From positions 1 through 53,565 of the forward strand of contig NZ_CP108099.1 in the NCBI RefSeq assembly GCF_036194065.1: DNA of 53,565 nt, in the 5' to 3' direction. Under the pieces are notes generated by a model, which was given only the letters and a program-made list of their open reading frames with translations, searched no databases and had not been told where the DNA came from. The position numbers and the translations under genes are program-made. This DNA comes from Streptomyces sp. NBC_00239 (GTDB taxonomy: Bacteria > Actinomycetota > Actinomycetes > Streptomycetales > Streptomycetaceae). Below are positions 1 to 53,565 of this stretch, piece by piece (positions within the stretch are counted from its first letter, which is position 1; every line of letters begins with the position of its first letter).

Positions 1-405
1 GCGCGGACGCTCGCGCGCCGGACGGCGGGGAAGCCGACGGGAGCGACCAGGGAGCCGGGGAAGCGGCGCGGCCGGGTCTTCCCCGCGCGCTGGGGAAGCG
101 GGGCAGCGCCCGGGGAAGTGGGGAACTCGACGGCTGCCGCGAGACGGACCGGGTGGGGAACTTCCCCACCCGCGCGCCCTCCCCCGACCCTCGGCCGGTG
201 GGGAAGTTCCCCACGGCGGCCGGTCTTCCCCACCCCGCTGCGCGCGCCCGGCTTCCCCACGGCCGGGGAAACGGCGACGGGGAACTGCTGCCGCGAGTCG
301 CACGCGGCCCTCCCCGGGGCGGCTCCCCACCCCCCGCTTCCCCAGCTCCCCACACGCGCCGGCGCCGGGACCGACAGGTCCCGGCGCCGTGGTGCTGCAC
401 GTCGG
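1..405. repeat. dense GGGGAA / TTCCCC repeat field
   Basis: This stretch holds no convincing gene. It is packed with GGGGAAG and its complement CTTCCCC, often as GTGGGGAA or TTCCCCAC. Two copies form near-perfect palindromes with a one-base centre: GTGGGGAACTTCCCCAC at about 154-170 and GTGGGGAAGTTCCCCAC at about 199-215. The field continues inside the coding region to about 1150, and single copies occur near 53475 and 53530. The arrangement looks like a cluster of protein-binding sites (origin, centromere-like or silencing region). That role is inference. Confidence 0.6.
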
Positions 406-1041
406 TCAGAAGATGCTGTCCTGGTACGCCCCGGACGGATTGCCCGCGGCGAGGGCGGCGGCTATCGCCTCGTCCAGCCGCTCCGGATCGGCGGCGGCGA
501 TGGCGGCCTGGACCGCCCGCGCCCGCCCCGCCGCGCCCCGCACGTCGGTCAGCGCGTGCCCGGCAAGTCGCCTCCTAGCTGCGGCGTCGCGGTTGTTGTC
601 GCCTCGGGTGCCCGGGAGCCAGTGGCCCGGGTTCTGGCACGCGCCGTGGTCGCATCGGTGCCGCACGACCAGCCCGCCGGCGAGGGCGTCGGCCCCGTGG
701 GCGAGGCGGTAGCCGAACAGGTGGGCGGGCACCACGCGGGAGGTCTGGGTGGTGTGGGACCCTGCGCGGAAGCTCCCGTGCCCCGTGTCGGTGATCGCCC
801 CCAGCCACCACCAGCAGTCGTCCGGACCGCGCTGCAGGACCTGCGCGCGGTAGCGCTCGACGGTTTCCCCATCGGCCAGCAGCGTTCCCCACGGCACCCC
901 TTCCCCGCCCTCCGGGGCGAGGGCTTCCCCACCGGGGTCGGCTTCCCCACCGTGGGGAAGCGGGCCGGGGTCTTCCCCACCCGGGCCCTGGGGAAGGTCG
1001 GGGTGGGGAACGCGCGGGCGGTGCTGCTCGCTGGGGAACAT
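406..1041 (-). CDS. HNH endonuclease-like protein
   Basis: A 211-residue protein whose C-terminal half has the layout of small HNH nucleases of the homing-endonuclease type. It has a DDCWWWLGAI entry, then an H-R-C-D-H-G-A-C cluster, then NPGHW and GTRGDNNRD. In the family these residues coordinate zinc and metal and cut DNA. The first 70 or so residues are low-complexity, Gly/Pro/Glu-rich, because the reading frame crosses the GGGGAAG repeat field. The ATG at 1041 overlaps the TGA of the upstream gene (TGATG), which decides the start and implies translational coupling. It is the last gene of a three-gene minus unit. No methylase or intron is attached, so it could be free-standing or a remnant of a mobile nuclease. 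Confidence 0.72.
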   Translation of the reverse strand: MFPSEQHRPRVPHPDLPQGPGGEDPGPLPHGGEADPGGEALAPEGGEGVPWGTLLADGETVERYRAQVLQRGPDDCWWWLGAITDTGHGSFRAGSHTTQTSRVVPAHLFGYRLAHGADALAGGLVVRHRCDHGACQNPGHWLPGTRGDNNRDAAARRRLAGHALTDVRGAAGRARAVQAAIAAADPERLDEAIAAALAAGNPSGAYQDSIF

Positions 1042-1613
1042 CACCGCTTCACCATCCCGGCCGGGCCGGGGCGGCTCGCCGTGGGGAAGCTCTCGGGCCC
1101 GGCGTGCACGAAACGGGCCTCGGGCCACGGCTCCTCGCGGACCACTTCCCCATCGCTGTACGTAATCGTGACGGCGGTGTCGTGGTCGGGGTCGTACGCG
1201 GCGCTGGTGAAGAACCGCCACCCCTCCGGGTCCCCGTAGATCCACGCCCACCCCCCGGCGAGGGCGTGCGCGAGGTCCTTCACGCGGACGTCGCGCACCT
1301 CGGGCTCGGCCGGCCTCGCCGGGGAGTCACCCAAATTTGGGTGACCGGGCTCGGCTTCCCCGCGGTCGTCCTGGGCGGCCAGCTCGGCGGTCGCCTCGAT
1401 GTCGACCTCGCCGTCGCCGTGGTGGCAGATCACCGCGCCGGTCTCGTCGGTCTCCGTGTACGGCGGGAGGTCCTGGTCGTCGTCCTGGTCGCCGGTGCCG
1501 TAGGTGCGCCGGCCGCAGCCGGGCGCGGTGCACCGCCACACCTGCTCGCCCTCGACCTCGATCCGCTCCGTGATCGTCGCGCACCCCGGACACGTCGGCG
1601 TGACGTGCATCAC
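1041..1613 (-). CDS. zinc-ribbon-like hypothetical protein containing a parS-like site
   Basis: A 190-residue protein not assigned to a named family. Its N-terminus has CPGC followed about 20 residues later by CTAPGC, a likely four-Cys zinc ribbon. The C-terminal part has a compact globular look (GGWAWIYGDPEGWRFFTSAAY). The frame crosses the perfect palindrome at 1326-1345, which forces the peptide HPNLGDS; the same peptide is forced in the ParB-like gene at 45613-46704. The start overlaps the upstream stop as ATGA. It is the middle gene of the operon 2239-406. Confidence 0.65.
   Translation of the reverse strand: MMHVTPTCPGCATITERIEVEGEQVWRCTAPGCGRRTYGTGDQDDDQDLPPYTETDETGAVICHHGDGEVDIEATAELAAQDDRGEAEPGHPNLGDSPARPAEPEVRDVRVKDLAHALAGGWAWIYGDPEGWRFFTSAAYDPDHDTAVTITYSDGEVVREEPWPEARFVHAGPESFPTASRPGPAGMVKR
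1326..1345. promoter_or_regulatory. parS-like palindrome, copy 1
   Basis: Perfect 20-bp palindrome GTCACCCAAATTTGGGTGAC, identical to copies at 7852, 45562 and 45859. It lies inside a coding region. Proposed binding site of the ParB-like protein at 45613-46704; this assignment is inferred from copy number and position. Confidence 0.65.
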
Positions 1614-2239
1614 ATTTCACCTGTTGGGGCGGGTTCGGCGGTCGGCACGGCGTTCGCGGCGAGGAACGCGCCCGCTGCGGCGGCGGCCTCCTCGCTGGTC
1701 TCGGCGTGCCCGTCGTCGCCCTCGGGCGCCTCGGCGGTCTTGCGGTTCGCGGCGGTGGCGATCCACCACCACCCGCCGAACTCGGGGTGGTACGAGACCC
1801 GGGCCTCCCCGCCGTACATCTCGAAGTGGACCGGCTCGCGGTTGGCGGCCGGGTTGATCGCGCTCACCGCGCCGGGCCAGCGCAGCCGGGCGGCCTGGCG
1901 GCTGATGTCCCACGCCTTGCCCAGCTGCGGGTAGCCCGCTCCCAGCTGTCCCGCCTTGCGCGCGGTGTCCTCGGCGGCGGCGTCGGCGGCCTCGCGTACC
2001 GCCCGCAGGGCGCGCAGGGTGGCCAGTGCCCGGTCCGGGGAGCGGGTGACCACGGTCTCGCGCGTGGGCGCACCCATCGCGTCGAGTTCGCCGGCGCGGC
2101 TCCAGATCTCCCCTCCCAGGTCGTAGGCGAGGCGGAGCACGGCGGCGGTCAGGGCGCGCTGCTGGTCGTCGGCGGGGTCGGTCCATGCCGGGTCGCGCAG
2201 CTTGAGCAACTCGGTCCAGTAAGGGTTCTCATCGTCCAT
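1610..2239 (-). CDS. hypothetical protein
   Basis: A 209-residue protein from the ATG at 2239. A TTG codon at 2287 is in frame and would add 16 residues, but it lies in a palindromic operator-like region. The middle is helical and Ala-rich (roughly residues 65-115) and contains a short helix-turn-helix-like stretch, GYPQLGKAWDISRQAARLRW, reminiscent of plasmid regulators. The C-terminal half has aromatic strands (VSYHPEFGGWWWIATAAN). It heads the minus operon with the zinc-ribbon protein (ATGA overlap) and the HNH protein. Two GACAA-N6-TTGTC boxes sit directly upstream. A regulatory role is possible but unproven. Confidence 0.62.
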   Translation of the reverse strand: MDDENPYWTELLKLRDPAWTDPADDQQRALTAAVLRLAYDLGGEIWSRAGELDAMGAPTRETVVTRSPDRALATLRALRAVREAADAAAEDTARKAGQLGAGYPQLGKAWDISRQAARLRWPGAVSAINPAANREPVHFEMYGGEARVSYHPEFGGWWWIATAANRKTAEAPEGDDGHAETSEEAAAAAGAFLAANAVPTAEPAPTGEM

Positions 2240-2241
2240 GT

Positions 2242-2285
2242 GACAAGCGTAGTTGTCGTGGCCGTTCTCGACAATCCAGATTGTC
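2242..2285. promoter_or_regulatory. paired inverted repeats, probable operator
   Basis: Two 16-bp dyads of form GACAA-N6-TTGTC lie at 2242-2257 (GACAAGCGTAGTTGTC) and 2270-2285 (GACAATCCAGATTGTC), centres 28 bp apart. They sit immediately before the minus gene starting at 2239 and within the divergent region shared with the plus gene at 2428. They are likely repressor sites. Confidence 0.5.
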
Positions 2286-2308
2286 AAACTCGCGCGCGGC
2301 GCTCCGCA

Positions 2309-2320
2309 GGGCTTGTTATT
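2309..2320 (+). promoter_or_regulatory. GGGCTTGTTATT element, copy 1
   Basis: A 12-bp element also found upstream of the gene at 12957 (minus, 13048-13059) and of the gene at 28620 (28559-28570). Here it precedes the plus gene at 2428 by about 108 bases. It is probably a shared promoter or regulator site. Confidence 0.45.
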
Positions 2321-2427
2321 AGCCGCTGCTCGGGCGGCGGCGTCGCTCGGCCGTTCGGTGCGCGGCGGTGCAGCTGTACGGGCGGTGGCGCGGGCAGATA
2401 TGACAAGGGACGACGAAGCAGGGCGAG

Positions 2428-3186
2428 GTGGTGGTGGGGGTGAACGACGTGTGGCCGCTGAGCCGGTCTCCCGTCGGTACGCGGCGGGCCTGGCGCAAGC
2501 GCGAGGAAATGCAGCTGCGGCTGAACGGGCAGTACGGGCCGGAGTGGTGGGAGGTCGTGCCCGTCATTGCCGGGATCGCGGCCGTGCTCGGGTTACCCCT
2601 GGTCGGCCTCGGCTGGCTGTGGTCCCGGGTCGGCTGGTGGGCCGCGCTGCTCGCGGCGGTGGCGCTCGCCTACGGGGTGCGGGCTGCCGTGCGGTGGCGG
2701 CGCGCGGTGGTCGTACAGCGGCGCCGGCGGGCGCGGTGCTACTCCCTCGCGGAGATCGACGCGGCGGACGACCGGCGCTTCCGCTCGATCGTCGGCCGTC
2801 TGCTGCTGCGCGACGGCTGGACGCACGTACGCGGGGTGCGCATCAGCCGCACGGCGGTGCACCTGGTCGGCAACGGGCCGGACGGTCGCCAGCTCGGCCT
2901 CGCCTTCGAGCGTGGCGTCGAGCAGCTGGGCGAGGCAGGCGGGCGGGCGGCGCTGCGCCCGGTCGGCGGTGCCCCGCGGCTGCCGGCCGGAGTCGCGCCG
3001 GGCCCCCGCCCGCTGTTCGTCGTCGTCAGCTCCGGGGTCTTCTCCCGGGAACGTGTGGTGTGGGCGGCCCGGCACGGGGTGCGGCTCGTCGACCGGGCGG
3101 TGCTGCAGCGGTGGGCGGCCGGGGAGGACCTGGCGGTGCTCCTCGACCTCGGCCTGGACGACGTCGCGCAGCCGAACGCGTCGTAA
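2428..3186 (+). CDS. membrane protein with degenerate Mrr-like domain
   Basis: A 252-residue protein. Two hydrophobic helices (about residues 43-65 and 70-90) anchor it. The cytoplasmic part resembles the Mrr/PD-(D/E)xK restriction fold: F-R-S-I-V-G-R-L-L-L-R-D-G-W, then strands HLVG and GLAFERG, then VVVSSGVFSRERVVWAARHGVRLVD. In the family the strands carry D and (Q/E)xK. Here the positions read H and FER, so the metal-binding and lysine residues look lost. It is therefore probably a non-cutting DNA-binding or signalling version. GTG start with GGGCGAG upstream; other GTG codons nearby make the exact start uncertain. It converges on the NERD gene through a strong terminator. Confidence 0.6.
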   Translation: MVVGVNDVWPLSRSPVGTRRAWRKREEMQLRLNGQYGPEWWEVVPVIAGIAAVLGLPLVGLGWLWSRVGWWAALLAAVALAYGVRAAVRWRRAVVVQRRRRARCYSLAEIDAADDRRFRSIVGRLLLRDGWTHVRGVRISRTAVHLVGNGPDGRQLGLAFERGVEQLGEAGGRAALRPVGGAPRLPAGVAPGPRPLFVVVSSGVFSRERVVWAARHGVRLVDRAVLQRWAAGEDLAVLLDLGLDDVAQPNAS

Positions 3187-3205
3187 CGGGCGGCAGACAT
3201 GACGA

Positions 3206-3230
3206 AGGGCCCGGGAGATTCCCGGGCCCT
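3206..3230. terminator. bidirectional hairpin terminator
   Basis: AGGGCCCGGG, loop AGATT, CCCGGGCCCT: a 10-bp perfect stem between the convergent genes ending at 3186 and 3249. Confidence 0.75.
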
Positions 3231-3248
3231 CGCTGTCGGCGGGGTCGG

Positions 3249-3995
3249 TCAGCCGCTGTGCCGGGGCAGGCGCCGCTCGGCCTGCTCCTCGATGGCGGTG
3301 ACGCGGCTGGCGTCCCAACCCGGCTGGGCGGGGAGACCGTAGAGCATCCCGCGCAGCTTCTTCGCCTCGATCACGGTGACGCCGTGCAGCTCGGTGCGCC
3401 CGCGCGGCGCGGGGACCTTCGCGCCGTGCACCGCGAGGACCGGGCGGACCGGCACCCCCAGCGCCCTGGCGGCCTGCTCGGCTTCCCACACCACGGTCTG
3501 CAGGGCCTTGGTCTGGTCGTAGCGCCCGTACCGCAGCAGCCCGCCGGTGATCGTGAGCCGCGACTTCTTCGACTGCCAGTTCTTGCTGTCGACCAGGACC
3601 ACGCCGAACGGCCCGGCGACCAGGTGGTCGATGTTGGCCCGGCTCCCGGGGATCGACCGGTCGTGCAGCACGGCATAGCCGCGGCGGGCGAGGGGGCGCA
3701 GCAGCCGGGCGGTGGCCTCCTCGCCGACGGCGCCGCTCGTCCAGCTGTTGCGGGCCCGGCGGTAGATGCGGTGGACGCCGTACGCGAGGACGGCGAGGGC
3801 GGCGACGGTGCCCGCCTGCCACCCGAGCAGCGTGCCGGCGGCCATGCCGACCACGGCCGCGCCCGCTGCGGTCAGCGGCAGCACAACCTTGGCGCGGCGG
3901 TGCTGCTGGATGCGCTCGGCGGCGCGGGCTAACTCCCCGACGCGGCGGGCGCTGGCCCCGGCCCCGTCACTGCGGCGCCCTGGTGCGATGGCCAT
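3249..3995 (-). CDS. NERD domain membrane protein
   Basis: A 248-residue protein. After a basic N-terminal helix, two hydrophobic segments (about residues 38-75) are followed by a NERD (nuclease-related) domain: G-A-V-G-E-E-A-T-A at its start, HDRSIPGSRANIDHLVAGP, then VVLVDSKNW. The D...E/D-x-K pattern of the nuclease-like fold is present (IDHL...VDSKNW). The family is widespread in actinomycetes and its function is poorly defined, probably DNA processing or stress-linked. The ATG at 3995 has an excellent AGGAGGGGACCAC ribosome site. It is the last gene of the minus unit that starts at 7345, separated from its neighbour by about 100 bases. Confidence 0.8.
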   Translation of the reverse strand: MAIAPGRRSDGAGASARRVGELARAAERIQQHRRAKVVLPLTAAGAAVVGMAAGTLLGWQAGTVAALAVLAYGVHRIYRRARNSWTSGAVGEEATARLLRPLARRGYAVLHDRSIPGSRANIDHLVAGPFGVVLVDSKNWQSKKSRLTITGGLLRYGRYDQTKALQTVVWEAEQAARALGVPVRPVLAVHGAKVPAPRGRTELHGVTVIEAKKLRGMLYGLPAQPGWDASRVTAIEEQAERRLPRHSG

Positions 3996-4099
3996 GTGGT
4001 CCCCTCCTGGTCTGCCTGCTCGGCCTGTCTCGGGGACCGTAGCGCCGGGCACCGACACGGCGGCAGTGCGCCTTCGGTGCCCGGCGGGCGGTCCGGCGG

Positions 4100-4846
4100 T
4101 CAGGGCCGGACGGGTCGGTCGTCGCCGAACTCGACGAACCGGGCGAAGGCGCGCTCGATGCGGGGCTTGCCCTCGGTCACGGCGGTGATGACGCGGTCGA
4201 AGTAGCGGCGGGCGGCCTGCTCCTGGTCCTCGGTCAGCACGATGCGCCGGTCGGGCCCGGCCGCGGTGACGGCGGCCAGCAGCGTGCGGGTGTCGTCGTC
4301 CTGCAGATGGAGCACGGCGAGGGCGCGGGCCAGCCGGTTGACGACCTGCTCGGCAGTCTCGGGGACGCGCTCGCCGACGGAGTACCGCGCGCGGTCGGCG
4401 GTCTCGTTGCCGTACCACTCGCCCGCCTCGGTGAGGATGCTGCGCAGGTCGGTGTAGCCGGGCTCCAGCGCGAGGGCCTTGCGGCACTGGTCGAGCAGCG
4501 CGACCAGGACCTCGACGTCGGCCTGGTTGACGGGCGCGGCGTACAAAGGGCTGTGCTCGTACCCGTCGGGGCCGATGACCTTGTTGCCGGTGGTCACCTC
4601 CTCCCCGGTGAGCAGGGCGTGCCGCTCGTCGAGCAGGGCCTTGGGCAGGGCCTCGAAGATGCGGGCCCATGCGGCGCGGACGGCCTCGCCATCGAGGTCG
4701 GCGGGCAGCGTGTAGACGTCGTCCGCGCCGGCGCGGGTGTCCTGGGTGGTCTGTTCGAGCCAGATGAGCAGCGGTTCCTCCAGGTCGAAGAAGTCGGCGA
4801 GGAAGTTCTCCTCGGCGGGCAGCAGCCGCGGGGCGGTGTCGGTCAT
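4100..4846 (-). CDS. hypothetical protein
   Basis: A 248-residue acidic, mostly helical protein that I do not recognise. It has no membrane segment and no obvious catalytic motif; tracts such as DVEVLVALLDQCRKALALEP and TAEQVVNRLARALAVLHLQ suggest a helical bundle. The ATG at 4846 is preceded by AGGAGC at good spacing. An alternative ATG at 4882 overlaps the upstream TGA (ATGA) and would add 12 residues. It follows the 449-residue protein in the same operon, which suggests a joint role. Confidence 0.68.
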   Translation of the reverse strand: MTDTAPRLLPAEENFLADFFDLEEPLLIWLEQTTQDTRAGADDVYTLPADLDGEAVRAAWARIFEALPKALLDERHALLTGEEVTTGNKVIGPDGYEHSPLYAAPVNQADVEVLVALLDQCRKALALEPGYTDLRSILTEAGEWYGNETADRARYSVGERVPETAEQVVNRLARALAVLHLQDDDTRTLLAAVTAAGPDRRIVLTEDQEQAARRYFDRVITAVTEGKPRIERAFARFVEFGDDRPVRP

Positions 4847-4878
4847 GCGGGCGCTCCTGGTCGGTGAGGCGGGGGTGA

Positions 4879-6228
4879 TCATCCGGCCCAGAACCACATG
4901 GTCTGGTCGTCGGTGTCGTGCTTGTACGGGGCGCTGTAGTCGATGCCGGGCCGGTCCGGGTAGGACGGCCGGAGCACGCGGCTGTGGGGGTAGGACTCCG
5001 GGGTGCGGCCCAGGATCGTGTTGATCTGCTCCTCGGCCTCGTCGGGGACAACGCCCTTGACCAACATCAGGGTCGGGTTCGCCTCGACGCCGACCGTGCC
5101 GTCGTCGAGCACTTCCATCTCCAGGTCGACGTCCAGGACGACGTCGAGACCCGCTTCCCGGGCGAGGGCGTAGGCGCTGCGCACGGTCGGCCACGTCATG
5201 CCCTCCCAGGGCACGGTGATGGTGAGCCCGTCGTCGCCGTGCTCGCGCTCGATGCGCAGCCAGTCGATGGGGTCCCAGATCCGGCCCAGGGCGAGGCTCG
5301 GGGATTCGGAGGCGACCATGTGCCCGTCGAACTCGGTGCGCATCCACTCGCGCACCGGGGAGTTGGGGCCGAACTTGTAGCGGGTGTGGTTGGACGGGTG
5401 CCCGCACACCGACAGGTTGGGCACGGACCCGGCGGTGAGCTGCATGTCCTCCATCACCGCGTCGTGCAGCTCGCGGTGGTCGGCCGGCCACTGCTCCCAG
5501 TAGGCGCTCTCCCGCTGCTCCTGGGCGGCGTCCTGGACGGCGGCGTCGGCCGTGCAGGGCTCGCAGCCGGTGACGTGGCGGAGCTGCTCGCGCGAGGCGT
5601 TGGCCTGGGCCCCGTTGGCGGGGTTGGTGACGATGCCGACCCGGTCGCCCTCGACCCACACGACCTTCGCCGGGAAGGGGTCGGCGGGCGGCATCTGGAC
5701 GGTGTCGCCGACCTGGAAGTGGCCGTCTTGCTCCCACGCGGGCGCGGGCGGCTGCGCGGGGACAACGGGTGCGGTGGTCGCCGGTGGCGGGTGCTGGCAC
5801 GAGGGGCAGCCGATGGACTCGGCCGCGTCGGCGGCGGGGGCACCGGCCGCTTCGGCGAGGGCCCGCCAGCACACGGGCCGGCCGGACTCGTCGAGCGTGC
5901 GGCCACTGGGGAAGTCCTCGTCCGGGCCGTAGAACACGGCGACGACCGGCTCGACGCCCGGCAGGACGATACGAGTCGGCGCGATGTGGGGCTCGAACTG
6001 CGGGGCGGGCGGGATGGACGCGAGGCTCTCCCACACCACGCAGTTGAGCAGCTGGGCCAGGGTGCGGCACTCGTGAGTGCCCATGCACGGGTCCCAGGTG
6101 CTGCCGTCGGCGCGCAGCACCTCCAGGCCGTCGGTGACGGTCAGGGTGATGGTGTCGTAGACGTAGGGCTCGATAGCGGGCGCGGTGGCGGTGCGGCGGC
6201 GGTTGCGGAACAGCTGGCGGATGTTCAC
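4879..6228 (-). CDS. hypothetical protein with Cys-rich linker
   Basis: A 449-residue protein of unknown function. The N-terminal part (about residues 1-130) is globular. A CPSCQH motif near residue 145 sits in a Pro/Ala-rich linker, followed by an SH3/KOW-like strand set (FQVGDTVQMPPADPFPAKVV, VGIVTNPANG) and a second CEPC motif near 225. The C-terminal 200 residues are rich in Trp and acidic residues, with no catalytic signature I know. The start overlaps the stop of the membrane protein upstream (ATGA at 6225-6228), so it is translationally coupled. The Cys pairs may bind one metal between them. Confidence 0.68.
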   Translation of the reverse strand: MNIRQLFRNRRRTATAPAIEPYVYDTITLTVTDGLEVLRADGSTWDPCMGTHECRTLAQLLNCVVWESLASIPPAPQFEPHIAPTRIVLPGVEPVVAVFYGPDEDFPSGRTLDESGRPVCWRALAEAAGAPAADAAESIGCPSCQHPPPATTAPVVPAQPPAPAWEQDGHFQVGDTVQMPPADPFPAKVVWVEGDRVGIVTNPANGAQANASREQLRHVTGCEPCTADAAVQDAAQEQRESAYWEQWPADHRELHDAVMEDMQLTAGSVPNLSVCGHPSNHTRYKFGPNSPVREWMRTEFDGHMVASESPSLALGRIWDPIDWLRIEREHGDDGLTITVPWEGMTWPTVRSAYALAREAGLDVVLDVDLEMEVLDDGTVGVEANPTLMLVKGVVPDEAEEQINTILGRTPESYPHSRVLRPSYPDRPGIDYSAPYKHDTDDQTMWFWAG

Positions 6229-6608
6229 GGGGTCTGGTCCTCCTCGTCGTCGAATGCGTCGGTGATCAGGTCGGGCCAGCGGGCGTGGCCGCGGAATTCG
6301 AGGCGGTGGCGCAGCATCGCGGCGGCGTGCTCCCGGGGGACCTCCAGCGCGAAGTCCTCCAGCGCGCGGGCGATGACGTCGCCGACGGTGACGCGCATCG
6401 GGATGGTGATGTGCAGGTCGACGACGGGCTCGGCGAGGCGGGCGCGCACGGCGGTGGTGATGGCGTGGTCGGTGGCGGCCTGCAGCTGCTTGCGGTAGTG
6501 CTCGTCCGCCCGGCGCTCCTGGCGTTCCTGCTCCAGCCGGAGCAGGCGGGGGGTCAGCAGGGCGGCGAGCAGGGCGAGTAAGAGGACGGTGCCCACGAAC
6601 CAGGCCAC
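6225..6608 (-). CDS. small membrane-anchored coiled-coil protein
   Basis: A 127-residue protein with one N-terminal membrane helix (WFVGTVLLLALLAALLTPRL) followed by a charged helix (RLEQERQERRADEHYRKQLQ). The rest is a soluble domain ending in a very acidic tail. The GTG at 6608 is chosen because GAGGAGTAGCC precedes it and upstream codons are not starts. It begins 3 bases after the stop of the Phd-domain gene and overlaps the next gene, so the three are read together. Function unknown. Confidence 0.65.
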   Translation of the reverse strand: MAWFVGTVLLLALLAALLTPRLLRLEQERQERRADEHYRKQLQAATDHAITTAVRARLAEPVVDLHITIPMRVTVGDVIARALEDFALEVPREHAAAMLRHRLEFRGHARWPDLITDAFDDEEDQTP

Positions 6609-6610
6609 GG

Positions 6611-7345
6611 CTACTCCTCCTCGGCGGCCGGCGCGGCGGGGTCGTCGTACGGGCGGACGACCTTGCCGTCGGCGAACGCGCGGCGGGTGCGCGGCACGAA
6701 GGTGGGCTCGGGCTCGTGCTTGTCCTCGGCCTCGTAGACCACGGTGGCGTTGATGCCGTGCTCGTTGACGGCCATGCGGTAGTGCTGCCAGCCCTCGTGG
6801 CCGTAGAAGGTGTTGATGGGCTCGCGGCAGGTGACGCACAGGGCGTCGTCCGGGCGGGTCAGCTCGTCGTACACCTCGACGGCGTCGGACAGGGCGCCTT
6901 CGGGGACGGCGAAGCGGCGGTCGATGGAGTCGAGCAGCTCCTGCACGGTGCCCAGGTGCCGGTCGCTGGTGGCGGCGAGGGCCTGGCCGACGATCCCGAG
7001 CAGGGCGACGGTCTCGGCGGTCGCCGTGGCCAGCTGCGCGTGCAGGGCCTCCAGTCCGGCGCGGGTCCACTCGATCTCCTGCTGCGAGGGTCCGCCGGCG
7101 TCCCAGGTGAAGCGTCCGCCCGGCGCGGCCGGTGCCGGGCGGATGGGCTTGCCCTGGGAGTCGAGGGCCGTGCGGTCAGCGGGGCGGGTGCCCCGGTCGG
7201 CGACGGGGAGGGGGACGACGGCGGCGACGCGCTCGCCGTTGCGGGTGACGTACGTGATGGCCCCGCCGTCCTTGGCGCGGTCGACGACGGAGGCGATCTC
7301 GTCGCGGACCTTGCGGATCGGGTGCTCGTACTCAACTACGGTCAT
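6611..7345 (-). CDS. Phd/YefM-type antitoxin-like protein with long C-terminal extension
   Basis: A 244-residue protein. Residues 1-50 match the Phd/YefM antitoxin fold: VRDEIASVVDRAKDGGAITYVTRNGERVAAVVP. In the family this domain binds operator DNA, and a short tail neutralises a toxin. Here the tail is about 190 residues, with a helical middle and a CVTC...H...H metal-site-like segment (CVTCREPINTFYGHEGWQHY). No Doc, RelE or YoeB toxin is encoded next to it. The ATG at 7345 sits beside two GTACCNNNGGTAC dyads, as expected for autoregulation. It heads the operon 7345-3249 and probably controls it; whether any downstream protein is a toxin is unknown. Confidence 0.75.
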   Translation of the reverse strand: MTVVEYEHPIRKVRDEIASVVDRAKDGGAITYVTRNGERVAAVVPLPVADRGTRPADRTALDSQGKPIRPAPAAPGGRFTWDAGGPSQQEIEWTRAGLEALHAQLATATAETVALLGIVGQALAATSDRHLGTVQELLDSIDRRFAVPEGALSDAVEVYDELTRPDDALCVTCREPINTFYGHEGWQHYRMAVNEHGINATVVYEAEDKHEPEPTFVPRTRRAFADGKVVRPYDDPAAPAAEEE

Positions 7346-7381
7346 GTACCAATGGTACCGCGCTGCGTGTACCAAGGGTAC
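7346..7381. promoter_or_regulatory. two GTACCNNNGGTAC operators
   Basis: GTACCAATGGTAC at 7346-7358 and GTACCAAGGGTAC at 7369-7381, 23 bp apart (about two helical turns), abut the start of the Phd-domain gene. Likely autoregulatory operator of operon 7345-3249. Confidence 0.65.
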
Positions 7382-7851
7382 GCACTTGCGGGAAGTGGTC
7401 GAAGAATCTGGGCGCGGCCCGGACCGTGCTGGTCGGTTCGGCCGGCGCACGCGCGCCATACGTCGGACCGGAGCGGGGGGCTCCCTCGTCGGGCGGGCGC
7501 GCGCAGCGCTGCCGCAGGTTCCCGGGGAACGGAGTGGATCGCGCTTGCGCGACCCGCTTGCGGGCGCCGTAGGCGTCCACGTAGGGCCCCGGGGTTCTGT
7601 GGCACCCTCCGGGGCCCGGTCGGCGAGGGAGTTCACCGCGACCCACCACCCCCTTCACCACCCACCGGCCGGCGCCCGGCCACGTCCTCCCACCCCCTCG
7701 GAGGAAGGGCCCGCCGGAGGCGTCTTGTTCGGTGACCCGGGCCAGCGGCCGGGCGGCCGTCGCCGTACCTGCTCGGGCGGTCGGGCGCGTGGCGCTGACC
7801 TGGGCGGGTTTCATAAATCCGACCGCAGATGAGGCGCCCGGACGTTCACGG
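7382..7851. other. intergenic region without a supported gene
   Basis: About 470 bases upstream of the Phd operon. The open frames here lack ribosome sites and resemble random high-GC translation. An inverted repeat GGGCCCCGG (7584-7592) and CCGGGGCCC (7609-7617) with a 16-base gap could be a terminator. Nothing else is recognised. Confidence 0.5.
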
Positions 7852-7871
7852 GTCACCCAAATTTGGGTGAC
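7852..7871. promoter_or_regulatory. parS-like palindrome, copy 2
   Basis: GTCACCCAAATTTGGGTGAC, identical to the other three copies. It lies in non-coding DNA, 9 bases from the 3' end of the group II intron. Confidence 0.65.
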
Positions 7872-7919
7872 TGGCGGGCGGTCGGGTAGCCGGAGCCCAT
7901 CGCTGGGCCCCGGCCCCCT

Positions 7920-7955
7920 CAGAACCGGACGTGCGCCTTTCAACGCATCCGGCTC
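7920..7955 (-). ncRNA. group II intron domain V
   Basis: Catalytic domain V hairpin: stem GAGCCGGATGCG / CGCACGTCCGGTTC with a GAAA tetraloop, one of the most conserved parts of the ribozyme. Its first bases overlap the stop codon of the intron protein. Confidence 0.8.
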
Positions 7956-9762
7956 AAGCAAGCCGCGAGGGCTCCGCAGGGTGGATACTTACGGTCCGAT
8001 TTCCGTCGTTTGCATGATGCTGACGGTGACAATCGGCGTGCACGAGGCTGAGGTTGGCTCGTTCATCCGTCCCGCCGTGCCTCCGGTAAACGAGGTGGTG
8101 CTTGTTGAGCACCTTCCTCGACGCCGCGAACCAGTCGATCCACTCGCGCAGATTGTCCGGCTCGTATTCGGCTCCGTCGATCAACGCCTGACGACAGAGG
8201 GGACACACGCCCTTCTGTCGCGCCGCCAGGTACAAGCTGGTCTTGTCCATCGGCGGCGGCGCTTTGATGCGGCGACGCGCCCGCCAGTAGCCGGTCAGGG
8301 TCGAATCGTCCGGAGACGACGACCCTTTGACCGCGTTATGGCGGGCGTAACGGGTCCAGGCGAACTTCTGGAGGTAGGCACCACTGGGGTGGTGGCCGAA
8401 TACCCAGTTGTCGCGCCTGGCCTTGTTGAACCGGCCGAAATAGTGGCGCTTGATCCACAGCCCCGAGCGGTTCTCGTGGCCACGTTTCGCCCACTTGTAG
8501 AGCAGCGTGAACATGTAGAAGTCCATCGAGCAGAACACCCGATGCGACGCCACACCCCGGTAGTACGCCGTCCAACCCCGCACAATCGGGTTGAACTTGG
8601 CGATCACGGCCTTGGACGGAGCGCCCCGAAGGGCGCGCATTTCGGTCCGGAGCCGTTTTCGGAGCTTGTTGCACGCCTCTCTACTCGGCCTGATGACCAG
8701 CGTGTCACCGTGCTTCTTCACGGAGAACCCCAGGAAGTCGAACCCCTCACCGAGGTGGACGACCTTGGTCTTCGCCTCGTTGAAGCGAAGACCTCTGGGT
8801 GCAAGCCAGTTCATCAAATCCTCTTTGACCCGGAACGTCTCTTCCTTGCTGTGGCACAGGGCCACGAAGTCGTCGGCATACCGGATCAGCACGGGAGTTC
8901 CGGCGACGACGCAGAATTCACGCCCTCTGCGTGTGTCGCGCCTGGCTCCCGCGGCCTCTTCCATCCCGTGCAGTGCGACGTTCAGCAGCAGCGGGCTGAT
9001 GACACCGCCCTGAGGAGTGCCCTCCTCGGTCGGCGTCCAGCGTCCGCCTTCCATCACGCCGGCCCGCAGCCATGCCCGGATCAGGTCCCTGGCGGGGAAC
9101 TGGCCGATCATGGCGTTGAGGTGGTCGTGACTGATGCGGTCGAACGCGCCTTCCAGGTCCGCGTCCAGCGCCCACAGGCGCTTGGCCAGCCTGCCCCTGC
9201 TGAAGGAGCGGATGGTCGCGATCGCGTCCTGGCAGCCGCGTCCGGGCCTGAAACCGTACGATTTCGGCTCGAACCGCGCCTCCCACTCGGGTTCCAGTGC
9301 GTTCTTCACGCGGGCCTGGAGCACCCTGTCACGGATGACCGGGATACCGAGCGGGCGCTGCTTCCCGTTCGCTTTGGGGATGTACACGCGCCGGACCGGC
9401 TGGGCCTTCCACGGGTGCGACCGGTGGCTCTCGGCCGCCAGTCTGGCCCTCCCCGCAGGGGTGAGGACCGTTTCCCCGTCGATTCCTGCGGTCCGGCGAC
9501 CCTTGCTCTGCTGGGTCACCCGCTTCACGCTCACCAGCGTGTTGCTGCGGCTTCTCAGCATGAGCTTTTGCAAGTTGCGGACCCGCTTGAGGTCCCCGTC
9601 CTGCGTCGCCTTGAAGATCCGCTGCCTCAGCCGCCGTACGTTCTCCTCGCACTCGGCCCAGTCGATGCTGTGCCACGCGAGTTTCCCGCCCTCCGGTCCG
9701 TTCACCTCGGGCACACGGGCAGTCGCATCTGCCGCTGTGGTACTCAAGCACGCCTCCGGCAT
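7954..9762 (-). CDS. ltrA: group II intron reverse transcriptase/maturase with HNH domain
   Basis: A 602-residue intron-encoded protein. It has the reverse transcriptase blocks (PKANGKQRPLGIP, SYGFRPGRGCQDAI, DADLEGAFDRISHDHL, GTPQGGVISPLL, catalytic RYADDF at about 295-298), then the maturase X domain (NPIVRGWTAYYRG) and a C-terminal HNH endonuclease (CPLCRQ, KHHLVYRRHGGTD, LVHADCHRQHH). In this family the protein helps splicing and carries out target-primed reverse transcription after bottom-strand cleavage. All active-site residues are present, so it looks functional. ATG at 9762 with GAAGGA upstream. The TGA overlaps the first bases of domain V, so the ORF fills domain IV to its very end. 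The symbol is generic. Confidence 0.92.
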   Translation of the reverse strand: MPEACLSTTAADATARVPEVNGPEGGKLAWHSIDWAECEENVRRLRQRIFKATQDGDLKRVRNLQKLMLRSRSNTLVSVKRVTQQSKGRRTAGIDGETVLTPAGRARLAAESHRSHPWKAQPVRRVYIPKANGKQRPLGIPVIRDRVLQARVKNALEPEWEARFEPKSYGFRPGRGCQDAIATIRSFSRGRLAKRLWALDADLEGAFDRISHDHLNAMIGQFPARDLIRAWLRAGVMEGGRWTPTEEGTPQGGVISPLLLNVALHGMEEAAGARRDTRRGREFCVVAGTPVLIRYADDFVALCHSKEETFRVKEDLMNWLAPRGLRFNEAKTKVVHLGEGFDFLGFSVKKHGDTLVIRPSREACNKLRKRLRTEMRALRGAPSKAVIAKFNPIVRGWTAYYRGVASHRVFCSMDFYMFTLLYKWAKRGHENRSGLWIKRHYFGRFNKARRDNWVFGHHPSGAYLQKFAWTRYARHNAVKGSSSPDDSTLTGYWRARRRIKAPPPMDKTSLYLAARQKGVCPLCRQALIDGAEYEPDNLREWIDWFAASRKVLNKHHLVYRRHGGTDERANLSLVHADCHRQHHANDGNRTVSIHPAEPSRLA

Positions 9763-10288
9763 CCAACTTGTCCTTCGGTTCCGACGCCTTTGCATTGGGG
9801 CTTCAAAGGCTTACCTGATCCACGTGGGCGCCCTTTCGGGCCGGGCCACCAGGGCCCGTATCCGGCGGGTTATGGCGGACAGCGGGTGGAGAGCCACCGC
9901 CCGTTTTTCCCTGACCTTTCGGCCTACCGGCCTTCGCTTCTTGGATCATCCTGTTCCTGCTGGGGAGTTGGGCCTCCCTTGCGGTCGGCTTACCGGTCAT
10001 TCCGGACCCCATCAGGGTTTCCGTGTTCCGCACGCAGAAGATGCGGCTGGGGTGGGCGCCCCCTCTACCCCGTGGCCAGCGGTGTCTCACTACCGATGTT
10101 GCTTGCATCGGAAGCCGCCTGTGCCTTACAGCACCGAGCCCTACCCTGCCGAAAACCAGCCATCGCAGGGGTCCCATATAACGAGGCATTAACCGGGGGT
10201 TCACGCGTGTTCGCCCGTCCAGCCTTCCCCTTACCTGTGGCCCCTCGATGGCCGAGGCGCCCTTGGGCGTGAACGCTCAGCTTCACAC

Positions 10289-10590
10289 CCCGCCGTTACC
10301 AGCGACGCATGTGAGCGCGGGGACGAAAATCGAGACACTAATTCGGAGGAAATCTCTTGTCTGAATCTCTCCACGAGACTGACCTCACTTCTCAGCGTGC
10401 GGCCTCACGTCGCACAGCAAGTTGGTGCGGAAGGGGAGCCTTCCGCAGCAGGGCCGGACCGGGGACGGGCCGGACCCATCGCGCGCGCGTGCGTAGGGGG
10501 GTCCCAAAAGTCCCAAAACCCGGCGGCACGCAGCACAGTGCGCCGGGACCGGGGGGTCTCGGGGCACTGTCGGCGGGGCGGGAGCGGGGG
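10289..10590. other. intergenic region upstream of the intron
   Basis: It holds the 5' exon flank of the intron and no supported gene. Around 10495-10522 lies a short element with the repeated word GTCCCAAAA, similar to one at about 27508-27536. Confidence 0.5.
10535..10570. terminator. hairpin, probable terminator
   Basis: ACAGTGCGCCGGGACC (10535-10550) pairs with GGTCTCGGGGCACTGT (10555-10570) with two imperfect positions and a GGGG loop. It follows the stop of the minus gene at 10591. Confidence 0.6.
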
Positions 10591-11331
10591 CTACCTCTGG
10601 GCGGCTGCCGGGGTGCCGACGGCGATACGGGCGCCGACCAGCTGCCCGGCCTGGGCGGCGGTGCGCAGCGCCTTGGCGGCGGCCTTGGCGTCGCACGCCT
10701 GCGGGTCGAGTCCGCCGACGTTGCCGACGTAGAGCACGGCCCAGCCGTAGCGGGCGGCCTGGGTGAGCCAGCCGTCGGGGAGGTCCACGGAGCCGGTGAA
10801 GAACTGCCCGCCGTCGGGGTCGAGGACCAGCAGCCCGTCCTCGCCGGCCGGGCCGTGACCGAGCAGCAGCACACCGACCCACTCGGCGACCTGCGGCGGG
10901 GCCTGCCGCAGCCGGGTGACCAACTGGAAGCCCTGGGCGAGCAGGTGGCTGGCGACCACGTTCGTCAGCTCGCCGGTGGGGTTGTCGGTGACGACGTACG
11001 CCTTCCCGACGGTCTCGGCGACCAGGACGGGCAGGTCGGCCCCGCCGTGGTCGAGGACGGCGGCCGTCATCGTCATGGCGTAGCCGTCGGCGGGCGCGGC
11101 CGGGGCGAAGTCCTCGCCCATCTCGATGACCTGGGAGGGGCCGCACCGGTCGTGGACGTAGACGACGTGGGTGAAGGTGCCGCCCGTGCGCACCACCATG
11201 TTCACGGCCCCGGTCAGCGGCTGGTCGCACACCACGCACTGCCCGTTGGCCAGGGAGACCTCGGCGGCGCGGGCGAGGCCCTCGGGACCGAGCAGGGCGC
11301 GTACCTCGGGGCTCATGTGCAGGTCAGGCAC
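10591..11331 (-). CDS. hypothetical protein with CxxC motif
   Basis: A 246-residue protein. Near residue 33 a QCVVCDQPLTG motif, with HDRC about 30 residues later, suggests a small treble-clef zinc site. The rest alternates strands and helices with no recognised enzyme motif. The GTG at 11331 overlaps the end of the preceding gene; an ATG at 11316 is an alternative. It is co-transcribed with the 119-residue protein upstream and ends at a hairpin. Function unknown. Confidence 0.65.
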   Translation of the reverse strand: MPDLHMSPEVRALLGPEGLARAAEVSLANGQCVVCDQPLTGAVNMVVRTGGTFTHVVYVHDRCGPSQVIEMGEDFAPAAPADGYAMTMTAAVLDHGGADLPVLVAETVGKAYVVTDNPTGELTNVVASHLLAQGFQLVTRLRQAPPQVAEWVGVLLLGHGPAGEDGLLVLDPDGGQFFTGSVDLPDGWLTQAARYGWAVLYVGNVGGLDPQACDAKAAAKALRTAAQAGQLVGARIAVGTPAAAQR

Positions 11332-11683
11332 CGGCGTGCTCCTGGTCGTGCTCGTCGAGGACGGCGGCGGCGTGCTCCTGGCGGGCGTAGCCGCGGGCGT
11401 CGGTGTCCCACCGGACGTCGGCGGCCGGCACGGGGCCGCGGCCGGTGCCGTGGGCCCGGTCGTGCTCCAGCAGGCGGCGGGCGGTGTCCTCGGCGTCCTG
11501 CTCGCTGGCGGCGGGGTCCTCGACCTCGGCGAGGGCGGGCACGGCGCGGTCGGCGAGGGCGGCGCGGTGCACCAGGTACGTGCGCTCGCGCTGGCGGTCG
11601 CCGGGGTGGACGGTCAGCTCGTCGTCCAGGCGCTGGACGGCGGCCGTCGCGCGCAGCAGGGCGAAGGGGTCGGTGGTGCTCAT
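11324..11683 (-). CDS. hypothetical helical protein
   Basis: A 119-residue protein, mostly helical and charged, with no recognised domain. The ATG at 11683 (MSTTDPF) is preceded by GAAAGGA, a good ribosome site, and the upstream in-frame extension is low-complexity. It overlaps the next gene by 8 bases. It lies just below the conserved-apex hairpin at 11707-11737. Confidence 0.62.
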   Translation of the reverse strand: MSTTDPFALLRATAAVQRLDDELTVHPGDRQRERTYLVHRAALADRAVPALAEVEDPAASEQDAEDTARRLLEHDRAHGTGRGPVPAADVRWDTDARGYARQEHAAAVLDEHDQEHAGA

Positions 11684-11706
11684 CGGGTCCTTTCGGGGAG
11701 GGACGG

Positions 11707-11737
11707 CGGCCGGAGCCAGCTCGAATGGCTCCGGCCG
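11707..11737. terminator. conserved-apex hairpin, copy 1
   Basis: A 12-bp perfect stem (CGGCCGGAGCCA / TGGCTCCGGCCG) around the loop GCTCGAA. The apex AGCCAGCTCGAATGGCT is identical in hairpins at 22501-22533 and 23038-23070, while the outer stems differ. It lies just after the stop of the minus gene 11761-12957. Confidence 0.65.
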
Positions 11738-11760
11738 TCGCCGTGGTGGTCGGGGGTGGC

Positions 11761-12957
11761 TCACAGCTCGGGGTCGTCGACCTGCCCGTTGTCCTCGGTC
11801 TTCTTGCTGAGCTTGTGCACGGCCTGCCGTGACACGCGGGCCCGCCCGGCGATGTCGGAGTCGCTGTATCCCCATGAGATCGCCCGGTTGACCAGCTGCA
11901 GGCGCTCGGTCTTGTACTTCTCCAGCCGGGCGCACTCGGCGCCGACCACGGCGAGGCGGTCCCAGTCCTGCTCGCGCAGCCGGGCGCGGTGGCTGTAGGC
12001 GGCGTCCTTCGTGCCGAACAGGCGCACTCCCTGCTGCCCGGCGTGCCGCTCCTCGCGCTCGATCCAGGTGTTCAGGGCCGCGTCGGTGGTCTCGGAGGTG
12101 ATGTCACTGGCGGCCAAACGGCCGTGCTGGGCGTCCCAGTCGGCGAAGTCGCGGGCCGGGCGGGGGTCGCCGTCCATGAGGACGGTGCGGTACCAGGACC
12201 GCACGCCCAGCACCTGCAGGTACACGCCCGTGCCGTCGCGGTACGGGGTGCCGAACACCTTCTTCACCTCCTGGTGCCAGTGCTCGTTCGCGCCGATGTA
12301 GCGGGTCTGGAACTCGCACTCCTCGGCCAGCTTGTCGAGGGAGAGGCCCAGCAGCTCGGGCTTGTAGACCTGGGGGAACCGCTCGACGATGTCGGCGAAG
12401 TCCACCAGGTCGGCGTCGACCTCCGGGGCGGCGGCCTCGCGGTGACGGGAAGTCAGTCGGCACAGCTGGCGGCCGGCGCGCGCGGAGGCGGCCGACCAGT
12501 CCAGCTCGCCCCCGGCCTCGAAGAATCCGTCGAGCAGCTCCTGGGCGTACGGGGCGACCAGTTCCAGCAGGGAGTTGGCGGCCTCGACGTCGAGGTACGG
12601 GTGTCCGGTGAACCCGGAGTCGATGGTCCAGCACAGCAGCTCCGGGACCGGCTCGAACCACATGTGCGGGCCGCTGCCCGGCAGGTACAGCTTGCCGGGG
12701 TGCCAGCGGTTCCAGGTCTCGCGCGGGACGTCGTTGGTAGCCCTCCAGCTGGGGTTCCAGGGCTCCCGGTGCTCGGTGCCCTCGTGGAAGGACAGCTCGC
12801 CCGTGCCGGTGTGCAACAGGACGTGCTGGTAGGACCCGGGAGCATGTGCGCCGGGGACGGGCTCGGTCGGGATCACGCTCGTCACGGGGGTGATGGCGAC
12901 ACGGGGCGCCCGGTAGGTGGCGACCTCGACCTTCGGGACGGGCACGGTCTCGTTCAT
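11761..12957 (-). CDS. HTH-containing hypothetical protein, near replication genes
   Basis: A 398-residue protein. The large N-terminal part is globular and Trp-rich with no named family I recognise. The C-terminus has a helix-turn-helix resembling sigma-region-4 or Hin-type recombinase folds: NRAISWGYSDSDIAGRARVSRQAVHKLSK. DNA binding is therefore likely. The ATG at 12957 has GAGGAGAAC upstream. The promoter region carries two related 14-bp dyads (GTCAACCGGTTGAC and GTAAACAGGTTGAC) and a GGGCTTGTTATT element. Being next to the replication protein suggests a role in replication or its control; this is inference. Confidence 0.68.
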   Translation of the reverse strand: MNETVPVPKVEVATYRAPRVAITPVTSVIPTEPVPGAHAPGSYQHVLLHTGTGELSFHEGTEHREPWNPSWRATNDVPRETWNRWHPGKLYLPGSGPHMWFEPVPELLCWTIDSGFTGHPYLDVEAANSLLELVAPYAQELLDGFFEAGGELDWSAASARAGRQLCRLTSRHREAAAPEVDADLVDFADIVERFPQVYKPELLGLSLDKLAEECEFQTRYIGANEHWHQEVKKVFGTPYRDGTGVYLQVLGVRSWYRTVLMDGDPRPARDFADWDAQHGRLAASDITSETTDAALNTWIEREERHAGQQGVRLFGTKDAAYSHRARLREQDWDRLAVVGAECARLEKYKTERLQLVNRAISWGYSDSDIAGRARVSRQAVHKLSKKTEDNGQVDDPEL

Positions 12958-12986
12958 CCAGTTCTCCTCGCTGAGTTCGGTCTGAC

Positions 12987-13030
12987 GTAAACAGGTTGAC
13001 GGTGCCTCAGGTCAGCGTCAACCGGTTGAC
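12987..13030. promoter_or_regulatory. two 14-bp dyad operators
   Basis: GTAAACAGGTTGAC (12987-13000) and the perfect palindrome GTCAACCGGTTGAC (13017-13030), 30 bp apart and two mismatches from each other, lie in the promoter region of the minus gene starting at 12957. Confidence 0.55.
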
Positions 13031-13047
13031 AGGGATTGTCCGAAAGC

Positions 13048-13059
13048 AATAACAAGCCC
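13048..13059 (-). promoter_or_regulatory. GGGCTTGTTATT element, copy 2
   Basis: The same 12-bp word as at 2309 and 28559, oriented toward the minus gene that starts at 12957, about 91 bases upstream of its ATG. Confidence 0.45.
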
Positions 13060-13131
13060 TGCGGTGGGCTCATCGGAAGATCAGGAACCACGAAGCGGCT
13101 GCGCCGGGGGGCGGCCCGGCATGCCGTGGCG

Positions 13132-15363
13132 TCAGGCGGTGGCGATACGGCGCTCGATGCGGGCCCTGGCGACGGCGTGGTCGCCGCGGCCGTCGGCGGT
13201 GCGCGGGTAGCGGCGGCGGGGCTGGCGGGCCAGCGTGGTGAGCACCAGGGCGGCCTGCTCGGGGTGCGTCTGGACTCCCGTACGGACACCGGCCTTGGGG
13301 GCGCGCATCCACTCCTCCTCCTGACGCCACCACCGGTACAGCTCGGTCTCGACGGCGTACCGGCGCGCACGGCTGGCCGTGACACCGAAGCAGCCCAGCG
13401 CCTTCGCCGCGGCGACCAGGGAGCCGGGCCGGGCGCGGTAGTACGGGGCACCGGAGCGCTCGGCGGCGAGGGTCTGGCGGGTGGCGTGCTGGTCGGCTCC
13501 ACGGCGGCGGAGAGCGGCTCCTGCGGCCGTACGGCAGCGTTCCCCGGGCACGGCCTGGCAAGTGGGGCACTCGTGATGGACGGTCATCACCGCGCGCGTG
13601 GCCACCAGCAGGTTCTGCATCCTCCCCAGGTGCTTGGAGACGGTGCGGGCGCTGTATCCGGTGCGCTCGCACAGCTCGGTGAGGCTGAGCGCGCGGTCGG
13701 CGTGCAGGACGAGCTGCTGGTAGACGCGCCCGGCGTGGTGGCCCAGCCCGCCGGCGTGGTTCTCGGTGGCGCGGCCGTAGGCGAACAGGTCGGCCTGACC
13801 TGCGGCGAGGCGCTTTTCCAGGCGGGAGATCAGGGTGGGGCGGTCTACCCCTAGGGGGGGCAGGTTCCTTTGTGTCCCACCCTGCGCAACGAGGGTGAAA
13901 GCAGGGTGCGAAGCGGTGACGGGGAGCAGCTCGTAGGTGTTCGCCGGGCCTGTGTCCTCGGCCCGGCCCAGCCAGCTGTCGAGGCCCAGCCGCCGGAACG
14001 CCCGGCTCATGGTCGAGCGGCCGTAGCCAGCGGCGAGGGCGGCCCGGCGGGCGTCCAGGTTCAGCACGGTGCTGCCGGACTGCAGGGCGAGCAGACAGAA
14101 CACGTCCAGCGCGGCGCGGTCGGCGGGGCCGGAGTCGATGGTCCAGCGCTCCGGGCAGGCGTCAGCGGCCTGCTGCAGCTGCTCGACCAGGGCGACGACC
14201 TCGGCGAGGTTCTCGGTCCACTCCAGCGCCTCCTGCGGGAGCGGGAGCTTGGCCGCGAACGCCACGCACCGCTCCCACTGCTGCTCGAACTTCTCCTCCG
14301 CCTCGGCCTGGTTGAGCATGACGCGCAGCGGGCCCACGCCCGGCGAGGTGCACAGGTGCAGCAGCCCGCCCTCGCGGTACTGGCGGTCCTCCAGCAGACG
14401 CTCGACCATCGGCTGCGACCAGCGGCGCAGGGCCAGCCTGGTGAGCACGGAGGCGCACACCTCGCTGACCCGGTCGGCGGGCGGCCGGCGGGTCAGCAGC
14501 GCCATCGTCTCGCGGTCGAGGACGGTCTTCGGAGTGCCAGCCAGCCGGGGGCCGTCGTCGTCGATGATCTCGCCGAACGCGTCCCGGCCGACCAGCTTGG
14601 GACGGACGTCCACGGCGGCCGGGACGGCGTCGATGATGAGCAGCAGCCGCAGGAACGCGTCCGACGGGTTGCCACAGGTGGCCGGGGTGAGCAGCTTGGC
14701 GGCCCGGCCGGGGCTCAGTGGGCTCAGCAGCTCGCTGCGGCCTCCGTTGCGGTGCGGGGCCCCGATGGGACGGGCCGCGCCCGTACGGGACTTGAGCAGG
14801 CCGTAGTCGAGCGTGGGCAGGCGCTTCGCGGCGGCCACGGCGATCGACTCGACCAGCGTTGCGTCCAGCAGCGTCTCGGCGGCCACCCATACGTGCCGTC
14901 CGCCGGCGGACCCGGAGGCGGCGACCACGTAGGTCAGCCCGGCCTCCTCCAACCAGCGCAGCAGAGTTGCGAGGTCGGGGCCGACCTCGCCACGCTTGGT
15001 GTCGAGGTCGAAGCACAGCCAGCGGTAGGCGCGGAAGAAGCTCGACAGGTAGACGGCGTACGGGCCACGCGGGGCGCCACGAAGGGTGTGCATGGAGCGC
15101 TCGACGTACTTGTGCTGCCACTGGCCCGAAGAGTTCATGGTGTCGACGCGCACCGACAACCGCGGGGACAGCCGCAGGAACAGGTCCTGCAGGTCCGCAC
15201 GCGGGGCTCGGGGGGTCGGGATAACACCGGTATGGGGGTTGTGATTCGGGGCAGATGACGGGCTGTGCGCACTCGACTCCGCGGACACTCCGGGGGTCGG
15301 CGTGAGCTGTCCGGCACCGTAGCGGTCCGCTACGATGGGGGGCGCTCCTAACTCCATATGCAC
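13132..15363 (-). CDS. primase-type (AEP-like) plasmid replication protein
   Basis: A 743-residue protein with an archaeo-eukaryotic-primase-like core. CFDLD (about residues 117-121) gives the two metal-binding Asp residues, and GSAGGRHVWV (about 151-160) gives the nucleotide-binding His motif. The later part has winged-helix segments (LSLTELCERTGYSARTVSKHLGR) and a Cys cluster CPTCQAVPGERC. This combination is typical of plasmid replication initiators that prime DNA synthesis, so I take it as the replication protein; no separate Rep was found. The GTG at 15363 has a GGGGGG stretch upstream, and an ATG lies two codons later. The long leader (15364-15729) contains structured RNA and a second, stronger ribosome site. 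Confidence 0.75.
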   Translation of the reverse strand: MHMELGAPPIVADRYGAGQLTPTPGVSAESSAHSPSSAPNHNPHTGVIPTPRAPRADLQDLFLRLSPRLSVRVDTMNSSGQWQHKYVERSMHTLRGAPRGPYAVYLSSFFRAYRWLCFDLDTKRGEVGPDLATLLRWLEEAGLTYVVAASGSAGGRHVWVAAETLLDATLVESIAVAAAKRLPTLDYGLLKSRTGAARPIGAPHRNGGRSELLSPLSPGRAAKLLTPATCGNPSDAFLRLLLIIDAVPAAVDVRPKLVGRDAFGEIIDDDGPRLAGTPKTVLDRETMALLTRRPPADRVSEVCASVLTRLALRRWSQPMVERLLEDRQYREGGLLHLCTSPGVGPLRVMLNQAEAEEKFEQQWERCVAFAAKLPLPQEALEWTENLAEVVALVEQLQQAADACPERWTIDSGPADRAALDVFCLLALQSGSTVLNLDARRAALAAGYGRSTMSRAFRRLGLDSWLGRAEDTGPANTYELLPVTASHPAFTLVAQGGTQRNLPPLGVDRPTLISRLEKRLAAGQADLFAYGRATENHAGGLGHHAGRVYQQLVLHADRALSLTELCERTGYSARTVSKHLGRMQNLLVATRAVMTVHHECPTCQAVPGERCRTAAGAALRRRGADQHATRQTLAAERSGAPYYRARPGSLVAAAKALGCFGVTASRARRYAVETELYRWWRQEEEWMRAPKAGVRTGVQTHPEQAALVLTTLARQPRRRYPRTADGRGDHAVARARIERRIATA

Positions 15364-15729
15364 GCCGAAGCCCCCCTACCGCCGTTCGGCGGAGGGCCTC
15401 AACGCGACCAACCAGGCGCGTGAACTGGGCTCCGACTCTGTATGCGGTGTAGGACACCACCCGCCCGACAGTCGCCGTGGAAAGCGTCTGTGGGGCTCGA
15501 CTCACCTCCTCCTCTGTGAGGCGAGGCCCCCCGGTTGGAAGCCGGGGAACCTCTGGGACTGCGGCGTTTGGAAGACACCGTTGGACGGGTTGAGCAGGTA
15601 CAGCAGCAGCAATGCAATGGGTTTCAGCGGCCTGGGAAGAGACGCTGGACCCGGTACGTCGGAAGGGCGCCGTTGCCCCGGTTGGAATGACCGGGGCTTT
15701 TTGGCGCCCTTCGACGCTTTTTCAGATGA
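15364..15729. promoter_or_regulatory. structured leader of the replication gene
   Basis: A 366-base leader between the RHH gene and the replication gene (minus direction). It has a CCGCCGTTCGGCGG-type hairpin near 15380, and a strong GGAGGAGGTGAG ribosome site before a GTG at 15505. That GTG opens a frame that overlaps the replication gene in another phase, so a coupled leader peptide is possible. On the opposite (plus) strand, a nested hairpin followed by a T-run ends at about 15702. The layout resembles leader/antisense copy control, but this is inference. Confidence 0.45.
15662..15712 (+). terminator. nested hairpin with T-run on plus strand
   Basis: Inner stem GCCCCGG (15675-15681) / CCGGGGC (15691-15697) is followed by TTTTT. 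An outer stem GAAGGGCGCC (15662-15671) / GGCGCCCTTC (15703-15712) encloses it. The T-run favours termination of plus-strand RNA, which would be antisense to the replication leader. Confidence 0.65.
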
Positions 15730-16020
15730 TCAGCCGGTCATGGGAAGTTCCCCCTGGTCCGGCTCACCGAAAGCGTCGCGGGCCCATACCGGGCGGCCGT
15801 GCTCGTCGAGCTGGTCGCGCCGGATGAGTTCCGCGATGTACTTGCCCATCGAGACCCCGGACGCCTTGGCACTGGCGAACGCCTTGGCGTGCACCTCGGG
15901 CGGTACAAGTGGCGACAGACGCACCAGCTTGTTCTTGGACTTCGAGTCTGCGACGGGCGGCACGTACTCCCGATCGCGCGCATCCCGACTTCCATAGGGC
16001 CTAGACATACAGGTGATCAT
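15730..16020 (-). CDS. ribbon-helix-helix-like small DNA-binding protein
   Basis: A 96-residue protein from the ATG at 16020; an ATG at 16008 gives 92 residues, and neither has a strong ribosome site. The core KLVRLSPLVPPEVHAKAFAS followed by GVSMGKYIAELIRRDQL fits the strand-helix-helix of CopG/ParG-type regulators. It lies directly upstream of the replication leader on the same strand, so copy-number or partition control is plausible. Confidence 0.65.
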   Translation of the reverse strand: MITCMSRPYGSRDARDREYVPPVADSKSKNKLVRLSPLVPPEVHAKAFASAKASGVSMGKYIAELIRRDQLDEHGRPVWARDAFGEPDQGELPMTG

Positions 16021-16504
16021 GCCACGCGGGCCGTTCATGTACGTACTCAAAACGCGGGTGCGGCGCGTGTTTTTTCTGAGGCGGGAGGTTTCATCCCTCG
16101 TCCCCGGGTGAACGGCTGACGGGCAATTAGGGCAAGTCGGGACGTTCGTGGTTGCTCGGGGCGCTTCCTCCCGGCGAGGGAAGGCGTCCAGCGCACGGCC
16201 AAGAACGTCACCCGATCCGGTCACCCTGCACCCCTTCCTGCGCTGCTTCGTGAGGTCCTCTCGAATCCGTAGACGTATCGGCCCTCGAAATCGTTACAGG
16301 AAAGGGGACACCAGTTTTCGCACGTCAAGTGGTGTCCCCCCAGGCGGGAGAGGGGGCGGGGTGTCTCCCGCTGGGCGTCCCGTCTCCCGGGAGACGGCTG
16401 TCCGGGCCGGCGGCCCGACGGGCATGTCGGTGGCGTCCTCACACTGGGGGAACGTCGGCCGCCGGATTCTGTTACACCCCCCGCCCGCGGGCCCGGGTGC
16501 GCGG
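16021..16504. other. intergenic region with inverted repeats
   Basis: No gene is supported. It holds a 10-bp inverted repeat GGGGACACCA (16304-16313) / TGGTGTCCCC (16330-16339) around a 16-base loop, and the perfect 18-bp palindrome CCGTCTCCCGGGAGACGG (16380-16397). They may be terminators of the acetyltransferase unit or operators upstream of the RHH gene. Confidence 0.55.
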
Positions 16505-17056
16505 TCAGCGCTGCGGGAGGTCGAGCAGCATGGCGTGGAACAAGGGCGCGTCGGGGATGCGGGGGCGCAGGTCTCCCAGCGTCTGCCAGCCCCACGACTC
16601 GTACAGGGCGTGGACCTTGGGGTGCTCCTGGTCGACCAGGAGCGTGGCGCGCTCCTCGGGCCGGGCGGCGAGCAGGGCGTCGTGCAGCTGGCGGGCGGTG
16701 CCGGTCTTGCGCCACGGGACGCGCACCATCAGCTCGCTGAGCGCGTAGGTGCGGGTGCCGGTCTCCTCGACGACGTCGGCGGGCACCTCGGTGAGTAGTC
16801 CGCCCCACCACGGTGCGCCGGCCGGGAGCGGGGCGCCGTAGGCGTAGCCGACGGGCTGGTCCTGGTCGTAGCCGACCACGCACGTCCAGCCGTCCCGGCG
16901 GCTCCAGCCGTCCAGTCCTTTGGCGAACCGCTCGACGGTGGCGAACGGGTCGGTCTTCGCGGCCTCGGCGTACACCTCGGCGTAGACGTCGAGCAGCAGC
17001 TGGCGCACCTCGGCGGCCTGGTGGTGGTCGTAGTGCCGTATGTCGAGCGCGGTCAC
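16505..17056 (-). CDS. GNAT-family N-acetyltransferase
   Basis: A 183-residue protein with the GNAT layout: N-terminal strand DIRHYD, VVGYDQDQPVGYAYG, ALSELMVRVPWRKTGTARQLHDALL (the acetyl-CoA binding loop and helix), then ATLLVDQEHPKVHALYESWGWQ. The family transfers acetyl from acetyl-CoA to small molecules or proteins; the substrate is unknown. GTG at 17056 with AGGAGC upstream. It starts 11 bases after the TPR regulator and is probably co-transcribed with it. Confidence 0.82.
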   Translation of the reverse strand: MTALDIRHYDHHQAAEVRQLLLDVYAEVYAEAAKTDPFATVERFAKGLDGWSRRDGWTCVVGYDQDQPVGYAYGAPLPAGAPWWGGLLTEVPADVVEETGTRTYALSELMVRVPWRKTGTARQLHDALLAARPEERATLLVDQEHPKVHALYESWGWQTLGDLRPRIPDAPLFHAMLLDLPQR

Positions 17057-17067
17057 GGGCGGGGCTC

Positions 17068-18294
17068 CTAGGCGGTGAGGGTCCGGCGGACGGTGGCCAG
17101 CCGGTCGGTGATGCGGCGGCTGTCGAGGGAGGACGCGTCGATGCCGGAGACGGTGGCCGCGGCCTGCTCGCGCTCGCCCTGGGCCAGCTGCAGCTCGGCC
17201 AGCTGCACGGAGTAGTACGCGCGGTTGCGGCGCATCCGCTGCGGGAGCAGGTCGAGGGCCTGGACGGTGGCGGCCTCGGCGCGGTCGTAGTGGCCCAGCG
17301 CCTGGTGGGTGATGGCGGCCAGCCCGGACAGTTCGGCCGGGTTGAGGAACGACAGCCATGTCGGCGCCGGCTGGCCCGGGTCGACGCGGTCGTACGCCTT
17401 CTCGGCGGCGAGCAGGGAGCGGACGGCCCCGGTGCGGTCGGTGACGCGGGCCTGGCCGATGGCGAGGCGGGCGTGCAGCAGGGTGGCGATGTGCGGGTCC
17501 TGGCGGGCGCGGCGGTTGTCGAGGGCGGCGCGGGTGATCTGGACGGCCTCGCGGTGGCGTCCCTCCAGCCGGGCCTGCATGGCGAGGTTGGACCACGCGC
17601 GGGCGGTGGCGGAGGGGTCGGCGGCGAGCAGGGCGCTCTGCAGGGAGGCGGTGTGGAGCAGGGTGGCCTGCTCGCCGTCGCCGCTGTCGTGGCAGGCCCA
17701 ACCGGCGGACGCGTACAGGCTGCTGATCGCGCCGTGCAGGGCGCGCTCGACGCGGTCGCCGTAGGTGCAGCCGTCGAGGGCCTCGCGCAGCCGGGCGATG
17801 TAGCCGGTGGAGACGGAGATCAGCGGGCCCCCGCCGATGGAGAAGAAGTGGGCGTCCATGCGGCCGATGCGCTCGTGGACGCGGTCGACGTCGCTCATCG
17901 ACAGGCGCCCGCTGGTGGGGGTCTGGTCGATGCCCAGCACGGCGGCGACGGTGGTGGCGGCGGACGCGGTGATGAACCGGCGGCGGTGCACTGGCTCCTC
18001 CTCCTGCTGTGCCGGCCGCGGCGGACGGGGAAGGTTGGCGCTGGCCTTGCCACGCGGCACGAACCCCAGCGCCTGGGCCGGACGATCGAAGATCCGTTCC
18101 AGTGGCAGAAGGTACTTGGTCCACGGCCAGCGGACTTCCCCTGAGATCCACCGCCGGACATGCCGGTCGCTGCAGTCGCCGGGTCTGCCGAAGATGTCCT
18201 CGGCCACCCGGTTCACCTCGTCGGCGAGGCCCTGGTGCTTGAAGTCGTACTCGTCGAGCAGCGCTTCGAGGATCGCGTTGCGCTGTCTGTCCAT
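17068..18294 (-). CDS. HTH/TPR-like regulator of Streptomyces type
   Basis: A 408-residue protein. The N-terminus (about 1-60) holds a divergent helix-turn-helix region with the WISGEVRWPWTKYLLPLERI segment typical of Streptomyces multi-domain regulators. Next comes RRRFITASAATTVAAVLG, a hydrophobic stretch after arginines that is often seen in this group. Residues 150-408 are TPR-like helices (AWSNLAMQARLEGRHREAVQ; AITHQALGHYDRAEAATVQA). It probably senses a signal and controls nearby genes. It lies upstream of the acetyltransferase and divergent from the pair at 18464-19299, a grouping common in Streptomyces genomes. Confidence 0.78.
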   Translation of the reverse strand: MDRQRNAILEALLDEYDFKHQGLADEVNRVAEDIFGRPGDCSDRHVRRWISGEVRWPWTKYLLPLERIFDRPAQALGFVPRGKASANLPRPPRPAQQEEEPVHRRRFITASAATTVAAVLGIDQTPTSGRLSMSDVDRVHERIGRMDAHFFSIGGGPLISVSTGYIARLREALDGCTYGDRVERALHGAISSLYASAGWACHDSGDGEQATLLHTASLQSALLAADPSATARAWSNLAMQARLEGRHREAVQITRAALDNRRARQDPHIATLLHARLAIGQARVTDRTGAVRSLLAAEKAYDRVDPGQPAPTWLSFLNPAELSGLAAITHQALGHYDRAEAATVQALDLLPQRMRRNRAYYSVQLAELQLAQGEREQAAATVSGIDASSLDSRRITDRLATVRRTLTA

Positions 18295-18463
18295 CGGGGC
18301 CCCCGGTGTGCTGTGCGTGCGCGCGACGGTAGTGCGGCGGCACCCCGCGCGTTGGCAAAACTGTCCGGTCTCTCGACGGGAAGTGCCCGCAATCCGGCCT
18401 GATCCCACCCGGACGTGTGGCGGTTGTCTGGGAGTACCGAGACGAACCGATCCGGGAGCCCCC

Positions 18464-18916
18464 GTGCCGAACTCCTCCAGCGGCGCACGCCGTGTCACCT
18501 GGTCCTCGAAAGCCGACCCTGACGGGCGGGTGCGAGAACGCTGGCGCCGCGCGGACTGCCGTACGGACTGGGCGCACTGCGGCCGGGAGTGGGACGCGGT
18601 CGCGGTCGAGCTGCAGCGGGGCCTGGACGCGCTCGACGCGCTCGGCCTCGGGCTGCGGCAGGGCTACCCGGTGCTGGCCGACTACCTGAGCAACCGGCTG
18701 TACGTGATGGTCGACCCGGGCACTGGGCACGTCTGCCGGGACGTTCCCGGCGTCCGCGTGCTGTCGACGGGCTCGCAGGTCCTCGTCCCGGTCTCCGGTG
18801 CTGGCACCATCGCGGCGCACTGGGTCAGCCCTCCCCGGGCGGCCCGGCTCGTCGACTCCGGGAAGCTGGCCGGTGCGCTGCTTCGCCTGGTCGACGTCGG
18901 CGCGGTCGCCTCGTGA
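18464..18916 (+). CDS. hypothetical protein, partner of TPR regulator locus
   Basis: A 150-residue protein of unknown function. The GTG at 18464 has GGGAGCCCCC upstream. A helical segment (WDAVAVELQRGLDALDALGLG) is followed by a strand-rich part. The two Cys residues near the N-terminus (CRTDWAHC) could bind metal. It is divergent from the TPR regulator and overlaps the next gene as GTGA. Confidence 0.68.
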   Translation: MPNSSSGARRVTWSSKADPDGRVRERWRRADCRTDWAHCGREWDAVAVELQRGLDALDALGLGLRQGYPVLADYLSNRLYVMVDPGTGHVCRDVPGVRVLSTGSQVLVPVSGAGTIAAHWVSPPRAARLVDSGKLAGALLRLVDVGAVAS

Positions 18917-19299
18917 GCGGGCACCAGGTGCTGCACGATCCCGACGGCGTCCTGGACGCCGAACTGCCCCTGGACCGGGAGCCGCACCAGCTCCTCGTGC
19001 GGGCCGTGCTCGCGGTGACCGACCCGGCCGGGCTCGCGCCGGCGGACTGCGAGCAGATCGCGCTGCAACTGACCGGGCACGCCCGGATCGTCGCGCGCGA
19101 CGTCGAGCAGCTGGCCGGTCAGCTCCCGGAGCGCGACGGGCGGCGCCTGTTCGCGGAGGACGTCCTGCGGTCGGCACGGGAACGGCTGGCCCTGCCGCTG
19201 GAGCCGGACCTGCGGTGCCTGCAGGGCCGGGCCCGCATCGTGCGCGACCTGTACGCCCGGCTCGACCGGCTGAACACCCCTCGGCCCGTCCCCGACTGA
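18913..19299 (+). CDS. hypothetical helical protein (possibly DUF6415-type)
   Basis: A 128-residue all-helical protein: LTGHARIVARDVEQLAGQLPE and RLALPLEPDLRCLQGRARIVRDL. Small proteins of this kind accompany TPR regulators in Streptomyces; I think of the DUF6415 group, but the match is uncertain. It is coupled to the upstream gene by GTGA and followed by a long hairpin. Confidence 0.62.
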   Translation: MSGHQVLHDPDGVLDAELPLDREPHQLLVRAVLAVTDPAGLAPADCEQIALQLTGHARIVARDVEQLAGQLPERDGRRLFAEDVLRSARERLALPLEPDLRCLQGRARIVRDLYARLDRLNTPRPVPD

Positions 19300-19352
19300 G
19301 CGGGCCCACGATCCCGGCCCGTCGCTTCCCCCCGTGAGCGCGGGCCTTCCCC

Positions 19353-19402
19353 GGGCCCCGGTGGTGCAGAAGAGCTAAGGCGGCTCTGCACCACCGGGGC
19401 CC
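19353..19402 (+). terminator. long hairpin with GAAGAGCT-GGCGGCT loop, copy 1
   Basis: Left arm GGGCCCCGGTGGTGCAG (19353-19369) pairs perfectly with 19386-19402. The loop contains GAAGAGCTAAGGCGGCT, which can fold further. A closely similar hairpin lies at 42431-42476. It probably terminates the 18464-19299 unit. Confidence 0.7.
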
Positions 19403-19592
19403 CTCTCGTACGTACGCGCGCCCGCGCGTGGACCTGCGCAAGTAGCGCAAGAACCCGTCGATATGCCCGCTCTGCCGGGAGCGGGAACGAAGGAGACCGC
19501 CCCGCACGCGCGCGCGTGGGACGGTCTCATAGGTTCCACGGGCGTTCCTTCTCGCAGGTCAGCGCGATGCCCCGTGGGTCTCACGGACGGGC

Positions 19593-20006
19593 TCAGAGGA
19601 CGCCGCTCTGCTTGCGGAGCCGTCCGGCCTCCTCGATGGCCTCGTGCAGTGCGGAGGTGAGGTGGTCGGCCTCTTCACCGGCGAGGTCGGACTGCTTCTC
19701 GGCGCGGCGGAGCCGGTCCTGCAGGAGCGCGCCGCGCAGAGCGGAGGATGCGCCCGCGGGCATCGTGTCGCTGAAGGCGACGACCATGCCGTAGAAGCCG
19801 TGCATCAGGTCGTCCAGTTGCTTCTGGCCGTCCAGGTCGCCGGGGCTGCTGATGACGCTGCGGGCGAGGATCTCGGCGGCGGCGAGCAGTCGCCCGGCCG
19901 CGATGGCGGGGCGCTCGATGGCACCACCCCCGTCGGGGTCGATGTGCAGGGCCCTCAGCGCATCGCTGATCTTCAGGACCGCGTCGGACTCGTCGGTGTG
20001 GGTCAT
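19593..20006 (-). CDS. hypothetical helical protein
   Basis: A 137-residue helical, acidic protein without a recognised domain. The C-terminal half is coiled-coil-like (RGALLQDRLRRAEKQSDLAG, DHLTSALHEAIEEAGRLRKQ). The ATG at 20006 lacks a clear ribosome site. An inverted repeat GAGACCG...CGGTCTC (about 19494-19529) lies beyond its stop and may be the terminator. Confidence 0.6.
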   Translation of the reverse strand: MTHTDESDAVLKISDALRALHIDPDGGGAIERPAIAAGRLLAAAEILARSVISSPGDLDGQKQLDDLMHGFYGMVVAFSDTMPAGASSALRGALLQDRLRRAEKQSDLAGEEADHLTSALHEAIEEAGRLRKQSGVL

Positions 20007-20199
20007 GGGGCGGCAGCGTAGCGACCTCGTCCGGGCCGGTTCCCCCTCTCGCCTGTTCCCGTCCGGCGGACCGGAGACTGAACTCCCCGACCCACCGGGC
20101 GGGAAGTCCTGGAGCAGGGCGGCCCCCGGCGGCCGGCGGCGGCGTACGACGGAGCGGAGCACGCTGCCGTGCCGTTGCCGCCGACTCCTGGAGATCACC

Positions 20200-20385
20200 G
20201 TGACTGAGCCCTCGACCCGACCGCCGGACGACGACGAACCCCTCCCCCACTCCACCCCTGACGGCCCGACGCTGCACGTGCATCTCGCGGCGCCGACGGT
20301 GTGGTCCGTGTACCGGACGGGCCTGCAGGCAGCCGTCGACCGGACCGAGTCCCTACCGAACCCCCCACCGGACAGCAGCCTTTGA
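20200..20385 (+). CDS. small hypothetical protein
   Basis: A 61-residue reading frame with GTG start and GGAG seven bases upstream. The sequence is Pro/Asp-rich at first and then has a short ordered stretch (TLHVHLAAPTVWSVYRTGL). No family is known. It is followed by a hairpin at 20469-20492, which supports a real transcription unit. Confidence 0.45.
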   Translation: MTEPSTRPPDDDEPLPHSTPDGPTLHVHLAAPTVWSVYRTGLQAAVDRTESLPNPPPDSSL

Positions 20386-20468
20386 CCACAACCCCGTTGC
20401 TCCCTGGCGCGACCGGTCTGCACCACGACGATGCCGTTTCGCGCCGGGGAGTGACGGGGCAGCGGGGT

Positions 20469-20492
20469 CCCGGGGGCGGCGAAGCCCCCGGG
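20469..20492. terminator. hairpin terminator
   Basis: CCCGGGGGC, loop GGCGAA, GCCCCCGGG, between the small gene ending at 20385 and the convergent gene ending at 20537. Confidence 0.65.
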
Positions 20493-20536
20493 TACCACGC
20501 TGCTCAGCCACAGGTCTGTGCCCCGGCCCCGTACGG

Positions 20537-21460
20537 TCAGCGCAGCCGCTCGGCCTTCGCCACCACCCGCTGCCGCTCGCGCTCGGCGCGGGCCCGCACC
20601 CGTTCCAGCGCCCGCAGGTCCACGACCTCCTCGACGCCGGCGCGCACCAGGTCGGTCAGCAGCGTGGGGCTGAGGGCCTCGGCCTGGACGGTGCGGAACA
20701 TCAGGGCGCCGCGGCGGTCGGTCGCCTTCTGCGGCGCGGTCTCCAGCGCGTACCGGGTGATCTGCTCCTCGGTGACGGCCAGCCGTTTCACGGTCGGCGG
20801 GGTGCCGCCCAGTTCGGCGACGAACGCGGCGACGTCCTCGGCGGCGGCGTCCAGGATGCTCAGCCCGCTGGGGTCGTAGTCGCCGATGCTGAGCACCGTG
20901 GTGGGCACCTCGCGGTAGGCGATGCGGGCGGCGGCGTCGTGCTTGGCACAGACCGACTCGAACCCGCCGGAGCAGTAGACGATCACGCCGTACTGCCGGG
21001 TGACCTCGGCAATCATCGGCATCATGCCCTGGGCCTCGATCCACACCTCAACCGCCCGTGGCTGGCCCTCGTCCAGCGGCCGGGAGTAGTAGGACGCGGA
21101 CGCGCGGACCGACTCCCAGAACTCCGCCGGGCTGTTGTACCCGAAGGAGTGGCCGGCGGAAGCGGCCCGGTCGTCGCGGATGGCGTCCATCGGGATCAGC
21201 CGCGCCCGGCGGGCCCGGTTGAGGGTCTCCTGCAGCCGGTCGTACGCCTTCTCTTCCTTGGGGTACTGGAAGGCGCCGACCAGTCGGTAGAACACTTGGC
21301 GGGCGGTCATCGGCAGGTGCGCGCGGTACTCGTCGAGGACGGCGCGGACCTGCTCGACCAGGCGCAGGGTGTCGGGCTTCGGGGACCAGTCGGCGAACCC
21401 GCGCGGGCGGGTGCGGCGGTAGGTGCGACCCGAGACGGTGTTACGGCCTGCCGTGCTCAT
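20537..21460 (-). CDS. Spo11/Topoisomerase VI-A-like protein (Mini-A type)
   Basis: A 307-residue protein. Residues 50-65 (MTARQVFYRLVGAF) match the winged-helix motif with the catalytic Tyr of Topo VI-A/Spo11, here Tyr58. A Toprim domain follows: Glu in WIEAQGM (about 142) and SIGDYDPSGLSI with Asp194 and Asp196. In the family these residues make a double-strand break through a 5'-phosphotyrosine link. No GHKL-type B subunit lies nearby, so it fits the stand-alone 'Mini-A' group known from mobile elements. It could act in recombination or plasmid processing. The neighbouring genes do not show its role. Confidence 0.75.
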   Translation of the reverse strand: MSTAGRNTVSGRTYRRTRPRGFADWSPKPDTLRLVEQVRAVLDEYRAHLPMTARQVFYRLVGAFQYPKEEKAYDRLQETLNRARRARLIPMDAIRDDRAASAGHSFGYNSPAEFWESVRASASYYSRPLDEGQPRAVEVWIEAQGMMPMIAEVTRQYGVIVYCSGGFESVCAKHDAAARIAYREVPTTVLSIGDYDPSGLSILDAAAEDVAAFVAELGGTPPTVKRLAVTEEQITRYALETAPQKATDRRGALMFRTVQAEALSPTLLTDLVRAGVEEVVDLRALERVRARAERERQRVVAKAERLR

Positions 21461-21599
21461 GCGCCCATCGTGGCACCGGCCGGACCGCCCGTGTGATCCC
21501 CGAACGTGATCAAAGGGTCACCCGTTGTCAGTGGCGGCTGCTTTCATGGTCCGTTGCGCCGGTGCGGCGCGGTGCCCAGGGGAGGGGAAGCACGTCGTG

Positions 21600-21887
21600 G
21601 TGCAGGTAGGGGAGTACGAGCGGGCGGACGGCACGAAGGTACGGGCGCACTCGCGGTGGCACCCGGGCGCCCGGCGGGAGCTGACCATCTTCGCCGTGGT
21701 CGCCCTGGTGGTCGTCGGCTTCGGCAGCAGCAGCGGCGGGACTGCCGGCGGCGCCGGGGCGGGGGAGCGGTTACCCCAGCCGCAGCAGACCGGGGTGTAC
21801 CCCGTGCACTTCCCCGGCTGGGACAAGCCCGCGCCGCGGCCGACTCCGACGGTGTCGTACCCGATCCGGTGGGACCGCAGCCAGTAG
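21600..21887 (+). CDS. small membrane protein
   Basis: A 95-residue protein from the GTG at 21600 (another GTG is at 21597; a GGAGGGG stretch lies upstream at long spacing). The N-terminus YERADGTKVRAHSRWHPGAR resembles a motif common in small Streptomyces proteins. One membrane helix (ELTIFAVVALVVVGFGSS) is followed by a Pro-rich tail. Function unknown; start uncertain. Confidence 0.52.
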   Translation: MQVGEYERADGTKVRAHSRWHPGARRELTIFAVVALVVVGFGSSSGGTAGGAGAGERLPQPQQTGVYPVHFPGWDKPAPRPTPTVSYPIRWDRSQ

Positions 21888-21904
21888 CTGCGGACCGACA
21901 CAGC

Positions 21905-21934
21905 GAAGGGCCCCGAGTCTCCTCGGGGCCCTTC
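21905..21934. terminator. bidirectional hairpin terminator
   Basis: GAAGGGCCCCGAG, loop TCTC, CTCGGGGCCCTTC: a 13-bp stem between convergent genes ending at 21887 and 21954. Confidence 0.75.
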
Positions 21935-21953
21935 GGCGTGACGGCTGCAGGGA

Positions 21954-22424
21954 TCACTCGGTGGTGGTGTCCGGCTCCGGCTGCTCCTGGGGGGCCCACA
22001 GGGGCATGTCCGCGGGGTTGGGGATGACCGTGCGCGCGAACGTCGGCGGGGGCGGCGGGGGCACGAACGTGCTCTTCGAGGGCGGGGGCGGCGGGTCAGC
22101 CTGCGCCGGCGGGACGTCGTCCGGCGCGTACACCTGCCACGACCAACTGTCGTCGCTGCGGCGGGCGGCGACGATGCGGTCGCTGTCGGCTTCCTCGGCT
22201 GCTCGGCGGGCGCGGTCGAGGGCCTGGAGCAGCTGCAGCGCGAAGTCCGGGGGCGCCTGATCGTCCTTGGTGTCACGGACCGGATAGTGCTTGTCGCCCC
22301 TGGTGTCGTGCACGACCACCTGCCCGTCGATGTCGTGCTCGATGCGGGCGACCCATCCCATCCGCAGCAGTTGGTACGGGCCGTCCCGGTGGGACGGATT
22401 CAGAATCCAGACGGTTGCGGGCAC
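21954..22424 (-). CDS. hypothetical protein with proline-rich tail
   Basis: A 156-residue protein. The first 90 residues form a small alpha/beta domain (WVARIEHDIDGQVVVHDTRG; FALQLLQALDRARRAAEEAD). The tail holds poly-proline runs. GTG at 22424 with GGAG close upstream. Unknown function; the proline tracts may mediate protein contacts. Confidence 0.62.
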   Translation of the reverse strand: MPATVWILNPSHRDGPYQLLRMGWVARIEHDIDGQVVVHDTRGDKHYPVRDTKDDQAPPDFALQLLQALDRARRAAEEADSDRIVAARRSDDSWSWQVYAPDDVPPAQADPPPPPSKSTFVPPPPPPTFARTVIPNPADMPLWAPQEQPEPDTTTE

Positions 22425-22500
22425 GGGCGGCTCCTCTGCTCGATGATCCGGTGCCCCATCATCTTCGCGCCGGGAAGCGGCCGGACTAGAGTCGGCAAAA

Positions 22501-22533
22501 GCGCCCGCAGCCAGCTCGAATGGCTGCGGGCGC
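22501..22533 (-). terminator. conserved-apex hairpin, copy 2, with T-run
   Basis: A 13-bp stem (GCGCCCGCAGCCA / TGGCTGCGGGCGC) around GCTCGAA. On the minus strand it is followed by TTTT, so it is an intrinsic terminator for the NUDIX gene. It shares its 17-base apex with 11707-11737 and 23038-23070. Confidence 0.75.
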
Positions 22534-22556
22534 CCCTGTGCGGTGCTGCCGGTCGG

Positions 22557-22979
22557 TCAGCGGCCGGCGGTGGCCTTGGCGAGGATGTCGGCGTGGTCGA
22601 ACGCCAACGGCTCGGGCAGGCTGTCGAGCGGCCACCAGCGGGCGCTGCGGGCGTCGTCCCCGGCGACGATGGCGGTTCCGGCGGGCACCTCGGCGAGGTA
22701 CACGTCGGTGACGTACCGTCCGCGAGGGTCGCGGCCGGGCTGGTCCCACCGGCCGACCTCGTGCAGCTGCCCGGGGTCGACCCGGACGCCGGTCTCCTCG
22801 ACCAGCTCACGCGCGGCGGCCTCACGGCTGCTGGCGTCCGTCGGGTCGCAATGGCCTCCGGGCAGGGCCCACTGGCCCTCGTACGGCGGCCAGTCCCGCT
22901 CGATCAGCAGGACCTGCCGGTCCGGCGTCACGGCAACGACGTCGGCGGTGTAGCGGGTCTCCTCGGTGGAGTCGGTCAC
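22557..22979 (-). CDS. NUDIX hydrolase
   Basis: A 140-residue NUDIX protein. The Nudix box is recognisable as GGHCDPTDASSREAAARELV followed by EETG, with the REL-x-EE metal-binding core intact; the upstream acidic position is shifted by a short insertion. LPGGH and LLIERDWPPYEGQWALPGG are also typical. The family hydrolyses nucleoside diphosphate-linked compounds; the substrate is unknown. GTG at 22979 with AAGGAGCACCA upstream. It is bounded by two conserved-apex hairpins. Confidence 0.85.
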   Translation of the reverse strand: MTDSTEETRYTADVVAVTPDRQVLLIERDWPPYEGQWALPGGHCDPTDASSREAAARELVEETGVRVDPGQLHEVGRWDQPGRDPRGRYVTDVYLAEVPAGTAIVAGDDARSARWWPLDSLPEPLAFDHADILAKATAGR

Positions 22980-23037
22980 TGGTGCTCCTTGGCTGGTCGG
23001 ACCGCCCGGTGCCGGGCGGGGTCGTGTCCTTCTGCGA

Positions 23038-23070
23038 GGGGCCGCAGCCAGCTCGAATGGCTGCGGCCCC
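23038..23070. terminator. conserved-apex hairpin, copy 3
   Basis: A 13-bp stem (GGGGCCGCAGCCA / TGGCTGCGGCCCC) around GCTCGAA, just past the stop of the minus gene 23089-24009. The apex is the same as the copies at 11707 and 22501. No T-run follows it. Confidence 0.65.
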
Positions 23071-23088
23071 GGTGGTGCTGCCGGACGG

Positions 23089-24009
23089 TCAGCGGTCGAC
23101 GACGTCCTTGTCGAGGTCGCGGTGGACCAGGTCCACGCTCAAGCCCCGGGTGGTGAACGCCTTGGCGGCGTCGGTCAGTCCGTACGTGGCGGCCTGCTCG
23201 ACGTCCCCGGCGACCACGGCGCGCAGGGCCATGGCCGTTGTAGCTGCCCGATGACGTCCGCCGGCGCACTGCGTCACCACGGTGATGGGCGCGGTCTTCG
23301 GTCCGGCGAGGTAGCCCTGGACCTGCAGCGCGGTCGCGGCGAGGACCTCGCGCACGCCCGGGGTGTCCATGACCGTGTCGCGCACGACCTGGTCGTGGGC
23401 GGTGAGGTGGCGCAGGTCGGCGCTGATGGCGTGCGGGTCCCGGAAGTGCTCGCGCAGGTCGAGCGCGATGGTGGCGCGCTGCAGGACGTCGGCCCACTCG
23501 CCCTGGTCCTGGTCCTCGTCGTGCAGGCGGCCGATGGACACCACGGTGACGTCGGCCGGCGCCTGGGCGACGATCCGGTCCCGGCGGGAGTCCCATCCGG
23601 TGCAGTGCTCGCGGACCTGCCCGTCGGCGCCGCGCACGGTGATCTGCCACGACGGCCAGCTCTCGCGGGGGCCGCGGTCGATGGCGAGGACCTCGTACTC
23701 GCTGCCGGAGTCGCCGTGGTCGTAGCGGCCTCCGACCCGGCGCGGGCCCACCTGCAGGGCGGTGTGCTCCTCCCAGGTCATCTCGAAGCCCTCCTCGCGG
23801 TCTCCGAGGATCTCGGCCGGGATCGCGCCGTCGCACTCCTGGCAGTGGCTCCACACCGTGGCGTTGACCGTGCCGCAGTTGGCGCACGTCCAGGACGGAC
23901 GCTGGCAGTCGTGGCACGCGTCGTACGTCGGCGGGTTGTCGGCCCCGCAACTGCACGTCCAGGCACGTCGTGCCCGTTTGGCGGCGGCTAGGTCGGTCTC
24001 GTACGTCAT
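23089..24009 (-). CDS. double zinc finger protein with RapZ C-terminal-like domain
   Basis: A 306-residue protein. The N-terminus carries two four-Cys fingers of the RanBP2/zinc-ribbon kind (WTCSCGADN...CHDCQRP and WTCANCGTVN...CQECDG). The C-terminus has VVTQCAGGRHRAATTAMAL and later LVHRDL, which match the C-terminal domain of RapZ. In RapZ that domain binds glucosamine-6-phosphate and RNA. The kinase-like N-terminal domain of RapZ is absent. A role as an RNA- or nucleotide-binding regulator is inferred. ATG at 24009 with GGAGAACCGG upstream. Confidence 0.68.
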   Translation of the reverse strand: MTYETDLAAAKRARRAWTCSCGADNPPTYDACHDCQRPSWTCANCGTVNATVWSHCQECDGAIPAEILGDREEGFEMTWEEHTALQVGPRRVGGRYDHGDSGSEYEVLAIDRGPRESWPSWQITVRGADGQVREHCTGWDSRRDRIVAQAPADVTVVSIGRLHDEDQDQGEWADVLQRATIALDLREHFRDPHAISADLRHLTAHDQVVRDTVMDTPGVREVLAATALQVQGYLAGPKTAPITVVTQCAGGRHRAATTAMALRAVVAGDVEQAATYGLTDAAKAFTTRGLSVDLVHRDLDKDVVDR

Positions 24010-24030
24010 CCGGTTCTCCTTCGGGGTGGG

Positions 24031-24624
24031 TTACTCGCTGGCCTGCTGGGCGATGGGGGCGACCTTGCGCAGCCGCTCGGCGGCGTGGCGCAGCCGGGAC
24101 ATCTCGACCTGGAGCGTGGCGTGGGCGTCGTGGTCGCTGTCGACGAATCCGGCGCCCTCGTCCAGCAGCTTGGCGAGGATCGTGATGACGTCGGCGACGT
24201 CGGTGATCCCGCCCTCGATGTTCCCGTCGGTGACCAGGCGCAGTTCGGCGCGGGCGAGCAGGTCCAGGGGTTCCATGTCGCCCCGGTCGAACTCGGTGCC
24301 GGCGTCCTGGGTGCGGTCGACGCGGACGGTGGCCAGTCCCAGGCCGGGCAGCATTCGGCTGGGGGAGTCGGGCCGGTCCGGGTCGATGCGGACCATCGCG
24401 CCGGCGATGTGCGCGACCACGACCTCGACGGGGTCGGGGTGCAGGGCCTGGGCGGCGCGGACGTGCTCCTCGACGAACAGGGGTGTGTCGGCCGGGAGCG
24501 CGGCGGCGAGGGCGGCCAGTTCGCCGGTCGTGCCGATCTCGCGGGAGGTGGGCAGCACCTCCTTGAACCGGGCGACGTCGGCTTCGGCCTGCTCGGTGAG
24601 CTGTTCCTGGGTGGGCTCGGTCAT
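24031..24624 (-). CDS. hypothetical protein
   Basis: A 197-residue acidic protein, helical at both ends, without a recognised domain. The ATG at 24624 shares a base with the TGA of the upstream gene (TGATG), so the two are translationally coupled. AAGGAGAGCC precedes it. It lies between the coupling-protein-like fusion and the RapZ-C-like gene. Confidence 0.65.
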   Translation of the reverse strand: MTEPTQEQLTEQAEADVARFKEVLPTSREIGTTGELAALAAALPADTPLFVEEHVRAAQALHPDPVEVVVAHIAGAMVRIDPDRPDSPSRMLPGLGLATVRVDRTQDAGTEFDRGDMEPLDLLARAELRLVTDGNIEGGITDVADVITILAKLLDEGAGFVDSDHDAHATLQVEMSRLRHAAERLRKVAPIAQQASE

Positions 24625-25934
24625 CAGTGGCTCTCCTTGGCCTGGGGGAGGTTCCAGTCCAGGGCGGCCTGGATGGTGAGGAGTACGTTGTCGCGGGTCC
24701 TCGGGGGGCTGGTGAGGATCTGCTCGCAGTCGGTGGCCCACTCGGGGGAGGGGCCGGCGCGCAGCAGCTCGACGGGGCGGAGGTCGCCCGGGTGAGTGAT
24801 CCAGCCGTACACCGTGTCCACGTCGGCGTCGCTGAGTGCGGCGGCCATCAGGTAGCCGGACAGCAGCCTGCAGCTCTGGCTGTGCCAGTAGTCGTTGTTC
24901 GTGGGCTGCGCGTAGCGCTGGAGCAGGCCGGCCGCGGTCTCAAGGGCCTTCGCCGGGTCCGAGCAGGCGGCGATGTCGAGCAGGTAGGCCATCCGTTCCT
25001 TCTCCCGGTACGCCGCGATGACGGAGTCGAGGTGCTTGCGGATGCTGGCCTCGGAGAGGCTGTCGAGGCGCTCGGCGAGCAGGGCGGCCACAGCGCGCTT
25101 GGAGCCGCTGCGCTCCTTGTCGGTCAGCTCGGCGTACGCGGCGTACACCCGCTCGCGGGTGCCGTCCTCGGCGGGAAGGCGCTCCGGGGCGCGGTCCCGG
25201 GCGATGTCCTGCGCGAGGCTGCGTTCGGTGGTCGCTCGGCGGCGGTGCTCCGGGGCGACGGGTTCCTCGACGGCGGCGAGGCGCTCGTAGACGTCGGCGC
25301 GGGCGAGGTGCTTGGCGGCCCAGACTTCCCGCCTCTCCTTGGCGGCGGGCGTGCCGGTGGCGGCCATCGCCTCGTTGTACGCGGTGTCGATCTCCTTGCG
25401 CAGTTCCTCGGCCCGGTCGTGGAGCTGGCGGGCCTCGGCGCGGCGTGCGTCGCCCTCGGCGCGGGCGGCCTCGTCCGTGAGAGAGGGCAGCAGGGAGCTG
25501 ACTGCCTTTTGCTCGTCGGTCAGGTTGGCGTACCAGCCGTCCAGGTAGCGGGCGTGGGTGGCGGCGTCGGCCGGGCCGTTGCCGATGCCGGTACGCCGGC
25601 GCTGCATGAGGACCCACGCGCCCACCGTGGTGTTCCACCGTTCGTGGGCGGCCTGCCGGGAGCTGCTGGCGGCGTATCCGATGTCGGTCCAGCTGGCGCC
25701 GCGCTCGCGCTCGGCGACGACGGCCTGATCGACCAGCCGCTCGGTGAGGCCGTGAATGAACAGGGCGTCGCGCAGCACGCTGCCGTGGTCGTCGGCGGGG
25801 TAGAGCTGGGCGACGTCGCGCAGGGCGGCGTCGGTGATCTCGCGCAGGGTCTGCGCGCGGGCGAGCATCGCTTCGTCGGCCGGCGCGAGGGCCGGGGGTC
25901 GCTCGCGCTCGGTGGGTTCGTTCGTCTCTTCCAT
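24624..25934 (-). CDS. HTH/coiled-coil protein fused to an ATPase-less TraG-like segment
   Basis: A 436-residue protein. Residues 60-110 hold a helix-turn-helix (GASWTDIGYAASSSRQAAHE). The middle is a long charged coiled coil. The last 110 residues look like the all-alpha insertion of TraG/VirD4 coupling ATPases: NNDYWHSQSCRLLSGYLMAA, VYGWITHPGDL, then a Trp and TRDNVLLTIQAAL. The real coupling protein in this window has the equivalent NRSFWETASYSVLKAFLWAA and DVARWS. Walker motifs are absent here. It may bind DNA and contact the transfer machinery. ATG at 25934. Confidence 0.62.
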   Translation of the reverse strand: MEETNEPTERERPPALAPADEAMLARAQTLREITDAALRDVAQLYPADDHGSVLRDALFIHGLTERLVDQAVVAERERGASWTDIGYAASSSRQAAHERWNTTVGAWVLMQRRRTGIGNGPADAATHARYLDGWYANLTDEQKAVSSLLPSLTDEAARAEGDARRAEARQLHDRAEELRKEIDTAYNEAMAATGTPAAKERREVWAAKHLARADVYERLAAVEEPVAPEHRRRATTERSLAQDIARDRAPERLPAEDGTRERVYAAYAELTDKERSGSKRAVAALLAERLDSLSEASIRKHLDSVIAAYREKERMAYLLDIAACSDPAKALETAAGLLQRYAQPTNNDYWHSQSCRLLSGYLMAAALSDADVDTVYGWITHPGDLRPVELLRAGPSPEWATDCEQILTSPPRTRDNVLLTIQAALDWNLPQAKESH

Positions 25935-25947
25935 GTCGTAAAGGTAG

Positions 25948-25984
25948 CCCTGACAGCACGGTGTGTCAGGGAAACCCTGACGAT
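25948..25984. promoter_or_regulatory. CCCTGACA-type operator
   Basis: CCCTGACA (25948-25955) and TGTCAGGG (25964-25971) form an inverted repeat, with a further CCCTGAC just beyond. They lie 14 bases above the ATG of the minus gene at 25934. Confidence 0.5.
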
Positions 25985-26023
25985 TCGGCGGGATTACTCC
26001 GTATGGGTGGCGCGAAAGAACCG

Positions 26024-26047
26024 ACAGGATAATTACGGTTATCCTGT
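26024..26047. promoter_or_regulatory. palindrome upstream of the recombinase
   Basis: ACAGGATAA, spacer TTACGG, TTATCCTGT: perfect 9-bp arms ending 4 bases before the recombinase ATG. It is a likely operator, or possibly a recombinase arm site. Confidence 0.55.
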
Positions 26048-26051
26048 GCCT

Positions 26052-27170
26052 ATGGCAGAGGTCACCCAAACGGGCGAAGAGATCGCACACGAAGTCGAGG
26101 TCCTGCGCCCGGCGGCTGGCGCGCTGTCGACCGGCACCCGGGACCCGCGCGACCTGTGGCCGGAGCACGCCCGGCGGCTGTACGACCACCTGGTCGCGCT
26201 GTACGGCGAGGCCGACCCGCTGCCCACCCTCGCCGCGGCCTGGATCGGTCACCAGCGCTCGGTGAACACGCAGAAGTCGTACGCCCGGGGCTTCCGGGTG
26301 TTCGAGGAGTTCGCCCGGGAGCACGGCGCGCACCCGATGGCGGTCAAGTTCCCGCTGGCCGACACCTTCCGGCTCTACCTGGAGGTGACGCCCACCTGGG
26401 TACGGGTCAAGGGCGGCCGGCGCGGCGAGATGGTCCGCACCGGGGAGCCGTACAGCGAGGCGTCCCGGGCGAACGCCCTGTCGGCGGCCAGCTCGTTCTT
26501 CACCTACCTGGACAAGGTCAGCGACGACGGGGTGAAGAACCCGTTCGACGCGGTACAGCGCCCGTACCTCGATCCGGACTACTCGCCCACCCCCGGCTAC
26601 ACAGAGAAGGAGTGGGCCACCCTGGTGGTCACCGCCCGGGACCACCACCGGGTCGCCGCGTACCGCAAGCGCGCGTACGCCCTGCTGCTCATGCTCTACA
26701 CCTGCTGCCTGCGCATCGACTCCCTGCTCGCGGCCCGGGTCGAGGACCTCGGCTACGACAAGGGGCACCGGGTGCTGCTCCTGGAGAAGATGAAGGGCGG
26801 CGGCCGGAAGAAGAAGCCGATCCCGCCGGTCACCTGGGACGCGCTGCAGGACTACCTCGGCGGCCGGGAGACGGGGTGGCTGTTCTGCACGGCCAGCGGC
26901 GGCCAGCTCGACGAACCCGCCGTGTGGCGGCTCCTGCAGGCGCTCGCCAAGCGCGCAGGTCTCCCGCTGCGCGGCCCGCACGGCGTCAAGGGCGACGCTG
27001 TGACCCACGCCCTGGCCAAGAAGGACGCCCGCCCGGACAAGGTGCAGAGCTGGGCCGACCACAAGGACTCCCGCACCACGCAGCGCTACAACCGGCGCAA
27101 GGAACTCCTCGACGACAGCCCCGGCTACGGCATCGGTGCCGACCTCGCCGGAGCCCTCAGCGAGAGCTGA
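26052..27170 (+). CDS. tyrosine site-specific recombinase/integrase
   Basis: A 372-residue tyrosine recombinase. A core-binding SAM-like domain (about 60-155) precedes the catalytic domain. Visible catalytic residues are Arg221 in CCLRIDSLLAARVEDL, Lys near 248 (EKMKGG), His310 in HGVK, His337 in ADHKDSRTTQRY, and Tyr346. The second Arg of box II is Lys313, an uncommon substitution. It may integrate the element or resolve plasmid multimers. No attachment site was identified beside it. The ATG at 26052 lacks a clear ribosome site; GTG at 26046 is an alternative within the palindrome. Confidence 0.85.
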   Translation: MAEVTQTGEEIAHEVEVLRPAAGALSTGTRDPRDLWPEHARRLYDHLVALYGEADPLPTLAAAWIGHQRSVNTQKSYARGFRVFEEFAREHGAHPMAVKFPLADTFRLYLEVTPTWVRVKGGRRGEMVRTGEPYSEASRANALSAASSFFTYLDKVSDDGVKNPFDAVQRPYLDPDYSPTPGYTEKEWATLVVTARDHHRVAAYRKRAYALLLMLYTCCLRIDSLLAARVEDLGYDKGHRVLLLEKMKGGGRKKKPIPPVTWDALQDYLGGRETGWLFCTASGGQLDEPAVWRLLQALAKRAGLPLRGPHGVKGDAVTHALAKKDARPDKVQSWADHKDSRTTQRYNRRKELLDDSPGYGIGADLAGALSES

Positions 27171-27241
27171 CGCTTCGTCCTTCCGGCGCCCCCGACGCTC
27201 CGGCGGAAGGGGGTGTCCGCTTTCGGTGTGACGGTCCGGCC

Positions 27242-27481
27242 ATGAACTGGACGAACGCCCATCTGCCCCGCCGCTCGATCCGCTCCGTCCTCTGGGCGCG
27301 GCACTGGCGGGAGCTGTACGCCTGGCTGCTGGCCGGCCTGCTCCTCGACACCCTCGTCGGCGGCGGGCACGGCTTCGATCCCGGATCGGCCTGGGACATG
27401 GCCCTCGGCGTGCTCGCGCTCGCGGCCGTGCGCACCGGGCTGGTCCGGTGGATCGCCGTCCTGACCCGCCGGGACCGGTGA
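27242..27481 (+). CDS. small membrane protein
   Basis: A 79-residue protein with two hydrophobic segments (ELYAWLLAGLLLDTLVGG; DMALGVLALAAVRTGLVRWI). The start is the ATG at 27242, with only a weak ribosome site. Not recognised; it may be co-transcribed with the recombinase 70 bases upstream. Confidence 0.48.
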   Translation: MNWTNAHLPRRSIRSVLWARHWRELYAWLLAGLLLDTLVGGGHGFDPGSAWDMALGVLALAAVRTGLVRWIAVLTRRDR

Positions 27482-27507
27482 CCCGCTCGCGCGTACGCGT
27501 GCGCGCA

Positions 27508-27536
27508 TAAAGGGGGGTCCAGAAAGTCCAGAAACC
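27508..27536 (+). promoter_or_regulatory. GGGGGGTCC element with repeated GTCCAGAAA
   Basis: GGGGGGTCCAGAAAGTCC followed by AGAAACCCC. A similar element with GTCCCAAAA words occurs at about 10495-10522. Both follow GC-alternating DNA. Here it lies 45-75 bases before the plus gene at 27582. Confidence 0.4.
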
Positions 27537-27581
27537 CCCGGAGGTCGCGCGGCGGCGGCAGGCGTAGGCGACAATCGGCGC

Positions 27582-28499
27582 GTGCCGGAGTACCCCTCGA
27601 TCACCGCCCTGGACCGGCTCCTCGACGACCTGGTCGTCGGCGAGGCCCGGCGGCGTCAGCACGGCATGGTCCGCAGCGAACTGGCGCGGGCCCTGGCGCG
27701 CGGCGCTCTGCCCGTCCCCGCCCGGCGCAGCCTGCGGCGGCTGCTGGAGGAAGAAGCCCTCGGCCCGTACGTCCGCCTCGCTGAATCCGGCGCCCTGCGT
27801 GCCCGGCTGGTCGACGGCCAGCGTCCGCCCACGTCGGAGGCGACCAACGAAGTGCGCCGGCAGGTCCTCGACGCGCTGCGCGAGGCGCTCGGCCTGCCCG
27901 CGCTGGAGCTGGGCGGCGGGGCGCTTCCGCTCCAGCCGACTCCGGCCTTCGGTGACCTCGCGGCCCTGCGCCGTCAGCTCGACCAGGACCTCGCGGGCCA
28001 CATGCCGCTGGGGCAGACCCGGCTCACCGCGGTGCTCGCCCTGGTGCTCGACGCGGCGCCACGGTCGGGGGAGCTGGTCGAGCTGCGGCTGGACGACCTC
28101 GCGCCGGGCAACACCGCGGTGTACGTCGAGCGGCGTCCGCAGCGCGGGGGCGGCGACCCGGAGGGCGAGGGCGAGTGGTTCGAGCTGTCCCCGGTGAGCC
28201 GTGCGGCGCTCGGGCGGTGGCTGCCGGTCCGCGCGGAACTGGCCCAACGTGCCCACGGCACCTCGCGGTTGTGGGTCTCCCTGTGGCACAACCACGACGG
28301 CGACCCCGGCCGCGAGGGAGCTGTGCTGAACCGTCCGCCCGGGATGCCGCTGGAGGAGAACGGGCTGATCACCAGCTACCGGCGCGGCCGGACCCGGTAC
28401 GGGCTCGCCGGCCTGCTGCCCCCGAAGCTGGAGCAGCTGCGCCGCGCCGTCATCGCGGAGACTCCGCCGGTCGCCGTCGATAAGGCTGAACCTGCCTGA
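27582..28499 (+). CDS. degenerate tyrosine recombinase-like protein
   Basis: A 305-residue protein. The segment TRLTAVLALVLDAAPRSGEL then VELRLDDL resembles box I of tyrosine recombinases (Arg in PRSGEL). ELSPVSRAALGRWLPVRAEL and SRLWVSLW fit the following region. The box II residues and the final Tyr are not visible: the C-terminus ends in TRYGLAGLLPPKLEQLRR instead. It is probably inactive as a recombinase and may work as a DNA-binding accessory factor. GTG at 27582 without a clear ribosome site. It lies downstream of the complete recombinase. Confidence 0.58.
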   Translation: MPEYPSITALDRLLDDLVVGEARRRQHGMVRSELARALARGALPVPARRSLRRLLEEEALGPYVRLAESGALRARLVDGQRPPTSEATNEVRRQVLDALREALGLPALELGGGALPLQPTPAFGDLAALRRQLDQDLAGHMPLGQTRLTAVLALVLDAAPRSGELVELRLDDLAPGNTAVYVERRPQRGGGDPEGEGEWFELSPVSRAALGRWLPVRAELAQRAHGTSRLWVSLWHNHDGDPGREGAVLNRPPGMPLEENGLITSYRRGRTRYGLAGLLPPKLEQLRRAVIAETPPVAVDKAEPA

Positions 28500-28558
28500 T
28501 CCCTCTTCTGCTGGCGCTGTTGCCCTGAGCTGCGGTTTTCCAGCCGGACGCCGCCGCT

Positions 28559-28570
28559 GGGCTTGTTATT
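28559..28570 (+). promoter_or_regulatory. GGGCTTGTTATT element, copy 3
   Basis: The same word as at 2309 and 13048, about 50 bases before the plus gene starting at 28620. Confidence 0.45.
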
Positions 28571-28596
28571 AGGGGCGGCGCGCTTGTGGTGCATGA

Positions 28597-28613
28597 AACG
28601 ACGTCGTTTACTG
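28597..28613 (+). repeat. 17-bp direct repeat, left copy
   Basis: AACGACGTCGTTTACTG, containing the palindrome AACGACGTCGTT; an identical copy lies at 29272-29288. The two flank the gene 28620-29273. Confidence 0.7.
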
Positions 28614-28619
28614 GTTCAC

Positions 28620-29273
28620 ATGGCCAGGAAAAGGATCACGCTGCATCTGTCGGTACAACAAGCGGGGCGTCTCCGGCTGCTGATAAAGCGGCATCGGGAA
28701 GCCGAAACGGCGTTCGTAAATGACCTGGTGGAAGAGCGGGCGGAGGCGCTGACGGAGCCGGTCGGCTCGGTGGAGTGGGAGCGGGCCGTCGCGCGGATGC
28801 GCCGGCAGGCGCGGATGGAAGCCGCGGACCTGCGGCCTACCCGCTGGCCTGCCCTGGATGTCCTGATGGAACGTGCCCTGCAGGAGCGGCTGCAGCTGCC
28901 GGACCTGGCGGGGCCGTGGCTGCCGCTGTCCCGTACGGAACGCACCCGGCTGTCCCTGTCGGGACGGTGGCCGGCGTGCCTGTCCGGCTGCGAAAGGGGC
29001 ACGGCGGAAAGGGCGTTCACGCTCGATGAGGACCTGGTGCTGAAACTCCGCACGGCGGCCTGGCGAGTGTCTGAGCCGGTGCTCAAGGAACTGGAGGCGA
29101 AGAACCTGATCGGCCCGTCGAGGGACCTGAGCGAAGCGGCCCGGGAGGAGCGGGAACGGCTGGCGGAGAAGCTCTACCCGTCGAGCAGGATCGCCCGGGA
29201 GGCGGTCGAGGACCACTGGCCAGTCCCCCAGGAAGAGGACGCGAACGACTCGGCCGCCGCCGGGGATAAGTAA
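28620..29273 (+). CDS. hypothetical protein flanked by direct repeats, possible DNA-binding
   Basis: A 217-residue, strongly charged helical protein. The N-terminus RKRITLHLSVQQAGRLRLLI resembles a ribbon-helix-helix strand plus helix, so DNA binding is possible. The rest (EEAREERERLAEKL-like segments) is helical with no known family. The ATG at 28620 is chosen; an ATG at 28593 inside the repeat is also in frame. The gene is bracketed by identical 17-bp repeats and preceded by a GGGCTTGTTATT element. Codon use is slightly less GC-rich than its neighbours, perhaps a later arrival. Confidence 0.55.
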   Translation: MARKRITLHLSVQQAGRLRLLIKRHREAETAFVNDLVEERAEALTEPVGSVEWERAVARMRRQARMEAADLRPTRWPALDVLMERALQERLQLPDLAGPWLPLSRTERTRLSLSGRWPACLSGCERGTAERAFTLDEDLVLKLRTAAWRVSEPVLKELEAKNLIGPSRDLSEAAREERERLAEKLYPSSRIAREAVEDHWPVPQEEDANDSAAAGDK

Positions 29274-29288
29274 CGACGTCGTTTACTG
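29272..29288 (+). repeat. 17-bp direct repeat, right copy
   Basis: Identical to 28597-28613. It overlaps the stop region of the gene it follows and lies upstream of the exonuclease operon. Confidence 0.7.
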
Positions 29289-29425
29289 CTATCCGGCTTC
29301 GCGCGCGCGATAAATAGGGGCCAATTCCGGCCGCGCATTCGCGTCAACGGGAATGTTTGGAAAGGCGGCGAATTGGGTTTATGGCTGCTACGGTTTCAAT
29401 TCCCTGGATTCCCTCGGAGGTATGA

Positions 29426-30898
29426 GTGAGCACCACCACGGCGACGGAGGCGGAGATCCCGGCCAGCCGGACGGAGGCGGACCCGTCCCGGGTCGCCAAG
29501 GGCAAGCCCCTGGACCACATCGCCGGCGTCCCCGTCTACAGCTGGGGGCAGGCGCCGCCGTACCTGCGGACCAAGACCCAACTCGCGGCGGACCGGCTGA
29601 ACACGACGGAGGATCAGGAGAAGGCTCCGCTGGCGTACATCCGCACCCGCGACTACGGCGACGTGCCGCTCCACGACCCGGCGGCGGCGGTGAAGATGAA
29701 GCCGCTGCCCTCGTCGACCAAGGCCAAGATGGCGGCCCGGCGCACCTGTCCGGAGTGCGGCAAGGTCCGCAAGGTGATCCTGCGCGGGCCGTGCTCGGCG
29801 TGCCGGGAGCGGGCGGAGAAGGAGCGGCTGCGGCTGCTGGCGCGGACGTGCGCGGGCTGCAGCACGGTCCGGGAGCGCCCCTACCCCAAGGGGCACCGCC
29901 GTTGCCAGACCTGCCGACAGGAGCAGCTGCAGGCGAAGCGGGAGCGGGTCGAGGCGTGGCTGGTCGAGGTGACCGTGTGCGTCGGCGACGGCTGCACCAC
30001 GCGGCTGGGCTCCAAGATGCGGGCGCGGGCCTGGCTCAAGGAACGGGCCTGGCTGCTCAACCCGGAGCGCACGGGCGTGCCGGATTCGTCGTGGTGGCCG
30101 GACTGGTCGCGGCGGTGTCCGCCGTGCGCCACGGCGTACGAGCAGGAGCAGGAACGCCAGCGTGCCGAGTATCAGGAGCGGTACGAACGGCAGGAGCGGG
30201 AGCGGGCGGAACGGGAGCGGCAGGCGGCTGCGGCTCGGGTGCGGTGGGCGGCGGAGGCGCTCGTCGACCCGGACGTGGTGGTCCTCGACACGGAGACGAC
30301 CGGCCTGGACGACGACGCTCGGATCGTCGAGCTGGCCGTGCTGTCCTCGGCGGGGGACGTCCTGCTCGACACTCTGGTCGACCCGGGCGTGCCGATCCCG
30401 GCCGGGGCGTCGGACATTCACGGGATCACGGACTCCGACGTCGCGGGGGCGCCCCGGTTCTCGGAGCTGGTCGCGCGGCTCGCTGACCTGCTCAAGGGCA
30501 AGCGGGTGCTGATCTACAACAAGTGGTACGACGTCGGCGTGCTGCGGCACGAACTGACGCTGGACTACCTCGACCGTGCGGCGCAGGACGCTGCCGGGGA
30601 GGTCGTGAGCGTCGGCGTCGAGCCTGGTGGGCTGCGGGAGCAGGCGGTCGCCGCGGCGAGCAGGCAGGCGGCGGCCTGGTTGGAGGCGCTGGACGTCGAG
30701 GACGTGATGATCCCGTACAGCGACTGGGTCGGGGACTGGAGCGAGTACCACGGGAACAACCGCTGGCAGCCCCTGCAGGGCGGGCACCGGGCCGCGGGGG
30801 ACTGCCGTGCGGTCCTGGACTGCCTCCGGGTCATGGGGCGCAGCTACGAGAAGCTGGCGGCCGTCGGCGGCGGCCTGGACGAAGGGGAGGCGGCCTGA
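29426..30898 (+). CDS. DEDDh-type 3'-5' exonuclease with N-terminal zinc fingers
   Basis: A 490-residue protein. Residues 105-240 hold several Cys pairs (CPEC...CSAC, CAGC...CQTC, CVGDGC...CPPC), probably two or three zinc sites. A charged coiled coil follows. Residues 283-470 are a DnaQ-like exonuclease: VVVLDTETTGL (Asp288, Glu290), SDIHGITDSDV, YNKWYDVGVLRHEL (ExoII), and HRAAGDCRAVLDCL (ExoIII, His and Asp). These are the residues that hold two metal ions in the family. It could trim single strands during transfer or repair. GTG at 29426 with GGAGG seven bases upstream. It is coupled to the next gene by TGATG. Confidence 0.82.
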   Translation: MSTTTATEAEIPASRTEADPSRVAKGKPLDHIAGVPVYSWGQAPPYLRTKTQLAADRLNTTEDQEKAPLAYIRTRDYGDVPLHDPAAAVKMKPLPSSTKAKMAARRTCPECGKVRKVILRGPCSACRERAEKERLRLLARTCAGCSTVRERPYPKGHRRCQTCRQEQLQAKRERVEAWLVEVTVCVGDGCTTRLGSKMRARAWLKERAWLLNPERTGVPDSSWWPDWSRRCPPCATAYEQEQERQRAEYQERYERQERERAERERQAAAARVRWAAEALVDPDVVVLDTETTGLDDDARIVELAVLSSAGDVLLDTLVDPGVPIPAGASDIHGITDSDVAGAPRFSELVARLADLLKGKRVLIYNKWYDVGVLRHELTLDYLDRAAQDAAGEVVSVGVEPGGLREQAVAAASRQAAAWLEALDVEDVMIPYSDWVGDWSEYHGNNRWQPLQGGHRAAGDCRAVLDCLRVMGRSYEKLAAVGGGLDEGEAA

Positions 30899-31179
30899 TG
30901 CCGCAGATTCGCCTGATGGGCTCGGACTCCGATGACGTGCAGCGCACGGCCGACGCGGTCGTGCGGGCGCTGCGGGCCTGGCCGGAGTGCCGGGTCGGGG
31001 ACGTCTCCAGCCCGGTGCCGAACCGGCGCGGGACGGGCTGCCGCATCTACATCGAGGTCCTGGCCGACGTCGCCGACCAGGTCGAGGTCATGGTCGAGCG
31101 CGACGACCAGGCGCAGCAGGACCGGCCGGTGCAGCGGCGGGCGCTGCCTGCCGGTCGCGGGCGCCGGCTTCCGCGCTGA
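30898..31179 (+). CDS. small hypothetical protein
   Basis: A 93-residue alpha/beta protein (DDVQRTADAVVRALRAWPEC; CRIYIEVLADVADQVEVMVE) with a basic tail. The ATG shares a base with the exonuclease stop, so it is translated with it. Unknown; possibly an exonuclease partner. Confidence 0.62.
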   Translation: MPQIRLMGSDSDDVQRTADAVVRALRAWPECRVGDVSSPVPNRRGTGCRIYIEVLADVADQVEVMVERDDQAQQDRPVQRRALPAGRGRRLPR

Positions 31180-31218
31180 GCGCCTCATCGCCGGTCGGAA
31201 AACAGGAACCTGCCCAGC

Positions 31219-31422
31219 TCACGCGGGCGGCGTCACCGGACCGAGCACACCGTTCTCGCGCAGCTGGGCGAGGTGCTCCAGCCCGCCCGGCCGGTACAGC
31301 GGGGTGCTGTCGACGTCGGCCTCGGCGGCGCGGACCCGGCGGGTGACCTCGACCCCGGGCGCGGGAGCGGCGGGGGCCTGGGGCTGCGGGCCGTGGCCCA
31401 GCGGCCGGCGTGCGGTGCTCAT
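31219..31422 (-). CDS. small hypothetical protein
   Basis: A 67-residue protein starting at the ATG at 31422. A disordered Pro/Ala stretch is followed by GGLEHLAQLRENGVLGPV, which resembles the short helical SHOCT-type motif. Upstream in-frame sequence is the shadow of the neighbouring gene. Low certainty. Confidence 0.42.
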   Translation of the reverse strand: MSTARRPLGHGPQPQAPAAPAPGVEVTRRVRAAEADVDSTPLYRPGGLEHLAQLRENGVLGPVTPPA

Positions 31423-31472
31423 GAGCGCTGATCGTACGGACAACGCCCCGAAGCGGGCGAGTTGAACAGAAA

Positions 31473-31492
31473 GGGCCCTCATCCGAGGGCCC
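31473..31492. terminator. hairpin terminator
   Basis: GGGCCCTC, loop ATCC, GAGGGCCC followed by ATTTCTAT on the plus strand; it lies downstream of the minus gene ending at 31548. Confidence 0.65.
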
Positions 31493-31547
31493 ATTTCTAT
31501 AAGAGCACCGGTAGCGGTGCAGGTCAGCCCGCTACCCGGCAAGCCGG

Positions 31548-33062
31548 TCAGCTTCCGCTGGGCACGTTGTGCAGGAACTCCAGGCGCTGCTGCGCCACCG
31601 ACAGGTGCCGACGGTCGAGCGAGGGCAGGGCGCGCAGCAGGCTGATCAGCTCGGGTCCGCACTCGCGGGCCTGGCGCGGCTCGCTGATCTGCGTCCAGCA
31701 GTAGTGGGCGCTCTTGGCGGTGCTGAGGACCTCGGGGGCGTCGGGCGACTGGTGCGCGAGACGAGTCCGCCCCGCGCTGATCCACAGCTGCGTCGCCAGC
31801 AAGAAGTTGCCCTGCAGCTTGGCGAGGTCGGCCCGAATCTCCACCCACTGCGTGGCCTGCGGCGAGTCGATGCCGTACGTCTGCAGCGTGTGCGTCTCCC
31901 ACGCCTGGGCGAGGCGCGCGGCCTCCCTGAACTCCCCCCGCTGGGCGAGGGCGTAGACGTGCGGGCGCGGGTCCTGGGGGTCCGGTACGGGCTGCTGTTG
32001 CTGCTGCACGACGGGCTGCTGCACCGGCGCCGGGGCCTGCACTGGAGCCGGGGCCTGCGCCGGTACGTACGGCGCGACGGGCGGCTGCGGGTCGGGGTGA
32101 GCGGCCCGGACCGGCTGCTGCTCCGGCGCGGCGTGCTGTCGCTGCTGCCACGGCGGCCGGGAAGCCTGCGGGGCCGGGGCCGGGCTGGTCGGCGCCGGGA
32201 ACTGCAGCGACTCGACCGACGGCGCAGCCGGTGCCGGCGCGGCGGGTGCCGCCGGGGTCTGGGGCTGAGGGGCGGGCGCGGGCCGGGCCGGAGCGGCGCG
32301 CTCGCGCAGCTCGCGGATGAAGTCCATGTCCCCGGCGAGGATGCGCTGCACGTTGGTCTGGGGCGGCCGGGCGGCGGGCTGCTGGGCGTCGATCTCGTGG
32401 GCGGTGGGCACGATGAGCGCGCCGGGCGGCAGTGCTGCGGCGCCCACAGCCAGCGCGTGCAGCCGCGCGTTGGTGGGCCGTTGGGGGTTGCGGCGCAGCT
32501 GCTCGATCCAGGCCCGGGTGTAGGTGCTGACCTGGCTGTTGCCGGGGTCGGTGAAGCCGGGCGGGGCGACCGTGCCGTACACCTCGACGGAGCTGGGGGC
32601 GGGCAGGGAGCCGTACTCCTGCAGCAGGGGCCAAGAGCGCTTGTCGGCGGCGGTGTCCAGCAGCACGGTGGTCAGGCCCGGCGGGCGCTTGCGCAGCTCG
32701 GTGCCCAGCCACTCCCACGGCAGGGCCGTGTACCGGGCGGTGGACGCGGTCGTGCCGGCCAGCGCGAGGTAGAGCTGGTGGCCGCGCCGGTCGACGGTGA
32801 GACGGCCGGAGAGGTAGACCAGCAGGGGCCCGGGGGTTGCGGCGGCGGCGCGCAGCCGGGTCAGCAGGGCGTTCTGGTCGCGTACGCCGTCCAGATACGT
32901 GGTGTCGCTGGGGACGTCGCTGCCGAGTAGGACCGGCACGGGGACGATCGACAGGGCGGCAAGGTTCGCGCTGGGTTCGATCTGGATGGTGCGACGGCGC
33001 ATGGCCGTGTCCCCGGCGATGAGAAGTACGTGTCCTCGCTGCTCCACCCCGTTGATCTGCAT
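31548..33062 (-). CDS. pseudo-caspase-like protein with Pro/Gln linker and helical C-terminus
   Basis: A 504-residue protein. Residues 8-190 resemble a caspase/C14 peptidase fold: LLIAGDTAM, a helix DQNALLTRLRAAA, LLVYLSGRLTVD where active members have SGH, TVLLDTAADKR where they have DxC, and VYGTVAPPG then STYTRAWIEQL. Both catalytic residues are replaced, so it is probably an inactive scaffold. Residues 250-395 are Pro/Ala/Gln-rich. The C-terminal 110 residues are TPR-like (ALAQRGEFREAARLAQAWET, LAKLQGNFLLATQLWISAGR). The ATG at 33062 lacks a ribosome site and may be leaderless (TACGGT upstream). Function is unknown. Confidence 0.6.
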   Translation of the reverse strand: MQINGVEQRGHVLLIAGDTAMRRRTIQIEPSANLAALSIVPVPVLLGSDVPSDTTYLDGVRDQNALLTRLRAAAATPGPLLVYLSGRLTVDRRGHQLYLALAGTTASTARYTALPWEWLGTELRKRPPGLTTVLLDTAADKRSWPLLQEYGSLPAPSSVEVYGTVAPPGFTDPGNSQVSTYTRAWIEQLRRNPQRPTNARLHALAVGAAALPPGALIVPTAHEIDAQQPAARPPQTNVQRILAGDMDFIRELRERAAPARPAPAPQPQTPAAPAAPAPAAPSVESLQFPAPTSPAPAPQASRPPWQQRQHAAPEQQPVRAAHPDPQPPVAPYVPAQAPAPVQAPAPVQQPVVQQQQQPVPDPQDPRPHVYALAQRGEFREAARLAQAWETHTLQTYGIDSPQATQWVEIRADLAKLQGNFLLATQLWISAGRTRLAHQSPDAPEVLSTAKSAHYCWTQISEPRQARECGPELISLLRALPSLDRRHLSVAQQRLEFLHNVPSGS

Positions 33063-33087
33063 ATCAGCACCGTACTCACACGCGAAA

Positions 33088-33116
33088 AACCCCGGCGGAC
33101 AGTTTCCACCGGGGTT
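33088..33116 (-). terminator. hairpin terminator of the long minus operon
   Basis: AACCCCGG (33088-33095) and CCGGGGTT (33109-33116) with a 13-base loop. It lies between the end of gene 33147 and the start of the pseudo-caspase gene. Confidence 0.65.
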
Positions 33117-33146
33117 CTTCGGGCGGGCCGACGGGCCGCGGGGGTG

Positions 33147-33665
33147 TTACAGGTCGATCTCCTCGTCGTCCTGGCGGGCGGGCTCCTCGGCGGGCTCCTG
33201 CGGCCTGCTCAGCAGGTGCTCGGCCACCTCGTCGCCCAGGACCTCCCGGGCCTTCTGGTCGCCGTGGTCCATCGCCTGGCGGAAGAGCGCCTGGTCCTCC
33301 GGGGAGTTGCTGAACACGTCGTACTCGGGGTGCTGCGTCCAGAACTCACTGATCGCAGCGTCGCGGGCCGCGTGCGTCGCCTCCTCGGCCGGGGAGAACG
33401 GCCTCGGGTTCTCCGGGATGATCCCGGCGGCCTCCGCGCCTGCGACGATCTGCTCGTCCCACACGCACGCGGCGTACTCCGGGTCCTGGCCCGACTCCTC
33501 GATGTACCGGGTGCGCTGTTCCTCGCCGTATCCGGCGGCCGTCAGCTGGCGCTGGTGGGCGGCCTGCTGCTGGTCATACTGTGCGGGCTGGTCGGCGGTC
33601 ACGGTGACGGGCGCCCACGGGTCCTCGGCCTTGTGCTGCTCGCCGTTGTGCTTCTCGCCGTTCAC
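33147..33665 (-). CDS. hypothetical protein with acidic C-terminal tail
   Basis: A 172-residue acidic helical protein, not recognised. It ends in RQDDEEIDL. The neighbouring gene ends in DRDDEEIDL, and the relaxase ends in EIDLDVDM. The GTG at 33665 overlaps the stop of the upstream gene (GTGA). It is the last gene of the operon beginning at 39487. Its repeated use of the tail suggests a shared partner. Confidence 0.65.
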   Translation of the reverse strand: MNGEKHNGEQHKAEDPWAPVTVTADQPAQYDQQQAAHQRQLTAAGYGEEQRTRYIEESGQDPEYAACVWDEQIVAGAEAAGIIPENPRPFSPAEEATHAARDAAISEFWTQHPEYDVFSNSPEDQALFRQAMDHGDQKAREVLGDEVAEHLLSRPQEPAEEPARQDDEEIDL

Positions 33666-34039
33666 AGGTCGATCTCCTCGTCGTCGCGGTCGCGGTCCTG
33701 GCCGTTGTCGGCCGGGGGCGGGGTGGGCTCGAAGCTGCGGGGGTGGGCGGCGTGGTCCATGGCCCGGGTGGCGAACCCCTTGTCGCCGTCGCCGCGGTGT
33801 TCCTTCTCCGCCTCGGCGACCTCGCGGTGGTCCGCGCCGGCCGCGTCGACCAGGTGCCGGGCGTGGGCGGCCTGCTGCTCGTAGGTGCTGACGTCGGCGG
33901 CGGTCACCTCCTGGCCGGACGCCGTCTTCTCCTCCAGTTCGGCGGCGGTCCGGTCGAGCTGGGCGAGGGCCGGGAGTAACCCGGCGACCTCCTCCTGGTG
34001 CTCGCGGACGTCCTGGTCCTCGGTCTGGGTGTCGCTCAC
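33662..34039 (-). CDS. hypothetical coiled-coil protein with acidic C-terminal tail
   Basis: A 125-residue, highly charged helical protein (VREHQEEVAGLLPALAQLDR, AAHARHLVDAAGADHREVAE) with the tail RDDEEIDL. The GTG at 34039 has AAGGGACCGACC upstream. It overlaps the next gene by GTGA. Unknown function. Confidence 0.65.
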   Translation of the reverse strand: MSDTQTEDQDVREHQEEVAGLLPALAQLDRTAAELEEKTASGQEVTAADVSTYEQQAAHARHLVDAAGADHREVAEAEKEHRGDGDKGFATRAMDHAAHPRSFEPTPPPADNGQDRDRDDEEIDL

Positions 34040-34069
34040 GGTCGGTCCCTTCTTCTCGGTGGCGGGGTC

Positions 34070-34468
34070 TCAGAAGTCGATGTCGAGGTCGTCGTCGACC
34101 TCCGGCGGCGCGGGGCCGGCGTCGGGCTCGTCGCGTACGAGCCGCAGGTGCCGTTCGGGCTGGGGCGCGGTCTCCGGCTCGCGGGCGGGTGCGGGCGGCC
34201 ACTCCGTGCCCTTGGGGCCGTGCACGGTCACCTCCTGGCCGGGGTGGACCTCGGCCTGGACGTGGCCCCGGTAGACCAGGGAGCCGCCGTCGAGGAACTG
34301 CAGCGAGGGGTGGGTGCGCGGGTCGTCGGCGGGCTTCACGGCGTCGCGTTCGGTCAGCGGCGCGGGGTCGACCGTGCGGCCGTCGATGGACAGTCCCTTC
34401 GGGGAGACCTCCACGGTGTGGCCGCGCCACTGCCTGACCAGTCGCCCGACGGCGGCGGTGGGCTTCAC
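34070..34468 (-). CDS. hypothetical protein with acidic C-terminal tail
   Basis: A 132-residue protein with a small beta-rich domain (GHTVEVSPKGLSIDGRTVDP; LQFLDGGSLVYRGHVQAEVH) and a disordered acidic tail ending EVDDDLDIDF. This is the same type of tail as in its two downstream neighbours. GTG at 34468 overlapping the upstream stop. Unknown function. Confidence 0.63.
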   Translation of the reverse strand: MKPTAAVGRLVRQWRGHTVEVSPKGLSIDGRTVDPAPLTERDAVKPADDPRTHPSLQFLDGGSLVYRGHVQAEVHPGQEVTVHGPKGTEWPPAPAREPETAPQPERHLRLVRDEPDAGPAPPEVDDDLDIDF

Positions 34469-35226
34469 CGCTGCCGCTCTTCACGCTCGGCGGCGGCCAG
34501 CTCGACCGGGGCCTCGTGACCGGCGGCCTTGAGCAGCGCGGCGACGTTCAGCTCGTCGCCGGGGGCGACGGCGCGGGTCTCGCGGGCGTCGCTCGCGGCG
34601 ACCAGGGCCTCAACGGTCTTGCTGATGGCCTCGACCCGGGCCACCTCGGTGCGGTGCTCCCACACCTTCTCGGCGACGCGGGTCTGACCCTCGATCATGG
34701 CGACGGCCACCTCGGTGCGGGCCTCCGTCTCCGCCATGACGCGCTCGTGGCGCTGCTCGCGCTCCAGGCGGCGGTCGCCGCGCCACAGCGGGGCGCACAC
34801 GGCGTAGACCGCTGCGGTGCCGACCAGCCAGAGCAGGGCGCGCAGCGCGGAGTCCGGCGTCCAGGCGGCCACGCCCAGCAGGGCGAGGGTCCCGCCGGCG
34901 GCGAACGCGAACCGGGTGGTCTCCGCCTCGCCGTGCTGCTTGGCGGCCGACACGGTGCCCGCCGCGGCGGCGAGGGCGGCCAGCCCTCCGCTGATCCACA
35001 GGGGCTGGGTCGAGCCGTCGGGCAGCTGCTCGTGCCAGCCCCACGCCAGCGCGGTCGCCGCGGTGGTGACCAGTCCGGGCGCGAGGCGGCCGAAGTGCTC
35101 CCACAGGACGCGGCCGGCGGACTTCACCGGCGGCAGCGGCTCGACGCTGGGCAGGTACGGGGCGGTGATCTGCTGCTCGCGGCTGATCAGGTAGGTGGCC
35201 GGGTCGAAGGGGGTGGGCTCGTTCAT
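34465..35226 (-). CDS. membrane protein with cytoplasmic coiled coil, possible transfer component
   Basis: A 253-residue protein with four likely membrane helices (about residues 47-65, 75-95, 107-122, 128-147) followed by a long charged helix (LEREQRHERVMAETEARTEV). Not recognised by family. Membrane location and operon context make it a candidate channel or anchoring component for plasmid transfer. It starts 4 bases after the DnaB-N-like gene. Confidence 0.65.
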   Translation of the reverse strand: MNEPTPFDPATYLISREQQITAPYLPSVEPLPPVKSAGRVLWEHFGRLAPGLVTTAATALAWGWHEQLPDGSTQPLWISGGLAALAAAAGTVSAAKQHGEAETTRFAFAAGGTLALLGVAAWTPDSALRALLWLVGTAAVYAVCAPLWRGDRRLEREQRHERVMAETEARTEVAVAMIEGQTRVAEKVWEHRTEVARVEAISKTVEALVAASDARETRAVAPGDELNVAALLKAAGHEAPVELAAAEREERQR

Positions 35227-35230
35227 GGGG

Positions 35231-36319
35231 TCACATCTCCATCTCGTGCTGGTGGGTGGGGGCGTCGGGGGTGTGGGCGGGAGCCGGTGGGGCGGGCTCC
35301 TTGTCGCTGGCCAGCTCCGGCTCGCGCTCGGCGTGCTGGATGCGCTGCTGGTCGGCCTGGACCGGCTCCAGGGCCTGCCCGGCGTGGTCGACCAGGGCGG
35401 AGACCGGCAGGGCCGGGTGGCGGGCGTAGTTGCGCAGGTCGTGACCGGCTGCGTCGAGGCGGTCGAGGGCGGCGGTGTGCAGGACCTGCTCGGCGGTGTA
35501 GGCGGCGGTGCCGCCCATCCCTGCCTCCTGCAGCTCGGCGAGGACCTGGTCGCTGGGCTGCGGCCCGGGGTGGCGCTGGGCCTCCCATGCGACGGTCAGC
35601 GGGTCGATGGGGGCGTGGCGCTCGTCGAGCGTGCGCATCGCCTGGTAGACGGCGGCCAGCTGCGGGTGGGAGAAGTCCCGGTCCTCCAGCCAGCCGGTGA
35701 CCTCGCGCAGCTGGCGGGGCTCGTAGAGCAGGGAGGCGACGGTCTCGCCCTCGGCCTGGATGTCGACCCGGGCGCGCTCGGTGCGGGGCACCGGGGTGAC
35801 CTCCTGCTCGGGGGTGGTGTCGAGCAGGTTGCGCACGGTCTCCGGTGCGGTCTTCCAGGCGGCGTCCAGCTGGGCGAGGCGCTGCCCGGTCCGGTCGGCC
35901 TGCTGCAGTGCCTTGAGCGCCTGGTCGACCTCGGCTTGCCGGGCGGTGTCCCGCAGCGTCTCGCCGGCGTGCTCGACGGCCCGGTGGATCGCGGCTTCCA
36001 GCACCATCCCGCCGTACAGCGGGGCGGTCTTGGGGTTCGGGCAGACGCTCGCGTTGGCGAGGACGGACAGGCGGGAGGGGGTGAGGGTCTGCCGGATGCC
36101 CGGCTCCTCGATCTTCGCCACGGCGGCGGTGACGGCGGCCGGGATGTCGTTCGGGGCGACCTTGGAGAAGTCGATCGAGTGCAGCGTCTGCCACAGGGCG
36201 GCGTAGTCCGGACGGGAGAAGGTTCCCGGCGGTATCCAGCGCATCGAGGGCAGCGCCTCGGGGCGGTGCAGCATCGCCCCGAGCAGTGCCTCCTCAGCCT
36301 TGAGCGTCAGCTTCTTCAC
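35231..36319 (-). CDS. DnaB N-terminal-domain-like protein without ATPase
   Basis: A 362-residue protein with two segments like the DnaB helicase N-terminal domain: AEEALLGAMLHRPEALPSMR (about 8-50) and ETVASLLYEPRQLREVTGWL (about 195-245, followed by FSHPQLAAVYQAMRTLDE). The RecA-like ATPase of DnaB is missing, so it cannot unwind DNA itself. It may contact primase or the host helicase, or hold a replication complex. GTG at 36319 overlapping the upstream stop (GTGA). The C-terminus is Pro-rich. Confidence 0.72.
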   Translation of the reverse strand: MKKLTLKAEEALLGAMLHRPEALPSMRWIPPGTFSRPDYAALWQTLHSIDFSKVAPNDIPAAVTAAVAKIEEPGIRQTLTPSRLSVLANASVCPNPKTAPLYGGMVLEAAIHRAVEHAGETLRDTARQAEVDQALKALQQADRTGQRLAQLDAAWKTAPETVRNLLDTTPEQEVTPVPRTERARVDIQAEGETVASLLYEPRQLREVTGWLEDRDFSHPQLAAVYQAMRTLDERHAPIDPLTVAWEAQRHPGPQPSDQVLAELQEAGMGGTAAYTAEQVLHTAALDRLDAAGHDLRNYARHPALPVSALVDHAGQALEPVQADQQRIQHAEREPELASDKEPAPPAPAHTPDAPTHQHEMEM

Positions 36320-36870
36320 CGGGCCACCCCGCCCGGCTCGTACGGGTGCAGGGGCGCGACCGCCGGGAGGTACAGCGGGTGGCGCGGGTGCCCGGCCTTG
36401 GTGGTGCCCAGGGCCCACAGCCGGGCGCCGTGGGCGGTGAGGGCCTTCTCGACGGTGGCGGCGCGCGGGAGCCTGCCCCACGCTCCCCAGCCGACGGTGA
36501 GGTCGTGGGCGGCCTCGGCGAGCAATCGCAGCAGCTCGTCGTTGTGGGCGCCGACGGTGTCGAGCAGCCCGGTGGTGAGGATGCTCGGGTCGGTGGACCG
36601 GACGGCGAACAGGTTGGCCAGCACCAGCCCGCCGCAACGGTCGCGCTGGGCGAAGCCGACCAGTCGCCGGACCGTGGGGTCGTCCTGGTCGGCGGTGGCC
36701 ATCGACGGGTTGAGCAGGACGTAGACGCGGTGCGGGCCGGGTGCCCAGGTACGGGTCAGCGCGTAGCGGTGGACCAGGTCGGGGCTGAACACGGCGGTGC
36801 CGGCGTCGCCCTGCTGATGGGTCAGGCCCTGGTCGGTGGCCCATGCCTGGATCTGCTCGGGGAGCGTCAC
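36316..36870 (-). CDS. DUF1643-like protein
   Basis: A 184-residue protein matching the DUF1643 pattern: RYALTRTW, VYVLLNPSMATADQDDPTVR, LVLANLFAVRSTDP, and VGWGAWG. The family's biochemical role is not established; members are common on phages and mobile elements. It is coupled to the DUF4326-like gene by GTGA on one side and the DnaB-N-like gene on the other. Confidence 0.82.
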   Translation of the reverse strand: MTLPEQIQAWATDQGLTHQQGDAGTAVFSPDLVHRYALTRTWAPGPHRVYVLLNPSMATADQDDPTVRRLVGFAQRDRCGGLVLANLFAVRSTDPSILTTGLLDTVGAHNDELLRLLAEAAHDLTVGWGAWGRLPRAATVEKALTAHGARLWALGTTKAGHPRHPLYLPAVAPLHPYEPGGVAR

Positions 36871-37289
36871 GGCGTCACCTCCGCCGCGTCCGCCAGCTCG
36901 GCGAGCACGCGCGCGTGGCACGGCTCGCCCTCGGGGCACCAGCAGCCCAGCCGCTGGCCCTTGAGCCGGGGGAGCTCGCGGGCGACCAGGTCGCGGTGCT
37001 GGTCGAGCCATACGCGGTACTTGGCGACGACGTCCTCGGCGGTGCCGTGCTTGCCCACCTTGAAGGGGTTGGCGAGCAGGTGACCGGCGAGGTGCCATCC
37101 GCCCTGGTACATCGGGCGGCCGACGTAGACGACGTCCTTGATCTCGGGGTCGTCGCGGCGGCCCTTGAGGCACACGACGGTGATGGGCCCGGTGGCGGCG
37201 GCCTGCTCCTGGTGCTCCTCCTCGAAGAGGTCGAGGCCCAGCTGCAGCCCGCCGTTCATCTCGGGGTCGAACCGCTTGGCGGCGCTCAT
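36867..37289 (-). CDS. DUF4326-like protein
   Basis: A 140-residue protein with the DUF4326 signature: VYVGR, HLLANPFKVG, LKGQRLGCWCPEGEPCHARV. The Cys and His positions suggest a metal site. Function of the family is unknown; it is frequent in phage and plasmid DNA-modification neighbourhoods. ATG at 37289 overlapping the methyltransferase stop (ATGA). Confidence 0.82.
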   Translation of the reverse strand: MSAAKRFDPEMNGGLQLGLDLFEEEHQEQAAATGPITVVCLKGRRDDPEIKDVVYVGRPMYQGGWHLAGHLLANPFKVGKHGTAEDVVAKYRVWLDQHRDLVARELPRLKGQRLGCWCPEGEPCHARVLAELADAAEVTP

Positions 37290-38482
37290 GCCAGCACCTC
37301 CCGGACCCGCTCGGCCAGCCAGCGGGCGGACGGGGGCGGGAAGGCGTTGCCGATCTGCCGGTTGACCTCGGTGGACGTCCCGGCGAACTGGTGGGAGTCG
37401 GGGAAGCCTTGGCCCCTCGCCTTCTCCCGGTTGGTGAACATCCGCACCCGGCAGTCGTCCAGCGTCATGCCGGCGGGCTCCACGTACATGTGGTGGTTGC
37501 CCTCGGCGGTGAACGCGGGCGCGGCCTCGTCGAGGCTCTGCACGGTGCTGTGGTTGCGCAGGATGACCAGGAAGGGCTTGCCCTCGAAGCGGCGCAGCCC
37601 CATCTCGACCTTGGCGCGGGTGGTGGCGGCGTACGGGCGGAACTTCTTGCCCGGCTTGCCGTCGCCGAAGCGGCGGGTGGGCGCGGACAGGTCGAGGACG
37701 TCGCCGATCGGCCGGGTCAGCGGGACGACCTCGCGGTGCCCGCAGCGCCGGTTCGGGCAGATGTAGCGGTAGCCCTCGCCGTACGTGGCGGTCTTCCGCA
37801 TCCGCGGGCGGGCCCACTGCTGCATCGCCCGGACGTCGCCGCAGTGCTCGCACACGGCCCGGGGACGGGGCCGCAGGTCCGGGCGGGGCAGTCCCTTGCG
37901 GGCGAGGACGAACGCGATGCGGTGACGGTGCTGCGGCGCCGCGGTGAAGTCCTCGCCGTCCAGGTGCGCGGCGTCGAAGGACACCAGCGTCGGGAACTTG
38001 CCCAGCTTGTCCCAGATCCGCAGCCAGTCGTCGAACAGGTTCCAGCGGGTGGCGAACCCGGGGACGTTCTCCCCGGCGATGACGTCGTACTGGCCGCACT
38101 CGTCGGCGCGGACCAGGTCCCACGCGGTGGCCCGGGTCTGCGACCAGCTCGCGGGCCGGGCCTTGAGGTCGTCCTGCTCGACGATGTCGTCGGCCTCGTC
38201 GACCGCGTCGTCCAGGGTGGCCACCTGCGGGGCGCTGTTCCCGCCCGCCGGCGCGGCCTCCTTGCAGATCGGGGAGCCGACCAGGACCCGGGCGTAGGGC
38301 AGGCGTCGCATGTCGAGCGTGTGGACGTTCTCGCACTCGGCGCGCACGCCGGGGAAGTTGAGCCGGACGGTGGCGACGGCCGGCGGGGCGTGGTTGAACG
38401 CGGAGCGCGCGCGGAACCCGGCGGCGCGGAAGCCGTCGAGGTCGCCCCCGCCCCCGGTGAACAGGTGGTTGGCCGTGTTCAT
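37286..38482 (-). CDS. C5-cytosine DNA methyltransferase-like protein
   Basis: A 398-residue protein of the C5 methyltransferase fold. SAM-binding motif I is HLFTGGGGDLDGFRAAGF, the catalytic Cys73 lies in VGSPICKEAAPAGG (motif IV, SPIC instead of PPC), ENV is at about 138-140, Q-x-R-x-R at about 184-188 (motif VIII), and QIGNAFPPPSARWLAE forms motif X. A four-Cys cluster (CEHC...CPNRRC) suggests a zinc insert in the target-recognition part. It probably methylates plasmid DNA; no cognate restriction enzyme was found. ATG at 38482 overlaps the ASCH gene. Confidence 0.85.
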   Translation of the reverse strand: MNTANHLFTGGGGDLDGFRAAGFRARSAFNHAPPAVATVRLNFPGVRAECENVHTLDMRRLPYARVLVGSPICKEAAPAGGNSAPQVATLDDAVDEADDIVEQDDLKARPASWSQTRATAWDLVRADECGQYDVIAGENVPGFATRWNLFDDWLRIWDKLGKFPTLVSFDAAHLDGEDFTAAPQHRHRIAFVLARKGLPRPDLRPRPRAVCEHCGDVRAMQQWARPRMRKTATYGEGYRYICPNRRCGHREVVPLTRPIGDVLDLSAPTRRFGDGKPGKKFRPYAATTRAKVEMGLRRFEGKPFLVILRNHSTVQSLDEAAPAFTAEGNHHMYVEPAGMTLDDCRVRMFTNREKARGQGFPDSHQFAGTSTEVNRQIGNAFPPPSARWLAERVREVLA

Positions 38483-38922
38483 CGCGCGCCCTCCCACTCG
38501 GCGTCGGTGGCGAGGGCGGCGGCCGTGGCGTCGTCCAGCTGCAGGCGCACGGTCTCCAGCACCTGCTCCGGCGGCGTCCACAGCTGCAGCGCGCCGGTGG
38601 CGGGCACGGGCAGCGGCAGGGCGGTGACCTGGTCGAGCTGCCAGTGGAAGTGGCCGGGCATGGCCCACGGGGCGCACTCGCCGTCGTCCGGGTGGCAGTC
38701 GACGATCCGGGCCACGGCGATGACCGCGCCCATGTCGAGCTGCAGCCCGCGCACGATGGCGGTCATGGGCGCGTACTGGTTGGCGTGCTGGTCGGGCTTC
38801 GCCGCGCTGTGGATGAGGACGGCTCCCCGGTGCGAGGTCGTCCAGGTGCGGTTCTCGATCCGCTTGTCGGCGTGGGCGATGGCGCTGGCCCAGGGCTGGC
38901 GGACGGTCAGCGCGCGGATCAT
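38479..38922 (-). CDS. ASCH domain protein
   Basis: A 147-residue ASCH-like protein: ALTVRQPWASAIAHADKRIE at the start, then NRTW, RGAVLIHSA, and GAVIAVARIVDCHPDDG. ASCH domains are PUA-like and thought to bind RNA or modified nucleic acid; some have nuclease or nucleosidase activity. Coupled by ATGA to the membrane gene upstream and to the methyltransferase downstream. Confidence 0.85.
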   Translation of the reverse strand: MIRALTVRQPWASAIAHADKRIENRTWTTSHRGAVLIHSAAKPDQHANQYAPMTAIVRGLQLDMGAVIAVARIVDCHPDDGECAPWAMPGHFHWQLDQVTALPLPVPATGALQLWTPPEQVLETVRLQLDDATAAALATDAEWEGAR

Positions 38923-39203
38923 GCGAGACCCCGGAACGCCTTGGCGATGCCGATGAGCACGATGGCCGTGATGACGACCGCGATGATCGTGCCCCGGCCG
39001 CTCGCGGTGACGACCTTGACCAGCTGCAGCGGCACCTTGACGGCGACGGCCACGATCGTGGCCACGTAGGCGAGGAACGCGGCGCCGATGGTGTTGCCGA
39101 TGCCCGTGCCGACGTGGACGGCGAGCAGGGCGGCCAGCGTGCCCGCGAGGATGGCGACCAGGGCGGTGATCCGCTCGGCGGTGAAGTTCTCGGTGGCCTT
39201 CAT
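38919..39203 (-). CDS. small membrane protein
   Basis: A 94-residue protein with about three hydrophobic segments (ITALVAILAGTLAALLAV; IGAAFLAYVATIVAVAV; TIIAVVITAIVLIGIAKAF). No family recognised. ATG at 39203, overlapping the gene above it by ATGA. Confidence 0.65.
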   Translation of the reverse strand: MKATENFTAERITALVAILAGTLAALLAVHVGTGIGNTIGAAFLAYVATIVAVAVKVPLQLVKVVTASGRGTIIAVVITAIVLIGIAKAFRGLA

Positions 39204-39487
39204 CGGGACACCGCCACTCGCGCGGCGGGGACGAAGGTGCGGAAGTCGGCGGACTCGACGGCGAGCAGGCAGGCACGCATGTGGGCGGCGGCGGTCTCGG
39301 GGTGCTCGCCGTACTCGTAGGCGAACTCGGCGACCGCGTCGGCGGCGCCGTTCGGGCCGAGTCGGTCGGCGGTCTCGTGGACCAGCTCGCGGGTCCGGGC
39401 CGGGTTCGTGGCGAACTCGGCGACCGGGGCCTGGGAGACGAACAGGAACGTGGCGAGCGTCGTGGTGACGCGCGAGGTGGAACGCAC
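39200..39487 (-). CDS. small helical protein, first gene of the operon
   Basis: A 95-residue helical protein (ELVHETADRLGPNGAADAVA; EHPETAAAHMRACLLAVESA). GTG at 39487 with GGAGG five bases upstream. It heads the operon running down to 33147. Unknown function. Confidence 0.65.
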   Translation of the reverse strand: MRSTSRVTTTLATFLFVSQAPVAEFATNPARTRELVHETADRLGPNGAADAVAEFAYEYGEHPETAAAHMRACLLAVESADFRTFVPAARVAVSR

Positions 39488-39528
39488 AGCAGCCTCCGGC
39501 GAAGGAGAGAAGAGACGGGGGAGTCCGG

Positions 39529-39570
39529 CTCGACCCGGGCGGGGCGGGGTGCTCGTCCGCCCGGGTCGAG
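39529..39570. terminator. long hairpin between operons
   Basis: CTCGACCCGGGCGG (39529-39542) pairs perfectly with CCGCCCGGGTCGAG (39557-39570). It separates the 39584-40062 genes from the operon starting at 39487. Confidence 0.65.
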
Positions 39571-39583
39571 GTAGAGGGAGCGG

Positions 39584-39727
39584 TCAGCTGCCCTGACGGG
39601 CGCGCTCGATCGCGGCACGGGCCTCGGCGGCGCGTGCGGCGTCGGCGGCGGCCTCCTGGGCGCGGCGCAGGGACTCGCTCGCGGCGGGGTCCTGGATGAC
39701 GGCGGTGGTACCGAGCGCGGTACGCAC
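39584..39727 (-). CDS. very small hypothetical protein
   Basis: A 47-residue Ala-rich helical reading frame with a GTG start and no good ribosome site. It follows the 109-residue gene by five bases and precedes a hairpin. Weakly supported. Confidence 0.38.
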   Translation of the reverse strand: MRTALGTTAVIQDPAASESLRRAQEAAADAARAAEARAAIERARQGS

Positions 39728-39732
39728 GGCGG

Positions 39733-40062
39733 TCAGCCGACCAGCAGCGCGGCGCGGCGGTGCGGGCGGGCGGGCTCCGGGGAGTCCTGCCGGCCGTCCC
39801 GCTCGTGCGGGGTGGGGCGCATGGGCAGCTGGGGCTTCGTCTCGGCGTGCACCGGGTTGTCGCAGGTGACGATGCCGGTGTGGGTGACGACGCTCTCGAA
39901 GTCGCGGCAGTCGCGGCACTTCGGGCCGATCCGCCCGACGACCGCGAGGCGCGGGCCGGTGAGGACCGGCAGGGCGCGGATGCCCTCGGGCGACAGGCGC
40001 AGGGCCGGGAAGTCGTCGACGGTGATGTCGGCGCCGGGGATGAGGCTGAGAGACTGGTTCAC
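39733..40062 (-). CDS. hypothetical protein with Cys pair
   Basis: A 109-residue protein with a CRDC pair near residue 49 and a Cys-x-x-x-x-His (CDNPVH) later, a possible zinc site. GTG at 40062 with GGAGGGATCTCC upstream. It diverges from the transfer operon across the operator region at 40200-40290, so it may share control with it. Confidence 0.6.
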   Translation of the reverse strand: MNQSLSLIPGADITVDDFPALRLSPEGIRALPVLTGPRLAVVGRIGPKCRDCRDFESVVTHTGIVTCDNPVHAETKPQLPMRPTPHERDGRQDSPEPARPHRRAALLVG

Positions 40063-40151
40063 GGAGATCCCTCCAAGTCAGGGGTGTCCCAATCCGGAAG
40101 GCGGTCCTAAGCGCCTGTCCGGTGATGGCTGGGGCCGGCAAGCCCCGGTCG

Positions 40152-40183
40152 GAGAGGGCCGGGCCGGCAAGCCCGGCCCTCTC
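40152..40183. terminator. strong hairpin in the divergent region
   Basis: GAGAGGGCCGGGC, loop CGGCAA, GCCCGGCCCTCTC: a 13-bp stem. A second, weaker hairpin with the same GCCGGCAAGCCC centre lies just before it. Lying between divergent genes, its role as a terminator or attenuator is unclear. Confidence 0.55.
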
Positions 40184-40213
40184 GCATTTCCATTAACCCC
40201 CCTCGCGGCCAGC

Positions 40214-40285
40214 TTGTCAACATTCTGGATTCCGCGATTTCTGGGATGTTGGCAAACGTGGATGTTGGCAGTACAGTTGCCAACA
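40214..40285 (+). promoter_or_regulatory. promoter of the transfer operon with four half-site operator
   Basis: A -35 box TTGGCA (40249-40254) and a -10 box TACAGT (40272-40277) are separated by 17 bases. Related half-sites cover it: TTGTCAACAT (40214-40223), ATGTTGGCAA (40246-40255), ATGTTGGCAG (40262-40271) and GTTGCCAACA (40276-40285). The RHH protein encoded just downstream is the obvious candidate repressor. Confidence 0.65.
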
Positions 40286-40360
40286 AGTCCACAAGCCACG
40301 AAGCCAACGAAGGGCCATAGGGTGCTCGCAACATTGGAACGACCCACACCAGGAGCCACA

Positions 40361-40546
40361 GTGCCGAAGCAGGGCGAACCCCAGGACCAGCAGGCGCCCG
40401 AGGCGGAGGAGCGCACCAACTTCTCCGCCCGCGTCCGCGTGTCCGTACGCAAGAGGGCCAAGCTCTACGCGGCCGGCCACGACGTCAGCCTGCAGGACCT
40501 GGTCGACGCGGCCCTCGACGAGTACCTGAGCAAGCGGAACGCGTGA
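40361..40546 (+). CDS. ribbon-helix-helix repressor of the transfer operon
   Basis: A 61-residue protein with a disordered N-terminus and an RHH core: NFSARVRVSVRKRAKLYAAG followed by VSLQDLVDAALDEYL. Such small dimers bind repeated half-sites in their own promoter; four half-sites lie just upstream. GTG at 40361 with AGGAGCCACA. The next gene starts 14 bases after its stop. Confidence 0.72.
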   Translation: MPKQGEPQDQQAPEAEERTNFSARVRVSVRKRAKLYAAGHDVSLQDLVDAALDEYLSKRNA

Positions 40547-40560
40547 CGAGAGAAGGAGCA

Positions 40561-42171
40561 ATGACCCCCGAGACAACCGAGGAAACGACCTCGGCGGCCA
40601 ACAGGCCCCCGACGCTGACCAAGACGCACAAGCGCCTGATCGGCGTGGTGGTCGTGGGCGCCGTCATCATCGCGGGCATCGGCTTCGCGGGTTCCTACAC
40701 CGCGGTGCGCGACCTCGCGGTGAAGAAGGACTTCGGGGACTTCAGCTACGTCTTCCCCATCGGCATCGACGCCGGGATCGTGGTGCTGCTGGCCCTCGAT
40801 CTGCTGCTGACCTGGATGCGGATGCGCTTCCCGCTGCTGCGCCAGACGGCGTGGCTGCTGACGGCGGCCACCATCGCGTTCAACGGTGCGGCGGCCTGGC
40901 CCGACCCGCTCGGCGTCGGTATGCACGCCGTCATCCCGATCTTGTTCGTCGTCTCGGTCGAGGCGGCCCGCCACGCGGTGGGCCGGGTCGCCGACATCAC
41001 GGCCGACAAGCACATGGAGGGCGTGCGCCTGAGCCGTTGGCTGCTCTCGCCCGGCCCGACGTTCCTGCTGTGGCGGCGCATGAAGCTCTGGGAGCTGCGC
41101 AGCTATGAGCAGGTCATCAAGCTGGAGCAGGACCGGTACGTGTACCAGACCTGGCTGGAGTCGGAGTTCGGGAAGAACTGGCGGAAGGCGGCCAAGCCCG
41201 GAAAGAAGGGCGGCGCCCCCGTCGAGCTGCTGATGCCGCTGCGGCTGGCCCGCTACGGCAAGCCGCTGTCGGAGACGGTGCCCGCGGTGCTCATCGCCAC
41301 TGGCCGCGAGGTCCCTGCGCTCTTCCAGCCCCAGCAGCGGCCGGAGCTGGAGAAGGGCACGCAGCCGGAAGCGGGCACGGAGCAGCTGCCGCAGGTCGAG
41401 CCGGAGCAGGAGCGGCCGGCGGTGGACGCCCCGCAGCAGCAGGTCGAGGAGCCGGAGTTCGAGCCCGTCGAGGAGCCGGAGTTCGAGGAGCCGGAGTTCG
41501 AGCCCGTGCCGGACGACTCCTGGCAGCAGCAGGGCCCCGCCTACGACCAGCGCGAGGACTTCGCCCCGTACGGCGCCCAGCAGCCGGAGCCCTACGGCCC
41601 CGCGCACCGCTACGGCGACCCGGTGGCCTCCTACGACCAGCAGGTCGAGGCGTCGGTCCCGGAGGCGGCCTACAGCGGCGGGTACGGCCCGTACGCGCAG
41701 CCGCAGCCCGCGCCTGTCGAGCAGCCGGAGCCCTTCGTCGAGCCGCAGCCCGCGGCCGTCGAGCCGGAGCGGGTCGTCGAGCCGGAGCCGGTGGCCGTCG
41801 AGCCGGTGTACGAGATTCCGCAGCAGCCGGAGCCCGTTGCTGCTGCCGCTCCGGCTCGCAGCACCGCGCCGGCGCGGGTGCAGGCCAAGGTCGAGGACCT
41901 GGTCGAGGACGGTGGCGCACAGCCGGTGCGCACCTGGGGCAACGCGACGCGGGACCTGGTCGCGGAGACCTACCGCAGCCTTCCGGCGGAGACCCGGGCG
42001 CTGCGCGGGCGTCCGCTGGCGGCGGCGATCGTCGAGGCCAGCGGCAACGCGCTCAAGCTCGACACGGTGCGGCGCACCCACATCAGCGAAGAGCTGCTGG
42101 CGGAGTACGAGAAGGACCTCACGGAGGTTCCCTCGCCCCGTCAGGAGCAGGGCTCGGAGGGTGGCCAGTGA
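40561..42171 (+). CDS. DUF2637 membrane protein (SpdB2-like spread protein)
   Basis: A 536-residue protein. Residues 25-135 carry four membrane helices (VVVVGAVIIAGIGFAGSY; YVFPIGIDAGIVVLLALD; WLLTAATIAFNGAAAWPD; MHAVIPILFVVSVEAARH), the DUF2637 layout of Streptomyces SpdB2-type proteins linked to plasmid spread in mycelium. Residues 260-450 are Pro/Glu/Gln-rich with EPEFEP and EPEP repeats. The C-terminal 80 residues form a helical DNA-binding-like domain (RDLVAETYRSLPAETRALRG). The ATG at 40561 is preceded by AGAAGGAGCA; a GTG at 40543 overlaps the upstream stop. Confidence 0.78.
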   Translation: MTPETTEETTSAANRPPTLTKTHKRLIGVVVVGAVIIAGIGFAGSYTAVRDLAVKKDFGDFSYVFPIGIDAGIVVLLALDLLLTWMRMRFPLLRQTAWLLTAATIAFNGAAAWPDPLGVGMHAVIPILFVVSVEAARHAVGRVADITADKHMEGVRLSRWLLSPGPTFLLWRRMKLWELRSYEQVIKLEQDRYVYQTWLESEFGKNWRKAAKPGKKGGAPVELLMPLRLARYGKPLSETVPAVLIATGREVPALFQPQQRPELEKGTQPEAGTEQLPQVEPEQERPAVDAPQQQVEEPEFEPVEEPEFEEPEFEPVPDDSWQQQGPAYDQREDFAPYGAQQPEPYGPAHRYGDPVASYDQQVEASVPEAAYSGGYGPYAQPQPAPVEQPEPFVEPQPAAVEPERVVEPEPVAVEPVYEIPQQPEPVAAAAPARSTAPARVQAKVEDLVEDGGAQPVRTWGNATRDLVAETYRSLPAETRALRGRPLAAAIVEASGNALKLDTVRRTHISEELLAEYEKDLTEVPSPRQEQGSEGGQ

Positions 42172-42495
42172 CCTCCGGAGTCAGCGGAAAGTATCCACAG
42201 GCCAACCGTTCCAAAGTGATCGGTACGGCGACCACCACCCCTCGGGGCGGGGTGATCGGCGCGGGCCCGTCCACCGGGCACGGACACCAGACAGTGTCCG
42301 GTCTGGCGGGCAGTCTGCGCACGTCATCCCGCCCGGCGGGAGGCTGCGCAGCGGTGCGCAGTAGGTCCGTAACGATCGGCGATAACCATGCGGCACATGT
42401 CAGTGCAGGGACATATACAGACAGGAGTGGCCCCGGTGGTGCGTGAAGAGCTTGGCGGCTGCAGCACCACCGGGACCCCGAAGGAAAGGACCTTC
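42172..42495. promoter_or_regulatory. intergenic region before the coupling protein gene
   Basis: About 320 bases without a gene. It holds several short inverted repeats (GGACAC...GTGTCC near 42280-42300, CCCGCCCGGCGGG near 42330) and the hairpin at 42431-42476. A promoter or attenuator for the coupling protein is likely here. Confidence 0.45.
42431..42476 (+). ncRNA. hairpin with GAAGAGCT-GGCGGCT loop, copy 2
   Basis: CCCGGTGGTGC (42432-42442) pairs with GCACCACCGGG (42464-42474). The loop holds GAAGAGCTTGGCGGCT, nearly the same as in the hairpin at 19353-19402. It ends about 20 bases before the start of the coupling protein, in its leader. Confidence 0.5.
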
Positions 42496-44832
42496 GTGAA
42501 CGACAACAGTAAGGCCAGCGTCCTGATCGACTCGACCGACCAGCACGTCGTCAACCAGGTCCCGGACACCGACGTTTCGGCGGCCGGGAAGCCGGAAGAG
42601 ACCTGGAAGCCCATCGAGGGCGACGTGCTCAAGAACGTGCTGTTCACCCCGCGCCCGGTCTTCCACCGGCCCACGGTGAGGCTGACGGCCCTGTCCGTGC
42701 CGGCCACCCTGCTCGCGGCCGAGACGACGACGCAGGACACCGACCCCAGCGGGATGCTCGGGACCATCTTCGGGGGCATCGTCGATGCCGGTGGCACGCT
42801 GTTCGAGGCGCAGCCGCTGCTGGTGACGGCCCTGGGGGTCGGCCTGGTCGGCGCCGGATACATGAAGTTCAAGGGTGAGTTCGACTTCACCCGCGAGACC
42901 GACGGGTTCGCCCCCAAGGGCACGCTGCGCAAGGCGCTCGGCCCCCGCCAGCTGGTCAAGAAGCGCCACGTGCTGCGGCCCAGCCTGGCCAAGGTGCCCG
43001 CGCGGAAGGTGGACACCAACGCGGTCGGCACCTACCTGGGCAAGGACCGTAAGACGGGCCTGCACCTGTACATGGCGATCGAGGACAGCTCCGTGATGGT
43101 CGCCCCGCCCGGCTCGGGCAAGACCGCGAAGCTGGCCAACTGGATCATCGACGCACCCGGCGCGGTCCTGGCGACCTCGGTGAAGCCGGACATCGTCGAC
43201 CACACGGAGCGGCTGCGCGCCCGGGTCGGCCGCATCCTGATCTGGAACCCGCAGGACATCGGCGGCCGGGCCTCGAACGTGGCCTGGGACCCGGTGATGG
43301 GCTGCTCCGACCCGGAGCACGGCGTCGACCGGGCCATGCGCCGCGCCAACTACCTGCTCGACGGCTCCGACGCCACGCGTGGTGTCGAGAACCGCAGCTT
43401 CTGGGAGACGGCCAGCTACTCGGTGCTCAAGGCGTTCCTGTGGGCGGCCGACGCGGAGGGCTTGACCCTCATGGACGTGGCCCGCTGGTCCAAGAGCTTC
43501 CGCAACCACGAAGCCATCAAGATCCTGGAGAAGTACGAGCACCCCGACCCCTACAACCCCTCGCGGCCGGTCGCCCCGAGCGGCTGGAAGGACGACCTGC
43601 TCCAGGTGCAGAAGGTCGAGGGCAAGCCGACCACCGGTGAGAACGTCTTCGGGACGCTGTCCAAGACCTTCATGTTCCTCGACACCCCGCAGGTCCAGCG
43701 GGTCATCCAGGACGCGCACAAGGGCAGCGGGCTCTTCGACATCCGCGGCTACCTGCGGTCGCAGGACACCCTGTACCTGCTCGGCCGTGACACCGGCCGG
43801 GGCGGCATCGGACCGCTGTTCAGCTGCCTCACAGGTGAGATCTACGAAGAGGCCCGGGACATGGCCCCGCTGCAGCCTGGCGGACGCCTGGACGCGCCCT
43901 GGTCGCTGATCCTCGACGAAGCGGCGCTGATCTGCTCCGTGCCGCTGGAGAAGTGGACCTCGGACAGCCGCGGCCTGGGCATCGCCATCCACGCCGTGTT
44001 CCAATCGCGCTCGCAGATCCGGGAGCGCTACGGCCGGGAAGCGGCGAAGACGATCTGGACCAACATGGTCAAGCTCATCCTCGGCGGCATGTCCGACGAA
44101 GAAGACCTCAAGGGCATCTCGGAGCTGTGCGGCCGGCACAAGGAGAAGAGGGAGTCGCACTCGAACTCCCCGGGCCCGGACGGCACCATGCGCCAGTCCT
44201 CCTCGTACACCTGGGTCGAGGTCGACACCATGACCCCGGCGGACATCATGAACCTGGAGCCGGGCGAGATCCTGGTCCTGCGCCGCAACATCGGCGGGCC
44301 GGTCGTCGTCCGCTACCAGGCGGTGTGGGACCGCAAGGACTTCAAGGCCGTGGTCAAGCAGGAGAAGCGGGACGCCAAGACGGCGATGAAGGCGCGCAAG
44401 CGCAAGGACGCCACGGTGCCCGCCTACGCCCCGCCCGTGGCCGCGCCGTTCGTCGAGGACCCGGCGGACCTGTGGGCCCCGCCGGAGCCTGCCAGCCCGT
44501 GGGCTCCGACGGGTGACCCCAGCCCGTGGACGGCGGACCCGGCGGCCAGCGGCTGGGCGTCCGGCTCGATGCCCGGCCCGCGCGACCACCTGCAGGTCGT
44601 GCGCGGCGAGGTCGTCCCGCCGGTGCCCCCGATGCCCACGCACCCGCCGGTCTTCCCCGACCAGCCGGACTTCGCGCCGACCCGGCACCTGGAGCAGGTG
44701 CCGCCGCAGCAGCAGCCGCAGGAGCAGCCCGCCGAGACCGTGCCGGCGGCGGTGCCGCTGCGCAAGACCGGCACCGACGACGCCCCGGTGGCGGACGACA
44801 GCTGGGGCGACGACGACGAGACGGGGTTCTAA
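42496..44832 (+). CDS. TraG/VirD4-type conjugation coupling protein
   Basis: A 778-residue membrane-linked ATPase. Two weak hydrophobic stretches near residues 65-75 and 105-125 precede the motor. Walker A is MVAPPGSGKTAKLANW (about 201-216) and Walker B is WSLILDEAAL (Asp474, Glu475). The all-alpha insertion is NRSFWETASYSVLKAFLWAA (about 299-394), and a TraM-recognition-like segment is GLGIAIHAVFQSRSQIRERY. The family pumps relaxase-bound DNA to the transfer channel. The C-terminal 130 residues are Pro-rich and end DDDETGF. GTG at 42496 with AAAGGACCTTC upstream. The DUF4913-like gene starts at the very next base after the stop. Confidence 0.88.
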   Translation: MNDNSKASVLIDSTDQHVVNQVPDTDVSAAGKPEETWKPIEGDVLKNVLFTPRPVFHRPTVRLTALSVPATLLAAETTTQDTDPSGMLGTIFGGIVDAGGTLFEAQPLLVTALGVGLVGAGYMKFKGEFDFTRETDGFAPKGTLRKALGPRQLVKKRHVLRPSLAKVPARKVDTNAVGTYLGKDRKTGLHLYMAIEDSSVMVAPPGSGKTAKLANWIIDAPGAVLATSVKPDIVDHTERLRARVGRILIWNPQDIGGRASNVAWDPVMGCSDPEHGVDRAMRRANYLLDGSDATRGVENRSFWETASYSVLKAFLWAADAEGLTLMDVARWSKSFRNHEAIKILEKYEHPDPYNPSRPVAPSGWKDDLLQVQKVEGKPTTGENVFGTLSKTFMFLDTPQVQRVIQDAHKGSGLFDIRGYLRSQDTLYLLGRDTGRGGIGPLFSCLTGEIYEEARDMAPLQPGGRLDAPWSLILDEAALICSVPLEKWTSDSRGLGIAIHAVFQSRSQIRERYGREAAKTIWTNMVKLILGGMSDEEDLKGISELCGRHKEKRESHSNSPGPDGTMRQSSSYTWVEVDTMTPADIMNLEPGEILVLRRNIGGPVVVRYQAVWDRKDFKAVVKQEKRDAKTAMKARKRKDATVPAYAPPVAAPFVEDPADLWAPPEPASPWAPTGDPSPWTADPAASGWASGSMPGPRDHLQVVRGEVVPPVPPMPTHPPVFPDQPDFAPTRHLEQVPPQQQPQEQPAETVPAAVPLRKTGTDDAPVADDSWGDDDETGF

Positions 44833-45534
44833 GTGGCTGACGACATGAAGGTCAGCGTCGGCGACATGCTGCTGACGCTGACGGGCAACGTCTCCGATGC
44901 CCGCAAGCGCCTCTCGGACCTGGAGAACCAGAAGCTCAAGGAGCTGCTGGAGGGGCTGGCCTACAAGGTCGGTGAGCACAAGGAGCAGCTCGCCGCGATC
45001 ACTGAGGCGTTCGCGGCGCTCCAGGCCGAACCGGAGCCGGAGCCCGAACCGGACTGGCCCGGGGTCTCCCCGAACTGGACCGACGACATCGACCAGGACC
45101 AGGCCCGGGAGCTGTGGGACTGGCTGACGAAGTGGTGCCACAACATCCTGTGGCCCATCTACGCCCAGGACGTGTGGAAGCCCTGCTGGTACCGCCACAC
45201 CCGCGTGCGCATCGTCCTGACCGCGCTGCGCGGGGCGCACGAGTGGTCGTACGAGACCACGAAGGTGCCGCCGACCCGGGCCCTGGAGTGGGAGTTCCGT
45301 TTCTGGCCGCAGGTCGAGACCCTCCTCAAGGAGGAGTTGAAGGACTGCGGCCTTCCCCGGGACGACCTCAAGAAGCCGAAGCACCCGGTGCCGGTGCCGG
45401 TCCAGCCCACGCCGGACAACCCGCACCCGGCGCCGCCGGCGTTCACCATCGAGGACTTCACGGACCCGGGCTTCTTCGAGTACGTGGAGCGCAACATCGC
45501 CAAGCGCCGGGAGCCGGACAAGGAAGCCGACTGA
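44833..45534 (+). CDS. DUF4913-like conjugation accessory protein
   Basis: A 233-residue protein. An N-terminal coiled coil (ARKRLSDLENQKLKELLEGL) is followed by a Trp-rich domain (ELWDWLTKWCHNILWPIYAQ; WKPCWYRHTRVRIVLTALRG) that resembles DUF4913, often encoded near actinomycete transfer genes. GTG start immediately after the coupling protein stop. Its role is not established; coupling suggests it works with the ATPase. Confidence 0.7.
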   Translation: MADDMKVSVGDMLLTLTGNVSDARKRLSDLENQKLKELLEGLAYKVGEHKEQLAAITEAFAALQAEPEPEPEPDWPGVSPNWTDDIDQDQARELWDWLTKWCHNILWPIYAQDVWKPCWYRHTRVRIVLTALRGAHEWSYETTKVPPTRALEWEFRFWPQVETLLKEELKDCGLPRDDLKKPKHPVPVPVQPTPDNPHPAPPAFTIEDFTDPGFFEYVERNIAKRREPDKEAD

Positions 45535-45546
45535 GCAAGGCGGCAC

Positions 45547-45596
45547 CAACGCGGAGGGGGAGTCACCCAAATTTGGGTGACTCCCCCTCCGCGTTG
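45547..45596. terminator. 50-bp perfect palindrome containing parS-like copy 3
   Basis: A perfect palindrome with its centre between 45571 and 45572. The middle 20 bp (45562-45581) is GTCACCCAAATTTGGGTGAC. It sits between convergent genes (stops at 45534 and 45613), so it likely serves both as terminator and as protein-binding site. Confidence 0.72.
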
Positions 45597-45612
45597 CCCC
45601 GGGTCTCGACCG

Positions 45613-46704
45613 CTACCGGCCCTTGAGGACCTCGTCGACCGCGTACGCGAGGGACAGGGCGGCGGTGCTGATCTCCTTCAACGTCTCGGTCGGCGCGTCC
45701 TGCAGCGCCCCCGACTCGACCCCGGCCAGCATCCCCTGCAGCAGGTCACGCGTCTGGACGGCCCGGTGCGGGGGTGTGTCGTCCACGATCTCGGCGTCGA
45801 CCACCGACTCGTCGCCGTCGGCGGCCGTCGTCTCGCCGGCCGGGGCTCCGTTCGTCGAGTCACCCAAATTTGGGTGACCTCCGGCCTCGGGCTCCGGCTG
45901 CTCCTGGGCGGCGACCTCGGCATCGGCCGGGGCCATCTCGACCACAACCGGGGCGGCTTCCTTCTTCCTGGACCGCCCCGCCTTCGGCTGCGGCTTCGCC
46001 TCGATCGCCAGCTGGAAGGTGTTCGAGGTCGTCAGCGCCGGGACTTCAGCGCCCCGCGCCAGCTCGACCAGGCCGTCGACCACGGTGGCCGTGACCCGGT
46101 GGCGACGCTCGGCGGCCCACCCTCGCAGCGCGACGTAGGCGCGGGCGGTCACGTCCTGGCCGTGCTGCTCGACCATCGGCAGCAGCTGCTGCACGTGGGA
46201 GTCGGGGATCGCGCGGGGCCGGTCCTGCTGCTCGGTGATGGCCTTGAGCAGGGGCCACTGCTGAATGCGCCGGTTGACCTCCGACTCCGACTCCCCGAAG
46301 CGGTCCTGGCAGTAGTCCGCCCACGTCCGCCCGCCCTGCCGGTGCAGGTTCCGGGCACGGATGGCGTGCGCGGCCTTCCACTTCATCCACTCGGCCCGGT
46401 TGCCGTGGGCGAACGCGGCTTCGCAGTGCTCCAGGTTCTCGACCTCCTGGGGCGTCAGCTCGCCCTCGGCCTCGACCTCGATGGGCTCGGGGATCAGGTC
46501 CGGGGTGAAGGGCTGGGGGCGGTACGGCTCCGGCGGCGGCGAGGTGTCGACCTCTCCGGCCGGCGAGGGGATGGCCACTGCGGCGGCGTCTGCAGCCGCG
46601 GGCTCGTCGGTGGTCTCGGGCTCTGCCTCGGCGGCCTCGCGCTCCGCCCGCTCCCGTTCCTCCCGCTCCTCTTCCTCCATGAGCTTCTTGTAGTTGGCGC
46701 TCAC
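45613..46704 (-). CDS. ParB-like centromere-binding protein candidate
   Basis: A 363-residue protein. The acidic, charged N-terminus (about 1-80) is disordered. Residues 85-220 form a helical DNA-binding-like region (RTWADYCQDRFGESESEVNR, then IPDSHVQQLLPMVEQHGQDV), reminiscent of KorB/ParB HTH cores, but canonical ParB motifs are not clear. The gene holds one perfect palindrome (45859-45878), and a second lies just past its stop. The GTG at 46704 overlaps the ParA-like gene (GTGA). Position and overlap make it the ParB partner; this is inference. Confidence 0.66.
   Translation of the reverse strand: MSANYKKLMEEEEREERERAEREAAEAEPETTDEPAAADAAAVAIPSPAGEVDTSPPPEPYRPQPFTPDLIPEPIEVEAEGELTPQEVENLEHCEAAFAHGNRAEWMKWKAAHAIRARNLHRQGGRTWADYCQDRFGESESEVNRRIQQWPLLKAITEQQDRPRAIPDSHVQQLLPMVEQHGQDVTARAYVALRGWAAERRHRVTATVVDGLVELARGAEVPALTTSNTFQLAIEAKPQPKAGRSRKKEAAPVVVEMAPADAEVAAQEQPEPEAGGHPNLGDSTNGAPAGETTAADGDESVVDAEIVDDTPPHRAVQTRDLLQGMLAGVESGALQDAPTETLKEISTAALSLAYAVDEVLKGR
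45859..45878. promoter_or_regulatory. parS-like palindrome, copy 4
   Basis: GTCACCCAAATTTGGGTGAC inside the ParB-like gene, read there as HPNLGDS. It is 297 bp from copy 3. Confidence 0.65.
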
Positions 46705-47345
46705 GGCAGCAGCCCCTTCTCCTTCATCTCGACGACCAGGTCACCGAAGTGCGAGTCCTTCGCCCCGGTGATCGGGAAGTTCATGCTGTGCGCGTACTGG
46801 CCCACGTTCGGGATGACGGTGTCGAAGACGTTCCACTTCGCGCGCTCCATGCGCTCGGCGTAGTACTTCGTCATGCCCTTGTCGCGCGGGCTGTTGGGGG
46901 AACACCGGTTGAGCAGCACCCACGTGGTCGGCGGTTTGCCGTCCGGACGGAAGACTGAGCTGCGCTTCACGATGTCGCCGAACGGGGTGTCTGCCACCGG
47001 CTTCTCGACGCGCAGCCAGTCCGCGCGGGTCGGCGACATGTGCAGGATCACCAGGTCGGCGACCTTGAACAGGCTGTCGGTGACTGCCGGGTGGTTCTCG
47101 CTGTGGCCGCAGTCCGCGAGGCTGATCTTCCCCTCGGGAAGCTCGACCTCCTCGTGGAAGCGGGAGCTGGCGTTGAGGTGGACCGGGAAGGTGAACTTCC
47201 CCGCCAGTGACCAGGCCCGGAACTGCTGGCTGTGGTCGGCGTCGAACCCCTCGACGTCGTAGCCGTGCTCCTGGAGGGCGTGCCCGAACCAGGCGGTGTC
47301 CGTCGTCTTCCCCATGGTTCTGGGACTCGCATTCACGATGAGCAT
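46701..47345 (-). CDS. ParA/MinD-like ATPase with altered Walker A
   Basis: A 214-residue protein of the ParA type. Its P-loop is NASPRTMGKTTDTAW (Lys13 of GKT kept). Canonical ParA proteins have KGGxxGKT; here the signature lysine position is Ser7. Later segments fit the family: ISLADCGHS (switch), VADLVILHMSPTRADW, and WVLLNRCSP. In partition systems such ATPases bind DNA in the ATP form and are released by ParB. It is coupled to the ParB-like gene. The ATG at 47345 lacks a ribosome site and may be leaderless. Confidence 0.75.
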   Translation of the reverse strand: MLIVNASPRTMGKTTDTAWFGHALQEHGYDVEGFDADHSQQFRAWSLAGKFTFPVHLNASSRFHEEVELPEGKISLADCGHSENHPAVTDSLFKVADLVILHMSPTRADWLRVEKPVADTPFGDIVKRSSVFRPDGKPPTTWVLLNRCSPNSPRDKGMTKYYAERMERAKWNVFDTVIPNVGQYAHSMNFPITGAKDSHFGDLVVEMKEKGLLP

Positions 47346-47427
47346 GTCGGGAGCCTATGGGCAGCGCTGAGATCAACACATCACGGACGCCCGCTTCCGC
47401 CCCTGTACCGCCCGCTTGATACGCGAA

Positions 47428-47452
47428 AGCCCGCCCCGGGAGGGGGCGGGCT
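47428..47452. terminator. hairpin terminator
   Basis: AGCCCGCCCC, loop GGGAG, GGGGCGGGCT; downstream of the minus gene 47473-47901. Confidence 0.7.
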
Positions 47453-47472
47453 CGTCCGTGTGTGCGGTCCGG

Positions 47473-47901
47473 TCAGGTCTCCCACAGTGCCCAGGGCTGG
47501 TCCTGGGTGGCGCCGCGCAGCCACATCGCCGCGTGCTGCGCGCCGTTGGCGTACCGGCGGCGGGGGCCTCGCATCGCACCCTCGGCGGCGTCGTCCTCGG
47601 CCCGCAGCTGCTGGGCGTCGGGGATGCCGGCGGCGCGGTCCGTGATGGGGCTCGGGCCCTGGCCGACGGCCCACCGGTAGGTCGCCCGTACGCCTTCGTG
47701 GAACTCCTCCAGCTGGTAGCCGGTCCGCACGGCGTGCTCGATGTTGTCGAGCAGCGCGGTGACCTCGGCCAGGGTGCGGCGGCCGACCACCGGCTCGGCG
47801 GGCGGCTCGGTCGGTGGCGGCGGGGCGGTCTGCTGCGCCGCGGTTCCTCCGGCCGGCGGCATGGCGCCCGGCCCGTTCCACATCGTCGGGTAGTCAGCCA
47901 T
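47473..47901 (-). CDS. hypothetical protein between relaxase and ParA
   Basis: A 142-residue protein. The N-terminal 40 residues are Pro/Thr-rich and disordered. The rest is helical (TLAEVTALLDNIEHAVRTGY, FHEGVRATYRWAVGQG). Not recognised by family. The ATG at 47901 lacks a ribosome site and may be translated from a leaderless message. It lies between the relaxase and partition genes with hairpins on both sides, so it is probably its own unit. Confidence 0.62.
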   Translation of the reverse strand: MADYPTMWNGPGAMPPAGGTAAQQTAPPPPTEPPAEPVVGRRTLAEVTALLDNIEHAVRTGYQLEEFHEGVRATYRWAVGQGPSPITDRAAGIPDAQQLRAEDDAAEGAMRGPRRRYANGAQHAAMWLRGATQDQPWALWET

Positions 47902-47944
47902 AAGGGCACGGTAGCGGGCGGCACGGACAGAGGGCAGGCAGTAG

Positions 47945-47975
47945 GAAGGGCCAGCGGCTGCTCCGCTGGCCCTTC
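47945..47975. terminator. hairpin terminator of the relaxase gene
   Basis: GAAGGGCCAGCGG, loop CTGCT, CCGCTGGCCCTTC: a 13-bp stem right after the relaxase stop. Confidence 0.75.
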
Positions 47976-47977
47976 GG

Positions 47978-50900
47978 CTACATGTCGACGTCGAGGTCGA
48001 TCTCCGGCGCGGGCGGCGCCGGGGGCTCCGGTGCCGGGACTGCGACGGGCTCCGGCTCGGGGGCCGCGGGCTCCGGGGTGGCGTCGCGCTCGGCCCGTGC
48101 CAGCTCCTGGCCCAGCCGTTCGTAGTCCGTCCCGTACCCGCCGAGACCGGTGTCGCGGCGCTCGCGCTCCAGCTCCTCGGCCTGCGGCTGCTGCCGCTCC
48201 GCCTCCTTCTGCCGCTCAGCTTCCTGCTCCCGCTCCTGGGCGCGCTGCTGCAGGATCTCCTGCGCGAGGCGGGCCTGCTCCATCGCCTCCATCAGCTGCT
48301 CCTCGACGGACTGCGTCGGCGCGGCCGGGGCGGCGGGAGCGGCCGGGGCCTCGGGCTCCTCGATCTCGGGCTCCGGGGCGCGGCGCTCCAGCTCGGTCCG
48401 GGCGAGGTCGGCTTCGTCCCGCACGGTCTGGGTCTCCTCGACCCACGCCTCGCGGGCCTGCTGGACCTCCTGGTACCGGCTCGCGCGGTCGCCCATCGTC
48501 TCGGCGATGTCGCGGCTGGTCTGGGCGCGGTCGAGGGTCTCCTTCACCAGGTCGCTGGGGTCGATCTCGGCCTGCAGCGTGGGCACCTGCTGCAGCGCCA
48601 TCGACTGGGCGAGGGCCTCCTGGTGCTCGTTGTAGCCGGTCGCGGTCTGCGCCTCGTACATGGCCTGGGTGACGCGCTCCTCGTGCTCGGCGGCCTCCTT
48701 CTCCGCCTGCTCCTGGGCGCGCAGCTCCATCTGCACGGCCTGGTCCTTGAAGTCGCGCTCGGCGGTGAACGCCTTCTGCATGTCGTCGGCGACGTACGGC
48801 GGCGCCCACTCTTCCTCGCGCTCGGCACGCTCGATCATCTGCCGCAGCGTCTCGTCGGACGCGCGGGCGATGTCGGCTTCCTTCTCGTCGATGCCCAGGG
48901 CACGGCGCGCGCGCTCCCAGTCTGCGCGGGCCTCGACCGCACCCTGCGGCGGGGCCTGGCCGATGGCGTTGGTGTCGTGGTCGTAGCCGTGGGCCTCGCG
49001 GTAGCGCTCGACCCGGCCGGCGCGGCGCTCCCAGTCGGCCCGCTCGGTCGGGTCCTCGGGCACCGGGCCCAGCCGGTCAACGGCCCACGCGGGCTGCTCC
49101 TCGGCGACGCGCTGGCCCAGCCGCTCGGTGCGCTCGTCCATCTCGACGGCCCACTCCTGCAGGAAGCGGCCCAGGTCGCCGTCCAGGTCCGGGGTGCGGG
49201 CCGTGTAGGAGTCCATCGCCTCCCAGCGGGCCTCGCGCTCCTCGGCCTGGCGCCGGGCGACCTCCTGGTCCTGACCGGCGTGCAGCACCTCGACGTTCTG
49301 TGCGAACGCCTCGTTCTGCCGCATCAGGTCCTCGAAGTGCGGGTGCGCCTCGGCCTCGACCGGCTCGGGGATGTCGACCAGCTGCTCGACGTCGGCGTCC
49401 GTCATCTCCTCGGCGGCCCGCAGCGCGGCGGCCAGCTCCGCCTCCTGGCGCTCGATCGTCTCCGGGTCGGTGCCGGCGTGCAGCGTCTCGACCCCGGCCT
49501 GGGTGGCGAGGGTCTGCTTCATCAGCTCGGCGTGCGGGTCGCTCTGCTGCGCGGCCTCGGCCGCGCGCTGCAGCTCCTCCGGGTCGACCGGCGCCTGCCC
49601 GGCCTCGACCGCGTCCTCGACCTTGCGCTCCTGCTCGGCGAGGGCGGCACGCTGCTCGGCCTCCTCGGCGCGGATCTGGTCGCGCTCGACCAGGTTGTAC
49701 GCCTTGTTCAGCCGGTCGTGCAGCACCTTGGCGACGTCGTCGGCGGTCTCCAGCTCGCGGGAGCGGGCGGTGCGCACCAGCAGGTCCTCGGCGTCGAATC
49801 CCTGCTCCTCGACGTGCCGGGCCAACCGCAGCAGGGAGCCGAACGCCTCGCTGCTCGCGCACCGCTCGTAGTCCTCGGTGCCGATGGCCTGCAGCAGGGC
49901 GTTGCCGAAGCGCTTCTCGGCGTCCTGCTCCTTCACGCCCGACCACACCGGCTCCAGCACGGCGAGGTGCTCGCGGCGCTCCAGCTCGGCCTCGATCGTC
50001 TTCGTCGCGGTCAGCTCCAGCCCGCTGCGCTGCAGCGTGGAGTCCAGCACGGCGAGGTGGTGGGGGATCTCCTCCTGCTTGAGCCCGTCGCCGTCCCGGT
50101 GGGTGATGACGTACCCGAAGTTCTCCATCTCGCCGCGGGTGAGCATGACGTACAGCGCCTCGCGGTTGGTCGAGTTGGGATCGACCAGGGAGTGGCAGAC
50201 CCCGACCGTGCGGCCCTGCGCACCGTGGACGGTCGCGGCGTAGGCCAGCTCGACGTGCTCCTTCACGTATCCGGCCGGGAGGTGCATCTGGGAGCCGTCC
50301 TCCAGCTTCACCATCAGCGCCCCGTTGTCGCTGATCCCGGTGACCTCGGCCACCGTGCGGTTGACCGCGAAGCTGCCGTTCTCGGCCGTGATGTTCCGGT
50401 TGTTGCGGCGCAGCTGGATCAGGTCGCCGACACCGGCCTTGGTCTCGATGCCGTGCTCCTCGCGGCCGGTACGCAGCACCACGCCGTCCTCGGAGACCTT
50501 GCCCGCGCGCACCAGGTCGGCGCGGACCCGGGCGGACAGCTCGGCGACCTGGGCGTTGTCCTGGGCGATGAGCAGCGGGTTGCGGCCGTCGAGGTGGTCG
50601 GTCAGCCATGCCTGGTAGGCGCGCTCGGTCATCTCCTCGGCGGACCCGCCGCGCCACCGGCCGTGCAGCTCGTAGGCGGCCAGCGCCTCGCTGTCGCCCT
50701 CGCGCAGCTGGAGGGAGGCGTCGGCCTCCCACTGGCGCACGACCTTCTCGCCGGTGACCGGGTCGGTGTCGCGGAAGCGGCGGACCTCGTCCAGGACGTG
50801 CACGCCGGGTGCGTCCTCGACCCACTGGGCGAAGATGCCGCCCGCGCCCACGGCCGTGAGCTGGTGGTGGTCACCGGCCGGGACGCACTTCGCGCCGGCG

Positions 50901-53002
50901 GCCTCGATGAGCGCCCGGACCTGGTCCATGTCGCTGTTGTCGGTCATACCGGCCTCGTCGACGATGACCAGGGCGCCCGCCGGGATGCGGTACTTCTCGG
51001 CGTCCGCGATCGGGCGGCCCTCGGCGATCGACCGGTTGGCAATCAGCATCATCTCGATGTTGGCGACGTTCTCCACGCCCTCGTCGCGCAGCACCTCGGC
51101 GGCGCGCTGGCCGCTGGCCAGACCGATGACCTTGCGGCCCTCGTGCGCCTCCCACACCTCGGTCAGCGCGGCCAGCGTGTAGCTCTTGCCCGCGCCGGCC
51201 GGGCCGACCAGCAGGTCGACCTTGCGGCCGGAGGTGGCGGCGGCCCGGACGAAGTCGGCCTGGCGGCCCTTGAGCCCGCGGCGCTGGATGACTTCCTCGA
51301 CCAGCTCGCTGGGCACGGTCGGCGCCCCGCGCTTGCCCGCGAACTCGGCCAGTCGGCCCTCGGTGCGCAGGGCCTCCTCGGTGGCGTACCGGTCGAAGGT
51401 GTCGGGGTTCGGCTCGTACTTGAACGTCCCGTCGGTGCGCTGCAGCTCGGCGGGGACCTCGACCAGGGCGGGCGCCTTGGTGAGCACCACGCCGTTGTCG
51501 GCGGTCGGGGAGAGCGCGTCGTCGGCCAGCTGGTTGAGCAGGTCGCGGACCTGCTGGCGCTCCAGTCCGCCCAGCGTGTCGGGGAGCTGCCGGTTCAGCT
51601 CGACCAGCAGGTCAGGGCGCGTCCAGGTGGGCTTCGCCTCCTGCACCGCGGCGATGGCGCGGCGCTGGATGACCTCGGGGTCGAACTCCTTGGCGGGGCG
51701 GTGCAGATCGTGGATGGCGGACTCTTCGGCGATCCGCTCGGGCACGTCGGCCAGCGACTCGCGGAAGCGGGCCTGGCTCGACGCCTCCCAGCGCTGGAGC
51801 AGGGTTTCCCTGGTCACAGCGTCGTGCTTCTTGGCCGCGCGCTGCCGGAGGCTGACGTCCTCGCTGATCCGGGCCAGCGTGTAGGCGGAGGGGGCGACGC
51901 CGTACTTCTCCTCGAACGCCTTGGCGACCTCGGCGACCTCGGCGGTGATGGCGGTGCGCCGGCTGCTGAACGAGTCCCGCAGGTCCTGGTCCACGCCGAC
52001 GATCTCGCGGGCCTTGCCGTCCGGGCGCATCTGCACCCGCCAGCCCATCACGCGCTCCAGCTCCTGCTCGGCGACGCGCTCGGCGAGGTGCCCGGCGGCC
52101 TGCTTGTGCCGGAACAGGCCCGTTCCGTCCAGTGCCCGCCACACCTCGCGCTCGCGGCCGGTGACCGGGTCGACGTCCACGCAGCGGACCTTGTTCAGCA
52201 CGGCGGCGTGGACGTGCAGCTGCGGGTCGTCCTGCCTGCTCGTGTGCTGGGCGAACGCGGCCACGATGAACTTGTCGGCCTTGACGTACTCGCCGCTGGT
52301 GCGGCCGTCCTTGCTCGCGCCGTGGTGGCCCTTACGGGTGTACCCGGCCTCGTCCTGCATGTGCTCCAGACCGGCCTGCACGCCCGCCTTCCAGCAGTCC
52401 CACAGCTGGTCGGCCTGGCGGCTGAACTTCTGGGCCGTCTCCAGGTCGCCGGCCTCGCGCGCCTCGGCGGCCTTGACCTGCAGCGCGGCGTGCGCCACCG
52501 ACCACGACTTCGGAGCCGAGAACGTCAGGTCGTAGTACAGCTTCGCGCTGGGGGCTTCCTTGCGCGTGCTGATCTCGATGGCCTTGAGCTGCTCGGGGCT
52601 CAGCACCCCGCCCGGGGTACGGGCCTCGGCCGCGGCGAGGTTCTTCTCCAGGCGCTTCTCGTACGCCTTCTCGTAGTTGCGCGGCGCGTCGCCGAGACGG
52701 CACTCCTTGCGGATCTTCTTCTCCGCCTGGGCGTACTCCTCGCTGCCCTCGGGGTGCGGGATCGACGCCAGCCGGGCGTACATCTCGTCCCGCTTCCGGG
52801 GGTCGATGAAGTCGCTGTACAGGTCCTCGAAGACGTCGTTGGCGACCTCGCCCGACAGTCCAAGGTCCGCGATGCCGTCGCCGGTCCAGAAACCGGGCGG
52901 CTCCCCCTGCAGCTCGATCGAGCGCAGGTAGTAATGCTCGGCACCGGCACCGACCGTCTTGGTCAGGTAGCCGGGATCTGAGCCTGCACTGATCGACAAC
53001 AT
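47978..53002 (-). CDS. traA: MobF-type relaxase-helicase (TraA/TrwC-like)
   Basis: A 1674-residue relaxase. The N-terminal TrwC domain has a Tyr pair (Tyr24-Tyr25 in AEHYYLR, with Tyr12 nearby) and the metal-binding His triad (His253, His263, His265 in DDPQLHVHAAVLN). The helicase part has Walker A LVGPAGAGKSYTL (about 598-610), Walker B VIVDEAG (Asp682, Glu683) and YAATVHGAQGRTVG (about 921-934). The protein nicks oriT, stays bound to the 5' end and unwinds the strand. Residues 1156-1190 and 1221-1256 repeat a LMxQ...LHAGxD unit. The C-terminus is coiled coil and then Pro-rich, ending EIDLDVDM. The ATG at 53002 lacks a ribosome site; TACTCT lies 9 bases upstream, so a leaderless message is possible. 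Confidence 0.9.
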   Translation of the reverse strand: MLSISAGSDPGYLTKTVGAGAEHYYLRSIELQGEPPGFWTGDGIADLGLSGEVANDVFEDLYSDFIDPRKRDEMYARLASIPHPEGSEEYAQAEKKIRKECRLGDAPRNYEKAYEKRLEKNLAAAEARTPGGVLSPEQLKAIEISTRKEAPSAKLYYDLTFSAPKSWSVAHAALQVKAAEAREAGDLETAQKFSRQADQLWDCWKAGVQAGLEHMQDEAGYTRKGHHGASKDGRTSGEYVKADKFIVAAFAQHTSRQDDPQLHVHAAVLNKVRCVDVDPVTGREREVWRALDGTGLFRHKQAAGHLAERVAEQELERVMGWRVQMRPDGKAREIVGVDQDLRDSFSSRRTAITAEVAEVAKAFEEKYGVAPSAYTLARISEDVSLRQRAAKKHDAVTRETLLQRWEASSQARFRESLADVPERIAEESAIHDLHRPAKEFDPEVIQRRAIAAVQEAKPTWTRPDLLVELNRQLPDTLGGLERQQVRDLLNQLADDALSPTADNGVVLTKAPALVEVPAELQRTDGTFKYEPNPDTFDRYATEEALRTEGRLAEFAGKRGAPTVPSELVEEVIQRRGLKGRQADFVRAAATSGRKVDLLVGPAGAGKSYTLAALTEVWEAHEGRKVIGLASGQRAAEVLRDEGVENVANIEMMLIANRSIAEGRPIADAEKYRIPAGALVIVDEAGMTDNSDMDQVRALIEAAGAKCVPAGDHHQLTAVGAGGIFAQWVEDAPGVHVLDEVRRFRDTDPVTGEKVVRQWEADASLQLREGDSEALAAYELHGRWRGGSAEEMTERAYQAWLTDHLDGRNPLLIAQDNAQVAELSARVRADLVRAGKVSEDGVVLRTGREEHGIETKAGVGDLIQLRRNNRNITAENGSFAVNRTVAEVTGISDNGALMVKLEDGSQMHLPAGYVKEHVELAYAATVHGAQGRTVGVCHSLVDPNSTNREALYVMLTRGEMENFGYVITHRDGDGLKQEEIPHHLAVLDSTLQRSGLELTATKTIEAELERREHLAVLEPVWSGVKEQDAEKRFGNALLQAIGTEDYERCASSEAFGSLLRLARHVEEQGFDAEDLLVRTARSRELETADDVAKVLHDRLNKAYNLVERDQIRAEEAEQRAALAEQERKVEDAVEAGQAPVDPEELQRAAEAAQQSDPHAELMKQTLATQAGVETLHAGTDPETIERQEAELAAALRAAEEMTDADVEQLVDIPEPVEAEAHPHFEDLMRQNEAFAQNVEVLHAGQDQEVARRQAEEREARWEAMDSYTARTPDLDGDLGRFLQEWAVEMDERTERLGQRVAEEQPAWAVDRLGPVPEDPTERADWERRAGRVERYREAHGYDHDTNAIGQAPPQGAVEARADWERARRALGIDEKEADIARASDETLRQMIERAEREEEWAPPYVADDMQKAFTAERDFKDQAVQMELRAQEQAEKEAAEHEERVTQAMYEAQTATGYNEHQEALAQSMALQQVPTLQAEIDPSDLVKETLDRAQTSRDIAETMGDRASRYQEVQQAREAWVEETQTVRDEADLARTELERRAPEPEIEEPEAPAAPAAPAAPTQSVEEQLMEAMEQARLAQEILQQRAQEREQEAERQKEAERQQPQAEELERERRDTGLGGYGTDYERLGQELARAERDATPEPAAPEPEPVAVPAPEPPAPPAPEIDLDVDM

Positions 53003-53565
53003 CGAGACTCAGAGTAGGCGGTTTTCAAGATCAACAACAGCCATCGGATCGTGATGCATAGGTGTGGGGGTTGTTGTAGTGAGCAGGGGAATTACGGTGT
53101 GTTAGGTGGTCCGGATGATCAAGGGAAGAGAAGAGGTCCGGGGTCCGGGGGCCGAGGAAGATCAAAAAGGGTCGCTACGGCGGCGGAGAGAGGCGGTCCT
53201 GCGGCCTTCCGGGTCGCATTCGGCCTGCATCGGCGGGCCTCGGCCCTCGCGGTGACGCGCACGGTCTGCACCGAAATGTTCCGGTCGGCGGGCACGGCCC
53301 GCACTGGCTCCGGCGCTCGCGCTGCGGAAGCGTCCACCGGCGGCTCGCCGCGCCAAACCAAGAGGCGGCACTGGCCACCCGCCGCGCCCGTGCGCTACGG
53401 TCGGCGGCGACGACTTCGACCCCCGCCGGGACACCCGGCGGGGGTCGACTGTTACCAAGGGCCGGTTCCGGGGCCGGGGAAACCCGCCCCACGCCGCGCG
53501 GCCGGCGCGCTCGCGCGGCGGGCCTGGCTTCCCCACCACCCCGGGCGACGGACACGGACCGTGAC
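53003..53565. other. non-coding region upstream of the relaxase, candidate oriT
   Basis: About 560 bases without a supported gene. The start of a MobF relaxase gene is a usual place for oriT. A strong hairpin (53417-53447: CGACCCCCGCCGGG, loop ACA, CCCGGCGGGGGTCG) and scattered TTCCCCAC/GGGGAAA words lie here. The nick site was not identified. Confidence 0.4.
53417..53447. terminator. strong hairpin upstream of the relaxase
   Basis: A 14-bp perfect stem with a 3-base loop (ACA). It may be a terminator for DNA beyond the window or part of oriT. Confidence 0.6.

Follow-up and report, generated by a model that had tools for sequence, protein, structure and literature searches.

A predicted ParT-related partition system with its own candidate parS and an unusual ParA on a Streptomyces plasmid

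The DNA analysed here, called the window below, is the entire contig C5 of Streptomyces sp. NBC_00239 (53,565 bp), and it raises the question of whether a ParA-like gene, a second gene that overlaps it and several copies of a 20-bp palindrome form a partition module in which the palindrome is the centromere, as the initial annotation had proposed. We infer that the contig is a circular plasmid from the order of its genes: in a relative, the relaxase is followed by genes which, in the window, are found at the opposite end. The gene pair is very probably a partition system related to ParT, with a parS of its own and an atypical ParA, and the 20-mer does behave, by its co-occurrence with the gene, as a cognate centromere would.

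The palindrome, GTCACCCAAATTTGGGTGAC, has exactly four exact copies in the contig, at 1326, 7852, 45562 and 45859, where the initial annotation had placed them, and a scan of the window returned no further copy with up to three mismatches. None appeared in 100 dinucleotide shuffles of the window, by which a chance origin of the four copies was ruled out, in agreement with the earlier claim on this point, and the rest of the 9.3-Mb genome of five contigs holds no other copy with two or fewer mismatches. A phage origin was also dropped, given that a viral contig collection held no exact copy. The 20-mer was absent from the open-licence literature texts, one Salmonella paper holding shorter inner strings only, and, besides the available parts of PMC12260392 and PMC13245405, no open-licence paper was recognised as treating the site or this branch.

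Two of the copies belong to the par locus itself. The predicted ParT-like centromere-binding protein is encoded by a 363-aa open frame on the minus strand at 45613..46704 (parB below), and the ParA-like ATPase of 214 aa lies at 46701..47345 on the same strand; both open frames of the initial description were recovered, overlapping by GTGA. The proposed parS copy in parB (45859..45878) forms the codons of HPNLGD, in the linker, and the proposed copy after parB (45562..45581) lies 31 nt past the stop, as the centre of a perfect 50-bp palindrome (45547..45596) between convergent genes.

The two remaining copies are proposed as accessory parS, and no copies were seen at these positions in the relatives compared. 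The first (1326..1345) lies within an ORF at 1041-1613 on the minus strand, where it is also read HPNLGD, a peptide that is absent from the homologues of this ORF in three related plasmids, and the second (7852..7871) stops 9 bp before a group II intron match (Rfam RF00029, 7881-7957, minus strand). The Rfam matches to the intron, at 7881-7957 and 10275-10317, place it on the minus strand in the region 7881-10317, with a maturase ORF at 7954-9795. A TraG/VirD4-like coupling protein (42388-44832, plus strand) and a TrwC/MobF-type relaxase (47978-53002, minus strand) flank the par module, both in the window and in several close relatives.

The association between site and gene was followed in collections of different scope. 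A scan of one genome per species found the 20-mer in 28 stretches of 16 genomes, all from Streptomyces, Kitasatospora or Streptantibioticus, and the 363-aa protein has a strong homologue (E 2e-38 or better) in 11 of these genomes, a distant one (E 1e-5) in one and none in four. The initial annotation had held that a palindrome widespread without the gene pair would speak against the module; most site genomes do carry the strong homologue, but the genomes with a distant homologue or none at all stand on the other side. In S. tricolor, one of the four, traG, orf233 and the site sit at a contig edge, so the parB gene was probably lost through an assembly break, and in Kitasatospora MAA19 the exact copies and parB are on different contigs.

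Among 392 genomes of the genus, eight have the 20-mer and six of these also have the ParB, with the other two (G264 and G370) showing no ParB in the 3 kb fetched and none genome-wide in the genomes of the same contigs. A ParB profile search that covered 121 genomes (G000-G120) gave a match in 13, with E below 1e-90 only in G000, G046, G055 and G088, and exactly these have the 20-mer, i.e., four of the four genomes with a strong homologue and none of the other 117 (nine with weaker matches and 108 with no match). The chance of such an overlap is 1 in C(121,4), about 1e-7 by hand, a figure to be taken only as a guide, given that the genomes are related. In G055, the exact copy lies 108 kb from parB, and the copy within parB has one mismatch.

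The initial annotation had also proposed a search for co-occurrence in actinomycete plasmids, and this association was found in PLSDB, where a tblastn search with the ParB matched 56 records. The site was matched in 25 actinobacterial records, which include all of the best 15 for ParB and none of the 41 weaker ones, and 10 of these 25 gave no ParB match. Six of these 10 were inspected (leaving out NBC_00122, NBC_00048, the second NBC_00868 plasmid and P9-2B-2), and an exact 20-mer was present only in NBC_01717, the rest having one or two mismatches. Four Klebsiella records match the site by 18 bases only.

The placement of the site bears on whether the palindrome is instead the operator of a plasmid-encoded repressor, possibly with the ParB-like protein as the regulator. 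Among 19 clade members (up to three mismatches), a copy lies inside parB in 18 and 4-78 nt past the parB stop in 18, and a copy within 300 bp upstream of parA occurs in only two of the 16 members with a readable parA start, because of which the placement, as far as sequence can tell, does not look like that of an operator. A 20-bp palindrome fits an operator and a centromere alike, in two Kitasatospora plasmids a copy precedes parA by 115 and 125 bp, and two related plasmids have a further copy between divergent genes (in pSHJG2 a copy lies at the corresponding place, beside a small annotated ORF); against this, the parS of the plasmid SCP2 of Streptomyces coelicolor, found by ChIP-seq, likewise lies inside a coding sequence, that of parT, in the available text of PMC12260392, and an operator is improbable. 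Around parAB, four copies (up to two mismatches) are present in each of two Kitasatospora plasmids, 214 and 241 kb in size, with ParBs 40-52% identical in the matched part and with no traG or relaxase shared with the window in the 10-12 kb fetched.

For the copy inside parB, a further explanation would be that conservation acts on the peptide HPNLGD, with the palindrome in the DNA arising from codon choice as a side effect. In 18 ParB genes, with the duplicates of one genome dropped, the in-gene copy reads HPNLGD or a near form in 17 (the miss is L068), as 13 exact copies, two with one mismatch and two with two, at ParB identities of 37 to 90% in the matched part. All copies in the linker share one frame, as a peptide motif would, and a single frame is also expected given the TGA in frame 2 and the reading VTQIWV in frame 0.

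Across the six HPNLGD codons, the codon is kept in 13-15 of the 14-16 sequences that keep the residue, and in the control, taken from the rest of parB, codon identity averages 0.97 for His, 1.0 for Asn, 0.89 for Asp, 0.61 for Pro, 0.61 for Gly and 0.80 for Leu, therefore only the Pro, Gly and Leu codons of the site stand out. The use of rare codons is the stronger point: in five window genes, the site included, CCA makes up one of 217 Pro codons (the site itself), AAT two of 69 Asn codons and TTG six of 255 Leu codons. Of the window copies, moreover, one falls within an unrelated ORF and two either fall outside coding sequence or are unplaced, and pSTRVI02 encodes its copy in another frame, read ITQIWVT, all of which makes the peptide motif a most unlikely explanation; the site inside parB is kept as DNA.

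The copy after parB could also be a mere transcription terminator, with the other copies as its spread-out relics. It lies between convergent genes, with a strong predicted RNA fold (-60.2 kcal/mol, z -7.6, for 45535-45612), several solo copies are palindromes of 32-78 bp (L006, L007, L010 and L018), and one copy survives the exchange of the parAB cassette described below for NBC_01717. On the other hand, the copies at 1326, 7852 and 45859 consist of the 20-mer alone, with no arms around it, and two of the three lie within coding sequence, and the arms vary between lineages around a 20-mer that is exact or nearly so, which argues that a terminator and its relics are quite improbable as the full account. 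Beside the reading of the 20-mer as parS, the 50-bp palindrome, the central 40 bp of which are identical (40/40) in eight PLSDB records, is possibly a bidirectional terminator hairpin as well.

The arms around the 20-mer in L029 (2433 and 2704), L006, L010 and L018 vary by lineage and yet remain palindromic over 32-78 bp, as if the palindromy of the arms were itself maintained. Exact 20-mers without the clade-I protein are found in S. hokutonensis, NRRL B-24484, NBC_01549 and SID12488, in three of which they are palindromes of 32-78 bp, S. hokutonensis having two bare copies, and these solo copies may be terminators, relics, or sites that borrow the system of another plasmid. In S. hokutonensis (L088), the exact bare 20-mers are at 10447 and 17034 of a 94-kb contig. 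The one ParB-family gene detected there falls on the canonical-ParA side, and the contig's own par locus has another palindrome ahead of parA, of 64 bp with one mismatch. NRRL B-24484 (L090) has a perfect 78-bp palindrome centred on the exact 20-mer at 4987-5064, some 1.5 kb from a ParA-like gene, the neighbour of which is, by eye, an ordinary CTPase-type ParB.

In plasmid 2 of NBC_01717, traG, orf233 and the relaxase all have homologues, but parAB is of the SCP2 type (69.6% to SCP2.04c), with TGTCCCCAATTGGGGACA inside parB, and the sole remaining 20-mer lies within a 42-bp palindrome. Its gene content can be read as a natural swap of the parAB cassette.

The nature of the protein that would read the site is the next point. 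In the model of the 363-aa protein, an N-terminal tail leads to a long helix (85-117) and an HTH/middle domain that extends to about 235, followed by a disordered linker (about 240-311) and a two-helix C-terminal part (312-362), and the model has helices only and no strands, hence no CTPase fold. Pfam gave no match up to E 0.1, so no ParB N CTPase domain, PHROGs and NCBIfam gave nothing, Foldseek with the model gave no match at E 0.001, and the profile of 11 ParBs found no sequence relative in the PDB. The protein has the HTH middle DNA-binding domain of ParT-related proteins, with the linker and the two C-terminal helices predicted, and it begins MSANYKK in place of the SCP2-type SRR N-terminus, because of which it is filed beside the SCP2-type ParT subfamily and not in it.

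The profile of the clade matched SCP2 ParT with 42 bits, blastp of SCP2 ParT matched 33 of 33 family proteins (the window protein at E 1e-7), and the homology in the middle domain is also backed by the alignment and the tree. On these comparisons the 363-aa protein can be regarded as a distant homologue of SCP2 ParT, and the suggestion of the initial annotation that it might represent a distinct centromere-binding family was not supported; a wholly new family was dropped given this homology. The protein or its clade may well be named among the 41 sequence and 71 structural homologues of PMC12260392 (Datasets S1-S3) or in the supplementary tables of PMC13245405.

The 214-aa partner matches NCBIfam ParA_partition at E 6e-9, far below the family cut-off, and ParF (4dzz) at E 2.5e-5 by sequence, and its AlphaFold2 model (pLDDT 86.5) has TP228 ParA (E 3e-10) and ParF (E 8e-10) as top Foldseek matches, with TM 0.72-0.81, i.e., a ParA fold of the ParF type is predicted. 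Its Walker A region, SPRTMGKTT, has no signature lysine, and SPRTx[GA]KTT is present in 15 of 15 aligned clade ParAs; given that this lysine of the deviant Walker A is missing, the protein is called ParA-like. The tree splits the side of the window, which includes the SPRSMGKTT and KPRTMGGTT groups, from nine proteins that include SCP2 and whose ParAs have KGG-type motifs, with support of 100/99 (in L086, the annotated start of the ParA falls within the Walker A motif). The KPRTMGGTT partners, in which both Walker A lysines are replaced, are found in L072, L073, L094 and L095, with a motif identical in the four loci.

Within the clade, ParA has been exchanged more freely than ParB. The window ParA is 83% identical to the ParAs of L023 and L056, as against 54% for the ParA of L057; L057 has the site of the window, and its ParB and the window ParB are 90% identical over the matched stretch, so the site goes with ParB.

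Similar arrangements exist in distant relatives. Seven distant loci each have their own A/T-centred palindrome at the par locus, with no convincing direct repeats in a repeat search, and the prediction, set beforehand, that eight further loci would have one was borne out in all eight, with 13 palindromes (four of them one cluster in pSVL1) in 22.2 kb of par region versus one in 103.0 kb of flanks and a simulated mean of 0.08 in 100 sets. The S. vietnamensis plasmid pSVL1 (L080) has its four GCTCTCCAATTGGAGAGC-type palindromes at 6594-6846, upstream of parA. A second unseen set, of 11 loci from genomes, some of them close relatives of earlier ones, gave 10 of 11, with 11 palindromes in 30.7 kb of par region versus one in 39.3 kb of flanks, the matches in L094, L099, L101 and L103 including a mismatched pair; the miss is L100, where the ParB match is in two pieces.

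As a positive control, the palindrome rule gave one match in an 8-kb stretch of SCP2, the 18-bp repeat inside parT, in agreement with the description of parS in PMC12260392, and CCCCAATTGGGG occurs 10 times in 16 whole records, nine at par loci (mostly at already-seen sites) and one off them (SCP2, 14887). The protein alignment places the SCP2 parT repeat at the position of the palindromes of L046, L074 and L084 and, in the window clade, in which two members (L078 and L030) have a palindrome at the codons homologous to SCP2 parS, of those of pSTRVI02 and Streptomyces H39-S7. In the window, these codons (KAITEQQDRP, 46216..46245, minus strand, coordinates by hand from the protein numbering) hold no palindrome. 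In a tree of 34 proteins, which came with a long-branch warning, the 12 hand-made site labels need 11 changes, the least possible, eight of the labels being single proteins and uninformative. The window label lies on one side of a branch with support of 95/93, type II has 100/97, type III 99/98 and type IV only 62/15, and the site types appear to follow the protein tree.

By analogy with SCP2, as the available text of PMC12260392 describes it, binding, clamp closure, sliding, stimulation of ParA and plasmid stability may be expected of this system too. A dimer of the 363-aa protein would bind the 20-bp palindrome, each half-site taken by one HTH, and its closure through the N-terminal helix would need no CTP. 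It would then leave the site by sliding and accumulate near the two copies within and just past the gene that encodes it, two more copies being those at 1326 and 7852. Its N-terminal tail would next contact the ParF-fold ATPase at the nucleoid, and the gradient of this ATPase would guide the plasmid.

More tentatively, and with somewhat more doubt than confidence, this may be a second CTP-free ParT branch whose motor lost the signature lysine (PRTxGKTT) and, in the case of a sister group (PRTMGGTT), the second Walker lysine as well; segregation would then depend on a ParA that is re-wired or nucleotide-poor. The centromere would, throughout the family, have repeatedly changed its sequence and moved, mostly in or behind the binder gene, to give a natural series of protein-site pairs.

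ParATS has been experimentally studied on one plasmid, SCP2, according to the available parts of the literature found, and a separate branch adds another type of motor, directly testable protein-site pairs and, for about ten more lineages, candidate centromeres. The predicted sites provide a way to study how the specificity of centromere and binder changes jointly and how general CTP-free clamps are, the altered Walker A is a sharp test of the role of the signature lysine, and many genes annotated as 'hypothetical protein' on plasmids of Streptomyces gain a suggested function.

Of the known systems, ParATS of SCP2 offers the closest points of comparison, its ParT being a CTPase-less centromere binder published in 2025; in the available text of PMC12260392, it shares with the window a ParB-like protein without a CTPase fold, a long N-domain helix, an HTH middle domain, a flexible linker and a C-terminal part (both as predicted for the window protein), a parA-parT operon, and an inverted-repeat parS within or beside the binder gene (here by sequence only). 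The two binders are nevertheless only 24% identical over 133 aa, the SRR start of SCP2 ParT has no counterpart in the window protein, and the window site is 20 bp with an AAATTT centre, whereas the SCP2 repeat, from which the letters of its parS were inferred, is 18 bp with an AATT centre. The copies of the window clade have mostly moved to the linker and behind the gene, unlike in SCP2, and the window ParA is short, ParF-like and without the signature lysine, in contrast to the QKGGAGKTT of SCP2 ParA.

ParF of TP228, a type Ib ParA, resembles the window ParA in size and predicted fold, and differs from it in the Walker A region, which is the deviant KGGxGKT in ParF and PRTMGKT in the window ParA. 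The partner of ParF, ParG, is a small ribbon-helix-helix ParB, and the window partner is not of that kind.

Precedents for a ParA-like protein without the signature lysine are McdA (SGGQGKT) and BcsQ (RGGVGTT), in the available texts of PMC9178275 and PMC6328274, although McdA positions carboxysomes and BcsQ regulates cellulose secretion (PDB titles), whereas the window ParA is in a plasmid par operon, and the sister group, with PRTMGGTT, is without the second lysine too. Finally, the ParABS1 and ParABS2 systems of SCP1 are likewise Streptomyces plasmid partition systems with several inverted-repeat parS near each operon, and their ParBs, unlike the window protein, are CTPases, as the accessible part of PMC13245405 describes them.
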